64,000 nt of DNA from Nitrosarchaeum sp. (GTDB lineage: Archaea > Thermoproteota > Nitrososphaeria > Nitrososphaerales > Nitrosopumilaceae). The stretch is from NCBI GenBank assembly GCA_025699025.1, contig JAILWJ010000001.1:62001-126000 (forward strand), given 5' to 3'. This document shows positions 1 to 64,000 of this stretch, one piece after another (within the stretch, counting starts at the first letter, position 1; the number at the start of each line of letters is the position of its first letter). A model generated the notes under the pieces. The model was not told the origin of the DNA, ran no database searches, and worked only from the letters and a program-made list of their open reading frames with translations. Made by a program: the position numbers and the translations under genes.

Positions 1-1019
1 TCCTTTGGTTTTTTGTTCTGGATTAATTTTTTTAGGTTTTCTTGGAACTGTTTGTCATCTCCTTCTGCCTTGACTGTTTCTTGCCATCTCACGCTGTCTT
101 TTCCCAAAAAGTCAAACTCTATTGCATTCTCTGTGATGTTGATGTGCTCCTTCCTCAATGTTGTGGCACCCACCGTGTCTGCCTCGTCGGGATCTTTTTC
201 GTCTCCTACTCTCATCGCTGTCCTGTATATGAGGTAGCATGCAGTAGCAATCCTGCTTATTTTGGGGTCATTGCTTTTCATGTCTTTTACAATTCGTTCC
301 TTGATTTTTTCAATCTCTTTTGCAAGTTTTACTGCCTTTTCGTACTTTTCTCTGTCTCTGTCTTGCTTTAGTCCTGCAGTATCTGCCAGCCACACGTACT
401 TTCTTTTCTGAGTGAGGTGATCAGTCCATCCTGCCAGCCACATCGAGTCTTTGTCATGTACTATCTTGCCCCAGTCTCCCTCAGGTACTTTGGCCTCCTT
501 TCCAAGATTGAGTGTTACATCTTTTGGTGTAATTCGAGGTTTCCATCGTCCTCGCAGCGGATGATCTCCCCTTCCGATAAATATACCTGGAGGTTCGGCC
601 ATGTAGTTTCCAACCTCCACCTCTTGGCCGTCCATGATTGCTTTGCCATACTTTTCTTTGAGTTTCTCTCGCAGTTCTTTTCTTTTTGCGGCAATCTTCT
701 TTTTTTCCTCCTTTGACATCATCTCCTTGAGATCCTTTTCTTTGTCAACTATCTTGTATGCCTGAGAAAAGTCAATGTCCTCATATGAGATGCTCTTAAA
801 TTTTGATGGCAGGGTTTTTGCAAAATCTGATGTAAAGTTTTTCTGGAAGACTTTGTCTTGCACGTATGGTGTGTCTTTCTTTTTTGCCCACTGATAGACC
901 ATCTCCTCTTGATCCAGGCTGAGGTCGATACTCTCCCCCTTGATCCTTATCTTGATCCCTTGCTTCTCATAAGCAGGCGGGAACAGTATCCCATTATGTT
1001 GTAGTGTTTTCCATTTCAT
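1..1019 (-). CDS. DNA topoisomerase IB, N-terminal part (cut by window edge)
   Basis: Relaxes supercoiled DNA by transient single-strand nicking. The frame opens with ATG at 1019 (MKWKTLQHNG) and stays open for about 339 codons to the left edge. It contains the eukaryotic-type IB core: a GNYMAEPPGIFIGRG stretch, then HPLRGRWKPRI and DVTLNLG, with a charged K/E-rich linker before it and a catalytic-domain motif AMRVGDE near the end of what is visible. The active-site tyrosine lies beyond the edge. Type IB enzymes in archaea are a Thaumarchaeota hallmark, so this gene also supports the taxonomic call. It is transcribed leftward, the same way as the SDR and helicase genes to its right. Confidence 0.93.
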   Translation of the reverse strand, partial: MKWKTLQHNGILFPPAYEKQGIKIRIKGESIDLSLDQEEMVYQWAKKKDTPYVQDKVFQKNFTSDFAKTLPSKFKSISYEDIDFSQAYKIVDKEKDLKEMMSKEEKKKIAAKRKELREKLKEKYGKAIMDGQEVEVGNYMAEPPGIFIGRGDHPLRGRWKPRITPKDVTLNLGKEAKVPEGDWGKIVHDKDSMWLAGWTDHLTQKRKYVWLADTAGLKQDRDREKYEKAVKLAKEIEKIKERIVKDMKSNDPKISRIATACYLIYRTAMRVGDEKDPDEADTVGATTLRKEHINITENAIEFDFLGKDSVRWQETVKAEGDDKQFQENLKKLIQNKKPK

Positions 1020-1095
1020 TTATCATCACTTGAAAATTGCGGACTTTGACAAAAACAGGATTCTATGTGTATATCAAGTTAACGTAGCACTGTTT

Positions 1096-1923
1096 TTAGT
1101 TGGGGAATAGCTCTTTACTCATGTATTTCTCAAATTCCAGGTCTGTTTTCATCTTTTTTGCTTCCATGAACATTGCCGCGTCGGTTCCTACGATGTATCT
1201 TGGAAGCGTCTCTTTGTCGTGAATGGCTTTTAGAACTGCATCTGCTACCTGGAATGGCGGCGTTCCCATCTCTGCCATCATTTTAAGGCCCATTTGAATA
1301 TGATCTGTTAGTTGCTTGTATTTTGGGTCCGATTTTGATTCTGGAATCTTCATGGAATCAAAAAAGTTAGTCTTTACAACTCCCGGTTCTATTAGTGTAG
1401 TCTTGATCCCAAACATTCCCAACTCATATCTGACACACTCGGTAAATCCCTCCAGCGCAAATTTTGTGCTGATATATGCTGGAGATCCTGGCAAACCCAT
1501 TCTTCCAGCGACAGAGCTAATGTTTACTATTGTTCCGGACTTTTGTTTTCTCATGATTGGTGCGACCTCTTGAATAATTCTAACGATGCTAAAGAAATTT
1601 GTCTCAAACTGCTTTCTAAATTCCTCAATTGACACATCTTCGGTGCATCCAAACTGGCCATATCCTGCATTATTCACAAGGACATCTATCCTCCCACATT
1701 CTTTGATAATTTTTTTGATTGCATCTACGATCGATTCTTCCTTGTCTACATCAAGCTCTATGATGTCGATTGCAAGGTTTTCTTTTTTTGAAATTTCTAT
1801 CATCTTTGCACTCTTGCTGGTGTCCCTCATTGATGCAAATGTGTGGTATCCGTCTCTTGCAAGTGCCAATGCCGTCTCAAATCCTATCCCGGACGAACTT
1901 CCAGTTACAAGTGCAATCTTCAT
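1096..1923 (-). CDS. Short-chain dehydrogenase/reductase
   Basis: A 275-residue classical SDR, an NAD(P)-dependent oxidoreductase with one Rossmann domain. Visible signatures are the cofactor motif TGSSSGIG near residue 8, NNAGYGQ near 87, the catalytic serine in VNISSVAGR near 135, and the YISTK pair (Tyr and Lys) near 150. The length fits the family. The substrate cannot be read from sequence. The roughly 40-bp gap to the helicase gene upstream, same strand, would allow co-transcription, but no functional link is evident. Confidence 0.85.
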   Translation of the reverse strand: MKIALVTGSSSGIGFETALALARDGYHTFASMRDTSKSAKMIEISKKENLAIDIIELDVDKEESIVDAIKKIIKECGRIDVLVNNAGYGQFGCTEDVSIEEFRKQFETNFFSIVRIIQEVAPIMRKQKSGTIVNISSVAGRMGLPGSPAYISTKFALEGFTECVRYELGMFGIKTTLIEPGVVKTNFFDSMKIPESKSDPKYKQLTDHIQMGLKMMAEMGTPPFQVADAVLKAIHDKETLPRYIVGTDAAMFMEAKKMKTDLEFEKYMSKELFPN

Positions 1924-1965
1924 GTTATATGTGATTTTTTGTTATATTTATCCCATTTTGATTAA

Positions 1966-4479
1966 TCATACAAGAGGCCTGTCTCCTTCTGTCGGATCTA
2001 CTAATTCTGTTTCCTCACCTTGGTTGATTCTCTGAAGAATTTCCAACGCCGAACGCTTGTGGAGAAACTCATTGTTGTTTCCACATCTGTATGAAAATGT
2101 GCATCTGGGACATCCTGCTTCATTTTTACACGGGCATTCCTTGACAATGAACATGCTTCTCTCGAGTGCTTTTTCGAATCTGTCATACAGTGCCTTGCTG
2201 GCACCATTTCCGCCAATTGCACCATCATAAATGAAGATCAATCCTGATGTACCAAGAGAGATTCCTCCCAAATCCTGAGACACTCCGCCAGTTATCATGT
2301 TGCTTCCCTCTATTACAACATGCTCTGTTGCATGATACCCGCTGGCCGCGGTATATTCTTCGTCTTCTGCTTGCCGCATCTCCTGTAAGGGCATTGGCGC
2401 ATGAAACACAATTCCCTTTGTGACAAAATCGTATTCCAGTGGGTAGTCAAGCAGTACTTTTTGGCCTTGGGTTACTTCCTGGCCCAATTCGATATTGACA
2501 TAGCCAAAGACTTTCTTTTCTATGTGCAACTTGCAAAATGCGACTTCTACCCCAAATGCCTTTCTTTTCTCAAAGACCGTCTCAATAGTTGGCCATTCTT
2601 CAGTCAGTGCTTTGGTATAGTATGGATAATCCCTTGGAATCCTCTCCAATCTTGCATAGTTTTTTTTGGGATAGTCAAACTCCTTTACTCTGTATCTTGT
2701 TCCGGCTAGAAAATATATCGCATCTTTGTGTAGCTCCTCCAGTGCGATAGGTAAAATTCTGTCTCCGACTTTACTGTCATTTAAAAAAATGTCTATTGAT
2801 TTTCCAATCCCTCTGATGCTATAGTCGCTTAACATTGAACCTATCTTGTCCAAATTTGGGATAATTCTATTGTTGAGTAAAACAAGATTTCCTTCCTTGA
2901 GGTGCTTGTCAATTACTTCTTGGTGCTCCTTTAGCTCGTGTTTTGATATTGGCTTGTCACATGCCATAGCCAAAACCTGAAACTCTTCCACAAACGGGTT
3001 CTTTGGATCAATGTATGTTCGTTCTATATCTTCAAAATAGTCGTCAGGATGATTCTTGTAATACTGGGATATTTGGTCGTTGCCAAGTGCCAAAAACGCG
3101 TATCCTCGCTGCCCTTTTCTTGCAGCCCTACCGATTCTTTGAATCATCCTGTTTACCGGAATTGTTGACGAAATAACACAGTCAACGTTTCCAACATCTA
3201 TGCCAAGCTCTAGAGTTGGAGTGCATGATATTGCAGACAGTACGTCTTCTTTGAAATCACGCTCAACTGACTTTCTATAGTTGGCCATGAGGCCTGCCCT
3301 GTGAACTTTGATGTTTACTTTTTGTTTTCTTGCTTGAATTGCTAAAAGTTCAGAGTTTAGATGGGAGTTGTTAAAGACCATTGTCTTGTGGTTCTGCTCT
3401 GTCATTTTTTTTGTGAGGTCAACCATCAGCGAGCGCTGCGTCCTAAGTGATGGAAAAAGCATCACAAAATCTGTCTTGCCTTTTTTTCCAGAGCCTTGAA
3501 TTAGATTCATTTTCACTCCAAACAATTTTTCACAATAGTCCTGTGCGTTTTCGAGGGTAGCAGAAGCTGCGACAAACTGGATTTTGTTGTTGCATGTTCT
3601 CTTTAGTCTCTTTATGATATAGTGCACGTTGGAGCCGAAAATTCCAGAGTAGACATGCGTCTCGTCTACTACTAGGATCTTTATGGTTGAGAGCAATGAT
3701 GAAAATTTTGATTGATGCAGCAGATGATAATGCAATACATCAAAATTTGTAACGATGATCTGCGGTGGGTTTTCTAGAATCTCTCTTCTTTCACTCTGCT
3801 TTGTATCTCCATCAAAAACCTCTACTTTGACACCTATTTTTTCTGCAAACTTTTGGATTTTTGGATATTGATCACGGGAGAGTGCCTTTGTTGGATACAC
3901 AAATACTGCAAAGACACTTGGCGAGTCCCCTGCCTCTTTTCTGATCTTTTGGATCACTGGGATCAAAAATGCCTCTGTTTTTCCTGATGCGGTTGGAGCT
4001 TCAATTACGATGTTTTCTCCAAACAATATCTCTTGAATGGATTCTTCCTGAAACCTGTAAAACTGCTCGATTCCAATTTTTTTCAAGTATTCTGTGATGG
4101 ATTCGTCTAAACCAACATCTTCAATACTACATCCCATTTTTGGTTCTGGGTTTTTCAGAATCTTGTATTGTGAAACATAGTCTTTTTTTGTATACAGTAT
4201 GGATTCTGTAATTTTGTCTGGTTTTTCATTGCCGATCATCTCCTTGATTTCACTTTCTGCTCGAACAATACCTTCGTCCTTCAGACTGTCTGAAGTTCCT
4301 TTTTCAGATACCAGCCCTTCATCAAATCTTGTTAAAAATTCTAAAAACACCTCGTCTACATTCTTCCTAAATTCTAACAGATCCTCAATACCGCAGCCAT
4401 TACATGAAATATGGATTTTTTTGTTGAATGTTTTCTGAATCTCTATGTTGGATTTGCATTTTGGACAGGATAACTTCAT
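1966..4479 (-). CDS. DEAD/DEAH-box helicase with C-terminal DUF1998 cysteine cluster
   Basis: An 837-residue superfamily 2 DNA helicase of the Hrq1/MrfA-like group. A small zinc ribbon sits at the N-terminus (Cys5, Cys8, Cys26, Cys29). Walker A APTASGKTEAF is near residue 162, the DEAH-type box VDETHVYSG near 272, and motif VI QRIGRAARKGQRG in the second RecA lobe. The C-terminal DUF1998 region ends with a four-cysteine cluster (ECPCKNEAGCPRCTFSYRC) near 780-800, which binds metal in characterised relatives. Bacterial MrfA works in repair of mitomycin lesions, so a repair role is plausible. The gene is divergent from the DNA methyltransferase at 4581. Confidence 0.87.
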   Translation of the reverse strand: MKLSCPKCKSNIEIQKTFNKKIHISCNGCGIEDLLEFRKNVDEVFLEFLTRFDEGLVSEKGTSDSLKDEGIVRAESEIKEMIGNEKPDKITESILYTKKDYVSQYKILKNPEPKMGCSIEDVGLDESITEYLKKIGIEQFYRFQEESIQEILFGENIVIEAPTASGKTEAFLIPVIQKIRKEAGDSPSVFAVFVYPTKALSRDQYPKIQKFAEKIGVKVEVFDGDTKQSERREILENPPQIIVTNFDVLHYHLLHQSKFSSLLSTIKILVVDETHVYSGIFGSNVHYIIKRLKRTCNNKIQFVAASATLENAQDYCEKLFGVKMNLIQGSGKKGKTDFVMLFPSLRTQRSLMVDLTKKMTEQNHKTMVFNNSHLNSELLAIQARKQKVNIKVHRAGLMANYRKSVERDFKEDVLSAISCTPTLELGIDVGNVDCVISSTIPVNRMIQRIGRAARKGQRGYAFLALGNDQISQYYKNHPDDYFEDIERTYIDPKNPFVEEFQVLAMACDKPISKHELKEHQEVIDKHLKEGNLVLLNNRIIPNLDKIGSMLSDYSIRGIGKSIDIFLNDSKVGDRILPIALEELHKDAIYFLAGTRYRVKEFDYPKKNYARLERIPRDYPYYTKALTEEWPTIETVFEKRKAFGVEVAFCKLHIEKKVFGYVNIELGQEVTQGQKVLLDYPLEYDFVTKGIVFHAPMPLQEMRQAEDEEYTAASGYHATEHVVIEGSNMITGGVSQDLGGISLGTSGLIFIYDGAIGGNGASKALYDRFEKALERSMFIVKECPCKNEAGCPRCTFSYRCGNNNEFLHKRSALEILQRINQGEETELVDPTEGDRPLV

Positions 4480-4580
4480 TGGATATGGTATGTGACAATA
4501 AATCGTGATTTATTGTTTGAGTGATGGAATGTTGGCATTTCACGACATTATTAAACGAGGATGACATATTTTTTTTAAAA

Positions 4581-5354
4581 ATGAAAAAAATCGAAATTAA
4601 CCATATTTACAATACCAATTGCATCGAAGGGATGGCATCCATTCCTAAAAACAGGGTTGACTTGATAATTACAGATCCTCCATTTGCAATTAATTTCCAG
4701 GCTAAAAAAGCAAATTATAATCGACTCTCCTCGAGGGTCATGTCTGGTTATAATGAAATCAAGGCAAAGGATTACTATGACTTTACATTTGCTTGGATGA
4801 GTCAGGCATATCGAATTCTCAAGGATTCTGGCAGCATGTATGTTTTTTCTGGGTGGAATAACCTCAAAGATATTCTACGGGCATTGGATGATGTGGGCTT
4901 TACTACAGTCAATCACATAATTTGGAAATACCAGTTTGGAGTTGTAACAAAGAAAAAATTTGTCACATCTCATTACCACTGTCTTTATGTGTGCAAAGAT
5001 GATAAGAAGAGAAAATTTTTTCCATACGTCCGCTTTGATAAAGATTCTAAATCCAACGAAGGCCGAAGCCTGCATTACCAAGACAAGGAAGATGTCTGGT
5101 ATATCAAAAGGGAGTATTGGACCGGTGATGAAAAGACTCCCACAAAACTTCCTGCAGAACTGATCGAAAAATTACTCCACTATTCCAGTGAAAAAAAGGA
5201 CATTGTCCTGGATCCTTTTCTTGGTTCTGGACAAGTTGCTGTGGTAAGCAAGTCTATGAATAGACGATTCTTGGGTTTTGAGATTGTTCCAGAGTATTAC
5301 ACGTTTGCTAAAAAACGACTGGACAAAAACATGTATAGAATAAAATCTGCCTAG
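4581..5354 (+). CDS. DNA N6-adenine/N4-cytosine methyltransferase, beta-class
   Basis: A site-specific DNA methylase of 257 residues. The catalytic motif IV DPPF is near residue 32 and precedes the SAM-binding motif I (LDPFLGSGQ, near 212), the order that defines the beta class. The segment between carries the presumed target-recognition region. I start it at the ATG at 4581 rather than 60 bp upstream because homology to the family begins directly there (NHIYNTNCIEGM). No restriction endonuclease is adjacent, so it looks like a solitary methylase. The stop codon overlaps the convergent tatA stop in a shared CTAG. Confidence 0.85.
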   Translation: MKKIEINHIYNTNCIEGMASIPKNRVDLIITDPPFAINFQAKKANYNRLSSRVMSGYNEIKAKDYYDFTFAWMSQAYRILKDSGSMYVFSGWNNLKDILRALDDVGFTTVNHIIWKYQFGVVTKKKFVTSHYHCLYVCKDDKKRKFFPYVRFDKDSKSNEGRSLHYQDKEDVWYIKREYWTGDEKTPTKLPAELIEKLLHYSSEKKDIVLDPFLGSGQVAVVSKSMNRRFLGFEIVPEYYTFAKKRLDKNMYRIKSA

Positions 5355-5701
5355 CTTTTTGGATTTTCTTCCGTCTTGTCTGTCTTCTGACCTATTTTGT
5401 CTGAAATAATTTTTCTTAATTCATCATCAGTTCTATCTTCAATTCTGACTCCGAGTGATTTTGCAATTGTCTCAAGTTTCTGCCTTTCATTTTCTACAGG
5501 ACCTGAAACATCCACATTATGGCTGGTGACGTTCTTCATGTTTGTCTGAATATCGTTTTTTGCCTTGTTGTACTCATTTACCGCCTTTCCTAGTTTTTTT
5601 GCTGCTTCTGGAAGCTTGTTTGTTCCCAAAATCAATACTAGTGCAACAAAAATTATGATTATCCATTCGCTGCCAACAATGTTTAACGAATGCCCAATCA
5701 T
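5351..5701 (-). CDS. tatA: Sec-independent translocase subunit TatA/TatB-like
   Basis: A small membrane protein of 116 residues of the twin-arginine export system, which moves folded proteins across the membrane. One transmembrane helix near residues 10-28 (EWIIIIFVALVLILG) is followed by the family's amphipathic helix (KLPEAAKKLGKAVNEY) and a charged tail. I choose ATG at 5701 over the TTG at 5725, because a TATA-like GATTTAATT at 5726-5734 would place transcription start almost on that ATG. The tail is longer than in minimal TatA. No tatC is in the window. Confidence 0.82.
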   Translation of the reverse strand: MIGHSLNIVGSEWIIIIFVALVLILGTNKLPEAAKKLGKAVNEYNKAKNDIQTNMKNVTSHNVDVSGPVENERQKLETIAKSLGVRIEDRTDDELRKIISDKIGQKTDKTEENPKS

Positions 5702-5798
5702 ACTCTGGAATGTAATTATTTTCAATTAAATCTAATGTTGGGCTTGTGCCTGAAATATCATCATCGACACTGAAAATCAACTCCGATATTATCGATAT

Positions 5799-5808
5799 TA
5801 ATTTAAAA
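5799..5808 (+). promoter_or_regulatory. TATA box of the P-II gene
   Basis: TAATTTAAAA lies about 27 nt upstream of the ATG at 5831, the spacing expected for a leaderless archaeal transcript. No Shine-Dalgarno sequence is visible between the two. Confidence 0.45.
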
Positions 5809-5830
5809 AACATCCAGTTTCATTATACAT

Positions 5831-6145
5831 ATGAAAAAAATTGAAGTGATCATCCGACCTGAACTTAGAGACAAGACCGTCTCTGCAATTAAAAAAATCG
5901 GCGTTGGGGGAATTACCGTTCATCATGTACAGGGACAAGGCTCTGCAGATCCTCCGTTGGTAGGACAGTATTTTTCCAAAGACATGATAATCTGCGTAAT
6001 TGATGATCCAAAACTGGACGACGTTCTTAATGCAATTGCAAACGTTGCATGTACTGGAACAAAGGGAGACGGCAAAGTCTTTGTAACTTCTGTTGAAGAT
6101 GCACTTGACATCTGTACAAAAAAGCGTGGAACAACTTCCATCTGA
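5831..6145 (+). CDS. P-II family nitrogen regulatory protein (GlnB/GlnK-like)
   Basis: A 104-residue trimeric signal protein that reads nitrogen and energy state through 2-oxoglutarate and adenine nucleotides. The opening MKKIEVIIRPE and the B-loop TGTKGDGKVFV near residue 76 are diagnostic. The T-loop (GQGSADPPLVGQY) is unlike the bacterial one: the tyrosine normally uridylylated is not in its usual context, so control by uridylylation is unlikely. No amtB is adjacent here, so the partner cannot be read from context. It is a short monocistronic unit with its own TATA box. Confidence 0.9.
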   Translation: MKKIEVIIRPELRDKTVSAIKKIGVGGITVHHVQGQGSADPPLVGQYFSKDMIICVIDDPKLDDVLNAIANVACTGTKGDGKVFVTSVEDALDICTKKRGTTSI

Positions 6146-6156
6146 TCTTTTTTATT

Positions 6157-7314
6157 CTACACACTATGAGCCCTTTTTGGTTCCAGACTTCGTCTTGAAA
6201 ATATTGCCAAAACTGTAACTCCGGTCCCAATCATGCCAAATACGAGATACACCACATCGTTTCCAAATGACTGGGTTATAGATCCGCCCAGAGTTGGACC
6301 TATTGCCCACCCCACTCCAAAAACTGTTTCATATGCGCCAATTATCTTTCCTGAAATCTCTTTTCTTGTCTTGCTTAGTATTATCTCGAGTGTGAGTGGG
6401 AAGAATATGCTAAATCCAAAACCCATCAACATCAATGCAATGCCAAACATTATGATTGAATCTGAAATCACTGATAATGCAAGTCCAATCGATATTGCAA
6501 TCGTGGCAGATATCAATGTCTGACTGATCTTTTTTGCAAGCTTTCCAGCCAGAGCCAGAGATACCACTCTTGAAATACCGAACACAAAGTAGAGATACAG
6601 AATGTCAGTTGGTGACATTCCACTGTCGTTTAAAAAAGCAGGGTATATTGTCAGGATTATTCCAAATGACGACGTACAAAATATCAGCAGGACGATTATC
6701 TCTGGGAATTTCTTTATCTCTTTGATTGTTGAAAACGAGAACAGTTCGTGGTGGTTTGTGATGCTTTTTCTTGAAACTAGTAATGCTGAGATTATTGCCG
6801 TTGCAAGGATAAACGCCGTAATTTGGAATAGCACTCTGTATGTGATTTCCATTCCTTCAAGAAACGCCGTTCCTATGAGTGGGCCTACCATAAAGCCCAC
6901 CACAAAAAACATTGTAAACCATGAAATGTTTCTGACTCTGGTCTTCTCGGTACTGTGGTTTGAAATTATTGATTCGCATGGCGGCCAGAAAAATGCATGG
7001 GCTATTCCAGTCATTACTCTAAAACCCATGATCTCCGGAACTGACTGAGATATGGAGAGCAGATATGTTGATGCAGAACTTGTTGCAGCGCCCAACGCAA
7101 GAAGATATCCGTTGTTAAATCTGTCTAAAAGAATTCCTACAAACACTGGGATGAATATGTATGGGATGAAATTTGCAAATCCGATAAGCCCAAGTTCTGA
7201 GTATGATGCCCCAATGATGTTTTTTGCAAATAGTGGAAGAATTGGACCGTGCAGGCCATAAGAAATGCCTATGATTAACCCCGTTATGTTGACAAGAATT
7301 AATGCCCTGTTCAT
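6157..7314 (-). CDS. MFS transporter
   Basis: A 385-residue major facilitator with about 12 hydrophobic segments. The opening resembles drug/metabolite efflux members (GISYGLHGPILPLFA), and a loop 2-3 region with GILLDRFNNG follows. The stop overlaps the start of nothing on its 3' side, but its own ATG overlaps the stop of the upstream methyltransferase gene by 4 bp, so the two are translationally coupled. The substrate cannot be inferred. Export of a methylated product would fit the coupling but is only a guess. Confidence 0.82.
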   Translation of the reverse strand: MNRALILVNITGLIIGISYGLHGPILPLFAKNIIGASYSELGLIGFANFIPYIFIPVFVGILLDRFNNGYLLALGAATSSASTYLLSISQSVPEIMGFRVMTGIAHAFFWPPCESIISNHSTEKTRVRNISWFTMFFVVGFMVGPLIGTAFLEGMEITYRVLFQITAFILATAIISALLVSRKSITNHHELFSFSTIKEIKKFPEIIVLLIFCTSSFGIILTIYPAFLNDSGMSPTDILYLYFVFGISRVVSLALAGKLAKKISQTLISATIAISIGLALSVISDSIIMFGIALMLMGFGFSIFFPLTLEIILSKTRKEISGKIIGAYETVFGVGWAIGPTLGGSITQSFGNDVVYLVFGMIGTGVTVLAIFSRRSLEPKRAHSV

Positions 7315-8012
7315 TTGTATGCTGCAATCATTATTGCCCCGCCCATAAGATCTTTTTCGAATTCCACTCTTGAGAACTTTTCTAGCAGGATCTCTTCAAG
7401 CTTTTTGTTTTTTGGCCATCTCTTGTAGGTTCCATAAAGTGTTCCAAACTTCAAACCCAGCCTTCCTCCTGCAATCAATGCCAATACGGGAAGAATGCAT
7501 CTGAGGTACAATGAAACACCTAGTCTGATAAATGCCTCATCTGGTTTTCCAAGATCCACTATGACAAACCTCCCTTCTTTTTTTAACACTCTGTGAATTT
7601 CCGAAATTGCGATACGTAGATTTATTGCATCCCTTAGCGAGTAACCGCACAAAACTGCGTCAAATTCTTCGTCTCTAAATGGAATGTGTTCAAATACGCC
7701 GTTTGCCATGTCTGGAGTTTCTTCAAAGAATGTGCCGGTGTTTTTTAACATTGGTACTAATGGGTCATAAAGCGTGATTGAGATTTTATTGTCGCATATT
7801 TTTGACGCAGTCTTTGACATGTTTCCAAAACCCGATCCGGCATCAAGTATTTTATTTCCTGGAAAGACTCTTCCTGTAATTCCTCTAATTCTGTGTTCCT
7901 TGTCCTTTCCAAGAGATATGTATGAATTTACTTTGTCGTATACTGGGATGATTTCGCGCAATACCTCGATTACTTCACCCCAATAACTTCCTAGCCCCAT
8001 CCCTATCGTCAC
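7311..8012 (-). CDS. Class I SAM-dependent methyltransferase (UbiE-like)
   Basis: A 233-residue methyltransferase with motif I ILDAGSGFGNM near residue 55, an acidic motif II (ITLYDPLVPML), and a post-motif segment (FDAVLCGYSLRDAINLR) typical of the UbiE/MenG group, which methylates quinone precursors. Nitrosopumilales carry menaquinones, so a quinone role is possible, but small-molecule methylation of another kind cannot be excluded. It overlaps the MFS gene by 4 bp (ATGA) and lies about 35 bp downstream of the proteasome alpha gene. Confidence 0.75.
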   Translation of the reverse strand: MTIGMGLGSYWGEVIEVLREIIPVYDKVNSYISLGKDKEHRIRGITGRVFPGNKILDAGSGFGNMSKTASKICDNKISITLYDPLVPMLKNTGTFFEETPDMANGVFEHIPFRDEEFDAVLCGYSLRDAINLRIAISEIHRVLKKEGRFVIVDLGKPDEAFIRLGVSLYLRCILPVLALIAGGRLGLKFGTLYGTYKRWPKNKKLEEILLEKFSRVEFEKDLMGGAIMIAAYK

Positions 8013-8046
8013 TGTGTACTGGTTTGAATAGTTTTCAAAATTTCAA

Positions 8047-8772
8047 TTATGCTTTGGGAAATTTAGATGCGTTTTTAGCAAAAGTTTTCAAGTCTGACTC
8101 GGATACCTTTTCAAATATTTTTTTCTCCGTTGTGATTTTTGCCATCTTTACGTGGTTTAGCCCTTCTTTTGGATCTGCCTTTAGATTAATTGCTGCGATT
8201 GCTAATGCCGCTGCGTCCTCCAAACTCATTTCTGTATCGTAATGTTTTTCTAAAAATGCATTTACTTCTTCTGCGCCTGCTCCGATTGCTATTGCGGCAT
8301 ATTGCACATATGTGCCACTTGGATCGGTAACATAGATTGATTCTCCCTTTTGGTCTACCCCTGCTATAATCAGTGCAACACCGTTTGGACGAACCCCTGA
8401 GTACTGGGTAAATTGGTGAGATTGATCAGCCAGATGTTTTGCAACCGTTGCAACTTCGACTGCTTCATCATAGGTCATTTTGTTGCCTTGAGAGAATAAT
8501 CTTGCATTATCTACTTGAACGCGGGCATCTGGGATGTATCCTGCAGCTGCAACACCAATATGAAAATCAACCTGAAAAATTTTTTGTGTGATGTTTGAAG
8601 TTTGCAAAGCTCTGGGCTTTTCCTCAACTGCCATGATTACTCCTTGTCTAGTTTTGACTCCTATTGCCAATGTGCCTCTTTTTACTGTCTCCATTGCATA
8701 CTCGACTTGGTATATTCTGCCATCGGGCGAATACATTGTAGGAGTCATATCGTAACCGCGTGATGCCATCAT
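8047..8772 (-). CDS. psmA: Proteasome subunit alpha
   Basis: The alpha subunit of the archaeal 20S proteasome, which forms the outer seven-membered gate rings around the proteolytic beta rings. The N-terminal gate segment YSPDGRIYQVEYA is intact near residues 14-26, followed by KRGTLAIGVK. The length of 241 residues is normal. The start could equally be the second of the two adjacent ATG codons (8769). No beta subunit or PAN ATPase is in the window. Confidence 0.95.
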   Translation of the reverse strand: MMASRGYDMTPTMYSPDGRIYQVEYAMETVKRGTLAIGVKTRQGVIMAVEEKPRALQTSNITQKIFQVDFHIGVAAAGYIPDARVQVDNARLFSQGNKMTYDEAVEVATVAKHLADQSHQFTQYSGVRPNGVALIIAGVDQKGESIYVTDPSGTYVQYAAIAIGAGAEEVNAFLEKHYDTEMSLEDAAALAIAAINLKADPKEGLNHVKMAKITTEKKIFEKVSESDLKTFAKNASKFPKA

Positions 8773-8880
8773 GATAACTCGAGTCTATTCTCAGTCAATT
8801 TAAGGGTAATTGTCTTTGCAACTTTTGTGATGGAATTGGGCGAGATCTGGAAATAGTGTTTTAAGCGATAATGTAAGATC

Positions 8881-9279
8881 ATGAATGGAAGTATGACTGA
8901 TACGCAACTCTTGGAATTCAAGCAGATTATCAATTCTAGAGCCAAATATGAGCACCACAAATCTGACAAGCAAACCCGAAAATTGTTGCTATACTTGTTT
9001 ACAAGTACACGCGGCGGGTTTACTCGACTTCGAATTATAGCACTCCTACTGGATAAGCCATACAATACACATCAACTATCCCAAATACTCCAGCTGGACT
9101 ACAAGGCAGTCCAACATCACATGGAGGTTCTTGAGAAAAACAATATGGTTGCAAAAATCGGCGAAAGATATGGCGCGATTTTCTACCTGTCTAACTTTCT
9201 TGAAGTGAATATTCATGCATTCAATGACGCAATCGATAAGCTTGACAGGAAAATGAATCGCAAGAAGGTCTATCTGTAG
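8881..9279 (+). CDS. Winged-helix transcriptional regulator (ArsR-like)
   Basis: A 132-residue DNA-binding protein. Residues 38-100 form a winged helix: TRLRIIALLLDKPYNTHQL, then a recognition helix LQLDYKAVQHHMEVLEKNN and a wing with YGAIFYLS. No metal-binding cysteines of classical ArsR proteins are present, so the signal is unknown. It lies between psmA (divergent) and gdhA, 68 bp upstream of gdhA on the same strand, so gdhA is a possible target. Confidence 0.8.
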   Translation: MNGSMTDTQLLEFKQIINSRAKYEHHKSDKQTRKLLLYLFTSTRGGFTRLRIIALLLDKPYNTHQLSQILQLDYKAVQHHMEVLEKNNMVAKIGERYGAIFYLSNFLEVNIHAFNDAIDKLDRKMNRKKVYL

Positions 9280-9314
9280 TTCATACTTTACTCGATCTGA
9301 ATTTTTGAATCAAA

Positions 9315-9326
9315 CTTAATATAATA
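9315..9326 (+). promoter_or_regulatory. TATA box of gdhA
   Basis: CTTAATATAATA is centred about 27 nt upstream of the TTG codon at 9348. The spacing puts transcription start on or next to that codon, which supports a leaderless message and the TTG start. Confidence 0.6.
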
Positions 9327-9347
9327 TGTACAGAATGGGAAATTATC

Positions 9348-10622
9348 TTGGTCAAGAACGATCCTTTTGAGAATGCAACAAAACAAGTCAATGATGCATG
9401 TGATGTTCTTGGAATTAAAGACAAGGGATTGCGTGAATACCTTGCAACACCAAACAAAGTTTTGAGAGTTAAAATTCCTGTAAAGATGGATAATGGAAAA
9501 ATTAGAATGTTTACGGGCTTTAGAAGTCAACACAATAACGACAGAGGCCCATACAAAGGCGGTATCAGATATTTCAATCCTGAAGGTGGTGTTGAATACA
9601 TGGAACGCGAAGTCATGGCGCTTTCTTCTTGGATGACTTGGAAATGTGCCATTGTTGATATTCCATTAGGGGGAGGCAAAGGAGGAATCTATGTCAACCC
9701 AAAAACTGAAAAGCTCAGCGATGGGGAATTGGAAAGACTGACTAGGGGATTTGCGTACAAGATTTTTGAAATTATAGGACCTGGGAAAGATATTCCAGCA
9801 CCTGATGTCTATACAACTGGAAAAGAAATGACCCAAATCATGGATACGTTTAGCAAACTTAACAACAATATTTATTCTCCCGGTGTAATCACTGGAAAAC
9901 CAATCTCTATGGGCGGTTCTCTTGCAAGAAATGTTGCAACTGGATTGGGAACTGCATACTGTGTTAGAGAGGCAGCCAAAGTTTTGAAAATCAGTCTTAA
10001 AGGTGCCAAAGTTGTTTTGCAGGGATTCGGCAATGCATCTACTTTTGCAGGCGAATATCTTGAAAAAATGGGTGCCAAAATTATTGGTGTCAGTGATTCT
10101 AAAGGCTCCATTTTGATTCCAAATGGTGCAAAAGTTGCAAAGCTCATCGAGTACAAACAAAAGACAGGCTCTGTAGTTGGCTTTCCCGGAAGTAAAAAAG
10201 TCTCAACTGAGGAATTGCTAACCGCAAAATGTGATGTTTTGATTCCCGGAGCTTTGGAAAATCAAATCAACGCAAAAATTGCCAAGAACTTGAAATGCAA
10301 AATTATTGCCGAAGCTGCAAATGGGCCAACGTTACCTGAGGCTGATCCTATAATTTTTGACAAGAAAATTTTGGTTGTTCCAGATATTTTGGCAAACTCT
10401 GGTGGTGTGTGCATTTCATATCTTGAATGGGTGCAAAACAACATGGGCTACTATTGGAGCTTTGACGAAGTTGCAAATAAGATGGAATCAAACATCACAA
10501 GAGGATTCAAGGATTCCTATGAGGTGTCAAAGAAGCATAAAATCGACATGAGACGGGCAGCAATGGCTCTGGCTGTTCAAAGAGTCGTAGAAGCATTTGA
10601 ACAAAAAGGAATCTGGCCATAA
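9348..10622 (+). CDS. gdhA: Glutamate dehydrogenase
   Basis: Interconverts 2-oxoglutarate plus ammonium and glutamate with NAD(P)H, the likely entry of ammonium into amino acids. The 424-residue protein shows the glutamate-binding and catalytic lysine region PLGGGKGGI near residue 105, the DIPAPDV motif near 146, and the Rossmann signature GFGNAS near 225. The start is TTG. An ATG at 9335 is out of frame. The TATA spacing supports a leaderless TTG start. A P-II protein and a winged-helix regulator are encoded nearby. Confidence 0.95.
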   Translation: MVKNDPFENATKQVNDACDVLGIKDKGLREYLATPNKVLRVKIPVKMDNGKIRMFTGFRSQHNNDRGPYKGGIRYFNPEGGVEYMEREVMALSSWMTWKCAIVDIPLGGGKGGIYVNPKTEKLSDGELERLTRGFAYKIFEIIGPGKDIPAPDVYTTGKEMTQIMDTFSKLNNNIYSPGVITGKPISMGGSLARNVATGLGTAYCVREAAKVLKISLKGAKVVLQGFGNASTFAGEYLEKMGAKIIGVSDSKGSILIPNGAKVAKLIEYKQKTGSVVGFPGSKKVSTEELLTAKCDVLIPGALENQINAKIAKNLKCKIIAEAANGPTLPEADPIIFDKKILVVPDILANSGGVCISYLEWVQNNMGYYWSFDEVANKMESNITRGFKDSYEVSKKHKIDMRRAAMALAVQRVVEAFEQKGIWP

Positions 10623-10623
10623 A

Positions 10624-11001
10624 CTAAACTAGATACGACTCGTAACAAACCATCTGTTCTATAAACATAATTTTTCCCTTGGTAATTATTCTAAGCTTCC
10701 TTTTGAAGGATAGATCTATTTTGGTTCTTCTTTGAAGCAACTGAACTGCCTTTCCAGTTAGAATTCTTCCTTTCCTATCTCTGTCAAAAAGAATTATCAG
10801 TCTTTCATACTCTGAAACAGTATCTGCAAAATTTACCATCCCTCCAAACTTGTGAAATTCTAAAATTTTTCCATCAAATCCAACTTTTCTAAGCGCATTG
10901 GCATCTCTCTTTCCTTCAACTACCACTGCGCTCTCTTTCATGGAGTTCAACTCCGAGATAAAATTTCTTATTCCGTCAATCTCTTGTTCTGTAACTAGCA
11001 C
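10624..11001 (-). CDS. Small Toprim-domain protein (UPF0292-like)
   Basis: A 125-residue stand-alone Toprim domain. The conserved glutamate is in VVVEGKRDANAL near residue 29 and the acidic pair in ILFDRDRKGRILT near 73. Toprim domains bind a metal and act on phosphodiester bonds in primases, topoisomerases and OLD nucleases. Stand-alone archaeal members of this type remain without assigned function. It is convergent with gdhA, with stop codons one base apart. Confidence 0.75.
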   Translation of the reverse strand: MLVTEQEIDGIRNFISELNSMKESAVVVEGKRDANALRKVGFDGKILEFHKFGGMVNFADTVSEYERLIILFDRDRKGRILTGKAVQLLQRRTKIDLSFKRKLRIITKGKIMFIEQMVCYESYLV

Positions 11002-11050
11002 ACCGATGAATCCACTTTAACATATTAAGCACTTTTGGTAAAAATCTCTT

Positions 11051-11734
11051 GTGAGTGATGTATTACTGGTACAAAATACCATGATGGAAGGTTCTGGACA
11101 TTTGGGTGATCTTTTGATGCAAGATGGTTTTGATATCCATCTAACTTATGCAAAAAAAGAGAAAATTCCAGAAGATAATTTTTCTCTAGTCGTGATTCTA
11201 GGGGCTCCTGAGAGTGCAAATGATGATTTACAGTACTTGCTAGATGAACAAAAACTCATCAGGAAATCAGTCCAGAGTGACATTCCGGTACTTGGGATAT
11301 GTTTGGGTTCGCAATTAATTGCAAAAGCGTTTGGAGCAAGGGTGTATCGCGGGCCAAAAAAAGAGATTGGTTTTTACAATGATCTTGTATTGGACGGTAA
11401 TTCGAATTTATTTTCAGGATTCAAAAACCCATTCACTGTTTTTCACTGGCATGGTGATACATTTGATCTGCCTGATGGTGCCACTAGATTAGCACATTCG
11501 GCAATGTATCAAAACCAAGCATTTCAAATAAAGAGTGCAGTGGGGCTTCAATTTCATTTAGAGGTAAATGAGGAAATGGTGAATCTTTGGTTAGATAAAA
11601 CTCAGGAAAATCTGAAAAAAACTCCTTACATCAATCCTGACAAAATCAGATCTGACATTGATGAAAATATATCAATTGTGAAAAATAATATGGAGAATTT
11701 TTACAATAATTTCAAAACTGCATTTCATCTTTGA
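11051..11734 (+). CDS. Class I glutamine amidotransferase (GMP-synthase-like)
   Basis: A 227-residue stand-alone class I glutaminase domain. The nucleophile is Cys84 in LGICLGSQ, and the His/Glu partners are in LQFHLEV near residue 177. Related single-domain proteins hydrolyse glutamine or act as gamma-glutamyl hydrolases. No synthetase partner is fused or adjacent. GTG at 11051 is the start. A TATA-like sequence could not be clearly assigned because the upstream Toprim gene is divergent and only 49 bp away. Confidence 0.78.
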   Translation: MSDVLLVQNTMMEGSGHLGDLLMQDGFDIHLTYAKKEKIPEDNFSLVVILGAPESANDDLQYLLDEQKLIRKSVQSDIPVLGICLGSQLIAKAFGARVYRGPKKEIGFYNDLVLDGNSNLFSGFKNPFTVFHWHGDTFDLPDGATRLAHSAMYQNQAFQIKSAVGLQFHLEVNEEMVNLWLDKTQENLKKTPYINPDKIRSDIDENISIVKNNMENFYNNFKTAFHL

Positions 11735-14692
<2,958 letters not shown>

Positions 14693-14778
14693 GCTATTCC
14701 TAACACTTTCTTTTCTTGAATTACTAGTTGGTTACGGGTGAAAAGCTTATTATAATTTAAAACAGCAATTCGGTTATT

Positions 14779-15129
14779 ATGGCATCTGAACAAACACAAA
14801 AGATGATCACTGTGACTCCAAAAGCAGCTGAAAAGATCAAAGAGTTCATGAAAGAAGAAGCCGAAAACCCTGAATATCTTAGAGTATATGTTCAAGGCGG
14901 CGGTTGCTCTGGTCTGTCATACGGAATGGGCTTTGAAAAAGCACCAGAAGAAGATGACTTGGTAATGGAGGAAAACGGCGTGAAACTTTTAGTAGATAGC
15001 TACAGTGTAGACCATCTAAAAGGTGCAAACGTGGACTATATTGAAAGCCTAATGGGCTCTGGATTTAAAATCAACAATCCAAATGTTGTAAAATCCTGTT
15101 CATGTGGTCACTCTTTTAGCACTGAATAA
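14779..15129 (+). CDS. HesB/IscA-family iron-sulfur cluster assembly protein
   Basis: An A-type Fe-S carrier of 116 residues. The three cluster-ligand cysteines are visible: one in GGGCSGLSYGM near residue 40 and the pair in KSCSCGHSF near 109-111. A short poorly conserved N-terminus precedes the domain (MITVTPKAAEKIKEF). It probably passes Fe-S clusters to apo-enzymes such as the radical SAM protein at 39012 or dehydratases of the carbon cycle. A TATA-like TTATAATTTAAAA lies about 27 nt upstream. Confidence 0.9.
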   Translation: MASEQTQKMITVTPKAAEKIKEFMKEEAENPEYLRVYVQGGGCSGLSYGMGFEKAPEEDDLVMEENGVKLLVDSYSVDHLKGANVDYIESLMGSGFKINNPNVVKSCSCGHSFSTE

Positions 15130-15150
15130 TCACATTATTTTTCATTTTTA

Positions 15151-15215
15151 GACAATCCTAGTGTAAACTAGGCATGTGGGCATTTGACCCGCCTTCGCAC
15201 ACAATTTTGCGATAC
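15151..15215 (+). other. GC-rich structured intergenic segment upstream of dnaG
   Basis: A compact, unusually GC-rich stretch between the IscA-like gene and dnaG. It holds a perfect 6-bp hairpin with a GTAA (GNRA-type) tetraloop, CCTAGT-GTAA-ACTAGG at 15157-15172. Next come complementary GTGGGC and GCC/CAC segments and a CGCA/TGCG pair. No tRNA T-loop or coding frame is seen. It may be a small RNA, a terminator or a leader element. Confidence 0.3.
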
Positions 15216-15216
15216 C

Positions 15217-15226
15217 CTCATATATC
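15217..15226 (+). promoter_or_regulatory. TATA box of dnaG
   Basis: CTCATATATC lies about 50 nt upstream of the dnaG ATG, so the message should carry a 5' leader of about 25 nt. That leader contains the AAGGAG at 15256-15261, an SD-like site 10 nt from the ATG, which is rare in this window. Confidence 0.45.
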
Positions 15227-15271
15227 GAAACCAGAGAGTCAAATTATGATAATTAAGGAGATGAAGTTAGT

Positions 15272-16417
15272 ATGTCCAGTAAATCAGGAATTGTCAAATA
15301 TCATGTTAAGCTTTCCTTTGAAGTTGATGGGCTCGTTGAAAGAGCAGACATAATCGGAGCCATCTTTGGCCAAACAGAAGGACTGTTGGGCCCGGAGATG
15401 AATCTGAATGAACTGCAACGAGTTTCCAAAGTCGGGCGTATTGAAGTAAACTCAAAGTCTACTGCAAACACGACTATAGGCGATGCTTTGATTCCAATGA
15501 GTACTGATATTGATACCTGTGCATTGATTGCAGCAGGCATTGAAAGCATTGACAAAGTTGGTCCTTTTGACTGCACTTTCAGGCTTGAAGCAATTGATGA
15601 TGTCAGGGCCGCAAAGAAAGATGATATTGTAAGACGTGCAAAGGAAATCAAACAGCGCTGGGCGACAAAAACCGTAAGCGAGGGAGAAAGCATGCTAAAA
15701 GATGTACACGCTGGCGATTCTGGAAAATTGGCAACATATGGGCCATCCAAATTGACATGTAGTTCTGGCGTATTTGATTCAAAATGGATTATTCTAGTTG
15801 AGGGAAGAGCAGACGTGATCAATCTTCTCAGAGCTGGATATGACAATGCGATTGCTATTGAGGGTGCAAAAATCGATGAATCCATCAAAGAACTATGTGC
15901 CTCAAAAGATACCATAGTGGCATTCACTGATGGTGATAGAGCAGGCGGGTTTATTCTCAAAGAACTTCGCTCAGTTGTTCCATTAGACTATGAACTGCGC
16001 GCAGACACTGGCATCGAAGTTGAAGAACTGTCTCCGGAAAGAATTGATCAGATTCTTCGACCTGTAGCTGATCAAATCAAGTCTGGAGTGACTGCTCCAA
16101 CTTTGAAAAGTGAGGATGATAAGCCGCTAGCTGAAATGGCATCCAAAGTATTTTCAAACCTGAACGAGACTCTGGAGGCAATAGCCTTAGACGGAGATCA
16201 AAAAGAAGTATTCAAGGTTCCAATCAGTGAGGTTGTCAGCAAGCTTTCTACACAATCCGGAATAAAATACCTCTTCCTTGACGGTATCATCACGCAGAGA
16301 CTTTTAGAGGGTGCCAAAAATGCTGGAATCCAATATGTAATTGGGCACAGAGTTGCAAAGTTGACCAACTCTGACGGAATGACTCTAAAGACATTCAGTG
16401 ACTTGGGTGTAGCATAG
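15272..16417 (+). CDS. dnaG: Archaeal DnaG-like primase / exosome subunit
   Basis: A 381-residue archaeal DnaG. The N-terminal region (KYHVKLSFEVDGLVERADIIG) is characteristic of the archaeal form, followed by a Toprim domain at about 165-250 with the conserved glutamate in ILVEGRADV and the acidic motif in AFTDGDRAGG. In Sulfolobus the protein is a core part of the RNA exosome with poly(A)-binding ability, and primase activity has also been reported. An SD-like AAGGAG precedes the ATG. RibK follows 9 bp downstream. Confidence 0.93.
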   Translation: MSSKSGIVKYHVKLSFEVDGLVERADIIGAIFGQTEGLLGPEMNLNELQRVSKVGRIEVNSKSTANTTIGDALIPMSTDIDTCALIAAGIESIDKVGPFDCTFRLEAIDDVRAAKKDDIVRRAKEIKQRWATKTVSEGESMLKDVHAGDSGKLATYGPSKLTCSSGVFDSKWIILVEGRADVINLLRAGYDNAIAIEGAKIDESIKELCASKDTIVAFTDGDRAGGFILKELRSVVPLDYELRADTGIEVEELSPERIDQILRPVADQIKSGVTAPTLKSEDDKPLAEMASKVFSNLNETLEAIALDGDQKEVFKVPISEVVSKLSTQSGIKYLFLDGIITQRLLEGAKNAGIQYVIGHRVAKLTNSDGMTLKTFSDLGVA

Positions 16418-16426
16418 GCTTTCTAG

Positions 16427-17110
16427 ATGACTGAACTAAAAATTCAGCACATTCTAACCCTCACACATCTTTTATCCAAAGGAGCAAAACACAACTTTGT
16501 CACAGTTACCACCGCATCATTGGGAAAAAGCATAAGAAAATCCCAACAGGCAGCATCAAAGCATTTGTTGGAACTGGAAAACAACCAATTCATAGAACGA
16601 ATAATCAACGGTAGGAACATTTCAGTCAAAATTACTCCAAAAGGATTCTCTGAAATGGTCAAACTGTCGACCGTCCTCCAAAAAAGCCTCGACTCATCTC
16701 CTGCACATGTTGAGTTAAAAGGAACATTGGTTTCTGGAATGGGCGAAGGCGCATACTATATGTCCTTGAGGGGATACACCAATCAATTCAAATCAAAAAT
16801 CGGATACATTCCATTTCCTGGAACATTAAATGTCAGGCTGGACAAAAAAATGCATCAAGAGGCAATCAAACAGTTCGAGTCACTTGATGGTATTCTGATC
16901 AAGAGCTTTTCTGATGGAAAACGGACATATGGGTGGGTGAAATGCTTTCCTGCCAAACTTAACCAATCAATTAACTGCCAACTAATAATTTTGGAGAGGA
17001 CGCACCACGATGATTCCATAATTGAGCTAATCTCCAAAGTATGCATTAGAAAGTCGGGACGCCTAAAAGACGGCTCTAAAGTTACCATCAAGATCCCGAT
17101 ACAGTCTTAG
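16427..17110 (+). CDS. ribK: CTP-dependent riboflavin kinase with winged-helix N-terminus
   Basis: Phosphorylates riboflavin to FMN using CTP, the archaeal route. The C-terminal half (about 95-225) carries the RibK signatures LVSGMGEGAYYMSL and GYIPFPGTLNVRLD. The N-terminal half (1-85) is a winged helix (SIRKSQQAASKHLLELENN), a known fusion that suggests it also regulates transcription. It overlaps nothing but follows dnaG by 9 bp. The FAD synthase gene, the next step, lies 480 bp further on the opposite strand. Confidence 0.9.
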   Translation: MTELKIQHILTLTHLLSKGAKHNFVTVTTASLGKSIRKSQQAASKHLLELENNQFIERIINGRNISVKITPKGFSEMVKLSTVLQKSLDSSPAHVELKGTLVSGMGEGAYYMSLRGYTNQFKSKIGYIPFPGTLNVRLDKKMHQEAIKQFESLDGILIKSFSDGKRTYGWVKCFPAKLNQSINCQLIILERTHHDDSIIELISKVCIRKSGRLKDGSKVTIKIPIQS

Positions 17111-17147
17111 CAAAAAATTGATTAACTCTATCTCAATAGATTAACTG

Positions 17148-17585
17148 TTGTTCAAACAAATCACCGTTGCAATCATCACTCCCGTACATGACAAAAAATC
17201 ATTTGATCTTGGATTGCAATTGGCAAAGAAATTTGAATGCCCTCTATCTGTAGTTGAATGCTTTTATCAAAAGCCTCCGATGTTTCATTTCTTTGAGACT
17301 AAATCTGACAAATTAGCATTGCAAAAACGCAAGAACAAAATCAAAGGTGAGCTTGAAAAATGGGAGCGCCTTGCCAAAAAAGCTAATGTCTCAATCAAGA
17401 CAAAATTCGCTTTGACTGACTCTATTGCTCATTGGGTGATTGATTACGTCAATGAAAACAAGATTGACTTGTTAATTGTTGATTATCCGAAACTGTCCTT
17501 GACTGAATCAAACCATTACAATGAAATTATCAACACAATTCATCATGATGCAAAATGTAATGTGTTGACTGCAAAACAGTGCTGA
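17148..17585 (+). CDS. Universal stress protein family
   Basis: A 145-residue UspA-fold protein: an N-terminal strand FKQITVAIITPVHD and a C-terminal strand-helix segment (IDLLIVDYPK) with the expected alpha/beta alternation. The ATP-binding G-x2-G-x9-G(S/T) motif of many Usp proteins is not evident, so nucleotide binding is doubtful. The start is TTG at 17148. It ends 2 bp before the convergent FAD synthase gene. Confidence 0.7.
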   Translation: MFKQITVAIITPVHDKKSFDLGLQLAKKFECPLSVVECFYQKPPMFHFFETKSDKLALQKRKNKIKGELEKWERLAKKANVSIKTKFALTDSIAHWVIDYVNENKIDLLIVDYPKLSLTESNHYNEIINTIHHDAKCNVLTAKQC

Positions 17586-17587
17586 TC

Positions 17588-18208
17588 TTAAATCCCGTGA
17601 ATTGATTCACCGTATTCTTTTTCAATCTTTGAGCTAGAGCTTTCAGGAATTGGCGATTGCAACCTTGCGACATTGGCATTCAGGTTGATTCTTTTGCATC
17701 CATCTATGATGAATTTCTCTTGGTGAACTTGATCATATCCAAGTGCAATAATTTGAGGCCTCACTAGATTTACCGTCTTGAAAATGTCTTCCTCTTGTCC
17801 TACAAGGCAAAGATCTACCATTTTCAATGAATTGACCAGCTCTTGTCTTTGCTCTTGACTGTGGAGTGGCTTTCTTTTTTTCATTCTTACTGCAGTATTG
17901 TCCGTTGCAACTACGACTATGAGGACGTCGCCTAGATCTTTTGCTGCATTCAGGGTGTAAATATGTCCCGGATGGATAATGTCAAAGACTCCTCCTGCTA
18001 GAACCACCTTTAAAGAGTCTCTTCCAATCTCTGTCAGTGTTTTTCTATCTTCGTTGATCAGTTGATTTTTGATCAACTCGTCAATCTTTGAATTAATCAA
18101 TGCTTCTGGGAGCCTGTTTTTTTCTTGAATGATGCTAATGGGTGATCTTCCATTCAAATTACTGACATACATTGCTGATAAGATTGATTTTTCAGATGAT
18201 TCCAACAC
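17588..18208 (-). CDS. ribL: FAD synthase (RibL-type cytidylyltransferase) with N-terminal helix-turn-helix
   Basis: Adenylylates FMN to FAD. The C-terminal two thirds is a nucleotidyltransferase: LAGGVFDIIHPGHIYTL contains the HxGH motif near residue 80 and ALGYDQVHQEKF sits in the position of the GYDQ motif. Residues 1-65 form a small winged-helix-like domain (ISIIQEKNRLPEALINSKI), as also in RibK next door. The start is GTG. Together with RibK this covers riboflavin to FAD. A glycerol-phosphate cytidylyltransferase role is less likely given context. Confidence 0.85.
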   Translation of the reverse strand: MLESSEKSILSAMYVSNLNGRSPISIIQEKNRLPEALINSKIDELIKNQLINEDRKTLTEIGRDSLKVVLAGGVFDIIHPGHIYTLNAAKDLGDVLIVVVATDNTAVRMKKRKPLHSQEQRQELVNSLKMVDLCLVGQEEDIFKTVNLVRPQIIALGYDQVHQEKFIIDGCKRINLNANVARLQSPIPESSSSKIEKEYGESIHGI

Positions 18209-18245
18209 GTTTTCTCCAGCGAACTCTCTTTAATTCGTTATTTGC

Positions 18246-19283
18246 TCACATTTTTGGCTCTAGGCCTTTGGCTAGTCTTAGTGCATCTACCAACCCGTCC
18301 GCATACCCTATGCTCAGCACCGCCACCTCATCTTGACCATCTTCGAGGAATTTTTCTGCATCCTGAATATACAACTCTGCATTTTCCAAAATTACTTGGA
18401 ATTCTTTTTGGTCTTTGTAGTATGGTGTTACTTCTTCTAGCGCCTCCCTTACCATTGGGACGTATCTTTTCATCATCTGTTTTGCAATCTTTGTTGTCTT
18501 TTCCGAATTATCCATTGGCTCATCAAGACATCTCCCAAGAATTTTCAGTGCGTCTGATTCTGTAAAATGCAGTCGACCTGTAATTATTATTGTATGTGGT
18601 GGCTTTCCAAAGTCTGTTTTCTTTAGGCTGGAAATCTTGCCTGAAACTATTGATTGATCTCTGAACCCTATTCTTGATGCAACTATTGCATATGTAGATT
18701 CGCCGATCACGTTTCTTTTTTGACTCTTTTCAGTATCTATTAGTCCAGTAAGGGCGTCTTTTGGTTCCAAAAAAAAGTCCTTGTCTTGATTATACTCTAG
18801 CAGTAGAACTGTATGGTTTCCTTCTATGATGTTTTTGTAAATGACATAGTATGGTGTGGTTAATGACTTCATCTCACTCATAATTGTTGCAATCCGTCCT
18901 AGCTTGTAGAAATGAAGGCCGCATTCACCTATCATTGAGGTAAGCGAAGATGACGCATGAATCGAATACGTCTTTATTTTTTCTTCTATTGCCCTTGTTC
19001 TTAATTCTATGTGTGTAGTTGCAATGTAAGGATCTCCGTAAGATAGCAGTACCACTTTTTTCTTTTTTGCATTCTCTAGAATCTCTTTACCGTCTTCAAC
19101 CAGCCACCTTTTTGCGGGTTTGAATTCGCCGTTGGTCATCTTTTTGATTTTCTCTAAATCTGCCTTGCTGATTGGACTGGTGAATTGTTCTATGTATACA
19201 ATGTCTGCTTTTGCTAGAACATCTGTAGCTTCAACAGGGATTGACTTTGAACCTGAGATTCCTAATCCTATGAACCAGAGCAT
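18246..19283 (-). CDS. dphB: Diphthine synthase fused to a C-terminal DUF357 domain
   Basis: Methylates the EF-2 histidine derivative on the way to diphthamide, using SAM. Residues 1-260 match the family (MLWFIGLGISG, VLLSYGDPYIATTH, and HASSSLTSMIGECGLHFYK). The last about 80 residues (from QMMKRYVPMV; IQDAEKFLEDGQDEVAVLSIGYADGLVDA) form a helical DUF357 domain, normally a separate small archaeal protein. The ATG overlaps the lysK stop codon by one base, so the two are coupled, though no pathway link is known. Confidence 0.92.
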   Translation of the reverse strand: MLWFIGLGISGSKSIPVEATDVLAKADIVYIEQFTSPISKADLEKIKKMTNGEFKPAKRWLVEDGKEILENAKKKKVVLLSYGDPYIATTHIELRTRAIEEKIKTYSIHASSSLTSMIGECGLHFYKLGRIATIMSEMKSLTTPYYVIYKNIIEGNHTVLLLEYNQDKDFFLEPKDALTGLIDTEKSQKRNVIGESTYAIVASRIGFRDQSIVSGKISSLKKTDFGKPPHTIIITGRLHFTESDALKILGRCLDEPMDNSEKTTKIAKQMMKRYVPMVREALEEVTPYYKDQKEFQVILENAELYIQDAEKFLEDGQDEVAVLSIGYADGLVDALRLAKGLEPKM

Positions 19284-20410
19284 TACTGAATGGTTCTATC
19301 ATGTAGTCTTTTTAAATGCTGTAGTGTTTTTTTGAGGATTTCTATTCCTCTTAGATATTCCTCAATGGATACTTTCTCGTCTATGGTGTGTGCCTCATGA
19401 GGATCACCTGGGCCATAAGTCACTACTGGGATGTTCCATTGGTTGCCAATCACGTTCATGTCTCCTGTCCCTGTTTTTCTAATCAGTGTGGGTCTTGCAT
19501 GCTCTATCTCCATCACTCCTAGTGTGAATGCTCTTACGAGTGGCGAATCATGTGGAGCTTCAAACGGCTCTGTTTCATCAATTATTGAATAAAATGCCTC
19601 CACCTTTCTCTTTTCTGCAATGTCTTTTACAAGTGTTGCAATCTTTTGCTCAATTGACTTGCAATTCATGTCTACTGGGATTCTAATGTCAAAAGTCGTT
19701 TCACAGTCTTTTGGTGTTACATTGTGACTTGTCCCGCCTTTGATTTCTGTAATTGTCGCAGTTAGAAGCATTCCCTTTGACTTTTTTTCCTGTCCCTCTT
19801 CTAGTCTCTCTTTGAGGTCTTTTGCAAATATCATTGACTCTTGTATTGCATTCTTTGAAAGCCATGGCGCACTGGCATGCGAACTATCTTCCACACTTAT
19901 TTTGAGATTGATTGCAAGTCTGCCTTTGTATGCGATTGTGACTTGTTTTATTCCACTGGGTTCTCCGAAAATTGCATAGTCAATATCCATGTCATTTTTG
20001 ACCAGGTTCTTTATTCCTGTTGCGTTTCCTTCTTCGTCCACTGCACCTACGAAGATTATTGTTCCGTTGTTGTTCTGGATTGATGCTGCTGCAAAAAGCA
20101 TCGCCATCAGTGGCGCTTTTGCATCAGATGCTCCTCTTCCATAGAGTGAATCTCCTTCTTTTCTGACTTTGACTTTTCCAGGAACTACATCCATGTGACC
20201 GCAGAGAAGAATCTTTGGAGAACCTGAGCCTTTCTTTGCAATAATGTTTCCAACTTCGTCAATGTGGATGTCTTCAAATCCTAAATCATCACACTTGTCT
20301 GCAAGAAATTCTGCCATTGGTTTTTCACTCAGAGATGGGGTGTACAGTCTCAGTGCTTTTTCAAGCATCTTCACTGCAAATCGTGGTGTAACTGTAAAGT
20401 TTGTGTCCAA
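19283..20410 (-). CDS. lysK: [LysW]-lysine/ornithine hydrolase (M20 peptidase family)
   Basis: Releases lysine (and, in archaea with a shared pathway, ornithine) from the LysW carrier. The 375-residue protein has the dinuclear-metal peptidase layout: LLCGHMDVVPG near residue 70, GRGASDAKAPLMA near 90, and AVDEEGNATGI near 120. A C-terminal metal ligand is in YGPGDPHEAHTIDE. The start is TTG at 20410, 3 bp after the lysX stop. The last carrier-pathway gene of the operon, followed by dphB. Confidence 0.9.
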   Translation of the reverse strand: MDTNFTVTPRFAVKMLEKALRLYTPSLSEKPMAEFLADKCDDLGFEDIHIDEVGNIIAKKGSGSPKILLCGHMDVVPGKVKVRKEGDSLYGRGASDAKAPLMAMLFAAASIQNNNGTIIFVGAVDEEGNATGIKNLVKNDMDIDYAIFGEPSGIKQVTIAYKGRLAINLKISVEDSSHASAPWLSKNAIQESMIFAKDLKERLEEGQEKKSKGMLLTATITEIKGGTSHNVTPKDCETTFDIRIPVDMNCKSIEQKIATLVKDIAEKRKVEAFYSIIDETEPFEAPHDSPLVRAFTLGVMEIEHARPTLIRKTGTGDMNVIGNQWNIPVVTYGPGDPHEAHTIDEKVSIEEYLRGIEILKKTLQHLKRLHDRTIQ

Positions 20411-20413
20411 TTC

Positions 20414-21271
20414 TTACTTTCTAAATCCCAAGGCGTAATTTAGCATTAAAGAAGGAATATCCACACCGCATACTCTGACAGTATTTTTGTACTCTGTTGT
20501 ATTATTAACTTCATGAACGACTAGTCCTTTGTCGTCGCTTTCCATCAAATCTACTCCTACAATGTCTCCCTGGACTGCATTCTTTGCCTTTATGCACATC
20601 TCCTCCATCTCTGGTGTCACCTTGCATTCTTGAGCAATTCCGCCTAATGCCATGTTTGTCTTCCAGTTTCCATTGCCTGACGTACGATAAATTGCTGCCA
20701 CTATCTTATCGCCTACCATGATTGCTCTTATGTCTCTTGGAGGTCTTTTGACAAATTCTTCCAAATAATGAATCTGATAAATTGGATACATGTTTTCCCT
20801 GCTCTCAATAATTCCTTCTGCCGAGTCTCTGTCATTTAATTTTGAAATTAGTCTTCCCCAACTCCCAACTGTTGGCTTGATGACTCTTGGATAACCCTGC
20901 TTGTCTAGTGCTTCAAGTGCTGCTTCTTTGGAAAACGCCACAGTCGCATTGGGTGTTGGCACCCCAGATTTTTTTAGTAACATGTGGGTGAAAAGCTTGT
21001 TTCCTGCAAAAATACCTGTGTTGAGACAGTTAATGACTTTGACTCCCAGTCCTTCTAGTGCTGCAGTAGAGTGCAAATTCCTATAATAACTGACACACCG
21101 CTGAATTACAATCCCATAGTCTTCTGGTTTTTTTTCTAAATCTACTGCTACTTTCTTGCAATCTACCATCTGTATGTTTATGTTGTTTTTTATTCCGGCC
21201 TCTAACAGAGCCTTTTCTTCCCAACGGATGGTATCATAAAGAATTGTGATATCGGGATTCACTGTCCCCAA
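20414..21271 (-). CDS. lysX: LysX: [LysW]-aminoadipate ligase (RimK-type ATP-grasp)
   Basis: Joins the amino group of alpha-aminoadipate to the C-terminal residue of the LysW carrier with ATP. The 285-residue ATP-grasp ligase shows KPTVGSWGRLISK near residue 135 and the metal-binding VVHEVNNTTEYKN near 255. The substrate-recognition region reads SGNGNWKTNMALGG. The tryptophan before K-T-N resembles LysX proteins, whereas the paralogue at 26193 has GGFKTN. It starts with TTG inside lysW1, overlapping it by 13 bp, and sits next to lysK and homocitrate synthase, all supporting the lysine branch. Confidence 0.85.
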   Translation of the reverse strand: MGTVNPDITILYDTIRWEEKALLEAGIKNNINIQMVDCKKVAVDLEKKPEDYGIVIQRCVSYYRNLHSTAALEGLGVKVINCLNTGIFAGNKLFTHMLLKKSGVPTPNATVAFSKEAALEALDKQGYPRVIKPTVGSWGRLISKLNDRDSAEGIIESRENMYPIYQIHYLEEFVKRPPRDIRAIMVGDKIVAAIYRTSGNGNWKTNMALGGIAQECKVTPEMEEMCIKAKNAVQGDIVGVDLMESDDKGLVVHEVNNTTEYKNTVRVCGVDIPSLMLNYALGFRK

Positions 21272-21426
21272 TCCTCGCCAACCGTCTGGGCCGGCTTGAG
21301 ATGGAAACCATCTGAACCTTTCTCCAATTCAAAACTTGCGCCACATTCCGGACATGTTACGATCTCTCCTTCCAAAGCATCGCTAGGGATTGAGATATCT
21401 GCATCACATTCTTCACATTTTGACAT
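21259..21426 (-). CDS. lysW: LysW carrier protein 1, ending in glutamine
   Basis: A 55-residue acidic amino-group carrier with a zinc knuckle (Cys4, Cys7 in SKCEECD; Cys25 and Cys28 in VTCPECG) and the conserved tail VGEDWG. In studied LysW proteins the last residue is Glu, whose side-chain carboxyl receives aminoadipate or glutamate. Here the last codon is CAG, giving EDWGQ. The second copy at 27050 ends normally in EDWGE. The gene lies directly upstream of, and overlaps, lysX. Confidence 0.9.
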   Translation of the reverse strand: MSKCEECDADISIPSDALEGEIVTCPECGASFELEKGSDGFHLKPAQTVGEDWGQ

Positions 21427-21448
21427 ATTCTTTCCTAATCTTCCCTCT

Positions 21449-22633
21449 TTATTCGTCTTTAATTATCTTTTTTTCAAGTCTATCTTCGAGTGGAATTTCA
21501 ATAAGATCTCCCATTCTGAGTCCTTTGAGCCCTGCTGCAACGGCTTTGGCATTTTTGTCGTCTTTTTCCAGTCCTAGTAGCGACATTAGATATGCTGCAC
21601 CTGTCTTTCCTGCCAGCTCTCCGAACACTATCTTTCTTCTATTGCCTACGGCACGGGGTGGAATGGGCTCATATGCTGCTGGGTTTCTGAGGATTGCTGC
21701 TAGGTGGGTTCCTGCTTTGTGCTTGTACGCAGAAGAGCCAACTATTGGTTTTGAGTCATATGGCTTGATTGATGTGTATTCCTCAATCAACCTTGACAAG
21801 TCTAACAGCATATCTAGTCTGAAATCATTTGGTGACTTGTAGAGATATGTCAGTGCAACCGCAACCTCTGCAAGAGGGGGAATTCCCGTCCTCTCCCCAA
21901 TTCCGTCAATTGTAGTGTGAATCTGATCGACCCCTGCGTCACATGCTGCAAATGCATTTGCAAGCGCAAAACCAATGTCATTGTGCACATGTGCATCAAG
22001 TGGAACGTCTATCTCCTCTCTTACTCTCTTGACAAAATTATACATGCCTATTGGGCGAAGAATTCCGACTGTATCTGGTAGACTAATTCTGTCCACTCCT
22101 GCCTCTTCAATTGCCTTGCACACTTTGATCAAAAATTCTGGCTCTGCCCTGCTTCCATCCTCTACAGTGAATCTAATTTTTAATCCGTGAGATTTTGCAT
22201 ACTCTACAGTCTCAACTGCTCTTTTCAATGCCTCTTCTCTTGAAATTCTTAGCTTGTCTTTAAGATGAATGTCTGAAATTCCTAGATATGCTGCACACCA
22301 TTTTGCATCGCAGCTCAATGATATGTCAATGTCTTCTTTTAATGCTCTTCCATGCGCAACAATGTCTGCCTTTAGTCCTTGTTTGATGATTGTCTTGGTT
22401 GCTTCCTTGTGATCGTTGGAAACGACTGGTGAAATCTCAATCTGATCCACCCCGAAATAGTCTAACATCCATGCAATTTGGATTCTCTGTTTGTTTGTAA
22501 ATGACACTCCCGGATGCTGTTCTCCTTCTCTGAGTGTGCTGTCTAACACTCTGATCTTTTTTGGGTTTTTGTCATATGCATTGTAGATGTTTGCATAGTA
22601 ATTCGGATCTTTCATTATAGAAATCGCTAACAT
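21449..22633 (-). CDS. lysS: Homocitrate synthase (2-isopropylmalate synthase family)
   Basis: Condenses 2-oxoglutarate with acetyl-CoA to homocitrate, the entry to alpha-aminoadipate. The 394-residue TIM-barrel protein shows VLDSTLREGEQHPGVSF near residue 30 and the metal-binding DAHVHNDIGFALAN near 220. It lacks the long C-terminal LeuA regulatory domain, as homocitrate synthases do. The start may be the internal ATG at 22615 (MKDPNYYA). Its place beside lysW1 and lysX favours homocitrate over isopropylmalate or citramalate synthase. Confidence 0.85.
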   Translation of the reverse strand: MLAISIMKDPNYYANIYNAYDKNPKKIRVLDSTLREGEQHPGVSFTNKQRIQIAWMLDYFGVDQIEISPVVSNDHKEATKTIIKQGLKADIVAHGRALKEDIDISLSCDAKWCAAYLGISDIHLKDKLRISREEALKRAVETVEYAKSHGLKIRFTVEDGSRAEPEFLIKVCKAIEEAGVDRISLPDTVGILRPIGMYNFVKRVREEIDVPLDAHVHNDIGFALANAFAACDAGVDQIHTTIDGIGERTGIPPLAEVAVALTYLYKSPNDFRLDMLLDLSRLIEEYTSIKPYDSKPIVGSSAYKHKAGTHLAAILRNPAAYEPIPPRAVGNRRKIVFGELAGKTGAAYLMSLLGLEKDDKNAKAVAAGLKGLRMGDLIEIPLEDRLEKKIIKDE

Positions 22634-22731
22634 AAATTGAGAATATAAACATATTCGTACTAAGATCGTTGAATTATGATGAGAATGATCCTATTTTAGT
22701 CAGTTATTTTGTTTATGAACCGAAAGTCGCT

Positions 22732-23151
22732 CTAGATTATTTTTCTTAAAATTATGACCGTGTTGGTGTCTGTTACGCCTGGAATCTTTCTTAATGCATC
22801 AATGCTGGTGTTTATTTCAGAGATGTTTGATGCGCTGATAATTGTGGTGATGTCATACTGCCCTGTGATCTCATAGACTGTTTTTACTCCGTCTAGTTTT
22901 GCAAGTTTCGTAGATACTTTGGATGTCTCTGTGGCCGAATCCACCGAGACTAGAACTATTGCACTGGTTGCATTTTCCTCACCCAATTCTAGTGTGAATT
23001 TCTTGATTGTACCATTGTCTACTAGTTGTTTTACTCTTCTTCTTACTGCAGACTCTGAGAGTTTTAGCTTTTTTCCAATGTCTACAAATGATTCTCTAGA
23101 GTCTTCTTTGAGGTACTCTATGATCTTCTCGTCTACTTTATCCTTGTACAT
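22732..23151 (-). CDS. lysM: Lrp/AsnC-family regulator (LysM-like)
   Basis: A 139-residue feast/famine regulator: an N-terminal helix-turn-helix (ESFVDIGKKLKLSESAVRRRVKQL, split here by function into positions 20-43) and a C-terminal RAM ligand domain (VYEITGQYDITTII). In Sulfolobus the LysM regulator lies in the lysine gene cluster and responds to lysine. Here it lies between lysJ, which it overlaps by 14 bp, and lysS, a position consistent with control of this operon. About 100 bp of apparently noncoding DNA separates it from lysS. Confidence 0.85.
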   Translation of the reverse strand: MYKDKVDEKIIEYLKEDSRESFVDIGKKLKLSESAVRRRVKQLVDNGTIKKFTLELGEENATSAIVLVSVDSATETSKVSTKLAKLDGVKTVYEITGQYDITTIISASNISEINTSIDALRKIPGVTDTNTVIILRKII

Positions 23152-24319
23152 TTAGGCTTTCTTCCTCCTTAGTAAGTACTACATCCAGTGCTTGTAAAAC
23201 TTTTGTTATGTCTTCCTCTGTTATGACTAGTGGCGGTAATATTCTTAGAATGTTCCTGCCTGAATACAGCATTAAAACTCCTTCCTTCATGAGGTTCATG
23301 AGGATGTTTTTTACTTCGAATTTCAGCTCTACACCTATCATCAGGCCTTTGCCTCTGACGTCTCTTATGATCGTGTGCTTTTCTTTTAATTTCTCCAATC
23401 CCTCTCTGAATATTTTGCCCATCTTTTCGGAATTTTCAATCAACCCGTCTTCTGTTATTGCTTTTAGAGCGGCAATTCCGGCTGCACAAGAAAGTGGATT
23501 TCCGCCAAATGTGGAAGAGTGCTCGCCTTTGCTCATTGCAGCAAGTATGTCTGGTCTTACCAGGGTGGCTCCCATTGGAACTCCTCCTGCAATTCCTTTT
23601 GCAAGGCACATGATATCTGGGGCTGTGTTCCAGTGATCACATGCCCATAATCGACCTGTTCTTCCCAATCCTGCTTGAATTTCGTCAAAAATTAGAAGAA
23701 TCCCTTTTTCATTGCACAGGTTTCTTACGTCTTGCAAGAAACCTTCTGGCGCTACATTGATTCCGCTTTCTCCTTGAATTGGTTCTAAAATTACAAACGC
23801 AGTGTCCTCGTCAATCACTGAACGAAGTTCATTGATATCTCCATACGTGGCATAAGACACTTTTTCCAAAAGCGGTTCGAATGCTTTTTTGTATTTTGGA
23901 TTAAATGTGATGGACAATGCGCCAAATGATTTTCCGTGGTATGATCCTTTCATTGCGACCATTCCTTTTTTTCCAGTAAACTTTCTTGCAAATTTTATTG
24001 CGGCCTCTATTGCCTCGGCTCCGCTGTTGTTTAGGTGAACCTGTGTCAGCCCTTTTGGTGCAAGGCTGATCAGAGTTTCCAGAAATTCCTCCCTTGTCTT
24101 GTTGTACAGAGAGCTGTGGACTGTGATTATCTTGTCGATCTGATCTTTTATTGCCTTGTTCACTCTTTGATTTTGATGTCCAACAAGTGCTACTCCGTAC
24201 CCTCCCATGCAATCAATGTATTCTTTCCCATTGACGTCCCAGACATGAGAACCGATTCCTTTCTCGATTGTAACGGGAAACCTTTGGTACAGATTCCCCA
24301 TAAATTGATCTTCAGTCAT
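23138..24319 (-). CDS. lysJ: [LysW]-semialdehyde aminotransferase
   Basis: A class III PLP aminotransferase of 393 residues that converts the LysW-bound semialdehyde to the amine, with glutamate as donor, in both the lysine and ornithine branches. Visible features: SGAEAIEAAIKFARKFTGK near residue 105, ILIFDEIQAGLGRTG near 213, and the PLP lysine in CLAKGIAGGVPMGA near 240. It overlaps lysZ by 8 bp and lysM by 14 bp, so expression is tightly coupled. Confidence 0.92.
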   Translation of the reverse strand: MTEDQFMGNLYQRFPVTIEKGIGSHVWDVNGKEYIDCMGGYGVALVGHQNQRVNKAIKDQIDKIITVHSSLYNKTREEFLETLISLAPKGLTQVHLNNSGAEAIEAAIKFARKFTGKKGMVAMKGSYHGKSFGALSITFNPKYKKAFEPLLEKVSYATYGDINELRSVIDEDTAFVILEPIQGESGINVAPEGFLQDVRNLCNEKGILLIFDEIQAGLGRTGRLWACDHWNTAPDIMCLAKGIAGGVPMGATLVRPDILAAMSKGEHSSTFGGNPLSCAAGIAALKAITEDGLIENSEKMGKIFREGLEKLKEKHTIIRDVRGKGLMIGVELKFEVKNILMNLMKEGVLMLYSGRNILRILPPLVITEEDITKVLQALDVVLTKEEESLNVQG

Positions 24320-25115
24320 GCTCTATCACAGTACAATTATCGTGAGCAATTGCTGATGATATAGGGTTTTCTTTTTGCCCGTTTGCAATGAGTGCTTCTC
24401 TCACTCCCATGTCCAGTGCTTCTGTTGAGGCCAGAATTTTCTTCTCCATTCCCGGACCTATCTTTGGTCTGATTTCTTTTGCTTCAGTCAGAGTCAATCT
24501 GTTGACTAGCTTGTCATCCATCAAAAGGCCGTCCACATTTGTGATGAATAACACCTTGTCTGCTCCGACTTTTCCTGCAACATATGCTGCGGCCCTGTCT
24601 CCATCAACATTGAGAAATTCAGATTCCTCGCTTATTGCAATTGGAGATATTACTGGAGTCAAGCCTTGTTCGAGTAGTGATTTAATAAAATCGGCGTTAA
24701 TGTCTGTAATTTTGCCTGTATATCCGCCATCTATTGCCTGTTTTCGGCCTTTCTCGTTTACTATTAGCAACTTCTTTTTTCGCTCTGCTTGGATAACTCT
24801 TGCATCAACTCCTGACAATCCTATTGCATTAATTCCGTTTTTCTGGAGCATCTGGACAATTGTCTTGTTGATTCTTCCAGACATTACCATTGTAAAAATC
24901 TCTGCAGTCTCTTTGTCTGTGTATCTGCTTTTAATTCCACTTGGGGATGTGACAAACTTGGGTTCTTTACCTAGTTGCTCACAAACTTTTGTGACTTCCT
25001 TTCCGCCTCCATGAACTAAGATCACTCCTTCTGTTTGTGATACTTTTTTGATGTCTGCTATGGTTGATGGATGTAAATTATCTACTACACTTCCGCCGAT
25101 CTTGATTGTGATCAT
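24312..25115 (-). CDS. lysZ: [LysW]-aminoadipate/glutamate kinase
   Basis: An amino-acid-kinase family protein of 267 residues related to ArgB. It phosphorylates the side-chain carboxyl of the carrier-bound amino acid. The glycine-rich start MITIKIGGSVVD, the VHGGGKEV motif near residue 36 and the conserved FLNVDGDRAAAYVA near 165 are present. It lies 2 bp after lysY and overlaps lysJ. The single copy implies that it serves both branches. Confidence 0.92.
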   Translation of the reverse strand: MITIKIGGSVVDNLHPSTIADIKKVSQTEGVILVHGGGKEVTKVCEQLGKEPKFVTSPSGIKSRYTDKETAEIFTMVMSGRINKTIVQMLQKNGINAIGLSGVDARVIQAERKKKLLIVNEKGRKQAIDGGYTGKITDINADFIKSLLEQGLTPVISPIAISEESEFLNVDGDRAAAYVAGKVGADKVLFITNVDGLLMDDKLVNRLTLTEAKEIRPKIGPGMEKKILASTEALDMGVREALIANGQKENPISSAIAHDNCTVIEHD

Positions 25116-25117
25116 TT

Positions 25118-26173
25118 CTAAACTGGGGTTAATGGAGTATATCTGAGACCATCCATTTCATCGAATCCACACATTACATTCATGTTCTGTATGGCCGAGC
25201 CGGCTGCCCCTTTCATGAGATTGTCTGATGCTGATATTGCAATCAATCTATGATTGTCTTCATCTATGTCAAAACCAATATCGCAAAAGTTTGAACCCAC
25301 CAAGAATTTTGGATCTGGGAATTTATACAAACCTTTTTTGTCTCGGATTAATCTGACGAATCTCTCTTCTCCATATGTTTGGCGATATATTTTCCACAAC
25401 TCCTTTTCGTCCATGTCTTTTTTCATGAATGTGTGGTTAGTACACAAAATTCCGCGAACTACATCTACTGCATGTGGACTCATTGATACGTGAATTTTCT
25501 TTCCAGCAATTTCGCTCAACTCCTGCTCAATCTCTCCGGTGTGTCTGTGTTTTGCTGGTTTGTATGGTCTAATGACTCCTGCTCTCATTGCGTGTGCAGT
25601 GCCCGAGCCTGATCCTGCGCCCGATGAGCCTATCTTGGAATCGACTACAATGTGTTCAGTGTCTATGAGATCATTTCGAATTAATGGTGCAAGCGCCAAC
25701 ATCGATGTAACTGCCATACAGCCTGGACACGATACCAGTTGGGCGTTTTTGATTTGCTCTCTGTGTAATTCTGGAACACCAAAGACTGACTTTGGCAAGT
25801 AATCTGGATGTGGGTGTTCCCATCCATACCACTTGTCATAATCTGCAGGATTGTGCAGCCTGTAATCGGCGCTTAAATCGATAACTTTGATTCCTCTGTC
25901 GTATAATGCTTTTACAATCTCTGTAGCGGTTCCATGTGGAACTGCGGTAAAGACTAGATCACATTTGTCAGATATTTTATCATAATCTAATTCGGAAAAT
26001 GTTAGATCTGTAAACCCTTTCAAACTTGGCTGAATTCGGTGCAGATATTCCCCAACATGTTGTCTTGATGTAACCATTGCGATCTCTACATCTGGATGAT
26101 TTACCAGCAAACGGAGTGTCTCTCCACCTACATAACCTGATGCTCCTACAACTCCTACTTTCATGATAACCAT
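25118..26173 (-). CDS. lysY: [LysW]-phosphate reductase
   Basis: NADPH-dependent reductase of 351 residues, related to ArgC, which turns the carrier-bound acyl phosphate into the semialdehyde. The Rossmann start MKVGVVGASGYVGGE and the active-site cysteine in LVSCPGCMAVTS near residue 150 are visible. The start is at the internal ATG 26164 or, as the frame allows, GTG/ATG codons up to 26173. A 19-bp gap separates it from argX upstream. Confidence 0.92.
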   Translation of the reverse strand: MVIMKVGVVGASGYVGGETLRLLVNHPDVEIAMVTSRQHVGEYLHRIQPSLKGFTDLTFSELDYDKISDKCDLVFTAVPHGTATEIVKALYDRGIKVIDLSADYRLHNPADYDKWYGWEHPHPDYLPKSVFGVPELHREQIKNAQLVSCPGCMAVTSMLALAPLIRNDLIDTEHIVVDSKIGSSGAGSGSGTAHAMRAGVIRPYKPAKHRHTGEIEQELSEIAGKKIHVSMSPHAVDVVRGILCTNHTFMKKDMDEKELWKIYRQTYGEERFVRLIRDKKGLYKFPDPKFLVGSNFCDIGFDIDEDNHRLIAISASDNLMKGAAGSAIQNMNVMCGFDEMDGLRYTPLTPV

Positions 26174-26192
26174 CCACGTAAGGAAGTATAAT

Positions 26193-27050
26193 TTATTTCC
26201 TCACGTAGTTTAGGGCAAATTCTATCATTTCCCTTGGTATGTTTCGCTTAGCGACTCTTACCAAGCCCTTGAATTCTACTGTGTTGTTAACTTCATGAAC
26301 TACAAGTCCGTTTTTTTGATCCTCCATCATGTCTATTCCTAAAATTCCTCCTCCCATAGCTTTTGATGCCTGGACTGCTAGATCCTCAATCTCTTTTGTG
26401 ATCTCACATATCTCGGGGTCTGCACCTAAAGCAATGTTTGTCTTAAAGCCACCTGAGGATTTTCTATACATTGCGGCAATTGGGTGATCTCCCACTGTAA
26501 TTACTCTGATGTCCCTTGGAGGTCTTTGCACCAATTCTTGTAAATAGTAAATTCTATCATGTGGGCTGTCTGTGATGTCTCTTATTTCAAAAATGGCATC
26601 TGTCGTGTCTTTGTCTTTTAGTGGCATTACCCCGCGTCCCCAACTGCCAATCACTGGCTTGATTACGAGCGGATATCCTACCTTGTCTATATTTTCAGAT
26701 GCGCTTTCGCTTGAGAATGAAAAATATGTTTTAGGAGTTGGGACGTTGTGTTTTTTCAGTTGCAATGTCATAAACATCTTGTTTCCGCATAGGTTTGCGA
26801 TTTCAAATTTGTTGAGTACTGGCATCCCCATGAACTCTAGACTCGCAGTAAAATGAAGTCCTCTAAAATAACTTACACATCTTTCTAAAACCACATCTCC
26901 AAGATCATAGTCCTCCCTCTTACTGTCGGTGTTGATCTGGGTGATTTTTGCATCAAGCATTACTGCATCGTGTCCAAGATCCGACGCCTCTTTTTGAAGC
27001 ATCTTTTCTTCCGCTCTTAGGCGGTCAAACACGATACAAACTTTTGACAT
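26193..27050 (-). CDS. argX: ArgX-like [LysW]-glutamate ligase (second RimK-type ATP-grasp)
   Basis: The paralogue of LysX, 285 residues. ATP-grasp motifs are KPVIGSWGRGVMPLK near residue 136 and VVHEVNNTVEFKG near 255. The recognition region is SSGGFKTNIALG where the LysX copy has GNWKTN, so the two probably prefer different substrates. It follows argG and lysW2 directly, which points to the arginine branch with glutamate as substrate. Its ATG shares one base with the lysW2 stop codon. Assignment of the two paralogues to the two branches is inference. Confidence 0.82.
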   Translation of the reverse strand: MSKVCIVFDRLRAEEKMLQKEASDLGHDAVMLDAKITQINTDSKREDYDLGDVVLERCVSYFRGLHFTASLEFMGMPVLNKFEIANLCGNKMFMTLQLKKHNVPTPKTYFSFSSESASENIDKVGYPLVIKPVIGSWGRGVMPLKDKDTTDAIFEIRDITDSPHDRIYYLQELVQRPPRDIRVITVGDHPIAAMYRKSSGGFKTNIALGADPEICEITKEIEDLAVQASKAMGGGILGIDMMEDQKNGLVVHEVNNTVEFKGLVRVAKRNIPREMIEFALNYVRK

Positions 27051-27217
27051 TACTCTCCCCAGTCTTCGCCTACGCTTTCTGCTTGTTTTAGCTCAACATT
27101 TGATCCGTCTTTTTTTGCGATTTCAAAGTCAGCACCACAATCAGGACAGGAGATGATTTCTCCTACCGAGGCATCGCCTGGGATGTTTAGTGTTGCATCA
27201 CATTCTGGGCAGTTCAT
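27050..27217 (-). CDS. lysW: LysW carrier protein 2, canonical C-terminal glutamate
   Basis: A second 55-residue carrier. Zinc-knuckle cysteines are Cys3 and Cys6 (MNCPECD) and Cys24 and Cys27 (ISCPDCG), with the tail SVGEDWGE ending in the Glu that accepts the amino acid. Its start overlaps the argG stop (ATGA) and its stop overlaps argX by one base, so argG-lysW2-argX form a tightly coupled unit. It lines up along its whole length with the copy at 21259 but differs in the middle region and last residue. Confidence 0.93.
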   Translation of the reverse strand: MNCPECDATLNIPGDASVGEIISCPDCGADFEIAKKDGSNVELKQAESVGEDWGE

Positions 27218-28413
27218 GTTTTTGATGACCTTTTCTTTTGTAATTTATTAGCTTCTGTTGACTGCATTCCCCACAATTCTACAAATCCTTTTGCCAATCT
27301 CTGATCAAATGTTGATTCAGTACCATATGTGGCCATGTTGTGACTGTATAACGAGTTTCTTGACTTTCTTCCGACAACTCGGAGGCTTCCTTTGAAGAGC
27401 TTTATCTTTACGGTGCCTGAAACTGACTTCTGGGACTCTTCTATGAATCCGTCTAGATCCTGTTTTAGCGGATCCTGCCATAATCCAGAATATGCAAGGT
27501 ATGCCCACTCGTCATCGATTATTGATTTGAATTTGTTTTGGTGTTTTGTGTGGACCATCTTCTCTAGATCAGTATGTGCCTCAATGAGGCATAATGCGCC
27601 TGGTGTCTCATAGACCTCACGTGATTTTATTCCGACAACTCTGTCCTCAATATGATCAATGATTCCCACTCCGGCACTACCTGCCTTTTTGTTTACATAC
27701 TCGATTAATTTTATTGGGTCTAGTTTTTTACCATCAACCTCCACTGGTACTCCTTTTTCAAATTTGACTTCCATGTATGTTGGTTTGTCTGGAAGATTTT
27801 TTGTTTTGACCCAAATGAATGCATCATCTGGCGGTTCATTGTAAGGATCCTCTAACACTCCCCCTTCTATTGCACGCCCCCACAAGTTTTGATCAATGCT
27901 GAATCTTTTTGCAACACTGTCGATTTCAATTCCGTGTTTCTTTGCAAATTTTAATTCAGTAACTCTATCCAGGTTTTTATCCCGAATTGGTGCAATAATT
28001 GGCAAATCAGAACCAGAACGCAGTGTGATGTCAAATCTTACTTGGTCATTTCCTTTTCCAGAACACCCATGCGCAAGCGAGTCCACATTTTCTTTTTTAG
28101 CTATTTCCAATACTTTTTCAGCAATGAGTGGTCTTGCAAGTGCCGTTGCAAGACAATATTTTTTTTGATATAATGCGTTTGCTTTTATTGATGGAAAGAT
28201 ATACTTCTCTACAAACTCCTTTCTTGCATCTATGTTATAGTGTTTTTTTACTCCGAGTTTTTTTGCTTTGGATGCAATCTTTTTTTGATCATCTCCTTGT
28301 CCGACATCAACTGTAACTGTAATTACATCCATGTCGTGTTCTTCTTGAAGATATTTTACAACAACTGAAGTATCTAAGCCTCCAGAAAATGCAAGAATTC
28401 CTTTTTGAGTCAT
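27214..28413 (-). CDS. argG: Argininosuccinate synthase
   Basis: Ligates citrulline and aspartate with ATP, the penultimate arginine step. The N-type ATP-pyrophosphatase motif AFSGGLDTSVVVKY is near residue 8, and EGGVLEDPYNEPPDDAF and LEAHTDLE are typical. I start it at the ATG at 28413 (MTQKGILAF). An in-frame codon 9 bp upstream is possible. It is the first gene of the long leftward lysine/arginine operon. ArgH is not in the window. Confidence 0.95.
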   Translation of the reverse strand: MTQKGILAFSGGLDTSVVVKYLQEEHDMDVITVTVDVGQGDDQKKIASKAKKLGVKKHYNIDARKEFVEKYIFPSIKANALYQKKYCLATALARPLIAEKVLEIAKKENVDSLAHGCSGKGNDQVRFDITLRSGSDLPIIAPIRDKNLDRVTELKFAKKHGIEIDSVAKRFSIDQNLWGRAIEGGVLEDPYNEPPDDAFIWVKTKNLPDKPTYMEVKFEKGVPVEVDGKKLDPIKLIEYVNKKAGSAGVGIIDHIEDRVVGIKSREVYETPGALCLIEAHTDLEKMVHTKHQNKFKSIIDDEWAYLAYSGLWQDPLKQDLDGFIEESQKSVSGTVKIKLFKGSLRVVGRKSRNSLYSHNMATYGTESTFDQRLAKGFVELWGMQSTEANKLQKKRSSKT

Positions 28414-28515
28414 AAAACACATTCCCCGTTGTATTTTGGAATTTATCTTTTGTGTTAGGCTGAAAATTCTGAATAATTTTTGAAAATTTTCTCACTAGCT
28501 CAAGCTAAAATTCGG

Positions 28516-28526
28516 TGATTATTTAA
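28516..28526 (+). promoter_or_regulatory. TATA box of the ABC importer operon
   Basis: TGATTATTTAA is centred about 28 nt before the ATG at 28549, consistent with a leaderless message for the three-gene transporter operon. Confidence 0.45.
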
Positions 28527-28548
28527 CCTCCGAATATAACGGTGTTTT

Positions 28549-29592
28549 ATGAAAATTGGATCTGCAATACTGGCAGGAATTGTGGCATTGATCATTCTGT
28601 CTGTGGTTGGAATTGTTTCAACCTCTGATGAATCTAGGCATGAAAATACAATCAGAGTGGCATATTTTCCAAACATTGGTCATGCAGTTCCGGTCATTGG
28701 AGTGGAAAAAGGGATCTTTGAAAATCAGATAGGGCCTGATGTAAAAATAAAATCAATGTTGTTTGATAGCGGCCCTCAGGTAATTGAATCGCTGTTTGCA
28801 GGTTCTGTTGACATTGCATATGTGGGGCCGGGTCCTGCAATTAATGGATTTTTAAAATCTGACAATCACAGTGTAAAGATTCTCTCTGGTGCTGCAAGTG
28901 GCGGCGCAAGTTTTGTCATTCATCCAAACTCTGTGATTCTTTCTGCATCTGATCTTCCAGGCAAAAGAATTGCGGCACCTCAAATTGGAAACACGCAAGA
29001 TGTCTCTCTGCGAAATTATTTGACTGAACATGAGCTAAAACCAGCTGAAAAAGGTGGCTCTGTTGTTGTATTGAACATTGCAAATCCTGACATCTACACA
29101 TTATTTGCAAAAGGGGAGATTGATGGTGCATGGGTTCCAGAACCCTGGGCGTCTGTTCTCGTACAGGATTTGGGCGGTCAGAGGTTGTTTTATGAAGAGG
29201 AACTCTGGCCTGACAAAAAATTTGCGTCAGTAGTATTGATTGGCAGAGAAGAGTTTGTAAATGAAAATCCTGAATTAATAAAAAAATGGCTAGACTCTCA
29301 TCAACAAACAGTTGACTGGATAAATGAAAATCCTGAAGAAACCAGATTTGTCTTTAATCAATTTATGAAAAAACATCTTGGAAAACCGTTGGCTGATTCT
29401 ATTATTGATGAGTCACTATCTAATTTAGAAATTACATCTGATCCTATTCCTGACTCTATAATGACATTTGCTCAGCGGGCAGATTCTTTAGGATATCTTG
29501 GACGACATGGATACAACTTGGATGGTATCTTCCTTGACATAAATTCAAATGCCCAATCACCGGAGGTTTTATCACCACATGACAAAACTTGA
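28549..29592 (+). CDS. ABC importer substrate-binding protein, NitT/TauT (SsuA-like) family
   Basis: A 347-residue binding protein for a sulfonate, nitrate, pyrimidine or similar small solute. An N-terminal membrane anchor (about 5-25; ILAGIVALIILSVVGIV) without a lipobox cysteine is followed by the two-lobed NMT1/SsuA fold: VAYFPNIGHAVPVIGVEKG, IAYVGPGPAING and EIDGAWVPEPWAS. The ATPase gene starts inside its last codons. The substrate cannot be told from sequence. The neighbouring methionine genes make a sulfur compound or a cofactor precursor worth testing. Confidence 0.82.
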   Translation: MKIGSAILAGIVALIILSVVGIVSTSDESRHENTIRVAYFPNIGHAVPVIGVEKGIFENQIGPDVKIKSMLFDSGPQVIESLFAGSVDIAYVGPGPAINGFLKSDNHSVKILSGAASGGASFVIHPNSVILSASDLPGKRIAAPQIGNTQDVSLRNYLTEHELKPAEKGGSVVVLNIANPDIYTLFAKGEIDGAWVPEPWASVLVQDLGGQRLFYEEELWPDKKFASVVLIGREEFVNENPELIKKWLDSHQQTVDWINENPEETRFVFNQFMKKHLGKPLADSIIDESLSNLEITSDPIPDSIMTFAQRADSLGYLGRHGYNLDGIFLDINSNAQSPEVLSPHDKT

Positions 29593-30337
29593 AGCCAAGA
29601 ACATTGTGAAATATTTCAAGCATGATAGCCACCAACTCAAGGCGCTGGGTGGCGTGAATCTCGAGATTGATGACGGCGAGTTTGTCTGTCTTGTTGGTCC
29701 CTCTGGATGTGGAAAATCGACGTTTCTTCGAATTGTGGCTGGACTGGAAACTCCTGATGAAGGTCAGATTCTATTTGATGGAAAGCCTGTGACTGCAACT
29801 GGCCCTGAGAGAATTATGGTGTTTCAGGAAGGTGCTCTTTTCCCGTGGCTCCGAGTTCAGGACAATGTGGAGTTTGGATTGAAGATGGCAGGGATTCCAA
29901 AAGAAGAACGCTCTCAAATCTCAAAGAGATACCTTGACATGATGCAGCTGACAAAGTTTGCAAACTCTTACACCTACCAGCTCTCCACCGGGATGAAGCA
30001 AAGGGTAGCTATAGCACGAGCTCTTGTGATGGATCCTGATGTGTTGCTGATGGATGAGCCATTTGCAGCACTTGATGCACAGACAAGGGATCTGCTTTTA
30101 GTTGAAATGCAGCTAATCTGGGAAAAAACAAAAAAAACAATATTGTTTGTTACCCACAATGTCTCAGAAGCCACAGTACTTGGAACAAAGGTTGCAGTGT
30201 TTAGCAACAGGCCTTCTAAAATTAAGAAATTAATCCCCATCAATTACAAAAGACCGCGCTTAGCTGAGGATGAAAACCTCTTGCCGTTACAGCAAGACAT
30301 TCTTTCTGAATTAAGACCTGAGGTAAAGAAGGGATGA
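29579..30337 (+). CDS. ABC importer ATPase, NitT/TauT family
   Basis: A 252-residue ABC ATPase. Walker A GPSGCGKST is near residue 40 and Walker B VLLMDEPFAALD near 157. The signature motif reads LSTGMKQR instead of the usual LSGGMxQR. I choose the ATG at 29579, which overlaps the binding-protein stop. A frame extension to 29549 exists but adds a non-conserved tail. The permease gene follows after 4 bp. Confidence 0.9.
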   Translation: MTKLEAKNIVKYFKHDSHQLKALGGVNLEIDDGEFVCLVGPSGCGKSTFLRIVAGLETPDEGQILFDGKPVTATGPERIMVFQEGALFPWLRVQDNVEFGLKMAGIPKEERSQISKRYLDMMQLTKFANSYTYQLSTGMKQRVAIARALVMDPDVLLMDEPFAALDAQTRDLLLVEMQLIWEKTKKTILFVTHNVSEATVLGTKVAVFSNRPSKIKKLIPINYKRPRLAEDENLLPLQQDILSELRPEVKKG

Positions 30338-30341
30338 CACA

Positions 30342-31100
30342 ATGAAGGCCAATATCATACTAAAGAAAATTGCATTTTACATAATCATTGTTGCTGTATG
30401 GCAAGCTATTTCGATGACCAACGTATGGCCAAGCAACATCTTTCCGTCCCCATATGAGGTAGGTGAAGACCTAGCGTACACTGCAGCAGACGGAAGTCTG
30501 TTTTTTGGAATAGGCACCAGTATCTTGAGGCTGTTGGTGGGTCTTGCAATTGCAATCGGTGGAGGCATTGTACTTGGAATATTTATGGCTCGGGTGGAAG
30601 TTGTTAATCAGACGATTGGCTCTCTTGTTCTGGGTTTGCAGTCAATCCCGTCTGTTGCATGGGTTCCACTTGGAATACTTTGGTTTGGACTTACTGATGC
30701 CGGGATTATTTTTGTCACTGCAATTGGCGCGATATTTGCTGTCACCATCAACACATACACTGGAGTCAAAAATATCAACCCTCACTTTATCGAGGCTGCT
30801 AGGAATATGGGTGCAAAGGGGACACAACTAGTTACCAGCGTTTTGATTCCTGCTGCATTTCCATACATGATTTCAGGCTTTAAACAAGGGTGGGCATTTG
30901 CATGGCGAGGCGTAATTGGTGCAGAGCTCCTGTTCTCCTTTCTGGGTCTTGGGTTCTTGCTCAATGTGGGGCGTCAGCTAAACGATGTATCTCAGGTTAT
31001 TGCAATAATGCTGGTAATCATGATAATTGGCGTTGTAATTGACGGTGTCATCTTTAAGAGACTTGAGGACAAGGTGATGTCTCGTTGGGGTTTGAGATAA
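30342..31100 (+). CDS. ABC importer permease, NitT/TauT family
   Basis: A 252-residue membrane protein with about six helices and the cytoplasmic EAA loop that contacts the ATPase (EAARNMGAKGTQLVTSV, near residue 152). Length and topology are standard for SsuC/TauC-type permeases. It completes the operon with the binding protein and ATPase upstream. It ends 3 bp before a convergent MFS gene. Confidence 0.9.
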   Translation: MKANIILKKIAFYIIIVAVWQAISMTNVWPSNIFPSPYEVGEDLAYTAADGSLFFGIGTSILRLLVGLAIAIGGGIVLGIFMARVEVVNQTIGSLVLGLQSIPSVAWVPLGILWFGLTDAGIIFVTAIGAIFAVTINTYTGVKNINPHFIEAARNMGAKGTQLVTSVLIPAAFPYMISGFKQGWAFAWRGVIGAELLFSFLGLGFLLNVGRQLNDVSQVIAIMLVIMIIGVVIDGVIFKRLEDKVMSRWGLR

Positions 31101-31103
31101 TCT

Positions 31104-32243
31104 TCAGCTGTTTTTAATTTCTTGGTCGATTTTTAGTGATACTGCAAATGCGCATATGATTATGACAATTGCAAAATACATCACTGCAACATAGTCAAAT
31201 ACAAATGCAATTCCTCCAGCTATTGCAGGCCCTATTACCGTGGAAATGGAAACAGTAGAGCTGAAGATGCCTGTCGATGTTGATCGCGGGTTGTTTTCCA
31301 TCAGGTGAAAGTTTCCACCAATAAACAAAAATGCCCATGTGCCTCCAACCAATGCCATAAATGGCATTGCCATCCACCAATCTGTGATCAATGACAGTCC
31401 AACAAATACAAATGTGGTGCAGCCAATGCCGATCTTAAACTTTGAAACATTTGAAATTTTTATTTTACTTGCCATCAGATTCATCAGGGCAAACGCAGTC
31501 AATGTGTTTGCAACATATACGATTGAAATCTGGTACAGCTCTGCCCCAAATTGCTCCATCAACATCAATGGAAGGATTGTCCATACTGATGACGCGCCAA
31601 TGTGCCTTAGGAGTAGGGATGAGAATAGGAACTTGTTTTTCAAAATAACTTTTTTCGTGGTTCCCGGTTCAAGTTCCTTGGCTTGTAGCGTATTTGGCAT
31701 CTTTAATGTGAACAAAAACCCAATTAGAAACGACACTGCACTTATTATGAAAATTAATTTCACGTCATTTGCAAAGCCTGCAGCTGCAGTACCTGCAAAC
31801 CACCCCAGTGCATGAAACGAAATTACCGTGGCCGCGCGCTTTTTTACGTCATTTGCCTCATAGGCGTACGTGATCATCGCTGGAATCATTATTCCGCTTG
31901 CAACCCCTGCTGCAATCCTGACTAGAAATAACAGCGATATGTCTTCTGCAAAATAATGCAGCCCGAAAGTTATGGCACATCCAATAAACCCGATTCTTAT
32001 GAATTTGAGCCTGGTTCCTTTCTTGTCTGAATGCCTTCCAAAGTAAATTTCTGAGAGGATCTGCGCAAAACTAAACGATGCAACAATCAACCCTATCTCA
32101 AAAATAGAATCTGTTACCCCTTTTGCAAAAATGGGCATGAAGACAAATACTATGGAAATGCCAGCATGTTGAAAAAAAGTAGCACTACGAACTAAATTAT
32201 TCAGCTGAACCTTTTGCATAAATGTACAGATTATTTCATACAA
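31104..32243 (-). CDS. MFS transporter
   Basis: A 379-residue major facilitator with about 12 helices. The loop after helix 2 reads YFGRHSDKKGTRLKFI, the MFS loop 2-3 signature. It belongs to the same broad group as the transporter at 6157, but I cannot align them well by eye. No substrate can be read. The promoter region is shared with the divergent metH N-terminal gene at 32333, which would permit co-regulation. Confidence 0.8.
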   Translation of the reverse strand: MYEIICTFMQKVQLNNLVRSATFFQHAGISIVFVFMPIFAKGVTDSIFEIGLIVASFSFAQILSEIYFGRHSDKKGTRLKFIRIGFIGCAITFGLHYFAEDISLLFLVRIAAGVASGIMIPAMITYAYEANDVKKRAATVISFHALGWFAGTAAAGFANDVKLIFIISAVSFLIGFLFTLKMPNTLQAKELEPGTTKKVILKNKFLFSSLLLRHIGASSVWTILPLMLMEQFGAELYQISIVYVANTLTAFALMNLMASKIKISNVSKFKIGIGCTTFVFVGLSLITDWWMAMPFMALVGGTWAFLFIGGNFHLMENNPRSTSTGIFSSTVSISTVIGPAIAGGIAFVFDYVAVMYFAIVIIICAFAVSLKIDQEIKNS

Positions 32244-32332
32244 CCTAATTTCAACATACGTATAATTCCCCTGATTGAAATGATGATCTTTCTCAAAAGA
32301 GTTAAACTCTCTGGAATCTTCTCAAAAACAAA

Positions 32333-33295
32333 TTGACTGAAAAAGAACCGTTCTTAGATGCGCTTAAAAAACGAATTTTGCTTTTTGATGGCGCAATGGG
32401 AACTGAAATTCAAAAATATAATCCAAAACCGGAAGATTTTCCAAATAACCAAGATGGATTCAATGACGGTTTGGTTATTACTCATCCTGATTGGATAAAA
32501 CAAATTCACAGAAATTATCTGGATGCTGGCGCAGACTGTATTGAAACCAACTCGTTTGGTTCTAACAAAATAAAGCTTGACGAGTATGGTTTTGGTGATC
32601 AAACAGTAGAATTTAACAAAAAAATTGCGCAGCTTGCAGTTGACGTTTGCTCCGAATATGCTGACAAGCCAAGGTATGTGATTGGCTCAATGGGCCCGTC
32701 TGGCTACCTTCCAAGCTCAAACGATCCCGATTTGGGTCAAAAACCTCTTGATGAAATCAGAGATGCATTTGAACTCCAAGCTGAGGGGCTGATTCTTGGC
32801 GGGGTTGATGCATTACTAATTGAAACAAGCCAGGATATCTTGGAAGTCAAACTTGTAATTGAGGCATGTCATGATGCTATGAAAAAAACTGGAAGAAAGG
32901 TTCCAATCATTGCAAACACAACACTAGATCAATACGGCAAGATGCTACTTGGCACGAACATCCAGGCCGCATATACCACCGTCTCTGATATGGGCATTGA
33001 CGTGTTTGGATTGAACTGCTCTACCGGACCAATAGAGATGACTCCCAGCGTGCAATGGCTTGATGAGCAAAATGAGCATAATATTTTGGTGGTTCCAAAT
33101 GCAGGGATGCCTGAAAATCAGGGGGGTCATGCAGTATACAAAATGACTCCTGAAAAGATGGCAGGTGCCTTGGGTGATTTTCTTAAACAATTCAAAAAAG
33201 TTCGAATAATTGGCGGCTGTTGTGGAACAAACCCGCAACACATTGCTGCATTACGCAAAGTAATTGACGAAAAGGCCAACTCTGCCGAGGGTTAA
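32333..33295 (+). CDS. metH: Methionine synthase, homocysteine-binding (MetH N-terminal) subunit
   Basis: The homocysteine S-methyltransferase domain of cobalamin-dependent methionine synthase as a separate 320-residue protein. Start region RILLFDGAMGTEIQKY. The zinc ligands are in FGLNCSTGP near residue 226 and the Cys-Cys pair in GGCCGTNPQH near 302. The start is TTG at 32333. The gene overlaps the second MetH gene by 32 bp in another frame, so the two halves that are one protein in bacteria are separate chains here. Confidence 0.9.
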   Translation: MTEKEPFLDALKKRILLFDGAMGTEIQKYNPKPEDFPNNQDGFNDGLVITHPDWIKQIHRNYLDAGADCIETNSFGSNKIKLDEYGFGDQTVEFNKKIAQLAVDVCSEYADKPRYVIGSMGPSGYLPSSNDPDLGQKPLDEIRDAFELQAEGLILGGVDALLIETSQDILEVKLVIEACHDAMKKTGRKVPIIANTTLDQYGKMLLGTNIQAAYTTVSDMGIDVFGLNCSTGPIEMTPSVQWLDEQNEHNILVVPNAGMPENQGGHAVYKMTPEKMAGALGDFLKQFKKVRIIGGCCGTNPQHIAALRKVIDEKANSAEG

Positions 33296-35828
33296 GTATT
33301 TAGAAAAACTTGGATACTCCATTACGTTGACAGTTCCTAGAGTTAGCTCTGCACTAAAGGCCGTAGACCTCAAGCAAGTTCCTGCACCTCTAATCATCGG
33401 AGAGAGAATAAACACGCAGGGTTCGCGCAAGGCCAAACAGATGGTCCTAAATGATGATTATGACGGTCTTGTGGACTTGGCAAGAGCTCAAGTCGAGGAC
33501 GGGGCTCACTGTCTTGATGTCTGCGTGGCAACAACAGAACGCTCTGATGAACGTGAGTTTATGTTGAATCTTGTAAAACGACTGAGCTTGGAAATTGATG
33601 CACCACTAGTAATTGATTCAACAGATCCTGCAGTCATCGAAGCAGTAGTCAGGCAGATTCCTGGAAGGCCGATTATCAACTCCATCAATCTTGAGGGCGA
33701 CGGAAGCCGCTTTGAGAAACTTGCCCCAATCATGGCAAAGTACGGGTTGCCTGCAATTGCATTGTGCATTGGCCCCAAAGGGATGGCAAAAACACCTCAA
33801 GAAAAACTAGAGACTGCAGAGTTGCTCTTTGAAACAGGAAAGAAGTACGGTCTTAAAATTGAGCAATTTATTTTTGATGTTCTGACATTTACACTTGCCA
33901 CAGGCGAGGATGAATTTCTTGATGCTGGCAAGAATACTCTGGAAGGGATACGTCTGGTCAAGGAAAGATTTCCAAACTCCTTTACAACTCTGGGACTGAG
34001 CAACATCAGCTTTGGCCTTGTTCCTTATGCGAGAAAAATTCTAAATTCTGTATTTCTATACCATGCAGTAAAGTCCGGATTGGACACTGCAATAGTTAAT
34101 GCAAAAGAGATAATTCCTTATGGCGAAATTGATCCTGCAGAAAGGAAGCTTGCCGAAGATCTAATCTTTAACACTCACCCAAATGCCCTCTCTGAGTTGA
34201 TTTCATATTTTGCAAAGACTGGGTCTCAAGGCAGCAGTGCATCTAAAAAAGTTGATGTTGATCCTTTGTGGCCTCCAGGAAAGCGAGCCAATTTCAGAAT
34301 TGTAAACCGGCTCAAAGACGGAATTCAAAATGATGTGGTATCTGCAATTGCTGAGAAGATTGGCAAAAATGAGATCATTGTAAATAATGCGGGTGTCTTG
34401 TCCCTTGATGCTCTACCTGAAGTGACTCATGATGGCGCAATCAGGACTCTAAATGAGGATCTGCTTCCTGCAATGAAGGAGGTAGGTGACAAGTTTGGTT
34501 CTGGAGAACTGATTTTGCCATTTGTACTAAAATCAGCCGAATGCATGAAGGCTGCAGTTGGAGAGCTGGAAAAATACCTCGTAAAAGAGGAGGGCTCTAG
34601 CAAGGGAAAGCTCGTCCTTGGGACTGTTTATGGTGATGTTCATGACATTGGAAAAAATCTTGTAAAGACAATCTTTCAGAATAACGGGTACACTGTTTAT
34701 GATTTGGGCAAGCAAGTTCCATTGCAAAAATTTCTTGAAAAAATTGATGAGGTAAATCCTGACGCAATCGGACTCTCTGCACTCCTTGTGTCTACCTCAA
34801 AGCAGATGCAATTCTTTGTAGAGCATGCTAGAAAAAACAACATGAGTATACCAATCTTGTGCGGTGGTGCTGCAATAAACAGCAATTACATAAATCGAAT
34901 CGCAAAAGATGGTGGAATTTACGAACCAGGTGTGTTTTATTGCAATACCATGTTTGAGGGATTAAAAACGATGGATGCATTGGTATCAGATCAAAAAACC
35001 AAGCTCTTGGCTGACTGGAGGACAAAACTGGAAAACTGGAAAGAAAAGTCTGCACCAGTAGTTGATACTGCCAATCTCCCAAGAAGTAGAATCAAACCTG
35101 TAGACCCACCAAATGCTCCTGTCATGGGCAGACCAATTCGACTAAAAGGCGAGCAAATCAAAATGAGTGAAGTCTGGGAGATGATTGACAAAAAATCACT
35201 TTTCAAGCTGTCTTGGGGGTTGAGGGGAAAGGCTGGTTCTGAATCAGAGGCTGATCATGAAACCCTTCTTAATGAATGGAAGATTCGAATAATTTGCGAG
35301 AAACTCTTCGAGCCTGAAATCGTTTATGGGTATTTCAGGTGCCACAACAAAGATGGAAAGTTAGTCGTTGAAAACACAAACGGTGATGCGGTTGAATTTG
35401 ATTTTCCGCGCTCTACGAAATCTCACCATTTGTGCTTGACTGATTATTTTGGCAGCGATGATGTTGTTGCATTTCAATCAGTGACTGTGGGAAACAGGGC
35501 TGCCGAAATTATTGAAACCTGGAATAAAGAAGACAAGTATACTGATGCTTACTATCTGCATGGCTTGGCAGTTGAGGTTGCAGAGGCATTGGCCGAATGG
35601 ACTAACCGAAGGATCAAATCTGAATTAAATCTTGGTACAAAAGGTGGCCTTAGATACAGCTGGGGATTTCCAAGCTGTCCTGATGTTGCGCAACACCATC
35701 TAGTGTGGAAGTTACTGGAACCTGAGAAATCTGGAATGACTCTGACCGAGTCTGGACAAATAATCCCAGAGCAATCAACTGCGGCAATAGTTGTCCATCA
35801 TCCGGAATCTGAATATTTTGTACTCTAG
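33264..35828 (+). CDS. metH: Methionine synthase, pterin-, cobalamin-binding and activation subunit
   Basis: An 854-residue protein with the remaining MetH domains in order: folate/pterin-binding (about 30-310; LIIGERINTQGSRK), cobalamin cap, B12 domain with DVHDIGKNL near residue 457 (the His ligand to cobalt) and the SAM-binding activation domain to the end (ESGQIIPEQSTAAIV). The TTG at 33264 lies inside the upstream gene. No better start exists before the pterin domain. It needs the homocysteine subunit encoded just upstream. MetF follows convergently. Confidence 0.9.
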   Translation: MTKRPTLPRVKYLEKLGYSITLTVPRVSSALKAVDLKQVPAPLIIGERINTQGSRKAKQMVLNDDYDGLVDLARAQVEDGAHCLDVCVATTERSDEREFMLNLVKRLSLEIDAPLVIDSTDPAVIEAVVRQIPGRPIINSINLEGDGSRFEKLAPIMAKYGLPAIALCIGPKGMAKTPQEKLETAELLFETGKKYGLKIEQFIFDVLTFTLATGEDEFLDAGKNTLEGIRLVKERFPNSFTTLGLSNISFGLVPYARKILNSVFLYHAVKSGLDTAIVNAKEIIPYGEIDPAERKLAEDLIFNTHPNALSELISYFAKTGSQGSSASKKVDVDPLWPPGKRANFRIVNRLKDGIQNDVVSAIAEKIGKNEIIVNNAGVLSLDALPEVTHDGAIRTLNEDLLPAMKEVGDKFGSGELILPFVLKSAECMKAAVGELEKYLVKEEGSSKGKLVLGTVYGDVHDIGKNLVKTIFQNNGYTVYDLGKQVPLQKFLEKIDEVNPDAIGLSALLVSTSKQMQFFVEHARKNNMSIPILCGGAAINSNYINRIAKDGGIYEPGVFYCNTMFEGLKTMDALVSDQKTKLLADWRTKLENWKEKSAPVVDTANLPRSRIKPVDPPNAPVMGRPIRLKGEQIKMSEVWEMIDKKSLFKLSWGLRGKAGSESEADHETLLNEWKIRIICEKLFEPEIVYGYFRCHNKDGKLVVENTNGDAVEFDFPRSTKSHHLCLTDYFGSDDVVAFQSVTVGNRAAEIIETWNKEDKYTDAYYLHGLAVEVAEALAEWTNRRIKSELNLGTKGGLRYSWGFPSCPDVAQHHLVWKLLEPEKSGMTLTESGQIIPEQSTAAIVVHHPESEYFVL

Positions 35829-36577
35829 ATTTTTTTTAGTGTCTCTTTTGCAAATGCAAAATCACTCGGTGACGTGATTAGCGCATCGCCTGATATCTGG
35901 TGAATTTCTTTTATGAACTCTGCAGGGTTGTCCTTATACTCTGACCAATCGAGATTCAAAAATTTTGCCGAGCCCTCATTCTTCTCTGAAGGAAGCAAAA
36001 TACATGGTATGACCCTAAATCCCTGCAGCCTTAATTTTTCTGAGATTCTCTTGACTTGCTGGGATGAATGAATTACCTGGGTCATAAAGCCTGACGGTGC
36101 AGCTGCAATTTTTTTTTGGATTTTTTCAAAGTTTGGGTTGCTAGGAAGAGAAAGAAACAATTTTGCCTTTCCGGAAAACTCGGTCTTGTTTATGTCCTGT
36201 ACCACCTGACTTGGAATCAATCCTGAATCATATGGGTTGTCCTTTGAGGGATCCCCTTTTAGAATCAGTATCCCGTCCAGCCCTAGTTCCAGTGACTTTT
36301 TTACAATCTCTTTGATTGCATTCATGTCCCTATCTCTTACGCGCACACTGATGGTGATTTGTAAATGTGGGTGATTGGCTTTGAGGATGCTTCCGGTGGT
36401 TAATGCAGACACTCTTCTGGTTCCTAAAACTGAATCAGTAACATGGATGCCTCCGCAAAGATGGCTTATCTCTGACACCCTTTGCTGCAGTCTCTCTAGT
36501 GATTCCTTGACCTCCACGCTAGACTCGTCCATACCGTCTGGAATCTTTGGCGGATTTATCTCGTAGATTACGGTCAT
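35825..36577 (-). CDS. metF: Methylenetetrahydrofolate reductase family protein
   Basis: Makes methyl-tetrahydropterin for methionine synthase. The 250-residue protein has the MTHFR TIM-barrel pattern: IYEINPPKIPD at the start, GIHVTDSV near residue 42, and ILILKGDPSKD near 101. Flavin-contact residues cannot be checked by eye. It is shorter than bacterial MetF (about 290) and somewhat divergent, so pterin preference is uncertain. It is convergent with metH, sharing a CTAG across both stop codons. Confidence 0.78.
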   Translation of the reverse strand: MTVIYEINPPKIPDGMDESSVEVKESLERLQQRVSEISHLCGGIHVTDSVLGTRRVSALTTGSILKANHPHLQITISVRVRDRDMNAIKEIVKKSLELGLDGILILKGDPSKDNPYDSGLIPSQVVQDINKTEFSGKAKLFLSLPSNPNFEKIQKKIAAAPSGFMTQVIHSSQQVKRISEKLRLQGFRVIPCILLPSEKNEGSAKFLNLDWSEYKDNPAEFIKEIHQISGDALITSPSDFAFAKETLKKI

Positions 36578-36644
36578 AATGGATCTCCGAATTAACTTGG
36601 TTAAAACCTTTGAATGATTAAATTCAATAACAATAATTTATTTT

Positions 36645-37214
36645 ATGACTACAGTGTTTCTGGAAAAAATAAAATCCGTACTAACAACAAATCTAAATCT
36701 CAATCCTACCATTGATGAAAAGAATAGGATCGCATCCGTGCTAATTGTAATTTATGGCAGTGAGCCTAAAGTTTTGATGACAAAAAAATCACAAATTCTA
36801 AAAATCCATGCAGGTGAGATTGCATTTCCTGGAGGCAAATTTGAATCTCAGGACAACAATCTACTTGAAACCGCGCTAAGAGAATCTCGTGAAGAAGTAA
36901 ATCTGAGCATTAGACATGAGCATGTGGTTGGACAGCTGACTCCTGTCACTACTCTGAACTCTAAATTTACCATCTATCCATTTGTTGCAGTTGTCAGGCG
37001 CTTGCCACGACTCAAAGATAATTTTGAAGTTGAAACAATTTTGAACATTCCTCTTTTGCCACTACTGCATACAATGGCCCCTGATTCTGATCCTTTGCAT
37101 CAATCCATTCAAGAAATGTATACGTTCACTTTTGGAGGCCATTTGATTTGGGGGGCGTCAGCTAGAATGCTAAAACAAATTTGTGACATCTTTAGCAAAA
37201 ACAATCTGCTGTAA
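36645..37214 (+). CDS. Nudix hydrolase (CoA pyrophosphatase-like)
   Basis: A 189-residue Nudix enzyme. The Nudix box begins at GGKFESQDNN and ends in ALRESREEVNL (residues about 64-90), with the preceding IHAGEIAFPGG that resembles CoA/ADP-ribose pyrophosphatases such as NudL. The glutamates that bind metal are in place. Likely hydrolyses CoA derivatives or nucleoside diphosphates. It is monocistronic, about 70 bp upstream of the L39e gene. Confidence 0.82.
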   Translation: MTTVFLEKIKSVLTTNLNLNPTIDEKNRIASVLIVIYGSEPKVLMTKKSQILKIHAGEIAFPGGKFESQDNNLLETALRESREEVNLSIRHEHVVGQLTPVTTLNSKFTIYPFVAVVRRLPRLKDNFEVETILNIPLLPLLHTMAPDSDPLHQSIQEMYTFTFGGHLIWGASARMLKQICDIFSKNNLL

Positions 37215-37284
37215 ATCCAATAAGGCTATCATGGCGGCAAATGTTGAGATTCATTTAAAAAGAGCTCTTCGTGCCTGAAAACTT

Positions 37285-37443
37285 ATGGCTGCACGCAAGT
37301 CATCTCCTAGAAAGATCCGTCTGCTGAAGAAGACTAGACAAACTTCCCCAGTACCTGCGTGGATTATTCTAAGGACAAAGAGAACTGTCAGAACAAACCC
37401 AAAACGTAGGGCTTGGAGATCAACAGATGTGGAGGTAGGATAG
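37285..37443 (+). CDS. rpl39e: Ribosomal protein L39e (eL39)
   Basis: A 52-residue, strongly basic protein of the large subunit that lines the exit tunnel. The ATG at 37285 opens MAARKSSPRKIRLL, and the C-terminal half contains NPKRRAWRSTDVEVG, matching the family. Its TAG stop is immediately followed by the ATG of L31e with no gap, the arrangement seen in other archaea. Confidence 0.95.
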   Translation: MAARKSSPRKIRLLKKTRQTSPVPAWIILRTKRTVRTNPKRRAWRSTDVEVG

Positions 37444-37953
37444 ATGTCTCAGGAACTAGAGCGAGTATACACTATCAATCTTGGCAAGGCATTGATTTCA
37501 CAAAGCCAGCACAGGGCAGTCAGGGCAATCAATATGATTAAGGAATTTGCGCGCCATCACATGAAGATTGAAGACATTAAAATCGAAGAAGATCTTGCCC
37601 ATCAAATTTGGTCCAAGGGAGTACGTAATCCTCCAAGAAAAATCAGAGTCAGAATGAGTAAAACTGACGAGGGTTATGTCTTGGTGTCTCCATATGATGA
37701 GGAAGTTGAAGATTCAAAGAAAGAATCAAAGGAGACCAAAAAAGAAACCAAGAAAGTAGAAGATAAAGTAGAGCCAGCTAAGGAGGCTACAATCGAAGAC
37801 AAATTAGAGTCAACAAAGGAAATTCAAGCAGAAGATAAAGCAGAACCAACAAAAGAATCTACAAAGAAAGAGCCATCCAAGACTCCAAAGAAAGAAGCAA
37901 GCAAAGAATCTACCAAAACACCAAAGAAGGCAAAGCCATCTAAATCAAAATAA
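37444..37953 (+). CDS. rpl31e: Ribosomal protein L31e (eL31) with a long lysine/glutamate-rich tail
   Basis: Residues 1-88 are a normal L31e (ERVYTINLGKAL, RAVRAINMIKEFARHH, PRKIRVRMSKTDEG). The remaining about 80 residues are low complexity: K/E/T/S/P-rich with a 12-residue unit (EDKVEPAKEATI-like) three times, then KKEPSKTPKKEA-like units. Archaeal L31e is normally about 85-95 residues, so the tail nearly doubles it. The tail resembles histone- or RNA-binding extensions. It starts directly after the L39e stop. Confidence 0.92.
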   Translation: MSQELERVYTINLGKALISQSQHRAVRAINMIKEFARHHMKIEDIKIEEDLAHQIWSKGVRNPPRKIRVRMSKTDEGYVLVSPYDEEVEDSKKESKETKKETKKVEDKVEPAKEATIEDKLESTKEIQAEDKAEPTKESTKKEPSKTPKKEASKESTKTPKKAKPSKSK

Positions 37954-37987
37954 GATACTCTCAATTTTAAAAATTAAAAGTTAAATT

Positions 37988-38938
37988 TTATTCTAATTGG
38001 TACAAGTCAAGTTTGCAATCAATGCTGCAATCTGGGTTTGTCCAGTCAAGCATGTTCTCTTTTGGAATCATTCCAAGCGGATCGTAATTGTCAAACTTTG
38101 TTATTCCTTGTACTGATGACAGCATTACTACTTTGGATTCTTCTGAAGAGCCAAAAGTCATGTCCATCTGTGATTCCTGATTTAAGACGCCTCTTGTCAA
38201 ACTAGTTATTGAGTTTAGCACTCCTACTGGAACGTTGTTGCCCCCAACTACATGGATAATTGAGCTCTTGATGGAGTCTGGGGATGCGTCTCCGTACAGC
38301 ATTTTTAGCGAATCTCTAAGTGATTCTTCTATGTTTTGACCTTCCTTGCTTGTAGATATGATGTTTGTTTCAGATGAAATCTCAGTCGATGCTAATGAAT
38401 TCACTATGTGCATTACTGCATCATTTGCAATTTTATAGCATTGTTTTGGACTCAAGTCCGGATTGTTCTCAAGTAGGGAATCATTGTCTAATACAATTGT
38501 GCATTGGGAATCTTCTCTTATTCTCTTTAGAGATACGCCTGCACTGAAAATCCTGTCTTTTTCAAATTTGAATGGCATTATTGCAAACGAAATCAGCCCC
38601 TTGTCTGACTCTTTGCAGATTTCTGAAATTACTGGGGCTATTGCCGAGCCTGTCTTTCCTGCCATGTTGGTCATCAAGACAATGGTTGCATATCCTGAAA
38701 TCTTTGATTTGATCTCATCAAATTCCTTGTATGTTGAGCCTCTGATTAATTGAACTGATGGATTTACTACCGAATCCGTTGAAATCTTGATTGTGTCGCA
38801 GTCTGATGGTAGGTCTTTTTGGTCATTGCTGATTGCTAGACAATCTGAATTTAGAGCATATTTTGCATGTGTTGCTAATTTTGAGCCTGCGCCGCCCACG
38901 CCTACAACTAAGATCGGCTCTTTTACTTGAAAACTCAT
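37988..38938 (-). CDS. Divergent FtsZ/tubulin-family protein
   Basis: A 316-residue protein with the FtsZ fold opening PILVVGVGGAGSKLATH. Two GTPase hallmarks are degenerate: the T4 glycine loop reads NMAGKTGSA (residue about 95) instead of GGGTGTG, and I find no NxDxxD-type T7 segment (about 200-215 reads SSETNIIST). GTP hydrolysis is therefore doubtful. Thaumarchaeota divide with ESCRT-like Cdv proteins, and their FtsZ is known to be divergent. A regulatory or structural role is possible. It lacks an obvious C-terminal peptide. Confidence 0.78.
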   Translation of the reverse strand: MSFQVKEPILVVGVGGAGSKLATHAKYALNSDCLAISNDQKDLPSDCDTIKISTDSVVNPSVQLIRGSTYKEFDEIKSKISGYATIVLMTNMAGKTGSAIAPVISEICKESDKGLISFAIMPFKFEKDRIFSAGVSLKRIREDSQCTIVLDNDSLLENNPDLSPKQCYKIANDAVMHIVNSLASTEISSETNIISTSKEGQNIEESLRDSLKMLYGDASPDSIKSSIIHVVGGNNVPVGVLNSITSLTRGVLNQESQMDMTFGSSEESKVVMLSSVQGITKFDNYDPLGMIPKENMLDWTNPDCSIDCKLDLYQLE

Positions 38939-39011
38939 TTCAAGTGGTATTCTATGATTTGGATAAAAAACCTTCTTACGTTATTTTTATCAAATCTTCG
39001 ATCGAAAAAAA

Positions 39012-40280
39012 TTAGCTTACGATCTTTCCAGTCAAGCTGCTGGTGGATGCACCTATGATTTCGATCGCATGAGTCTGACCGATCTCCACGTCATCTCTTA
39101 CAAAGACTGGCTTGTATGCAAAATTTCTTCCCTTTATGCCCTCATCTGTCTTTTCATTGAACAATACCGCCCCTTCCCATCCGATCCATCTTTGGTTGTT
39201 TTCTAGGGTTATCTTGTTTATCATGTCAAATACCGCCTTGCTTCTCCTTTTTACCTCTGCGACATCGATTTGCTCCCATTCTGCAGCCTCGGTTCCTGGC
39301 CTTGCGCTATACCTTGAGAGGTTCACTACATCTGGCCTTGTCTCTTCAAGCAGTTTTACGGTTTCTGCAAAGTCCTCGCTTGTTTCAGATGGAAATCCAA
39401 CTATGATGTCAGTTGAGATTGTAAATTCTGGGAATCTTGCTTTTGCTTTCTTGACAATCTCCCTGTATGTTCCTGACGTGTGCCCTCTTTTCATGTCGTG
39501 TAATACTTTGTCACTGCCGCTTTGAACAGGAATGTGGAGAAATTTGTAGACTTTGTCGTTATCAAATGACTCAATGAGCCTTTCTTTGATTCTTGGCATG
39601 TACATGGGGTTCATCATTCCAACTCTGATTCTGAAATCATGTGGAATCTCTGATACTGCATCTACCAATGCTGGCAAGTCTGTTCCAATGTCAAACCCAT
39701 AACAGCCATTATCCGTTGATGTCAGCCATACTTCCTTGCACCCTTCGCTTATCTCGGTTTCAACCTGTCTTACTATGTCTCCTATTCTGTAACTTGTCAG
39801 GTCGCCTTTTGACAATTTTGTCTGACAGAAAGTACATTCACTTAGGCAGCCGCTTGCAATCTCTACAATTCCTACTGCTGGGTTTAATCTTACTTTGGGC
39901 AATCCCACCTTGGACAAGTCCGAGTCCTCAAGGGCTACTGTTTTTCTCCCTTTTAGTGTCGAATCGATTACCTGCAGTGTCTTTCCTAAAGAGTTTGGCC
40001 CAAGCAGGCTTGCATTTTCCGTGAACCTCTCCACGGTATCCTTTTCTGTTTTTGGCAAACAGCCAGCTACGACCAGTGGTTTTTTCTTTAGCGATTTTAT
40101 CCGGTGTATCATCTTGTTTGCAGTTGCATCTTTTACTGAACACGTAACGACAATGTTAAGATCCGATTCTGAGGAACTATCCACCAAAGTGTGGCCACCA
40201 TTTACTATCAACCCTGAAATCATCTCCGAGTCTGCAAAGCTGGCAGAACATCCGTATGCTTCTACGAAAATCTTTGCCAT
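39012..40280 (-). CDS. tRNA threonylcarbamoyladenosine methylthiotransferase (MtaB/CDKAL1-type)
   Basis: A radical SAM enzyme of 422 residues that adds a methylthio group to t6A37 of tRNAs. The order is the N-terminal UPF0004 domain (VEAYGCSASFADSE, VAGCLPK), the radical SAM cluster motif CLSECTFCQ near residue 143 (CxxxCxxC), and a TRAM domain at the C-terminus (FVRDDVEIGQTHAIEIIGAS). The eukaryote-like archaeal branch is the best match. It requires Fe-S assembly, for which the IscA-like gene at 14779 is a candidate helper. It ends 3 bp before the fumarase gene. Confidence 0.9.
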   Translation of the reverse strand: MAKIFVEAYGCSASFADSEMISGLIVNGGHTLVDSSSESDLNIVVTCSVKDATANKMIHRIKSLKKKPLVVAGCLPKTEKDTVERFTENASLLGPNSLGKTLQVIDSTLKGRKTVALEDSDLSKVGLPKVRLNPAVGIVEIASGCLSECTFCQTKLSKGDLTSYRIGDIVRQVETEISEGCKEVWLTSTDNGCYGFDIGTDLPALVDAVSEIPHDFRIRVGMMNPMYMPRIKERLIESFDNDKVYKFLHIPVQSGSDKVLHDMKRGHTSGTYREIVKKAKARFPEFTISTDIIVGFPSETSEDFAETVKLLEETRPDVVNLSRYSARPGTEAAEWEQIDVAEVKRRSKAVFDMINKITLENNQRWIGWEGAVLFNEKTDEGIKGRNFAYKPVFVRDDVEIGQTHAIEIIGASTSSLTGKIVS

Positions 40281-40283
40281 GAT

Positions 40284-41657
40284 TTATCCAAACAGGGAAT
40301 CGATTTCTTTGTTGCTCATCAAATTCTTTGAAACAACCAACTCACGTATGGTCTTGCCAGTTTTGAGTGACTCTTTGAACAGTTCTGCAGATTTCAGATA
40401 TCCTATCTTTGGCGTAAGCAATGTCACAATGACTGGGCTGTTTTCGATGTCTTTTCGCAGCTTTTCTTTGTTTGCAGTCAGTCCGTCAATTAGATTTGCA
40501 GAAAATATTGGAAAGAAGTTCTTTATCATGTCTGTTGACTCTAAAACCGACTTTAGCATTCCAGGCAGCATTACATTTAGCTCAAACTGTCCGCTTTGTG
40601 CCGCGTAAGCCACTGCAGTATCATTTCCAATGATGTTAAAGCAGATCATGTTCATGCATTCCGCCAGAGACGGGTTTACCTTTCCTGGCATGATTGATGA
40701 TCCTGCATGGACTGCTGGTATTCCCAATTCTGACAGTCCTGCAATTGGACCTGATGCCATCAGCCTTATGTCATTTGCAAGCTTTCCTACTTCGAGGGCC
40801 AAATTTCTTAGTGCACCTGATGCATTTGCAACAGCAAATTTACTCTGCAAGCCATGTTGCATGTTTCTTTCAGGTTTTAATGATAATTTTGAAATCCTTG
40901 CAAGCTCTTCAATTGCAATTTTTCTGTATCCTTTTGGCGTGTTTGCACCAGAGCCAACGGCTGTCCCGCCTAGAGCTACATTCTGTAGCTCTTTTTGAGA
41001 CTGAACTATTGCATCTCTTGCCTTTGTAATTGAAGTGACATATGCTGCAAACTCACTTCCCAATGTTACGGGGAGTGCGTCCATCAAATGCGTTCTGCCG
41101 ATTTTCTTAAACGAGGCAAACTGCTTTGCTTTCTTGTTTAATGATTTTATTAAAACATCGATGGCTGGAATGGCTTCTTTTAGATTCATCAAAATTGCAA
41201 CATGCATTGCAGTTGGATATGTGTCGTTACTTGATTGTGACATGTTTACATGATCATTTGGATGCAAGTGTTCATACTGGCCCTTCTTTTTGTGTATTGT
41301 TTCCAGCGCCACATTTGCAATTACCTCATTTGTGTTCATGTTAAACGCCGTACCTGCTCCCGAGTTTATCATGTCTACTACAAACTGGTCCACATACTTT
41401 CCTGCCAAAATTTTGTCACATGCTAGAATAATTGCCTTGCCACGTCTGGTATCTATTGTCTTTGTTTTCATGTTTGCAACTGCGGCTGATCGCTTTATCA
41501 TTACAAAAGATTTGATGAGGTTTTCATGTGCGGGGTTTCCTGTTACGTGGTATTGTTTGATTGCCCTACCTGTAAATGCTCCATAGTATGCATCTGCAGG
41601 AATCTGGACTTTGCCCAGTGAATCCTCGTCTAGTCTGAATTTCAAGTCGCTTCTCAT
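40284..41657 (-). CDS. Class II fumarase / aspartate ammonia-lyase
   Basis: A 457-residue fumarase/aspartase superfamily enzyme. The signature GSSIMPGKVNP near residue 316, HPNDHVNMSQSSNDTYP near 132 and LGGTAVGSGANTP near 229 are intact. Signals conflict on substrate: GTAVGSG and QFELNV resemble fumarase, while TANKEKL and TGKTIRELV at the C-terminus resemble aspartase. Both reactions interconvert fumarate. The gene sits between a tRNA modification gene and the nirK promoter, which gives no help. Confidence 0.8.
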   Translation of the reverse strand: MRSDLKFRLDEDSLGKVQIPADAYYGAFTGRAIKQYHVTGNPAHENLIKSFVMIKRSAAVANMKTKTIDTRRGKAIILACDKILAGKYVDQFVVDMINSGAGTAFNMNTNEVIANVALETIHKKKGQYEHLHPNDHVNMSQSSNDTYPTAMHVAILMNLKEAIPAIDVLIKSLNKKAKQFASFKKIGRTHLMDALPVTLGSEFAAYVTSITKARDAIVQSQKELQNVALGGTAVGSGANTPKGYRKIAIEELARISKLSLKPERNMQHGLQSKFAVANASGALRNLALEVGKLANDIRLMASGPIAGLSELGIPAVHAGSSIMPGKVNPSLAECMNMICFNIIGNDTAVAYAAQSGQFELNVMLPGMLKSVLESTDMIKNFFPIFSANLIDGLTANKEKLRKDIENSPVIVTLLTPKIGYLKSAELFKESLKTGKTIRELVVSKNLMSNKEIDSLFG

Positions 41658-41726
41658 ATTTTTTCCCCATTATTCATTCTTTTTCTGAAAAAATCATAAA
41701 TTCACAACCATCACAAATAACAATTA

Positions 41727-41736
41727 TTATATAGGA
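41727..41736 (+). promoter_or_regulatory. TATA box of nirK
   Basis: TTATATAGGA-like sequence (ATTATATAGG) lies about 25 nt upstream of the nirK ATG, so the message should be leaderless or nearly so. The palindrome at 41743-41754 lies between this box and the start codon. Confidence 0.55.
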
Positions 41737-41742
41737 TCCACT

Positions 41743-41754
41743 AGTCACGTGACT
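41743..41754. promoter_or_regulatory. 12-bp palindrome, candidate nirK operator
   Basis: AGTCACGTGACT is a perfect 12-bp palindrome placed between the TATA box and the nirK ATG, ending 2 bp before it. A protein bound there would block transcription start. The binding factor is unknown. Confidence 0.45.
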
Positions 41755-41756
41755 TA

Positions 41757-43175
41757 ATGAATAAGCGTGTTAGTATGCTCTTTACTATTGCAGCAGTCGC
41801 TGTAATGGGAGCAACCTTATTCGGAAGCACATACACACAAACCCAAATTGCAGGTCAATCACTAGATTCCTCTAAAATGGATGTCGATGTCTTTGATCAC
41901 ATACGCAATATGGGTGGTTTGCAGCTTGTAATGCCTGAAGCATTCGGAGAAGTTGATTGTGGTGCATTATCTAGCTCTGGACGCAAAGTCGTAGAGTTTG
42001 ATCTTACTGGAGAAAGTGTCACCCTCCCAATCATGGGCGGTAAAACTTTCAACGCCATGACCTTTAGTGGACAGGTCCCAGGACCAACACTTAGGGTTAC
42101 TCAAGGCGATGTTGTAAAGATGACACTCACCATTCCAGCAGATGAAGTTACTGGTCACGGTAACGATATGCACGCATCTCAAATGTCAGCAAGCTACTTT
42201 GAATCCGTTAATCCGGGTGAAACAAGTCAGTACTGCTACATTGCTGAAGCTGCTGGTATCTTCAAGTACCATTGTTCTGGTGTCAAACTAATTGGTATGG
42301 ACCAACACGTTCTTTCCGGCATGTACGGAATTGCAATTGTTGATCCAATCGATGGATACAAGAAATTGATGGTAGAGAAGACCTCAGTAAGCAATGGCAA
42401 GGTATCCCTTGACAGACAATTCTACGATGCAGACGCATTAGAGTTCCAACTCCAATACAATCAATTGTACCTTACACCTGAAGGCAACTATGATGCAGGA
42501 GCAATGTTCCAGCACCACAACACTGCCACAGTTGTAAATGGAATGCAATTTGGTTATGTACCAAACATGGCTCACAACTTACTCGTTAAAGGCGATGTAA
42601 ACAAGAACATCTTTGTTGCACAACCATGGAATGGACTTGAACACAAGCAATACCAGTCTCAACCCTTATTTGTTGAAACTGATCAACATGTAAGACTCTT
42701 TGTAGAAAACCAAGGTAACGAACCAGTCTTCTTCCACATTGTTGGAGAAATCTTGGACAGAGTTACACAAGGCAACAGAGTACAATCCGCAGCAACTGAA
42801 ACATGGTTACTCGGTGGCTCACAAGGAATGATTGTTGACTTGGTATTTGATGAACCAGGTGCATACGCAGCAGTAAATCATGACTATGCAGCAATTTACA
42901 CAGGTGCAGCTACAGTATTTGTAGCAGGTGATCCATTCGGATTAAACCCCATTCTAGTAGAGAAAGGAGTTATCCCAGCACCAGTTGCCTCCTATGCATA
43001 CGCATTGGGCAACCCAAGTGATGCCGTCCCACCAATGGGAAAGAACAGCATTGCACATCCTGCAATCAATATTCATGGTTTATACACTGATGAAGTAGCT
43101 TCTGAAATGCAAGCAAGCGGCGATTATGTCGCACTATGGGAAGTAATTCCTGTGGTCGCAGAAATGCTTTCTTGA
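41757..43175 (+). CDS. nirK: Copper-containing nitrite reductase / multicopper oxidase (NirK)
   Basis: A secreted two-domain cupredoxin enzyme of 472 residues that reduces nitrite to NO in ammonia oxidisers. An N-terminal signal/anchor segment (about 4-25) precedes the domains. Type 1 copper ligands are His134, Cys173, His184 and Met189 (YHCSG, MDQHVLSGM). The type 2 ligands His139 and His172 plus a later His in FFHIVGE fit known NirK. A tail of about 70 residues follows the second domain. The AT-rich promoter has a palindrome between TATA and ATG. Confidence 0.92.
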   Translation: MNKRVSMLFTIAAVAVMGATLFGSTYTQTQIAGQSLDSSKMDVDVFDHIRNMGGLQLVMPEAFGEVDCGALSSSGRKVVEFDLTGESVTLPIMGGKTFNAMTFSGQVPGPTLRVTQGDVVKMTLTIPADEVTGHGNDMHASQMSASYFESVNPGETSQYCYIAEAAGIFKYHCSGVKLIGMDQHVLSGMYGIAIVDPIDGYKKLMVEKTSVSNGKVSLDRQFYDADALEFQLQYNQLYLTPEGNYDAGAMFQHHNTATVVNGMQFGYVPNMAHNLLVKGDVNKNIFVAQPWNGLEHKQYQSQPLFVETDQHVRLFVENQGNEPVFFHIVGEILDRVTQGNRVQSAATETWLLGGSQGMIVDLVFDEPGAYAAVNHDYAAIYTGAATVFVAGDPFGLNPILVEKGVIPAPVASYAYALGNPSDAVPPMGKNSIAHPAINIHGLYTDEVASEMQASGDYVALWEVIPVVAEMLS

Positions 43176-43242
43176 TCAAATAACATTTCTTTTTCTTTTT
43201 CTTATCTTATTGAATTATATTCTGTAAGTATTTTCTATTGTC

Positions 43243-44175
43243 ATGGGATTTGACGATTCTGTTTTAATTTGTGACGAGGTGGACTCGATCCTGATTAAAA
43301 TTCTTGAAGACAATGGTTTGAAGATATCATACGAGCCGAAGATCTCTCCACAGGAAATTGTTGAAAAGATTTCAAATTATAATATTGTAATTGTAAGAAG
43401 CAGGACCACTATAACAAAAGAGATGATTGACAAGGCAGAAAAATGCAAGATAATTGCCAGAGTTGGCGTGGGCCTTGATAATGTTGATCAAGAAGCTGCA
43501 AAGGCAAAAAACATCAGGGTGATAAATGCAGTGGAAGGTGCAATGAATGCGGTTGCAGAGTTGGTTCTGGGTCTGATGCTCTCGCTGGCAAGACAGACTG
43601 CGCGGGGTGACAGGGCGATAAGAAACGGCCAATGGCTCAAAAGTGAACTAAAGGGAACAGAGCTCAAAGGGAAATATCTTGGAATCATTGGGATTGGCAA
43701 CATTGGGAAAAGACTGGGAAGACTTGCAAGGGCATTGAATATGAACATAATTGGCTATGATGTAATTCCAATAGATGAAGAGTTTTCAAAAGAGGTTGGG
43801 TTGATGAAGGCTGACTTGGACACATTACTGCAAAGCTCTGACTATGTCTCAATTCATGTCCCATTGCTTGACTCTACATATCATCTGATTGATGCCAAGA
43901 AAATCAGCACCATGAAAAAGACTGCAAAAATAATCAATACCTCGCGTGGCGGTGTGGTAGATGAGGATGCACTTTATGATGCCTTGAAGGATGGCAGGCT
44001 TGGCGGGGCTGCTCTTGATGTGTTTGAGAAGGAGCCTGCAATTGGGACAAAGCTAGCCGAACTTGACAACGTAATTCTGACTCCTCACATTGGTGCTCAG
44101 ACAAAAGAGGCTCAGTCTTTGGCAGCAAATGTGATTGCTGAAAAAATCATACAGATTCTCAGAGGCGTAATCTGA
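43243..44175 (+). CDS. serA: D-3-phosphoglycerate dehydrogenase-like 2-hydroxyacid dehydrogenase
   Basis: First step of serine synthesis from 3-phosphoglycerate. The 310-residue protein has the nucleotide motif GIIGIGNIGKRLGRLA near residue 145, the catalytic arginine in INTSRGGVVDEDAL near 228 and the histidine in ILTPHIGAQTKEA near 278. The C-terminal ACT regulatory domain of many SerA proteins is absent, so feedback inhibition by serine is not expected through that route. A related glyoxylate reductase cannot be excluded. Confidence 0.82.
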   Translation: MGFDDSVLICDEVDSILIKILEDNGLKISYEPKISPQEIVEKISNYNIVIVRSRTTITKEMIDKAEKCKIIARVGVGLDNVDQEAAKAKNIRVINAVEGAMNAVAELVLGLMLSLARQTARGDRAIRNGQWLKSELKGTELKGKYLGIIGIGNIGKRLGRLARALNMNIIGYDVIPIDEEFSKEVGLMKADLDTLLQSSDYVSIHVPLLDSTYHLIDAKKISTMKKTAKIINTSRGGVVDEDALYDALKDGRLGGAALDVFEKEPAIGTKLAELDNVILTPHIGAQTKEAQSLAANVIAEKIIQILRGVI

Positions 44176-44284
44176 AAAATCACTTTGTATTCCCCTAAGT
44201 TTAAAAATAACTAAAAAAGCTTGACCTGTACGTGATTAAATCTCGTCTCATTCTCTTTAACGGGGATTTCGGGGTTTACATTAC

Positions 44285-45277
44285 GTGTTGAAAAACCAAG
44301 ATATGGAAAAAATGCAATCAGAAAGAATCAGAATTCCAAATACGAGCACACTGCTCAAAATCTCACTGGGCTTGATTATTGTTGCAATTATTTCATCTGC
44401 GTTCGTCTATGCTGAAACCTTGTCTATTTCAGTTGGTGGAAAATCGTACAACGTTGATTATGTTGGAGATGGCGTGTCTGTTCTTGGCATGGAGGCTGAT
44501 CTTGATTTTATCTCTCTGATTATCTCAGTTGATGTTACTGGTTCTCCTGGAACTTTGGATATTACATTTAATCGAAGCTTTTTTGATTCTAAATTTAATG
44601 GCAATGATGAGGACTTTATTGTATTGATTGACGCTGATGAGGCATCGTTTTCTGAAATTTCAACAACTGCTCACAGTAGAACTTTGAGCATTGTGTTGCC
44701 TGCCGGAACAGAGGATGTTGAAATTATTGGCTCCGTGTTTGGTGCTACTGGAGAACCAGAACCAATCGAGTCAGACCCAGATCCTGAACCTGTGGAAAAA
44801 GAGATTCCCGCATCATTTGTTGATCCAACTAAAGACCCAAAGTCATACGTTCAAAGATATCTAAACGAGCCATCTTACAAGGAGTGGTTTGAAGAGAACT
44901 TCCCAGATTATACTTTTTATGAAGCATTAGATATTACCGAGTCTCAATTCGATGCACTGGTAGAGGAGATAACATCCCAGACAACTGAAACACCTACAGA
45001 GGAAAAACCTGTTGAAAAGCCTACTGAAGAAAAACCAAAGACTGAGTGTGGTACCGGGACAATTCTAAAGGACGGTGTCTGTGTGTTGGATCAAAGATGC
45101 GGACCTGGTACCGTGATGAAAGATGGAGCATGTGTTATTGCTCCTCAAGAATCTAATCCCACTCCCAAAGAAGCTGGCAAAGAGTTACTGATTGCCCTAA
45201 TTGCCGGATTCATTGTCGCAGGAACCGTCGGATTGATTCTTGCCTTGATATCAAAGGCAAGCAAGAGCAAAAACTAG
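44285..45277 (+). CDS. Cell-surface protein with N- and C-terminal membrane segments
   Basis: A 330-residue protein of no known family. A hydrophobic segment (about 24-42; LKISLGLIIVAIISSAFVY) is followed by a beta-rich domain, a Pro/Glu/Thr-rich linker and two cysteine repeats of the type CGPGTVMKDGACV (about 255-285). The last 25 residues hold a second membrane helix (LLIALIAGFIVAGTVGLILAL) and a basic tail. It is probably an exported protein anchored at its C-terminus. Start codon TTG at 44285 or ATG at 44303. The stop shares CTAG with the convergent gene. Confidence 0.7.
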   Translation: MLKNQDMEKMQSERIRIPNTSTLLKISLGLIIVAIISSAFVYAETLSISVGGKSYNVDYVGDGVSVLGMEADLDFISLIISVDVTGSPGTLDITFNRSFFDSKFNGNDEDFIVLIDADEASFSEISTTAHSRTLSIVLPAGTEDVEIIGSVFGATGEPEPIESDPDPEPVEKEIPASFVDPTKDPKSYVQRYLNEPSYKEWFEENFPDYTFYEALDITESQFDALVEEITSQTTETPTEEKPVEKPTEEKPKTECGTGTILKDGVCVLDQRCGPGTVMKDGACVIAPQESNPTPKEAGKELLIALIAGFIVAGTVGLILALISKASKSKN

Positions 45278-45780
45278 CACTCTTTGTTCATAATCTCAAA
45301 AAAGTCAAACCCTGAAAATTGCGTGGATGTGGTATATGGAATAACTCCTATGATTGGAGTCTCCATGCTCACTATTACGTACATTTTACCTGGGTCTATC
45401 CTGATGTCTCCTCCGCTGAATTGAAAGTCCATCTGCATGAAAAGATGCTGAGACTCTACAAAACTATCCGAATGAAATCTTCCTTTATGGGTCTCTGATT
45501 GTAGACCATCAAGACTGATGTTGTCGATATGGTATGTCCCTCTTGGGTTTTTGTCATAGAATGGTGTTATTTGGAAATTCTTGAAATTTATCGCATATGG
45601 GACTGTACTGCATAATTCCAGGTTGCCGCCGTTTGATAATTCAAAAAAGCTAAACTCTCCTGTTTCGCCCCACCTGTATTGTATATGTTCAGCAGCATAG
45701 ATGTTCATTGCCGAGTATGCAAAGGGGATGACTATTGCAATGATTGCAATGCATGTGATTATTGTGTTTTTGTTCATCAT
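45274..45780 (-). CDS. Secreted protein of unknown function
   Basis: 168 residues. A signal or anchor segment (residues 5-28; TIITCIAIIAIVIPFAYSA) is followed by a soluble domain with the pattern FSFFELSNGGNLELCSTVPYAINF and a C-terminal strand-rich part. I do not recognise the family. It overlaps the upstream secreted gene by 4 bp (ATGA), so the two are co-expressed and may form an extracytoplasmic pair. Confidence 0.65.
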   Translation of the reverse strand: MMNKNTIITCIAIIAIVIPFAYSAMNIYAAEHIQYRWGETGEFSFFELSNGGNLELCSTVPYAINFKNFQITPFYDKNPRGTYHIDNISLDGLQSETHKGRFHSDSFVESQHLFMQMDFQFSGGDIRIDPGKMYVIVSMETPIIGVIPYTTSTQFSGFDFFEIMNKEC

Positions 45781-46406
45781 ACAATCATTATGATTTTCCT
45801 GTCAAGCAAGTTCTGAATTGCATTGGAAACCTCGTCATCTGAAATTTTTTCTTCCAGCCACCACGTGACTATCTTTTCTACCCATGTTGGAATGTGTATT
45901 CCATTTAGATCAGACTCTTTTATTTTGTCTGGAATTCTGATGATTTCCTTGTCTACAAATTTATCAATTGCATCAATGAAAAATCCGTCTGAAATCTGAT
46001 TATTAATCCAGCTATATGCAATCTGTTTCATCATAGTAGGTATGCATACGTTTTCTGAATCTATCAACTCAAACTCTGCAGTGTATTTGCTTCCAGAATA
46101 TTCTACATCGATATAGTATTTACCAAGAGGGAAAACCTCTGCCTCAAAAGGCACAAGTGATGGGACTGGGGTCTCTAAACCTGAAATGCCTATTGGAATT
46201 GCGCTGCTTCCTTTTCCTGCTTCGTCCCGCAGATGTATGATTGCTGGCTGGCCTGTAACTTCTGAAACTTTGATGGTATAGAATAATTTTTCACAGTATC
46301 TGAAAGTCGTTTTTTCCATAACGATGCTGACTGTAGGTTCTGCCAAGACGCTTGGAATCATTGTAAAGACAAGCGATAGCATGATTGCACTTGCAACGAT
46401 CTTCAT
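45777..46406 (-). CDS. Secreted protein with two C-terminal helical repeats
   Basis: A 209-residue exported protein. Signal peptide at 1-22 (IMLSLVFTMIPSVLA), then an Ig-like beta domain (about 25-115), then two related repeats: WINNQISDGFFIDAIDKFVDKEII and WWLEEKISDDEVSNAIQNLLDRKIIM (about 130-209, listed for their shared W-x5-I-S-D pattern). Such repeats recur in surface proteins of this archaeal group. No enzyme motif is seen. It is the first gene of a two-gene unit with 45274. Confidence 0.65.
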   Translation of the reverse strand: MKIVASAIMLSLVFTMIPSVLAEPTVSIVMEKTTFRYCEKLFYTIKVSEVTGQPAIIHLRDEAGKGSSAIPIGISGLETPVPSLVPFEAEVFPLGKYYIDVEYSGSKYTAEFELIDSENVCIPTMMKQIAYSWINNQISDGFFIDAIDKFVDKEIIRIPDKIKESDLNGIHIPTWVEKIVTWWLEEKISDDEVSNAIQNLLDRKIIMIV

Positions 46407-46749
46407 CTTATTTGATACGTTAATGACTTTATAAAAATCTCATAATTGCTCAGGAATGCTTTTTAACTACTTGAGCCTACTTTGTACATCGAGTTTTCTG
46501 CGGATACAACTCTTTGAGCGTGCGGTTGTAAAGCCTCACCTCTTAGAGCATTTTCATGATTTCTTGGTATGTATTGTTTGCGTTAATTCTTTTTGTATAT
46601 TTTACATTTCCTTAATCTGACAGATGTCAAAGAAATGTACAATTTATCCATGCTTTGATTATTTTTTTATAGTTTTGATGTGTTGATTATCGCTAATTTG
46701 CACTGGAACTTTTCTTCCAAATTGTTATTAATTTGATGTCTGCACTTTT
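46407..46749. other. Noncoding interval between divergent genes
   Basis: About 340 bp with no convincing reading frame. The left part (46441-46560) is richer in GC than the rest and has an ACAAC/GTTGT arm pair around 46507-46530. The right part is AT-rich and holds the promoter of the regulator at 46756 (TATTAAT at about 46727-46733). A small RNA in the left part is possible but not demonstrable by eye. Confidence 0.35.
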
Positions 46750-46758
46750 TGCGGTATG
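46748..46758 (-). promoter_or_regulatory. Inverted copy of the S-layer-locus element, overlapping a start codon
   Basis: Read on the minus strand the sequence is a GACATACCGCA-like 11-mer (plus strand TGCGGTATGTC from 46750), sharing CATACCGCA with the three plus-strand copies at 49957, 50938 and 56146. It covers the ATG of the regulator gene, where binding would be expected to repress rather than activate. The first base differs (A for G), and the TATA-side sequence of the other copies is not conserved here. Confidence 0.5.
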
Positions 46759-47601
46759 TCTAATAATGGGACTTTTGGAAATTTACAATCATATAGAAAT
46801 TACACTCAGCCAACAGTCAAACGTCTATTTGGAGATATTTCCTCGAAAAAAAACAACAAATCAAAACATGGTGAAAACATCAAACAACTGCTTTTGTCTT
46901 TGGCATCCAATGGGTTCTTGACCACCTGGGAAATCGCAAAATTAGATTATTCAGACACCTCGTCAATTCGAACAAGAGAAAAGCAAATAAGAAGACTGCT
47001 GGTTGGTAGAAAAGACAGGGGTAAAAAATCTCCCGGAGTCTTGGATGTTGGACTGATTGTCAGCAAAAAAATGAAAGCAAGTCAAAGCATTTCAAATTCT
47101 TATGGTCTGTCATTGCATGGGGTATTGTATTGTCTTGATGTTTTAGATTTTAGCAAAAAAGATGTTGATCAAATGGCATACCGTTATTCCAAATCCCTTC
47201 CAATGGTATTTGGTAGGTGGGATTACCTAAAATCCATACTTGGTGATGACGTATACAGAATCAAAATTCTTGCAAGTGGGCTGCTTTTGGATAACATTCA
47301 CATTACTGGAATTTCACAAATACCAATTTTTGAACTAGTCACATATCTTAATGTGAAATATCGGGATAATTACGAAAGCATCACTGAAACTGCGTTAGCG
47401 GATCAAATCTCTTATTGGTTTTATACTGCTCTTCTCATTCCCTCCACATTAAACAAACAAAAAGAGCATTCTGAATTGGAAAAATGGAAGAAAATTTTTG
47501 TAAATGATCAAAAGTTGAAAAAATGGTATTTTGATTTCATTAATGATGCATACAGGTTTTATTCATGCAGATTTGATGTCATTAAAACTCTAGAGCCCTA
47601 A
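46756..47601 (+). CDS. Putative winged-helix regulator, paralogue A
   Basis: A 281-residue protein without a family name I recognise. Residues about 33-100 look like a DNA-binding fold: FLTTWEIAKLDYSDTSSI then QIRRLLVGRKDRGKKSPGVLD. A conserved LSLHGVLYCLDVLD and a C-terminal ADQISYWFYT follow. It aligns along its whole length with the protein at 50012 (FGNxQxxRN at the start, SPGVLDxGL, YESIxExxxADxxSYWF). The pair encloses a two-component system. The stop overlaps the convergent response regulator in a CTAA. Confidence 0.72.
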   Translation: MSNNGTFGNLQSYRNYTQPTVKRLFGDISSKKNNKSKHGENIKQLLLSLASNGFLTTWEIAKLDYSDTSSIRTREKQIRRLLVGRKDRGKKSPGVLDVGLIVSKKMKASQSISNSYGLSLHGVLYCLDVLDFSKKDVDQMAYRYSKSLPMVFGRWDYLKSILGDDVYRIKILASGLLLDNIHITGISQIPIFELVTYLNVKYRDNYESITETALADQISYWFYTALLIPSTLNKQKEHSELEKWKKIFVNDQKLKKWYFDFINDAYRFYSCRFDVIKTLEP

Positions 47602-47972
47602 GACTGTGTGTATTTTTTTATTATGTTTTCAATTTCTTCAAAATCGTATGGTTTACTGATCATTTCTAAAAGCCCCATGCTTTTTGCCTTTAGCAGTTTT
47701 TTTTCATCCACAGCATATGCTGAAATCAAAATTATTTTTGCGTCCTCTTTGATTTTTTTCATTTTAAAGAATGCATCAAATCCGTCCATTTTCGGCATTT
47801 TGATGTCCATGATCGTTATGTCGGGCACTGATTCCCTAAATTTGATTACTGCCTCTTCTCCGTTTGTGGCTGTAACCGTTTCATAGCCTATGTTCTTTAA
47901 CATGAATGTATTTAGTCCTAGCAAATCTGTATCGTCATCAACAAATAAAATCACTGTCATTCTAATTTGCAC
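47598..47972 (-). CDS. Response regulator, receiver domain only
   Basis: A 124-residue CheY-like receiver. Acidic pocket DDD at 12-14, phospho-acceptor Asp56 in TIMDIKMPKMDGF, Thr/Ser switch in IILISAY and the conserved lysine in MISKPYDF near residue 107. No output domain is attached, so it must act through protein contacts. It follows the sensor kinase gene by 32 bp on the same strand, so the kinase is its likely partner. The start may be the internal ATG (residue 5). Confidence 0.9.
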   Translation of the reverse strand: MQIRMTVILFVDDDTDLLGLNTFMLKNIGYETVTATNGEEAVIKFRESVPDITIMDIKMPKMDGFDAFFKMKKIKEDAKIILISAYAVDEKKLLKAKSMGLLEMISKPYDFEEIENIIKKYTQS

Positions 47973-48004
47973 CTCTTAATTCAAATTCAAAGATTGTATT
48001 ACTT

Positions 48005-49855
48005 TCATTTCTGTGGAATTTTGATGATGAATCTTGTTGGATTGATTTGTACATCTATTGACCATCCGTGCTGCTCAATTATATTCTTACATATTGACAA
48101 ACCTAAACCTGTTCCTTTCATCTTTGTTGTAAATAGCGGCGTAAAAATTTTTTTCATATTTTCCTCCGCAATACCTTCTCCGTCATCTTGAATTTCTATT
48201 ATGTCATGAATATGGTTTTTTGAAGTTGAAATTATAATGTTGCCTGCCTTGTCCCCTATAGCTTGAATTGCATTTAGAATCAAGTTGATAAAGACAATTT
48301 CTATTTTTTCCTTGTCACAAGAAACCGTTATGTCTTCTTTTGGAATTTCTATTTTTATATTCTCTGGAATTTTTATTAATTCTATTGAAGATTTTATTAT
48401 GCTTAACATTGAATTATCTTTTACATTTATTGGTGTAATTCTTACATAGTTCAAAACATCTTCAATCTGATGGGCCATTCGTCTTATTGCCCTCTCCATT
48501 CTTGGGAACACTTCTTTTTGTATTTCCGGAGTTGTTCCTTCCGAATTTCTTTTTATGGCATCTATTCCTGTTTTAATTACTGATAAAGGATTCTTCAAGT
48601 CATGAGCCAAACTTGATGATAGCTCTCCTATCGCCAATAAGCGTTCATTTTTTGCCCTTGTTTGGGTCTCAGCTAATTCTTTTTCAGTTTCAATTAATTG
48701 TTTTATGGACACAGATGCCTTCTTAAATGAATTTAAGATTACCTGAAACTCTGCAAATCTGCTTGGTTTTATGGTGTAGTTGAAATCTCCTTTTGAGAGA
48801 TGTGTTGCAACATTTGTTATATCTTCCAACGATTTTGAAATAAAATATGTTATGAACAACCCTATTACTATTACCATTCCGACACCTACAATTGTAATTA
48901 TAACTAACTCGTTTCGTACATTTGAAATGTCTTCTAAAATTGATGACTCGTCTTGCTCTATTATGATGTGCCATCCAAATCCTGGAAAGTCTAAAAATCC
49001 TGTCGATGTTGCAAATGTCACAAATTTTGTTTTTTCTCCTACAGTATTCTCAAATGATCCTATGATTCCATTTACTGCTTCAAATTCATTATATTTTTCA
49101 TAAAACAAATCGTTTCTTTTACTTGAATAAACTATGTTCCCAATTTCATCTATTATGTATACTGTCTTTTTTTCGTTAGATAAGATTTTACTATCTGCTT
49201 TTAAATCATTAAGAATATCCGCTAAATTCAACGATATTCTTAAAACTCCTAGAAAATTACCTGCACTATCATTAATTCGTAATCCTATTGGAATTGTATG
49301 TGTTTTGTAATTGTCATTATACGATGGTTTGCCTATGAATAAACCCTCTCTCTTTGTAATTTGCCACCAGTTTTCATCATCTTGACGAAGATCTGAAATT
49401 CCTATTCCTAATGCAATGTTTTCACCATGTTGATTTGTAATAAAAATTTCATCAATAACGCTGTGTTCATAAACGTTTTTGTAGAATTCTATTATGTCTT
49501 TTAATTCATTTGTTAGTTGATTGTCTTCAACATGTGCGAGTATTTCTAATTGGGTTTCTTGATTGATATTGCTATTTGAATTATTATTTTGCCCCATTCT
49601 TTTTTGAAATAATTCGTTGGATTTCTGAATTGCATTTTGCACTTCCATTGAATATGTAATTTGTTTAAAATCATCAATTCTCTTTTTTATAAATCGATCA
49701 AAATCATGCATTAGCGTTGACGCAATTGTAACGTTTCTTTCTATTGCTGTTTTTTTCATTTCATTAATGTTGATTTCTAAAATTATGAATGATGTTACAG
49801 TATAGATTACCAGAAGTATTGCTAATCCAATTATTATGATATGTGATATTTTCAA
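48005..49855 (-). CDS. Membrane sensor histidine kinase with extracellular Cache-like domain
   Basis: 616 residues. TM1 at 5-26, an extracytoplasmic double-Cache-like sensor (about 35-315; ENWWQITKREGLFIGKPSY is a Cache signature), TM2 at 317-339, HAMP 340-390, dimerisation and phospho-accepting domain with His418 in SLAHDLKNPLS, and an ATPase domain with the N box (ILNAIQAIGDK), G1 (DDGEGIAEEN) and G2 (GTGLGLSICKN). It senses an outside ligand and signals to the receiver at 47598. The start is TTG. Confidence 0.9.
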   Translation of the reverse strand: MKISHIIIIGLAILLVIYTVTSFIILEININEMKKTAIERNVTIASTLMHDFDRFIKKRIDDFKQITYSMEVQNAIQKSNELFQKRMGQNNNSNSNINQETQLEILAHVEDNQLTNELKDIIEFYKNVYEHSVIDEIFITNQHGENIALGIGISDLRQDDENWWQITKREGLFIGKPSYNDNYKTHTIPIGLRINDSAGNFLGVLRISLNLADILNDLKADSKILSNEKKTVYIIDEIGNIVYSSKRNDLFYEKYNEFEAVNGIIGSFENTVGEKTKFVTFATSTGFLDFPGFGWHIIIEQDESSILEDISNVRNELVIITIVGVGMVIVIGLFITYFISKSLEDITNVATHLSKGDFNYTIKPSRFAEFQVILNSFKKASVSIKQLIETEKELAETQTRAKNERLLAIGELSSSLAHDLKNPLSVIKTGIDAIKRNSEGTTPEIQKEVFPRMERAIRRMAHQIEDVLNYVRITPINVKDNSMLSIIKSSIELIKIPENIKIEIPKEDITVSCDKEKIEIVFINLILNAIQAIGDKAGNIIISTSKNHIHDIIEIQDDGEGIAEENMKKIFTPLFTTKMKGTGLGLSICKNIIEQHGWSIDVQINPTRFIIKIPQK

Positions 49856-49956
49856 TTTTGATGTTCAGTTTGAATTATTATGGTATTTTAAGTTGATTTC
49901 TCATTGTATGTCAAATACACTTGTTATTTCTTTCATGGGTCATCTCATTTTTTATT

Positions 49957-49991
49957 GGCATACCGCAATATGGTATCTATTTTGATATAAT
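49957..49991 (+). promoter_or_regulatory. Shared S-layer-locus promoter element upstream of regulator B
   Basis: GGCATACCGCA (49957-49967), 9 nt, then CTATTTTGATATAAT (49977-49991), which contains the TATA box. The TTG start at 50012 is about 24 nt from the TATA centre. The layout is identical, base for base in spacing, to those at 50938 and 56146. Confidence 0.7.
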
Positions 49992-50011
49992 TAATTTCTA
50001 AATATCCTTAT

Positions 50012-50866
50012 TTGACTATATTATTTGGTAACATCCAGGCATTTCGTAACCTTGTGCTTCCCGTATCTGAAGAGTTATTTGGCTCTAGATCCTCCCCATC
50101 TATTTCTAAACATAAGCAGTATGTACAAGAAATGCTAAAACTGCTATCTCTTCATGGTTCGATGACCACTTGGGATCTTGCAAAAAATTCTATTATTTTG
50201 GATCTTGATTCTATGAGATCCAGAGATAAGGTGTTTCGAAGGTTACTTCTTGGCAGAACTGATAGAGGCAAATCCAGTCCCGGTGTTTTAGATATTGGTC
50301 TAGTTACGTCTACTAACTCAGTTTCAATACCATCAAATAAGTATCGATTATCTGCACATGGCCTGCTTTATTGTCTTGCCATTCTTGATTTATCCAATGA
50401 CGAAATTGACCGAATTGTCTCTAATTATTCTGATATATTCCCTAAAATTTTTGGCAAATGGAATTTGATAAATTCCTATTTCAAAAATAGCATTGATCTT
50501 TTGAAAGAAATTGGTAATACTCATGTGTATGAAAATCGCCATCTTGTCAAATTTTCCGATTTCCCATTTGTAGAAATAAATGGCTACATACATACAAAAT
50601 ATGTTGATTTTTATGAATCTATTTCTGAATCTGACTTTGCAGACGAAGTCTCGTATTGGTTTTTTACAAATCTTCCTATTACATATCTTTTGTCTGGAAA
50701 AAACACAAATAAATTATTAGAAAATTGGACATGTCTATTTGAAGAAGATCCTGATTTGAAACACTGGTACTATTCATTTCTTTTAGAAATGAAAAATTTT
50801 TATCTTGTGAGATTTGCCAGATTGGATCATCAATTGTCTTTGGATGATAATTTGATTGAGGGATAA
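50012..50866 (+). CDS. Putative winged-helix regulator, paralogue B
   Basis: 284 residues, paralogous to the protein at 46756 over the full length. Shared landmarks: FGNIQAFRN at the N-terminus, SMTTWDLAKN and a basic RRLLLGRTDRGKSSPGVLD (about 50-95) that together look like a winged helix, SAHGLLYCLAILDL near 120, and ADEVSYWFFT near 213. No ligand domain can be named. It lies 131 bp upstream of the S-layer gene, and both carry the same promoter element. The TTG start is supported by the leaderless spacing. Confidence 0.72.
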   Translation: MTILFGNIQAFRNLVLPVSEELFGSRSSPSISKHKQYVQEMLKLLSLHGSMTTWDLAKNSIILDLDSMRSRDKVFRRLLLGRTDRGKSSPGVLDIGLVTSTNSVSIPSNKYRLSAHGLLYCLAILDLSNDEIDRIVSNYSDIFPKIFGKWNLINSYFKNSIDLLKEIGNTHVYENRHLVKFSDFPFVEINGYIHTKYVDFYESISESDFADEVSYWFFTNLPITYLLSGKNTNKLLENWTCLFEEDPDLKHWYYSFLLEMKNFYLVRFARLDHQLSLDDNLIEG

Positions 50867-50937
50867 TTCTAATAATTCTAATTATTAAACAGTATGAACA
50901 AATTGTTCATTAAAACAAAATTACGCACAAATTGGCA

Positions 50938-50972
50938 GGCATACCGCAAATCAAAAGTTATTTGCATATAAC
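50938..50972 (+). promoter_or_regulatory. Shared S-layer-locus promoter element upstream of the S-layer gene
   Basis: GGCATACCGCA (50938-50948), 9 nt, then TTATTTGCATATAAC (50958-50972). The TATA centre is about 29 nt from the ATG at 50998, so the message has a leader of only a few bases. The element sits upstream of the TATA/BRE region, where archaeal activators usually bind. Confidence 0.72.
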
Positions 50973-50997
50973 AACTAACAAACTGTTCTTCAATAAC

Positions 50998-53900
50998 ATG
51001 TATAACGAATTAGGACGTAAAATAACTAGTCTTACATTAATGACAATTATGTTAGCCGGTGGTATGACATTTGCAGTACCTGGCGTAATGCCAGCTGCAC
51101 ATGCAGCCAACGCTAACCTATTTGTTTCCGCAGAAAACTCGCAGTTTGATAACTACATGTCAGGACCTCAAGTAATTGAGGTCGTTGTAATTGATTCAGA
51201 CATTAATGATACTGATGAGGCAAAAGGTGAACCAGACGTTACAGTAAACGGCAAGAAACTCAGAATGGTTCAAGCCGTGGATGGTAACTGGTATGGTTAC
51301 TTTGCAGATAGAAACATGGCACAAATTGCCGATTCTACAGTAGGTACAAAGGCTGGAGAAGGCTTAGACTTTGGTGTCTTTTGTGCTGCTAGTACTGGTA
51401 CAACTGTCTTGGGCTTCAGTACAACTGAAACCTCTGGCTTTGCAGTTCCAGCACTAGTAACATCTGGTGTCAACGGCTCAAGCACAGGAGGCGTAATTAG
51501 TGCCTCATGTTCTGCAGCTGGCACTGGTACCACAAACGGTACTAACAATGTTGTTAGAGAACCAAAGGATGTCAATACAAACAGTGCAATCTCTAAAGGT
51601 CAAATCGGCCTTTTGAACACTGATGTATGGCCATTTGTACAGCTCTATACTCTAAACCCAACTGGCAACGTCGTCGTCCAGTACAACAAAGGTGGTGGTG
51701 CTCAAACAACAACACTAACCTTTGATACTGTTGACAACTTTGCAAGCATGAGCTTAGACAGAGCAATATATCCTCAAGGTGCACAAGTGCATGTTACCAT
51801 ATCTGATTTATGGCTCAACATCGACCCAACTGACGAAGACTCTTGGACCTTTGGTACAAGTGGAACAATTTCTACTCACTACCAAGTGTTTGATGAGAAC
51901 GGCGCAGCAGTCGGTGATACTGCCACAAACATCAGAACTGGAAGCACATCACTTACCGGAAAACTCAGCAACTTAATGTGTGAAGATAATTGTGTATTAA
52001 AGCTCAACCCCGACGTTCAAGGTAAGGGAAAAGTCATTACCCTACAGGATAACGATGACTCCGCCATTAAAGTCGGATCGGGTGAAGACGAACAGAATCC
52101 AAGCAATTGGCAAACTGATGCTGGATTCCTTGACGGCAAACTACCAATTACAATTACAGAACAGGGTCCAAACAGCGGAGTATTTGGCACATATGATGAG
52201 TCAGATACTTCCAACATTGTAATCACTGATGATGCAAAGAGGGGAACCTCTGCATCAATCGATTACAATAAAACCCCTAGAACCCTTCTTGTAGGACATT
52301 CCTTTGCTACTATTGACATCCAGCCAACTGATAATGAGTGGAACTCTGGTGAAGAGATTCCAGTAGTATTAGTTGATGCAGATGCCAACAAGAACAGTAG
52401 AGCAGACGAAGACCTTGACCTTAACAATCCAAACGTAACATTGATCCCATCCTTACAGACTGGTGATCCATTTACACTTGGCGAGGCAGGTCTGACCACA
52501 GCTAAAGCTACTTTCTTCAATAATGCCACTTCTCAAGTCATTGTCCGAAATGGAACAATGGTAAACGCTGGAGCAACCTCTAACTATAACAACTCTACAA
52601 TGGAAGTTCAGAGATTCAGCCAGAGAGCATTACTTGACACAAGCAGCACTACTACTGAAGTAAACGGAATTGCATTTGACTATAGATCCAACGCAGGCGA
52701 CTTGAAAGATACCGTATTGGCCAAAAATGTCCTTAGAGGATTTAGCCTCTTTAACTTAGATGTTAGAAGCCTAAACATGACTGGACCATTTGATGTTTAC
52801 TTGCTAAACAAAACTGGTACCACCAACATCATTGGCGCTAACGGTACCTTGACACCAACAACCTATGCATATAGATTGTTAAATGATGTCAACGCACAAT
52901 CACTGACACTGCTATCCAACAGTACAATTGACTATATCAACAGCCTAGATGACGATGATAAAATCGGTCTAGCTGTTATAGCAACAACTGGTGGTAGACC
53001 AAACAGTGAGGATGCAGTCGTTGCTGACTTCTTCTCCTTTGGATTCACACAAGATGGACTGGAAGCCGATCAAAGAATCGCTAACCAGATCATCAGACTG
53101 GAACTAGAGGAGACTGGTGATAACACAAGCACCTTTACAGGTTCCTTGGAGTACACCATGATTAATCAGCTAAACATACTTGATAATAGCACATACGCTA
53201 ACCTAAGAACAATTGCCGATGATCCAACTTTCATCGTAATTGAAGACCTAGATGATGAAGACTCTCCAAGAGTCAATTATCTGGACTTGGGTGCAGACGG
53301 TGTGTCTACTCAAGTATCTGATCAAGCAGCAGCTCCAGCACACTCTGGCGTTGTTTCATTCAATACACGTAGCTACAAGATTGCTGACACAGTTACAATT
53401 ACACTCGAAGACGCAGATCTAAACGTAGACTCTGATCTCATTGATATCTATACAGTCACTGGTGGTGATGTCGCCGATCTTAAAGATGTCGTTGGCAGCG
53501 ATGACTTCGACTTTGAACTTTCTGATGGCTCAAACCTCGGTAGATTACTAGATGTCAAATTTGATAATGTTGTATGGAGAACACCTTCCTCTGGTTCATG
53601 CCTCACAGAATTGAACAATGCAGGTGTAACAGACACTGGACTAGGAGCAACAGGCTTTAGCCTTATTGAAACCGGCCCAGAGACTGGCATCTTTATTGGC
53701 GACTTCCAAATTCCCTCTAAATGGTGTAGATCCGCTACTGCTTCATCTGAATCGGTAACCGGTCTAGACATTGAAGTCAAATATGTTGATTTCAGAGATG
53801 CATCTGGTGAGACCATCGAAGTAGGAGATAAAGCAGGAGTTCGCGCTAACACAGGTTCAGTAAGCCTTGATAGAACTGTCTATCCAGTACCATTTGGTGT

Positions 53901-56067
53901 TCCAGATAACTTCAGTGGAAACACTGCAACTACACCAAGGGTCGGATCAGTTGATCGTTCAGTATTCCCAATACACCAATCCGGTATGGATTCAACCTCC
54001 GGATTGCAATCTGGTGAATTCTTGAACAAGGCAGGACTTATGATCCACGTTAGAGTAAACGATCCAGACTTTGACATATCCGCAAGTGGTGAAGATAGCA
54101 TTGCCGAAAACACATCAGACGGAGTAGGTCCAGTGAAGATCTCTGTTCTCAGAGGCTCTTCAGTAGTCGTACTCGGTTATGCAGGTGGTAACGCAACAAA
54201 AGCAGGTGTTATTGACGTCGGTGACGACAATAGTTCCAAATCTGCTAACATCAGACAATTTGGCCCAATGGTCGAAGTTGCACCCGATGCAGGAATATTC
54301 GAAGCCGACATCTTAATCAGATACACAGACGGTCCAGCAAGCACTAATTGCCCAGATACTAAATCTGATGGCTTTAATGCCATCAATGGTACAACTGGCC
54401 TAAGTAGTGTTACTAGCCGATTTGACACTGCCGCATCATCAGGCAATTACTGTATCTTACAAGGAGATATTCTCCAAGTAGAATACACTGATCCAGCCGA
54501 TGCATCAGGTAATCCAAATACTGTGACTGACTCTGCTACATTTGATCTTAGAAACGGTGTATTGCAATCCGACAAATCAGTTTACATTATTGGATCCGAT
54601 ATGATCTTGACCCTCATTGAGCCAGACTTTGATCTGGACAGTGACCAGGCTGAGACATATTCATTGGACTTGATCGAATGGGACTCTGACGCTGCCACCC
54701 TCTCAATGGGTACTAAAGGCGGCTCAGATGGAGCATTTGACCCAGAACCACTAAACTTTAGAGAAACAGGTGACTCTACTGGTATCTTCCAGATTGTCGT
54801 CGAGATTCCTCAAGAGCTAGATGGTGACAAGCTAGAAAGAGGAGAAGAAATTGTCCTCGAGTATACCGACTGGGGTCCATCTGGATCTGACTATGTAGGT
54901 GATGAAGATGAAGATGTCAACTTGACAATCTACACTTCAAACTTCGGAGCAACTGTAGAGCTTGACCAAAAAGTTTACACTTGGACTGACAAAGTATACA
55001 TTACTATCGTCGCACCAGACCACAACTTTGACAGCAACCTAGTTGATGATATAGGCAACACTGATGATGACCCAATAAGGATCTCAACCAGAAATGCCAA
55101 ACTTACCAACTACAAGCTAGTCGAGACTGGCACTGACACTGGCATCTTTACTGGTGAGGTAATTCTTACCGGATTTACACACGATGCAGACGGTGACAGC
55201 AGAACTGGTAACAACGGTAACGATGTAACTACACGAGATCCTTCAGGTAACGGTCCAACTGATGGACTGTTGTCAGCTAGAGATGATGACGGACTGACTG
55301 TCTCCTTTGAATTCTCAGAGGATGAGACAGTTGTAGGTTCTGCACTAATCAGATGGAATATCGGTGAAGTCCAGTGGCTTGAAGCAAGCTATTCTGCGAA
55401 AGGTACAGGTGTTGTAAGAGTAATTGATCCAGATATGAACTTGAATCCAGAAGCAGTCGACAACTTCAGAGTCGACGTGTGGTCTGACTCCGATGCAGGA
55501 GGTATCAGCCTCACTGTAACTGAGACTAATGAGGCAACCGGAATATTCGAAGGAACAGTGTTCTTCACTGTAACTGATCAATCATCTGGTCACAGACTCA
55601 GAGTCGCAGAAGGTGACACTGTCACTGCAGAATATGAGGACAATACATTGCCAAAACCATACACAACTGCAGACGAACTTGATATCACTGCCACCACGCT
55701 AATCGGTACAATTGTGCCACCTCTCGAGAGAGCACCAGCTTCCAACTTGAGAACTGTTGATGCCTTTGGTAACAGTCTAAACACTGTTAACGTAGACCAA
55801 CAGGTACAGATTACAGCCGACTTAGTCAATGGCCAAGATAGAGAGCAACGATTTGCATACTTGGTACAGGTCCAGGATGGCAACGGTGTTACCATCTCAC
55901 TGGCATGGATTACCGGTTCACTATCACCAGGTCAATCATTCAGCCCAGCATTGTCATGGATCCCAACACAAGCAGGTAGCTACACAGCAACCGCATTTGT
56001 CTGGGAATCAGTTGACAATCCAACGGCATTATCACCACCAGTAACCACAACAATTACTGTAAGATAA
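50998..56067 (+). CDS. S-layer protein
   Basis: A 1689-residue secreted protein that forms the outer lattice. Signal peptide at 1-36 (LTLMTIMLAGGMTFAVPGV; cleavage after AHA). The mature chain is acidic and composed of many Ig-like beta domains, each closing with an ETGxxTGIFxG-type strand pair (at least seven: for example ETGPETGIFIGD, ETGDSTGIFQIV, ETGTDTGIFTGE, ETNEATGIFEGT). No C-terminal membrane helix is present. It ends in an Ig-like domain. An upstream TTG in frame at 50932 is rejected because the promoter lies within it. Confidence 0.9.
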   Translation: MYNELGRKITSLTLMTIMLAGGMTFAVPGVMPAAHAANANLFVSAENSQFDNYMSGPQVIEVVVIDSDINDTDEAKGEPDVTVNGKKLRMVQAVDGNWYGYFADRNMAQIADSTVGTKAGEGLDFGVFCAASTGTTVLGFSTTETSGFAVPALVTSGVNGSSTGGVISASCSAAGTGTTNGTNNVVREPKDVNTNSAISKGQIGLLNTDVWPFVQLYTLNPTGNVVVQYNKGGGAQTTTLTFDTVDNFASMSLDRAIYPQGAQVHVTISDLWLNIDPTDEDSWTFGTSGTISTHYQVFDENGAAVGDTATNIRTGSTSLTGKLSNLMCEDNCVLKLNPDVQGKGKVITLQDNDDSAIKVGSGEDEQNPSNWQTDAGFLDGKLPITITEQGPNSGVFGTYDESDTSNIVITDDAKRGTSASIDYNKTPRTLLVGHSFATIDIQPTDNEWNSGEEIPVVLVDADANKNSRADEDLDLNNPNVTLIPSLQTGDPFTLGEAGLTTAKATFFNNATSQVIVRNGTMVNAGATSNYNNSTMEVQRFSQRALLDTSSTTTEVNGIAFDYRSNAGDLKDTVLAKNVLRGFSLFNLDVRSLNMTGPFDVYLLNKTGTTNIIGANGTLTPTTYAYRLLNDVNAQSLTLLSNSTIDYINSLDDDDKIGLAVIATTGGRPNSEDAVVADFFSFGFTQDGLEADQRIANQIIRLELEETGDNTSTFTGSLEYTMINQLNILDNSTYANLRTIADDPTFIVIEDLDDEDSPRVNYLDLGADGVSTQVSDQAAAPAHSGVVSFNTRSYKIADTVTITLEDADLNVDSDLIDIYTVTGGDVADLKDVVGSDDFDFELSDGSNLGRLLDVKFDNVVWRTPSSGSCLTELNNAGVTDTGLGATGFSLIETGPETGIFIGDFQIPSKWCRSATASSESVTGLDIEVKYVDFRDASGETIEVGDKAGVRANTGSVSLDRTVYPVPFGVPDNFSGNTATTPRVGSVDRSVFPIHQSGMDSTSGLQSGEFLNKAGLMIHVRVNDPDFDISASGEDSIAENTSDGVGPVKISVLRGSSVVVLGYAGGNATKAGVIDVGDDNSSKSANIRQFGPMVEVAPDAGIFEADILIRYTDGPASTNCPDTKSDGFNAINGTTGLSSVTSRFDTAASSGNYCILQGDILQVEYTDPADASGNPNTVTDSATFDLRNGVLQSDKSVYIIGSDMILTLIEPDFDLDSDQAETYSLDLIEWDSDAATLSMGTKGGSDGAFDPEPLNFRETGDSTGIFQIVVEIPQELDGDKLERGEEIVLEYTDWGPSGSDYVGDEDEDVNLTIYTSNFGATVELDQKVYTWTDKVYITIVAPDHNFDSNLVDDIGNTDDDPIRISTRNAKLTNYKLVETGTDTGIFTGEVILTGFTHDADGDSRTGNNGNDVTTRDPSGNGPTDGLLSARDDDGLTVSFEFSEDETVVGSALIRWNIGEVQWLEASYSAKGTGVVRVIDPDMNLNPEAVDNFRVDVWSDSDAGGISLTVTETNEATGIFEGTVFFTVTDQSSGHRLRVAEGDTVTAEYEDNTLPKPYTTADELDITATTLIGTIVPPLERAPASNLRTVDAFGNSLNTVNVDQQVQITADLVNGQDREQRFAYLVQVQDGNGVTISLAWITGSLSPGQSFSPALSWIPTQAGSYTATAFVWESVDNPTALSPPVTTTITVR

Positions 56068-56076
56068 CAAAACTAG

Positions 56077-56105
56077 TTCACATTTTCCCTTTTTTCCTTT
56101 TTTTT
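56077..56105 (+). terminator. T-rich terminator of the S-layer gene
   Basis: Starting 10 bp after the S-layer stop codon, the plus strand has runs of T interrupted by C (from about 56083 to 56105, with the last run of eight T). This is the usual archaeal intrinsic terminator type, which needs no hairpin. Confidence 0.6.
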
Positions 56106-56145
56106 GAATCTGACCTAACGTAAGTTGTAGATTATTTCTTCATCT

Positions 56146-56180
56146 GGCATACCGCATCTTGTGCGTTATTCTGAAATAAC
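56146..56180 (+). promoter_or_regulatory. Shared S-layer-locus promoter element upstream of the hairpin RNA
   Basis: GGCATACCGCA (56146-56156), 9 nt, then TTATTCTGAAATAAC (56166-56180). With the spacing of the other two copies, transcription would begin at about 56200, the first bases of the hairpin arm at 56199. No protein start codon sits at the expected place. Confidence 0.65.
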
Positions 56181-56198
56181 AATCATGTATACCATAAC

Positions 56199-56278
56199 TA
56201 ACTATGAATGACTTTGTTTGTCCTATCGAAGTTCATGTTATGATTGGCTTGTAAATGCATTCATAGTTAATTTTTTTT
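56199..56278 (+). ncRNA. Candidate small RNA closed by a 12-bp stem, ending in a T-tract
   Basis: TAACTATGAATG at 56199-56210 pairs perfectly with CATTCATAGTTA at 56258-56269, enclosing a loop of 47 nt. Eight T residues follow one base later (56271-56278). The predicted start, from the promoter element spacing, coincides with the first arm. The expected RNA is about 80 nt. The loop includes CATGTTAT at 56234-56241, complementary to the S-layer start-codon region. No reading frame is apparent. Confidence 0.6.
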
Positions 56279-56332
56279 ACCACGCCGCATTTTGAAAATT
56301 ATTTTAAAATAATTTGAAATGTTTTGTTTGTT

Positions 56333-56749
56333 ATGTTAGTTTCCAAAAGAAATCTGTTTGTATCAACTAAAACTATAATTCTTTGCATATCTCTGTCATC
56401 CGTAGCTGTATTACTCTTGTATTCATATTATGTTGACAATAATCCCTTCACGCCAGATCCAATTGAGATTCTCACAGACAAGTCTGAATACAATGTTAAT
56501 GACTTTGTTGTGTTGTCTGTCAAAAATACTGTTGATCAGAGTAGCATGTTGATAGTGCAAACTCCTTCTGGTGAGGTATATTCAAAACATCTAGTCTCGT
56601 ATCCAAATAATATAGTGCCTAACCAATTCAAGCTTGAGGGACACTTTTTTTCAGAATGTGATTGTACTGCCAAAGGAATTTGGTCAATAAAACACGTGGA
56701 TTATTCAGGCGAAGAATTATCCACTGTACAATTTCTAGTCATTGATTGA
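56333..56749 (+). CDS. Exported or membrane-anchored Ig-like protein
   Basis: About 138 residues from the ATG at 56333 (a TTG 9 bp upstream is also in frame). A membrane helix (about residues 13-33; IILCISLSSVAVLLLYSYYV) precedes a beta-sandwich-like domain (ILTDKSEYNVNDFVVLSV, and VQTPSGEVYSKHL) of the type found as stalk domains in surface proteins. One cysteine pair (ECDCT) lies near the end. No family name. It lies downstream of the S-layer locus and the hairpin RNA. Confidence 0.65.
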   Translation: MLVSKRNLFVSTKTIILCISLSSVAVLLLYSYYVDNNPFTPDPIEILTDKSEYNVNDFVVLSVKNTVDQSSMLIVQTPSGEVYSKHLVSYPNNIVPNQFKLEGHFFSECDCTAKGIWSIKHVDYSGEELSTVQFLVID

Positions 56750-56888
56750 CTTTTGATAACCTCCCAATTATTTTGATATTGTTGTACTTTGGAATTATGT
56801 GTGGATGAATCTCCTGCTTGGTGGATGTGGTTAATACTCGTGTTTTGGATCTTTTACAGTTATTAATGGGGATTTAATTAATGCCAAT

Positions 56889-57344
56889 ATGCCTAGTCGT
56901 CAAGATCAAGTTTGGATCCAGCTATGGAAAGACAATGCCCCAGAGATTAGGGAGAGAATTGTGGGCTGGCGTAAGGAAAATGCCATTACCCGAATCGACA
57001 AACCAAGCAGATTGCAAAGGGCACGAAGACTGGGCTACAAGGCAAAGCAAGGAATCGTTGTTGTCAGAATGAGAGTGGGAACCGGCGGTATGCGAAAACA
57101 AAGACCTACTGGCGGTAGACGTCCCAAGCATCTTGGTGTTTTGAGGATCAAAGCAGATGACGACATGAAGACAGTATCTGAGCGCAGAGCTCTTGAGCGT
57201 TATCCAAACCTGAAACTTTTGGGTTCCTATTTTATCTACAAAGACGGCATGCACTATTGGTTTGAAGTCATAATGGCAGACCCGTCCCATCCAAGAATTG
57301 CCCAAGACAAAGAATTAAGACAGAGATTGGCATTATCTGCATAA
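56889..57344 (+). CDS. rpl15e: Ribosomal protein L15e (eL15)
   Basis: A 151-residue large-subunit protein. The sequence contains GWRKENAITRIDKPSRLQRAR-like basic segments, VRVGTGGMRKQRPTGGRRPK (residues about 58-80) and DPSHPRIAQDKELR near the C-terminus, all standard for the family. The ATG at 56889 gives the canonical MPSR start. An ATG 8 bp upstream is out of frame. It is separated by one base from the next gene, at 57346. Confidence 0.95.
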   Translation: MPSRQDQVWIQLWKDNAPEIRERIVGWRKENAITRIDKPSRLQRARRLGYKAKQGIVVVRMRVGTGGMRKQRPTGGRRPKHLGVLRIKADDDMKTVSERRALERYPNLKLLGSYFIYKDGMHYWFEVIMADPSHPRIAQDKELRQRLALSA

Positions 57345-57345
57345 A

Positions 57346-58212
57346 TTGAAATCTCTGCTGTTTGTTTTACTTTTAGTTCTAGTATTTACTCCTGCATTTG
57401 GTCAGTTGCTCTCTGATAGGACTGGTCTTGTAAACCGTCTTGATGTCCAGACTGGCGGTCATTCTTTTGAAGTCGAGTCTGTTTCAAACTATGAAATAAC
57501 TGATCATACATTTAACAAAGATGAAAAGCGACTGACAGTTTTCATCAACAGCGGTCTTGAAAACAATATTGGTGAGATGATTATCCCAATATCCCTGCTT
57601 AGCGGGAACTTTACATTTTATCTCAATGACCAGCAGTACCATCCTATAGTAAAATCAAGTGACCGGATATCGTTTATCACGCTAAATTTCACTGGAAAGG
57701 GTGACAACAAAATAGATATCATTGGGACTACGGTATTCTCTGGACTGGAAGAAAAAATACCAGAACCAATTGTAGAATCTGAACTGATTCCAGAGGGTGG
57801 TGGCTGCCTGATTGCAACTGCCATATATGGTACAGAGCTTGCGCCGCAAGTCCAGCAGTTGCGGGAAATACGTGATGATAAACTAATGCAGACTAGTTCT
57901 GGAAGGTCATTTATGGAGTCATTTAATGGATTTTATTATTCCTTTAGTCCTACAATTGCCGACTATCAGCGGGAAAATCCACTATTCAAAGAATCTGTGA
58001 AGATATTTCTTACACCCATGCTCACCTCTCTTTTGATTCTCAATCATACTCCAATGGATGATGAATCTGAGGTTGTAGGTATGGGGATTGGTGTGATTCT
58101 CTTGAATGTGGGCATGTATGTTGTTGCACCTCTAATTTTGGTAACGCAATTGAAGCAACTATACTCTCGTATCGCCTTGAGAACTGCAGGCAATTCACAT
58201 GATAACTGCTAA
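57346..58212 (+). CDS. Exported membrane protein with CFI-box C-terminal domain
   Basis: 288 residues starting with TTG. Signal peptide at 1-19 (LLFVLLLVLVFTPAFGQ), a beta-rich domain (about 25-140), then the segment GGGCLIATAIYGTELAPQVQ with LREIRDDKLMQTSSGRSF and FNGFYYSFSP, known as the CFI-box domain, whose role is unknown. A hydrophobic stretch (GMGIGVILLNVGMYVVAPLILV) lies close to the end. No function can be given. It is close to rpl15e and probably co-transcribed with it. Confidence 0.68.
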   Translation: MKSLLFVLLLVLVFTPAFGQLLSDRTGLVNRLDVQTGGHSFEVESVSNYEITDHTFNKDEKRLTVFINSGLENNIGEMIIPISLLSGNFTFYLNDQQYHPIVKSSDRISFITLNFTGKGDNKIDIIGTTVFSGLEEKIPEPIVESELIPEGGGCLIATAIYGTELAPQVQQLREIRDDKLMQTSSGRSFMESFNGFYYSFSPTIADYQRENPLFKESVKIFLTPMLTSLLILNHTPMDDESEVVGMGIGVILLNVGMYVVAPLILVTQLKQLYSRIALRTAGNSHDNC

Positions 58213-58238
58213 AATACTAGTGCAAAAAATCATCCCAT

Positions 58239-58472
58239 GTGGGAAAGAAAGAAGCTGTTGCATTTTTGAAGAAAAGTAACAAGTCAATCATCAAAGCATG
58301 GGAGACATACAAGTCTGAGATTGGGCGGACAGAAAACACAAAGCTTGATGATGTGTTTCAGAAGATGTTCAAGGCCTGGACTATATCTAATCAAAAGGCA
58401 ATTGATCTACTTGAGAGCAAACCCCACAATGAAAGAAACCCAACTAAAAACAAACCAAAGCCGAAAACCTAG
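58239..58472 (+). CDS. Small helical protein of unknown function
   Basis: 77 residues from a GTG start. The sequence is mainly helical and charged (KKEAVAFLKKSNKSIIKAWETY, residues 3-24; then an acidic-basic helix and a lysine/proline tail). The family is unknown to me. It lies 26 bp after the CFI-box gene and shares a CTAG with the convergent thioredoxin-fold gene, which supports it being a real gene. Confidence 0.55.
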   Translation: MGKKEAVAFLKKSNKSIIKAWETYKSEIGRTENTKLDDVFQKMFKAWTISNQKAIDLLESKPHNERNPTKNKPKPKT

Positions 58473-59158
58473 TCTTCTGCTAGCAGCTTTTTAATCCATG
58501 CCTCAATGTCAGTTGACTGGCCAAAAGACACGTCTCTTAGAATGCCCTTTCTGTCCACCAAGATTGTAGATGGCGTTCCTTGGAGTGAGAACTTTTCAAA
58601 CGTCTCTGCTGCATACTCTTTTGATTTCATATAGTCCTTGACTCGCTGAATTATCTGTTTTCTGTATTCCTCTGGCTGTGAGTCAAAGTCGGGGATTTGA
58701 GGATAGATGAACTGAAGGATTTTTTCCTGGCTTATCTCGCCGCTGGTCTTTGTCAAATTATCCATGGCAAGCGGAAACGGGATTTTGTATTTGATCTTGT
58801 CTCCTGGCTGTAACTGCCCATACATCTCTAGTGCCTTTTGGGTCTCTCCTATTACCTTGCCTGTCTCTGCCAGCATTCTCAGGTTTTCTATGGTATTTTT
58901 GTCAAAATCCTCAAACGCTGTGGCAATTCCTATGACCCTGACTCCGTCATCCTTGTATTTGTTGTAAATGTTGATGGCCTCTGGAATCCCATATATGAAA
59001 CATCCAGGACAGTTTACCTGAAAGACCTCTACTAGAACAATGTGATCTTTTTCTTGATCAAAGTTTGTGGGTGCGCCTTGTACCCACTCTGACACCCCAA
59101 AATTTGGTGCTTTTTGTCCAATCACTGCACTCATAATTGCCACTGTAATTTTTTCCAT
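58469..59158 (-). CDS. Thioredoxin-fold (TlpA/peroxiredoxin-like) oxidoreductase
   Basis: 229 residues. The redox motif CPGC lies in EVFQVNCPGCFIY near residue 52, in the position of the thioredoxin CxxC. The conserved cis-proline region is LQGTPSTILVDRKG near 197. A large helical insertion (about 75-185) separates them, as in TlpA-like proteins. No signal peptide is visible, so it is probably cytoplasmic. Likely substrates are disulfides or peroxides. The alternative start is the ATG at 59134. Confidence 0.8.
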   Translation of the reverse strand: MEKITVAIMSAVIGQKAPNFGVSEWVQGAPTNFDQEKDHIVLVEVFQVNCPGCFIYGIPEAINIYNKYKDDGVRVIGIATAFEDFDKNTIENLRMLAETGKVIGETQKALEMYGQLQPGDKIKYKIPFPLAMDNLTKTSGEISQEKILQFIYPQIPDFDSQPEEYRKQIIQRVKDYMKSKEYAAETFEKFSLQGTPSTILVDRKGILRDVSFGQSTDIEAWIKKLLAED

Positions 59159-59359
59159 TAAATAGATAACTATATGTCAAAATACGGATCAAACGTCCTA
59201 TTTTATTTTACAATTTCAACTTTTTTGTTTTGTCTTTTTCATCTTGAGATTTATGTGAAATGGTTGTAAATCATATTCAGGTTTCTACTGGTGATTCTGA
59301 TACGAGAAACGATTTCATTAGTGATAATAACCTTATTTGTAATATGCTAGAAAATACTA

Positions 59360-60688
59360 TTGGTAGCATTGGTGATAAAATCATTTAAATTCAGTACTCC
59401 AGAATTTACGTATCTAATTAGAAAAAAACTCTGGGCACAGGTTCTTGTGGCTTTATTTTTTGGATTGCTGTTTGGGATTTTTTTAGGACCTGAAACTGGA
59501 ATTGTTGATAAAACTACTGCAGATTTGATTACGGAATGGCTATCAATTCCTGCAAATCTATTTCTAAAGATAATACAAATGATTATCATACCATTAATTT
59601 TTGCATCAATAATACGAGGACTAACATCATCCGGAAGTATCGAACAGCTACAAAAGATAGGTTTGGGTGCAGCAGTGTATTTTGTAGTGACCACTGCAAT
59701 AGCTTTGACGATTGGTATTCTTGTAGTGACCACTATAGAACCGGGAAGTTTCATAGACAGCTCTTTACTCCGTGAAAGTTTTGAACTAGAAGATCTTGAA
59801 CCTGTTGAAAATTACGAGTTAACAATACATGATATCCCTCAGAGTGTTATCGGAATCATTCCAAGCAATCCCTTGTCGTCTTTCATGTCCGGTGAAATGT
59901 TAAGCATAATTGTTTTTGCATTGATCATTGGGGTTTCCATGATCTCATTGCCAAAACAAAGCTCACAACCAATTCTGGATTTATTGGAATCCGTCCAGAA
60001 AATCACTATGAAAGTAGTTTCGTGGGCAATGAGGCTGGCTCCCTTTGCAGCATTTGGACTGATAGCTGGAATTACATCAAAAGTAGGACTTTCCGCACTA
60101 ACCGGTCTTGGAGCTTACATGATCACAGTAGTTATCGGATTGGCTATGATGATGCTAGTGTACATGCTAATCATCAAAGTTTTTTCTAAAAGACCGTTAT
60201 TTGCCACATTTAAAATGATGCAGGATCCTCAGCTGCTTGCTTTTTCCACATCCAGTTCTGCTGCCGTCATGCCTCTGTCAATTAAAACTGCCGAAGAACA
60301 AATGAAGATCAAACCAAAAGTATCTCAATTCATCATTCCATTGGGAGCGACAATTAACATGGATGGAACTGCACTGTATCAAATTGTAGCAGTGTTCTTT
60401 TTGGCGCAGTTATTTAGCATTGACTTGAGCTTTACCACGATTTTATTAATTACATTGACTGCTCTTGCAGCATCTATTGGTGCACCATCAGCTCCTGGAA
60501 CTGGTATAGTAATTCTGTCGACGATTCTAATTGCCGCCGGAATCCCGCCTGTAGGCGTTGTTTTATTGCTTGGTGTAGATCGAATATTGGACATGACCCG
60601 AACCATGGTAAACGTTACAGGTGATCTGACTGCTTGTTTGTTTTTTGATAATAGAATCAAAGATGATATGGCGATAGAACCTGAATGA
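59360..60688 (+). CDS. Dicarboxylate/amino-acid:cation symporter (DAACS family)
   Basis: A 442-residue transporter, related to GltP/GltPh, for glutamate, aspartate or C4 dicarboxylates with Na+ or H+. The serine-rich hairpin FSTSSSAAVMPLS near residue 295, NMDGTALYQIVAVFF near 335 and the GLTSSGSIEQL segment are characteristic. About eight membrane helices. The start codon is uncertain: TTG at 59360, TTG at 59369 or GTG at 59372. The preceding 200 bp (59159-59359) is AT-rich without a gene. Confidence 0.88.
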   Translation: MVALVIKSFKFSTPEFTYLIRKKLWAQVLVALFFGLLFGIFLGPETGIVDKTTADLITEWLSIPANLFLKIIQMIIIPLIFASIIRGLTSSGSIEQLQKIGLGAAVYFVVTTAIALTIGILVVTTIEPGSFIDSSLLRESFELEDLEPVENYELTIHDIPQSVIGIIPSNPLSSFMSGEMLSIIVFALIIGVSMISLPKQSSQPILDLLESVQKITMKVVSWAMRLAPFAAFGLIAGITSKVGLSALTGLGAYMITVVIGLAMMMLVYMLIIKVFSKRPLFATFKMMQDPQLLAFSTSSSAAVMPLSIKTAEEQMKIKPKVSQFIIPLGATINMDGTALYQIVAVFFLAQLFSIDLSFTTILLITLTALAASIGAPSAPGTGIVILSTILIAAGIPPVGVVLLLGVDRILDMTRTMVNVTGDLTACLFFDNRIKDDMAIEPE

Positions 60689-60733
60689 TACATCGATTAA
60701 CCTAATATAGGACGCAAAGACCCTCAAAACCAA

Positions 60734-61222
60734 ATGCAAGTTGTAACTGATGATCGACTCCAGCTGTTTGCAGAGATGGAGGCAAAATATGAACAAAAGG
60801 ATACGGAATATTTTGTGAAGCTTTTAGATCATCCAGATTATGTTATTCGGACACGTGCAACCTGCATTTTGGTTGATTTTGGTGGCGAGGACAAAGTAGC
60901 ATATGTTGCAAAGGTGCTAAAAAATGATGAAAATGAACTGGTAAGACACGAGGCAGCATTCTCTCTTGGGCAGATGTGTTACTCTAGTGCAATAGGTCCG
61001 CTTGCAGATGCAACATTGCATGATCCTAGCATGTTTGTAAGACACGAGGCAGCAATTGCACTTGGCGTGGTTGGCTCTAAAGAGGCAAAAGAGACTCTGG
61101 AAAAGGCACTTGGTGATCCGGACAAGCCAGTTGTCGACTCTGCAATAGTTGCATTATCTAACATTCAATTTATGGAAAAGTTAAGTAAGAACGAAAAGTT
61201 TGCAAAACTGACAGGTGGATAG
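60734..61222 (+). CDS. HEAT-repeat protein resembling half of deoxyhypusine hydroxylase
   Basis: 162 residues of helical HEAT repeats. Two His-Glu motifs, His72-Glu73 (VRHEAAFSLGQM) and His104-Glu105 (VRHEAAIALGVVG), are 32 residues apart, close to the 33 between the paired iron-binding HE motifs of eukaryotic deoxyhypusine hydroxylase. That enzyme has two such halves and four HE motifs. This protein has one. A dimer could supply four. It is immediately followed (no gap) by the Kazal/cupredoxin gene. A plain PBS-lyase HEAT protein is the alternative. Confidence 0.7.
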   Translation: MQVVTDDRLQLFAEMEAKYEQKDTEYFVKLLDHPDYVIRTRATCILVDFGGEDKVAYVAKVLKNDENELVRHEAAFSLGQMCYSSAIGPLADATLHDPSMFVRHEAAIALGVVGSKEAKETLEKALGDPDKPVVDSAIVALSNIQFMEKLSKNEKFAKLTGG

Positions 61223-62266
61223 ATGAATTTCTCTTATGGTGTTATTGCAGCAGTTGGGTTTTTGGTTGCAATTTCGCTTGTTTTGATTTCGATATCACCT
61301 GATGATATTATAAAACCAAGAGCAGTTCCTGAAGATTTGCCAGAGATACCAGTTGAAGAGCCAGTTGTATGTACTATGGAGTATGCCCCAGTTTGTGGTG
61401 TAGATGGAGTCACTTATGGAAATATGTGCATGCTAAATGCGGCTAAGGTGAGTCTGGATTATATCGGTGAATGCATTGTGGCACAACCGGAACCTGAACC
61501 AATTCCAGAGCCTGAATCTGTTCCACCATCTACAATGCCTGATCTTCCGCAAACTCACACAGTTGTAGTTGCTGAAGGTTCTGGGACTCCAGGATGTGAG
61601 ATGACAAATGAGTGTTATCTGCCATACTCTCTTGAAGTTCGGGTTGGTGATACTGTGATGTGGAATAATGTAGACACTGCCGCACATACTGTTACCAGTG
61701 GAACTCTAACTGATGGTCTTGATGGTGTGTTTGATTCTGGTCTGTTTATGTCTGGAAATACCTTTGAATTTACTTTTGATGTATCGGGAACATATCCTTA
61801 TTTCTGCATGGTTCATCCTTGGATGATTGGGGAAATTATTGCAAGTGATATTGAAGAAGTTTCTGTTATGGAGCCAGTTGTGGAACCTGAATTGATATCT
61901 GAACCAGAACCTGTTGCCGAACCTGAACTGATTTCAGAATCCACGGTTGAGTCTCAATCTTTGCCAATGAGTGTCTCTGTTTCAATGCCTGCGGGCTCTT
62001 CTGTTCCTGGATGTGAGGAGACAAACTCTTGTTATATTCCATATAGAGCAAAAATTACTGTGGGTGGTACTGTTACCTGGAGTAATGATGATACTGCCGC
62101 ACATACTGTTACAAGCGGGAAACTACCTGAAGGACCCTCCGGAGTATTTGACTCTGGACTATTCATGGCAGGAACCACATATTCACACACTTTTGATAAA
62201 TCTGGAAACTATCCATACTATTGTATCGTGCATCCTTGGATGAGCGGTCTTGTTACTGTTGAATAG
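61223..62266 (+). CDS. Membrane-anchored Kazal plus double-cupredoxin protein
   Basis: 347 residues outside the membrane. An N-terminal anchor (about 5-28) precedes a Kazal-type inhibitor domain at about 49-85 ([16 protein letters not shown] with the expected cysteines). After a Pro/Glu linker come two plastocyanin-like domains (about 115-212 and 258-347), each with a type 1 copper set: His in AAHTVTSG, Cys in FCMVHPW or YCIVHPW, then His and Met (HPWM). Electron transfer is likely from the copper sites. The role of the inhibitor domain is unknown. Confidence 0.88.
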
Positions 62267-62439
62267 ATGACAAGACTCTTGCACTTGACACATCAACTCC
62301 TCCAAAACATGTTGCTAATGGTAAAATGAAACAGCACGTACAAAATATGATTGTGCGCAATTAAAAATATACAAAGATGAAAAAATACTTTGAAGTAAGA
62401 ACATTTACTACACACATTTTGCTTGCTCATCTGTTCTAT

Positions 62440-63186
62440 TCAGATCAAAAATTCTGCGGCATTCTTCCCTTCCTGGGTTATCTTTATCCACCTGTTTCTT
62501 CCAATTTTTTCAATTTCGATAAACTTCCACTCATTTTCCAGCGGTGATATGATGTTCTTATCCAGGCTTGCAAATCTTGCTTGCGAATAGTTTGACTCTT
62601 CTGCCTTAACGGTGATGATTCCTTCTTTATCTGCAATCTCTGCCATCTCTTTTTTTGTAATTTTGCCGTTTTTTTGCCCGGAAATTATTTTCAGTGCCTG
62701 GAGCAGCTTGGGTTTTGGAATTTGTATCTCATAAGTCGGAAGTGGAATTGTATCTCTAATTCCAAATGATTGTTGTTTTCCCTCAAATGCCGCATATCTT
62801 TCAGGCTCTGCATAAAACGGCTGCAGAGTGTCGCACTCTTTGAGTACCATGCATGCCATCATGCATGCAATTGCCTGGATTTTAGATCCTGATGCCACAT
62901 TAACATAGATGTAGTTACCCTCTTCCTTCTCTATGATTTCTTTGATTGCCTTGATTGCTCCAAACAGGTTCAACCTGTCCGCATATGCGATCTGAAGTTC
63001 CACACCGAGTTTATTGCATTCTTTTTTTATCTTCTCAAGGTATGGTGCAGAAAGATCCTTTGAGCGATTGTCATGGGATAAAAGCCACAACTTATCTGCC
63101 TTTGTCTGTTTGAGCGGTATGGTGATTCTGTCCACTTCGAAGCCTAGTGGTGCGATATGGATTCTGAACGTGGTTAAATTTGTCAA
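62440..63186 (-). CDS. CARF-like winged-helix regulator (HFX_2341/DUF6293 family)
   Basis: 248 residues. The N-terminal Rossmann-like domain (about 5-150) begins IHIAPLGFEVDRITIP and includes YVNVASGSKIQAIAC, the type of ligand pocket found in CARF proteins. The C-terminal 80 residues form a winged helix (MAEIADKEGIIT, then GRNRWIKITQEG). CARF domains often bind cyclic oligoadenylates, but no CRISPR genes are in the window and the ligand of this family is not known. The start is TTG, with a palindrome just upstream. Confidence 0.72.
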   Translation of the reverse strand: MTNLTTFRIHIAPLGFEVDRITIPLKQTKADKLWLLSHDNRSKDLSAPYLEKIKKECNKLGVELQIAYADRLNLFGAIKAIKEIIEKEEGNYIYVNVASGSKIQAIACMMACMVLKECDTLQPFYAEPERYAAFEGKQQSFGIRDTIPLPTYEIQIPKPKLLQALKIISGQKNGKITKKEMAEIADKEGIITVKAEESNYSQARFASLDKNIISPLENEWKFIEIEKIGRNRWIKITQEGKNAAEFLI

Positions 63187-63227
63187 ATAGTATCTACAGT
63201 ATGCATACTATTGTGATGTTATATAAT
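63186..63227 (-). promoter_or_regulatory. Operator-promoter of the CARF-like gene
   Basis: On the minus strand a TATA box (TTATTATATAAC, 63216-63227) is followed by the perfect palindrome AGTATGCATACT (63198-63209). A wider inverted pair ATACTATT/AATAGTAT (63205-63212 and 63186-63193) also flanks the centre. The palindrome lies where a repressor would block initiation, suggesting autoregulation. Confidence 0.45.
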
Positions 63228-63250
63228 AATTTCTGTTGCATAACTAAAAC

Positions 63251-63410
63251 ATGAAACAAACAACCATAGTTCAAAATAACGAATTGATTACTCGTAATTT
63301 TTTCTATCCGAGAATTATTCGAGAGTTCGATGACAAGGATGAGCCCATGATGTACGGAGTGCGTAGGTGAGGATAACAAGATTGTCACCAAAGATCCTTT
63401 TAACAAGTAG
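63251..63410 (+). pseudogene. Small gene fragment broken by a frameshift
   Basis: A frame opens with ATG at 63251 and runs for 38 codons to MMYGVRR before a TGA at 63368. Removing one base at 63365 would continue into GEDNKIVTKDPFNK and a TAG at 63410, giving a 52-residue protein. I do not recognise it. The pattern is that of a recently broken gene, although a real 39-residue protein is also possible. It is not in an obvious operon. Confidence 0.4.
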
Positions 63411-63416
63411 AATCAA

Positions 63417-63659
63417 ATGACAGAGTTTAAAATTGAATCTATATAGCAAGTGATAGTTCATGATCTGATTCATGAAAGCATTGAAAATTTCTTGTACCAT
63501 TGCTATACGAGTATTATATTTCAAAAATCTGGGTTGACGGGAATGATTTTAAGCCGAGACTTGGTCAAAATATCTCAAAAAATTGAACAATATGGATTTC
63601 AATTAGATCGTGAAAGATATCCTTTCAGACAAGTAAAACAAATTGCATCTGATATTTAG
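63417..63659 (+). pseudogene. Small gene with an in-frame amber stop
   Basis: Six bases after the previous fragment, ATG at 63417 opens MTEFKIESI, then TAG at 63444, and the same frame continues 71 further codons to 63659 (from QVIVHDLIHESIENFL to RQVKQIASDI). Without the TAG the product would be about 80 residues. A GTG start at 63450 might still give a 69-residue protein. The family is unknown. The nearby frameshift suggests decay of a two-gene unit. Confidence 0.4.
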
Positions 63660-63704
63660 TTTTTTTATTTTATTTAATGAAATGAGAAAATATGTGTTTT
63701 CAAG

Positions 63705-64000
63705 CTAGTTCGCTCTAAAAATTCTTGATATTCCATTATGTTTTGAAATCTGAAAGATATTGTCCACATATGTCTCTAATTCTTTTTCATGAGAAACAAG
63801 CACAATCTGTTCTGACTTTAACTCGTCTAATAACTCTCGAATTTTTCCAAGCTGATTCTTGGAAAATCCATCAGTTGGCTCATCTAAAATCAACAAATTA
63901 GATTTCATAGACTCTGTCTCCTTTCTCATTAGTGAATTCAGGGTCAATCTATATGCTAGTGCAATACTTGTCTTCTCGCCACCCGACAAAAACCCAATCT
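63705..64000 (-). CDS. rad50: Rad50 ATPase, C-terminal part (cut by window edge)
   Basis: The C-terminal lobe of an SMC-like ATPase of the Mre11-Rad50 break-repair complex. The visible end contains the ABC signature LSGGEKTS, Walker [16 protein letters not shown] and the D/H-loop segment [11 protein letters not shown]. The N-terminal Walker A lobe and coiled coils lie beyond the right edge. Last residue region SRIFRAN. Other SMC-like ATPases are less likely, because the spacing between signature and Walker B is that of Rad50. Confidence 0.85.

Follow-up and report, generated by a model that had tools for sequence, protein, structure and literature searches.

A conserved promoter element in Nitrosarchaeum and its relatives accompanies a kinase, a receiver and a predicted winged-helix regulator and precedes a second S-layer gene

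By what route archaeal two-component systems act on the genome is an open question. Most thaumarchaeal response regulators have no DNA-binding domain and no informative neighbourhood, according to PMC5847659. A locus of Nitrosarchaeum sp. poses the question in concrete form. In the window (the whole 64,000-nucleotide stretch analysed here, positions 62,001 to 126,000 of contig JAILWJ010000001.1), two similar proteins flank a membrane histidine kinase and a receiver-only response regulator, and an S-layer gene lies alongside. An earlier note on this DNA read the arrangement as a complete signalling unit and knew of no description of it. Nor did we find a published account of the combination: a search of largely openly accessible literature, which included the presumed locus tags beside Nmar_1201, turned up no description of the element or the module discussed below. 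Does the receiver have a DNA-binding partner, what DNA might that partner recognize, and which genes would respond?

The two flanking proteins, regulator A (46756..47601, plus strand, 281 residues) and regulator B (50012..50866, plus strand), are paralogues over their full length, as had been proposed: they align over 269 residues with 41% identity (E 1e-71), and the motifs SPGVLDxGL and ADxxSYWF occur in both. Two further paralogues lie on contig C3 of the same genome. The identity of the two minus-strand genes between A and B is borne out by Pfam matches, transmembrane segments and catalytic boxes. The response regulator (47598..47972, with a possible start at ATG 47957) has 124 residues and consists of a receiver only (PF00072, E 1e-22), with no fused DNA-binding output domain; it keeps the acidic box, the phospho-acceptor aspartate and the lysine of the SKP motif. 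The kinase (48005..49855) runs from a transmembrane segment through a dCache-like extracellular sensor to a second transmembrane segment, HAMP, HisKA and HATPase_c. Its HisKA and HATPase_c domains are matched by Pfam, those of dCache_1 and HAMP weakly. About 290 extracellular residues lie between the transmembrane segments, and the H, N and G boxes are present (residues 416, 524, 557 and 581).

What kind of proteins are A and B? Neither matches a Pfam or NCBIfam model, and by Pfam neither is a receiver or a DUF1724 protein. Pfam scans of 33 family members gave no curated match, whether to the MarR, ArsR and PadR family models or to PF18549, PF18550, PF11537 and PF18551, the Pfam models for the NitrOD and TackOD1 output domains of Thaumarchaeota (NitrOD3 and NitrOD4 have no Pfam model), and a search of PDB sequences with the 33-member profile returned chance matches only (best E 0.047). 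The AlphaFold2 models (pLDDT 86 for A and 91 for B) contain a winged helix at about residues 35-120 of A and 20-130 of B, followed by about 150 helical residues. With VIA-align both paralogues score Z values of about 9-10, and their best matches are MarR/ArsR/PadR-type proteins; the model of B superimposes on 3vod_A with Z 10.1 and rmsd 1.7 over 76 residues. Foldseek alone ranked the matches of B without significance (best E 0.019, to MukBEF), and re-ranking with VIA put winged-helix regulators on top. Both paralogues are predicted, then, to hold a MarR/ArsR-like winged helix, the fold that the earlier note had suggested looking for.

B as a single query found no match in the genome contigs. 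A profile search of the contigs yielded 56 named loci with the regulator family, which is present in 26 of the 121 relatives searched. The record titles of these loci are all Nitrososphaerota/Thaumarchaeota, mostly Nitrosopumilus, Nitrosarchaeum, Nitrosotenuis and Cenarchaeum; two are labelled Nitrososphaeraceae MAGs. Among the genomes searched, this unnamed family is confined to Nitrosopumilales and close kin.

The regulator seldom stands alone. At 44 of the 56 loci a receiver gene is convergent with it less than 900 bp away, and at three more the two gene ends overlap by a few bases. Six loci, all of one clade (L146, L147, L151, L154, L156 and L160), have the receiver on the regulator's strand, and a few (L131, L142) have no detectable receiver. 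The kinase is convergent with the regulator at 50 of the 56. Across loci the catalytic half of the kinase is kept while the sensor varies (dCache_1, Cache_3-Cache_2 or none recognized), which suggests that different signals are sensed. By gene order, regulator, receiver-only response regulator and histidine kinase make up a module conserved across Nitrosopumilales. The signalling unit of the earlier note survives in this form, its neighbourhood being kept in relatives; the flanking pair of paralogues, by contrast, is special to the present locus. Phosphate would pass from kinase to receiver, and gene order suggests a contact between receiver and regulator. B has no kinase or receiver of its own, and its end branch on the family tree measures 1.88. 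It would seem to be an additional, rapidly evolving copy and one of the targets in its own right.

On which DNA might such a regulator act? The 1.7-Mb genome contains three exact copies of GGCATACCGCA, all in the window on the plus strand (at 49957, 50938 and 56146). As the earlier note had recognized, the first two place B and the S-layer gene behind the same promoter element. At B the element (49957..49967) is followed by the TATA box GATATAAT (49984..49991, plus strand), which comes 27 bp after the element begins, the distance seen in the class I logo, and by the TTG start codon at 55 bp. At the S-layer gene (50998..56067, plus strand, 1689 residues) the element (50938..50948) precedes the TATA box CATATAAC (50965..50972, plus strand) by the same 27 bp and the ATG by 60 bp. 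This layout, which we call class I, recurs in relatives as element, 16 bp, TATA, with TATA 27 bp from the element start and the target start codon at 54-55 bp, or at 60-61 bp for S-layer genes. Of 108 nonredundant sites, 48 have an ATG at exactly 54 or 55 bp; at other distances the count is 2.35 per position.

A second geometry, class II, is found on the regulators themselves. Here the reversed element, TGYGGYATGCC, lies on the regulator's own start codon, with TATA at -31 to -24. Regulator A carries such a copy, one mismatch away from GGCATACCGCA and a candidate site of autorepression (46750..46760, plus strand; TGCGGTATGTC, or GACATACCGCA on the minus strand); its TATA box TTATTAAT (46725..46732, plus strand) has the start codon 24-31 bp downstream and fits the family promoter logo. 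Leaving the start codon aside, 34 of 52 regulators match the element at 7 or all of the remaining 8 positions, compared with 1 of 548 other ORFs of the same loci; about a third of the family has no clear class II site. Fourteen of these 34 sites have a divergent start codon 54-55 bp away on the opposite strand, and the two directions then appear to share one TATA box. In one clade (L132, L134-L136, L139, L140 and L143) the start-codon element is extended to the palindrome-like ATACCGTAnTACGGTAT, and in the B promoter GGCATACCGCA and the following ATATGGTAT together form ATACC-N7-GGTAT. The two arrangements suggest a dimeric binder.

Is the element tied to the regulator? The pattern GGCATRCCRCA-N42-45-ATG, used to count class I promoters, has 70 matches in 23 genomes that bear the family and 3 in 20 that lack it. 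A backward control pattern has 8 matches among the family-bearing genomes, every one of them from a single genome, and 2 among the genomes that lack the family. Class I sites also cluster near regulator genes. To judge from these counts and spacings, GGCATACCGCA is a conserved promoter element at a fixed distance from TATA and start codon, and the presence of class I elements depends on that of the regulator. Two other readings of the strings were discarded. The elements do not behave as inversion sites for S-layer phase variation: their distances to the promoter are fixed, and A and B resemble DNA-binding regulators, not recombinases. Nor do we take the CGM(P) string before the regulators for a protein motif: in several loci stops come directly before it, a TATA box stands at 25 bp, and promoters of other genes contain the same element with the same wobble.

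Variation within the element points the same way. Base 9 of the regulator's own site agrees with that of the other sites of its locus in 51 of 51 comparisons, where shuffling gives a mean of 26. Within the genome studied here, base 9 is G throughout the window locus and A throughout the C3 locus. Residue 87 of the regulator directly follows the recognition helix; it is Asp where the elements are G-type (30 of 30) and Ala or Ser where they are A-type (7 of 7); B, with a G-type element, has kept the Asp. The pairing fits the chemistry of a direct contact. The A-type regulators form one clade, however, so the covariation amounts to a single event on the tree, and we have downgraded residue 87 as independent proof of base recognition. 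We infer from the sites as a whole that the regulator contacts DNA at the element.

One candidate target is the S-layer gene of the window. A mechanical start at TTG 50932 was rejected in favour of ATG 50998 because relatives begin M(Y/N)NE(L/I)GRKITSL and because the element would otherwise fall inside the ORF. The protein has full-length homology of the NmSLP type: across some 1650 residues it is 70% identical to the Nitrosopumilus maritimus protein solved as 8c8k. It is also 91% identical to a second full S-layer gene of the same genome (G000:C2:343683). That C2 copy, like most S-layer genes of relatives, has a canonical palindromic GTGGACAAWTYGTCCATTA shortly before TATA. A general S-layer regulator might bind at this element, which precedes nearly all ordinary S-layer genes of Nitrosopumilales; loci with it (L192, L165, L168-L171, L174-L178 and L193-L195) include genomes without the module. 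Upstream of the window copy GTGGACAAWTYGTCCATTA is absent and GGCATACCGCA stands in its place at -60, while the S-layer leader CAATAAC before the ATG is retained.

Two other genomes repeat the pattern. In G025 one S-layer copy has a degenerate AGCACGCCACA at -61 and the second gene a canonical promoter. In G047 the copy beside the module has GACATGCCGCA at -60; the other has the canonical promoter, and its protein matches PDB 8c8k from end to end (residues 1-1734). The G047 twins differ around residues 911-977, as PMC11153153 describes for Nmar_1547 and Nmar_1201. On the strength of the match and of this difference we take G047 to be N. maritimus SCM1 and its element-bearing copy to be Nmar_1201, a gene reported in PMC12448741 to be upregulated in N. 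maritimus biofilm. S-layer copies are 91-92% identical within a genome and 70% between genomes, which implies independent duplications or gene conversion. In the promoters compared, an element-bearing S-layer gene is found in three genera only and is always the second copy. The earlier note, which had made the S-layer gene the target of the unit, is supported for these genera; elsewhere the element precedes other, mostly small or exported proteins. As a general target the S-layer had to be given up: S-layer-like sequence is within reach at 7 of the 56 loci only, and most of it is fragments.

Class I sites precede, for the most part, small zinc-ribbon-like proteins, proteins of 40-60 residues and exported proteins, with no family matches. 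One recurring operon, divergent from the kinase, encodes a small zinc-ribbon-like protein (about 90-110 residues) and then an exported protein of about 150 residues with a repeated C..SDtEk...C..GAVmKAK pattern and no family match (L041 12770, L043 12803, L046 7204, L058 12683 and L119 13161). Acidic proteins of 50-60 residues ending in GLSW(I/V)F-EDD or similar each lie directly behind a class I promoter (L041 9557 on the minus strand, L060 10385, L116 5435 and 8807, L117 1366 and L121 15735). At L151, L156 and L160 the opposite strand encodes a ribbon-helix-helix-like protein of 49 residues, with its start at a distance of 58 bp from the start-codon element. In the window, the third exact element (56146..56156, plus strand) has AAATAACA at TATA distance and, at the right distance for a start, only a 16-codon ORF (ATG 56204) and no protein of normal size; this could mean a short peptide, a non-coding RNA or a remnant. 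A degenerate element, ACCACGCCGCA (56279..56289, plus strand), lies 54 bp before ATG 56333 and is suggestive only. Its distance is the basis for listing as a possible further target the gene at 56333..56749 (plus strand), which encodes 138 residues with a single N-terminal hydrophobic segment.

How might these parts work together? We consider it likely that they form a three-component module in which kinase signals to receiver and receiver to regulator, the regulator activating class I genes, the second S-layer gene among them, and repressing itself at class II sites. The kinase would detect something extracellular and phosphorylate the receiver-only response regulator. Since the receiver has no DNA-binding domain, it would act through the winged-helix regulator A, possibly also B, encoded alongside. 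The regulator would bind GGCATACCRCA. At class I sites it would sit just upstream of TATA/BRE and activate genes whose start codon lies 54-61 bp beyond the beginning of the element; at class II sites it would cover its own transcription start and start codon and shut itself off. The genes activated would in general encode small or secreted proteins, with an alternative S-layer in three genera, and at this locus would be B and the second S-layer gene. With its promoter swapped for class I, that gene would let the surface coat be added to or exchanged when the sensor fires. B has a class I element of its own upstream; it is probably one of the targets and would act on the same sites in a feed-forward or feedback manner. 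Both the sign of regulation and the signal are presumptive here.

The sign could be otherwise. Many MarR/ArsR-fold winged-helix proteins are repressors, and class II sites, which cover the transcription start, are placed as for a repressor. The regulator might repress at class I and class II sites alike, in which case the module would derepress surface genes. But class I sites leave TATA and start free and keep a fixed spacing of about 16 bp upstream of TATA, where archaeal activators usually sit, and we think repression throughout unlikely, if not strikingly so. It is improbable, too, that A and B are independent of the kinase and receiver, which would adjoin them by history and feed another pathway. 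In favour of such independence, genes placed tail to tail do not share a transcript, B comes without its own receiver, and a few loci (L131, L142) have no detectable receiver; but independence fits poorly with an association across many genera and with a clade of rearranged order that still keeps the three genes together.

A further possibility is that another factor, an alternative transcription factor B (TFB) or an unrelated regulator, binds the element, the module being merely one target. The element lies near the BRE/TATA region, and in PMC12448741 N. maritimus biofilm genes correlate with a TFB switch (Nmar_0013). Such a switch could account for the induction of Nmar_1201 without the module, or act as a co-factor for the S-layer part. 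As an account of the element itself we find it distinctly improbable: class I promoters are nearly confined to regulator-bearing genomes, the sites cluster by regulator genes and cover the regulators' own start codons, and inside one genome the element varies in step with the local regulator. The three-component module is the reading we prefer. More tentatively, it may represent a new archaeal class, with kinase, receiver-only response regulator and separate winged-helix regulator of an unnamed family, a promoter that works in both directions from a single TATA box, and recruitment, apparently independent in several genera, to switch S-layer identity. Where element and TATA are shared with a divergent target, binding would then redirect transcription from regulator to target. 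We hold this broader proposal as a serious possibility rather than an expectation.

With a conserved partner for the receiver, an element in the DNA and specific candidate targets, the locus makes the question of how such receivers reach the genome testable in a cultured species. It also offers a candidate regulator for the alternative S-layer of ammonia-oxidizing archaea; the coat of these cells may, as PMC11153153 proposes, concentrate ammonium.

How does the module compare with known systems? The FilI/FilR1/FilR2 system of Methanosaeta harundinacea likewise joins an archaeal kinase, a receiver-only response regulator and a winged-helix transcriptional controller. FilR1, however, has its own receiver and a DUF1724 domain, whereas the predicted DNA-binding protein here has no receiver, belongs to another family and is encoded by a gene convergent with its partners (PMC5847659 for the Fil system). 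The same paper contains a census in which receiver-only proteins make up about 75% of thaumarchaeal response regulators, most of them with no conserved neighbourhood and with functions that could not be inferred. The receiver in the window is one of these proteins; unlike most of them, the subset described here has a conserved neighbourhood, a predicted DNA-binding partner and a promoter element. With classical two-component systems the locus shares the kinase H, N and G boxes but not the fusion of receiver and DNA-binding domain. With MarR/ArsR/PadR-type regulators, among which autoregulation is common, A and B share the predicted fold of residues about 20-130; they differ in having no sequence-family match and in the additional domain at their C-terminus, which is helical and about 150 residues long. 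The Nmar_1547/Nmar_1201 pair of N. maritimus shows the same arrangement of S-layer genes, one copy with a canonical promoter and the other beside the module with the element. The available portions of PMC11153153 and PMC12448741 report both proteins and the induction of Nmar_1201 in biofilm, and mention neither element nor module.

Follow-up and report, generated by a model that had tools for sequence, protein, structure and literature searches.

The closest described systems are the small RNAs MicF (ompC/ompF) and MicC (ompN/ompC) of E. coli. In both, the RNA gene adjoins one envelope protein gene, and the RNA pairs near the start codon of the mRNA of a paralogous envelope protein. MicF and ompC are co-induced by a two-component system (PMC5745476). 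Start-region masking in trans is described in archaea for sRNA162 of Methanosarcina mazei, which covers the translation initiation region of its trans target with a single-stranded segment (PMC3510493) and has a cis target too. S-layer proteins coat ammonia-oxidising archaea and are proposed to concentrate ammonium (PMC11153153). The same paper reports 91% identity between the main S-layer protein of Nitrosopumilus maritimus, Nmar_1547, and the second one, Nmar_1201, and PMC12448741 reports that the Nmar_1201 gene is up-regulated in biofilms. We found in the literature no regulatory RNA with a target in ammonia-oxidising archaea. The accessible portions of papers on the Nmar_1201 and Nmar_1547 proteins and their expression mention no RNA there; an earlier listing by Walker et al. 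is possible.

The window, the whole stretch of 64,000 nucleotides analysed here, belongs to Nitrosarchaeum sp. (G000). The comparison set comprises 250 species genomes of the family; the comparison genomes G087 and G231 are each from another genus. A unit at 56199-56278 is probably a gene for a non-coding RNA of about 80 nt, antisense to the start of the main S-layer mRNA, the translation of which it would block. The first-pass annotation had proposed a small RNA here and did not name its likely target, the other S-layer mRNA. Like MicF and MicC, the unit adjoins one envelope protein gene and is predicted to pair with the mRNA of a paralogous envelope protein, close to its start codon. Following the logic of these RNAs, it combines complementarity to a distant translation start with adjacency to an alternative envelope gene and the promoter type of that gene. 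There is no sequence relation to MicF or MicC and no Rfam match. Unlike them, the unit has an archaeal promoter and lies downstream of the envelope gene on the same strand, while MicF and MicC lie on the opposite one. The predicted target is nearly leaderless, so its 5' end and start codon would be covered, whereas MicF and MicC cover the ribosome-binding site. The mode of action proposed for the unit is that of sRNA162, which differs from it in target, structure, lineage and genomic setting.

The S-layer gene next to the unit belongs to a module with the following features:

46756..47601, plus strand: 281-aa FGN paralogue
47598..47972, minus strand: receiver-only response regulator, present in the G087 and G231 modules too
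48005..49855, minus strand: sensor histidine kinase (dCache_1, HAMP, HisKA, HATPase_c; the dCache and HAMP matches are under the Pfam cut-off); G087 and G231 have related genes in their modules
50012..50866, plus strand: 284-aa candidate regulator from an undescribed protein family, 'FGN'; the modules of G087 and G231 contain relatives
50998..56067, plus strand: alternative (module) S-layer gene, 1689 aa, ATG at 50998, homologous to 8c8k, the N. maritimus S-layer protein of solved structure

All three genera have the kinase, the receiver-only regulator, one or two FGN proteins, the S-layer gene and the unit at one locus. Over 654 residues, G087's main S-layer protein matches 8c8k without a difference, from which we infer that G087 is N. 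maritimus. Between its two S-layer proteins the identity is 92.3%, consistent with the 91% published for Nmar_1547 and Nmar_1201. Since G087 shares the locus with G000 and its main protein matches 8c8k, the second of its S-layer genes is most likely Nmar_1201, and the Nmar_1201/Nmar_1547 pair corresponds to the pair in G000, where the alternative and main proteins are 91.6% identical. The FGN family has no match in Pfam or NCBIfam. Its predicted structure (pLDDT 81) has no significant match in the PDB (best E 0.016), and weak matches to winged-helix proteins only suggest a DNA-binding regulator. The two S-layer genes of G000 (50998-56132 and G000:C2, L075) are 92-98% identical past the first 400 residues and 74-78% identical before, and have 33 bp in common beyond the 3' T-rich stretch. 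This jump in identity, together with the common 33 bp, suggests gene conversion between them. The interval 46540-56850 upstream of the L15e gene is an apparent exchange hotspot; relatives carry unrelated DNA there, with an integrase-like gene in G002.

The unit and its promoter have the following parts:

56146..56156, plus strand: promoter element GGCATACCGCA of the unit, in the same register as at 50938 and 49957, and family-wide above control
56167..56182, plus strand: TATTCTGAAATAACAA, TATT and TATA-like box of the unit, kept in G087 as GTTATTTCAAAATAACAATC
56199..56278, plus strand: predicted small antisense RNA gene, start about 56200, end in T8
56199..56210, plus strand: left arm of the closing stem, TAACTATGAATG, same in G087 and replaced by TCTTACTGCC in G231
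56204..56254, plus strand: 16-codon ATG frame MNDFVCPIEVHVMIGL, judged not coding (disrupted by a 1-nt indel in G087; peptide in G231 unrelated)
56220..56241, plus strand: antisense segment GTCCTATCG with 11-nt core GTTCATGTTAT (core 56231-56241), complementary to ATAACATGAAC
56258..56269, plus strand: right arm of the closing stem, CATTCATAGTTA, replaced by GGCAGTAAGA in G231
56271..56278, plus strand: T8 tract, probable terminator by sequence

Arms TAACTATGAATG and CATTCATAGTTA are perfectly complementary over 12 bp and enclose 47 nt. This bears out the inverted repeat followed by eight T that the first-pass annotation had described. U-tract termination is established in archaea (PMC8716108). 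The RNA folds at -17.8 kcal/mol, compared with -10.6 kcal/mol for shuffles (z -2.8), and 1 of 200 shuffles folds equally well. No Rfam family scores above its gathering threshold for the unit, which yields sub-threshold chance matches only (E up to 5). Matches such as mir-876 are far under the cut-off and were rejected.

The element upstream of the unit recurs within the module, where three more features matter:

49957..49967, plus strand: promoter element GGCATACCGCA of the 284-aa gene, N10-TATT-TATA register shared with the unit
50895..50909, no strand assigned: palindrome TGAACAAATTGTTCA 5' of the S-layer promoter, kept in G087
50938..50948, plus strand: promoter element GGCATACCGCA of the S-layer gene, N10-TATT-TATA register shared with the unit

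Over the 1.7-Mb genome as a whole, the extended form GGCATACCGCAW has just three copies; they lie on a single strand and within a span of 6.2 kb. The unit has the same element as the S-layer gene, as proposed earlier, with GGCATACCGCA at 56146 and 50938 in the same N10-TATT-TATA register. The shared element suggests that the small RNA would be made together with the adjacent S-layer gene, which fits all three loci. A palindrome, GTTATT-N4-AATAAC, begins at 56165 and lies over the TATT/TATA-like box of the unit. With one mismatch allowed, the element plus TATT occurs in 51 of the 250 family genomes, against about a dozen matches in total for the reversed control. The locus has led to a promoter element spread across the family and to several RNA units downstream of it. 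The distance from the element to the first ATG is 53-60 bp in 31 of 40 cases in relatives (ORFs of at least 40 codons counted), with a mode of 54, and the element-driven transcripts are predicted to be leaderless, starting near +54. Because of this spacing, transcription of the unit would start near 56200, about 54 bp past GGCATACCGCA-N10-TATT-TATA, which supports the earlier placement of the start at the stem base. The consensus of the element is GGCATACC[GA]CA-N10-TATT-TATA, and family-wide it drives mainly leaderless small genes.

The same spacing bears on the claim that no protein start fits, which proved wrong. An ATG at 56204, 58 bp past the element at 56146, lies where leaderless starts lie and opens the frame MNDFVCPIEVHVMIGL, so that the unit could encode a leaderless peptide of 16 residues with the hairpin and T-tract merely as its terminator. 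We regard this as highly improbable, as the frame is broken by a 1-nt indel in G087, the peptides MNDFVCPIEVHVMIGL, MNELFVYPLFML and MILRYLDCSCYETFQNNILRQ are unrelated except for the shared arm, and the start codon is within the stem. The unit is judged non-coding, as the first-pass annotation had it, because the frame is not conserved in homologues.

A family-wide search gives one strong homologue of the unit, in G087 (81% identity, E 5.8e-12); in the four other genomes of the genus the unit was not found. The G087 copy is on the same strand, directly 3' of the second S-layer gene, with promoter AGCATGCCGTA-N10-TATTTCAAAATAAC, identical arms and a T7 tract. That G087 keeps the stem, the T-tract, the promoter element and the location 3' of an S-layer gene supports the small-RNA reading, against which the first-pass annotation would have counted a lack of conservation of stem and T-tract. 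The gene downstream of the unit differs between G000 and G087, and the unit is therefore assigned to the S-layer gene. A role as leader of the downstream L15e gene was rejected, as relatives carry other DNA there and the next gene in G087 is a different one. G231, from a third genus, also has two such S-layer genes, and an analogous unit lies directly 3' of the second. Here GGCACGCCACA precedes a predicted transcript whose stem is TCTTACTGCC/GGCAGTAAGA and which has a T8 tract. These arms are unrelated to those of G000 and G087 and the architecture is the same, which makes G231 an independent-looking third case. Covariation of the stem in relatives had been suggested as a check. G231 supplies an unrelated complementary pair of arms that would not align in register with the others; the arms of G000 and G087 are identical, and no compensatory changes can be counted. 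The region is AT-rich and there is no Rfam match, as might be expected of a fortuitous hairpin without function, yet a structure conserved in two further genera, in the same place and under the same promoter type, is very unlikely to be one.

In the 250 genomes, the pattern TATC-N(3-8)-TTCATGTTRTGA has 8 matches. Five are inside reading frames, and the 3 intergenic ones are the units of G000, G087 and G231. The antisense form of the unit is thus carried by only 3 of 250 species genomes. The extra S-layer genes of G046, G175, G209, G200, G138, G034, G096 and G010 have no convincing element upstream. No unit was seen in the 3' flanks of those in G046, G175, G138, G034 and G010, where the S-layer stop was located for some only. 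Several further candidates were set aside. A match in G004, TCATGTTATTGAAAAAATATCCGTCCTATTTCA, is without the promoter element and probably due to chance, and a covariance model of the two homologues gave further matches only in protein genes or unrelated loci, which we take as chance. An exact-arm pattern searched in 85k genomes and viral contigs matched bacterial records only, and no viral record.

In G000 and G087 the main S-layer gene is elsewhere in the genome under a different promoter (L130/L138; L131). Its start reads CAATAACATGAACAACGAATTAGGAC in G000; the G087 counterpart is CAATAACATGAATAACGAAATAGGAC. Reverse-complemented, the unit interior contains ATAACATGAAC in G000, a stretch that includes the start codon of the main mRNA (G000:C2), and AACATGAATAACG in G087, where the start codon is covered as well. 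Codon 2 of the main gene is AAC in G000 and AAT in G087, matched by G and A in the unit RNA, respectively; between the two predicted duplexes, this change from G-C to A-U is compensatory. The adjacent S-layer genes start with ATGTATAAC (G000) and ATGTACAAC (G087), and codon 2 interrupts the pairing. In G231 the unit interior has 13 nt (ATAACATGAACAA) antisense to its own main S-layer start and also carries CGAGATA, fitting the GAG ATA S-layer codons of that species. The longest Watson-Crick complement to the own main versus the neighbouring S-layer start is 11/8, 13/6 and 13/7 nt in G000, G087 and G231, and includes the start codon of the main gene in all three. Cofolding gains are -10.8/-4.9, -6.9/-0.7 and -7.6/-3.0 kcal/mol for the main/neighbouring mRNA in the same order, so that in G231 the neighbouring mRNA would still pair appreciably with the unit RNA. 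Shuffled interiors reach the duplex energy of the main start in 0.10%, 0.15% and 0 of 2000 cases. Ranked with 76 ORF starts from the window as possible partners of the unit, the main S-layer start comes first. By plain duplex energy, random 60-nt tiles of the window do equally well in 11 of 4255 cases. The predicted pairing in G000, with 11 contiguous pairs, is moderate. The weight of the case is in the recurrence across genera at the same position, rather than in one duplex. A TATA-like TTAAATAC is found about 30 bp ahead of the main S-layer ATG. From this distance the leader of the main mRNA is expected to be a few bases long, and the RNA would cover its extreme 5' end.

Two other readings are touched by this complementarity. 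The inverted repeat could be a DNA element, either a site for recombination or a regulator, or what remains of an S-layer duplication in inverted orientation. The identical arms in G000 and G087, the resemblance of the interior to an inverted S-layer start and the signs of gene conversion between the S-layer copies agree with such an origin. The arms in G231 are an unrelated complementary pair, the promoter and T-tract are retained, and the complement is confined to the start region and maintained with a compensatory change; all of this argues against a DNA element, which we consider quite improbable. It is unlikely, to a lesser degree, that the unit is a small RNA with another main function, such as binding of a protein or of other mRNAs, for which the S-layer complement is incidental or minor. 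A conserved stem and promoter are expected of any functional RNA, but the longest block invariant in the alignment of the three units, TTCATGTT, is the antisense core, and the complement tracks the species-specific target.

A second class of predicted RNA under the same element also has S-layer antisense, which speaks against another main function too. These element-driven units, found in G083, G087, G103, G231 and G232, consist of a GC-rich hairpin followed by GTCCTAWYTC, which is complementary to S-layer codons 3-7 (up to 13 nt of complement). They are listed here by position:

L042:5070 and 5246; L046:4892 and 5057; L028; L057: second-class hairpin RNAs, 10-13 nt antisense, in tandem in some genomes

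In G087 and G231 the complement follows the S-layer type of the genome itself, GAA ATA or GAG ATA. The units of G083 (13 nt) and G103 (12 nt) fit one S-layer codon type, their own S-layer starts being outside the comparison. Antisense runs of at least 10 nt follow 9 of 73 elements, while sense runs follow 1 of 73, which is the S-layer gene itself. In several second-class units an upstream TCATGTTAT is also complementary, in an order that precludes one continuous duplex.

With the antisense RNA preferred, the locus can be read as a switch. Sequence shows the anatomy of the unit, its conservation, its complementarity to and covariation with the target, and the conserved set of neighbouring genes; transcription, co-induction, translational repression and the part played by kinase, receiver and FGN protein are proposed. 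The two-component system of the locus would turn on the alternative S-layer gene, and the RNA would be transcribed from the same promoter type and induced along with it, the kinase, receiver and FGN proteins being candidate controllers of the element. The stem would present a single-stranded segment, which would pair with the main S-layer mRNA at its 5' end and start codon. On this nearly leaderless mRNA the pairing would block ribosome entry, and translation of the old protein would go down as the alternative coat is made. The alternative mRNA of G000 and G087 may escape through codon 2, which specifies Tyr instead of Asn. The full scheme, an RNA-based S-layer switch with a kinase-controlled module and a silencing RNA, a second hairpin class for further tuning and codon-2 escape in two genera, we consider somewhat favoured, with less confidence than the antisense RNA gene. 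For N. maritimus it offers a concrete, testable mechanism by which the coats could be swapped, and a possible reason to retain a second S-layer gene 92% identical to the first.

Other predicted structured transcripts also lie under the element. A leader or RNA with GGATACCCTCGAATCC in a longer stem is found in G082 (L027:1501), G111 (L033), G118 (L036, L047) and G044 (L041:1681). These mostly precede genes for secreted proteins, are once followed directly by T8, and are without Rfam match. Another leader under the element, also recurrent and marked by a motif resembling GGAAGTGAGGCCAAAA, lies 5' of secreted-protein genes at L009, L024, L030, L038 and L050.
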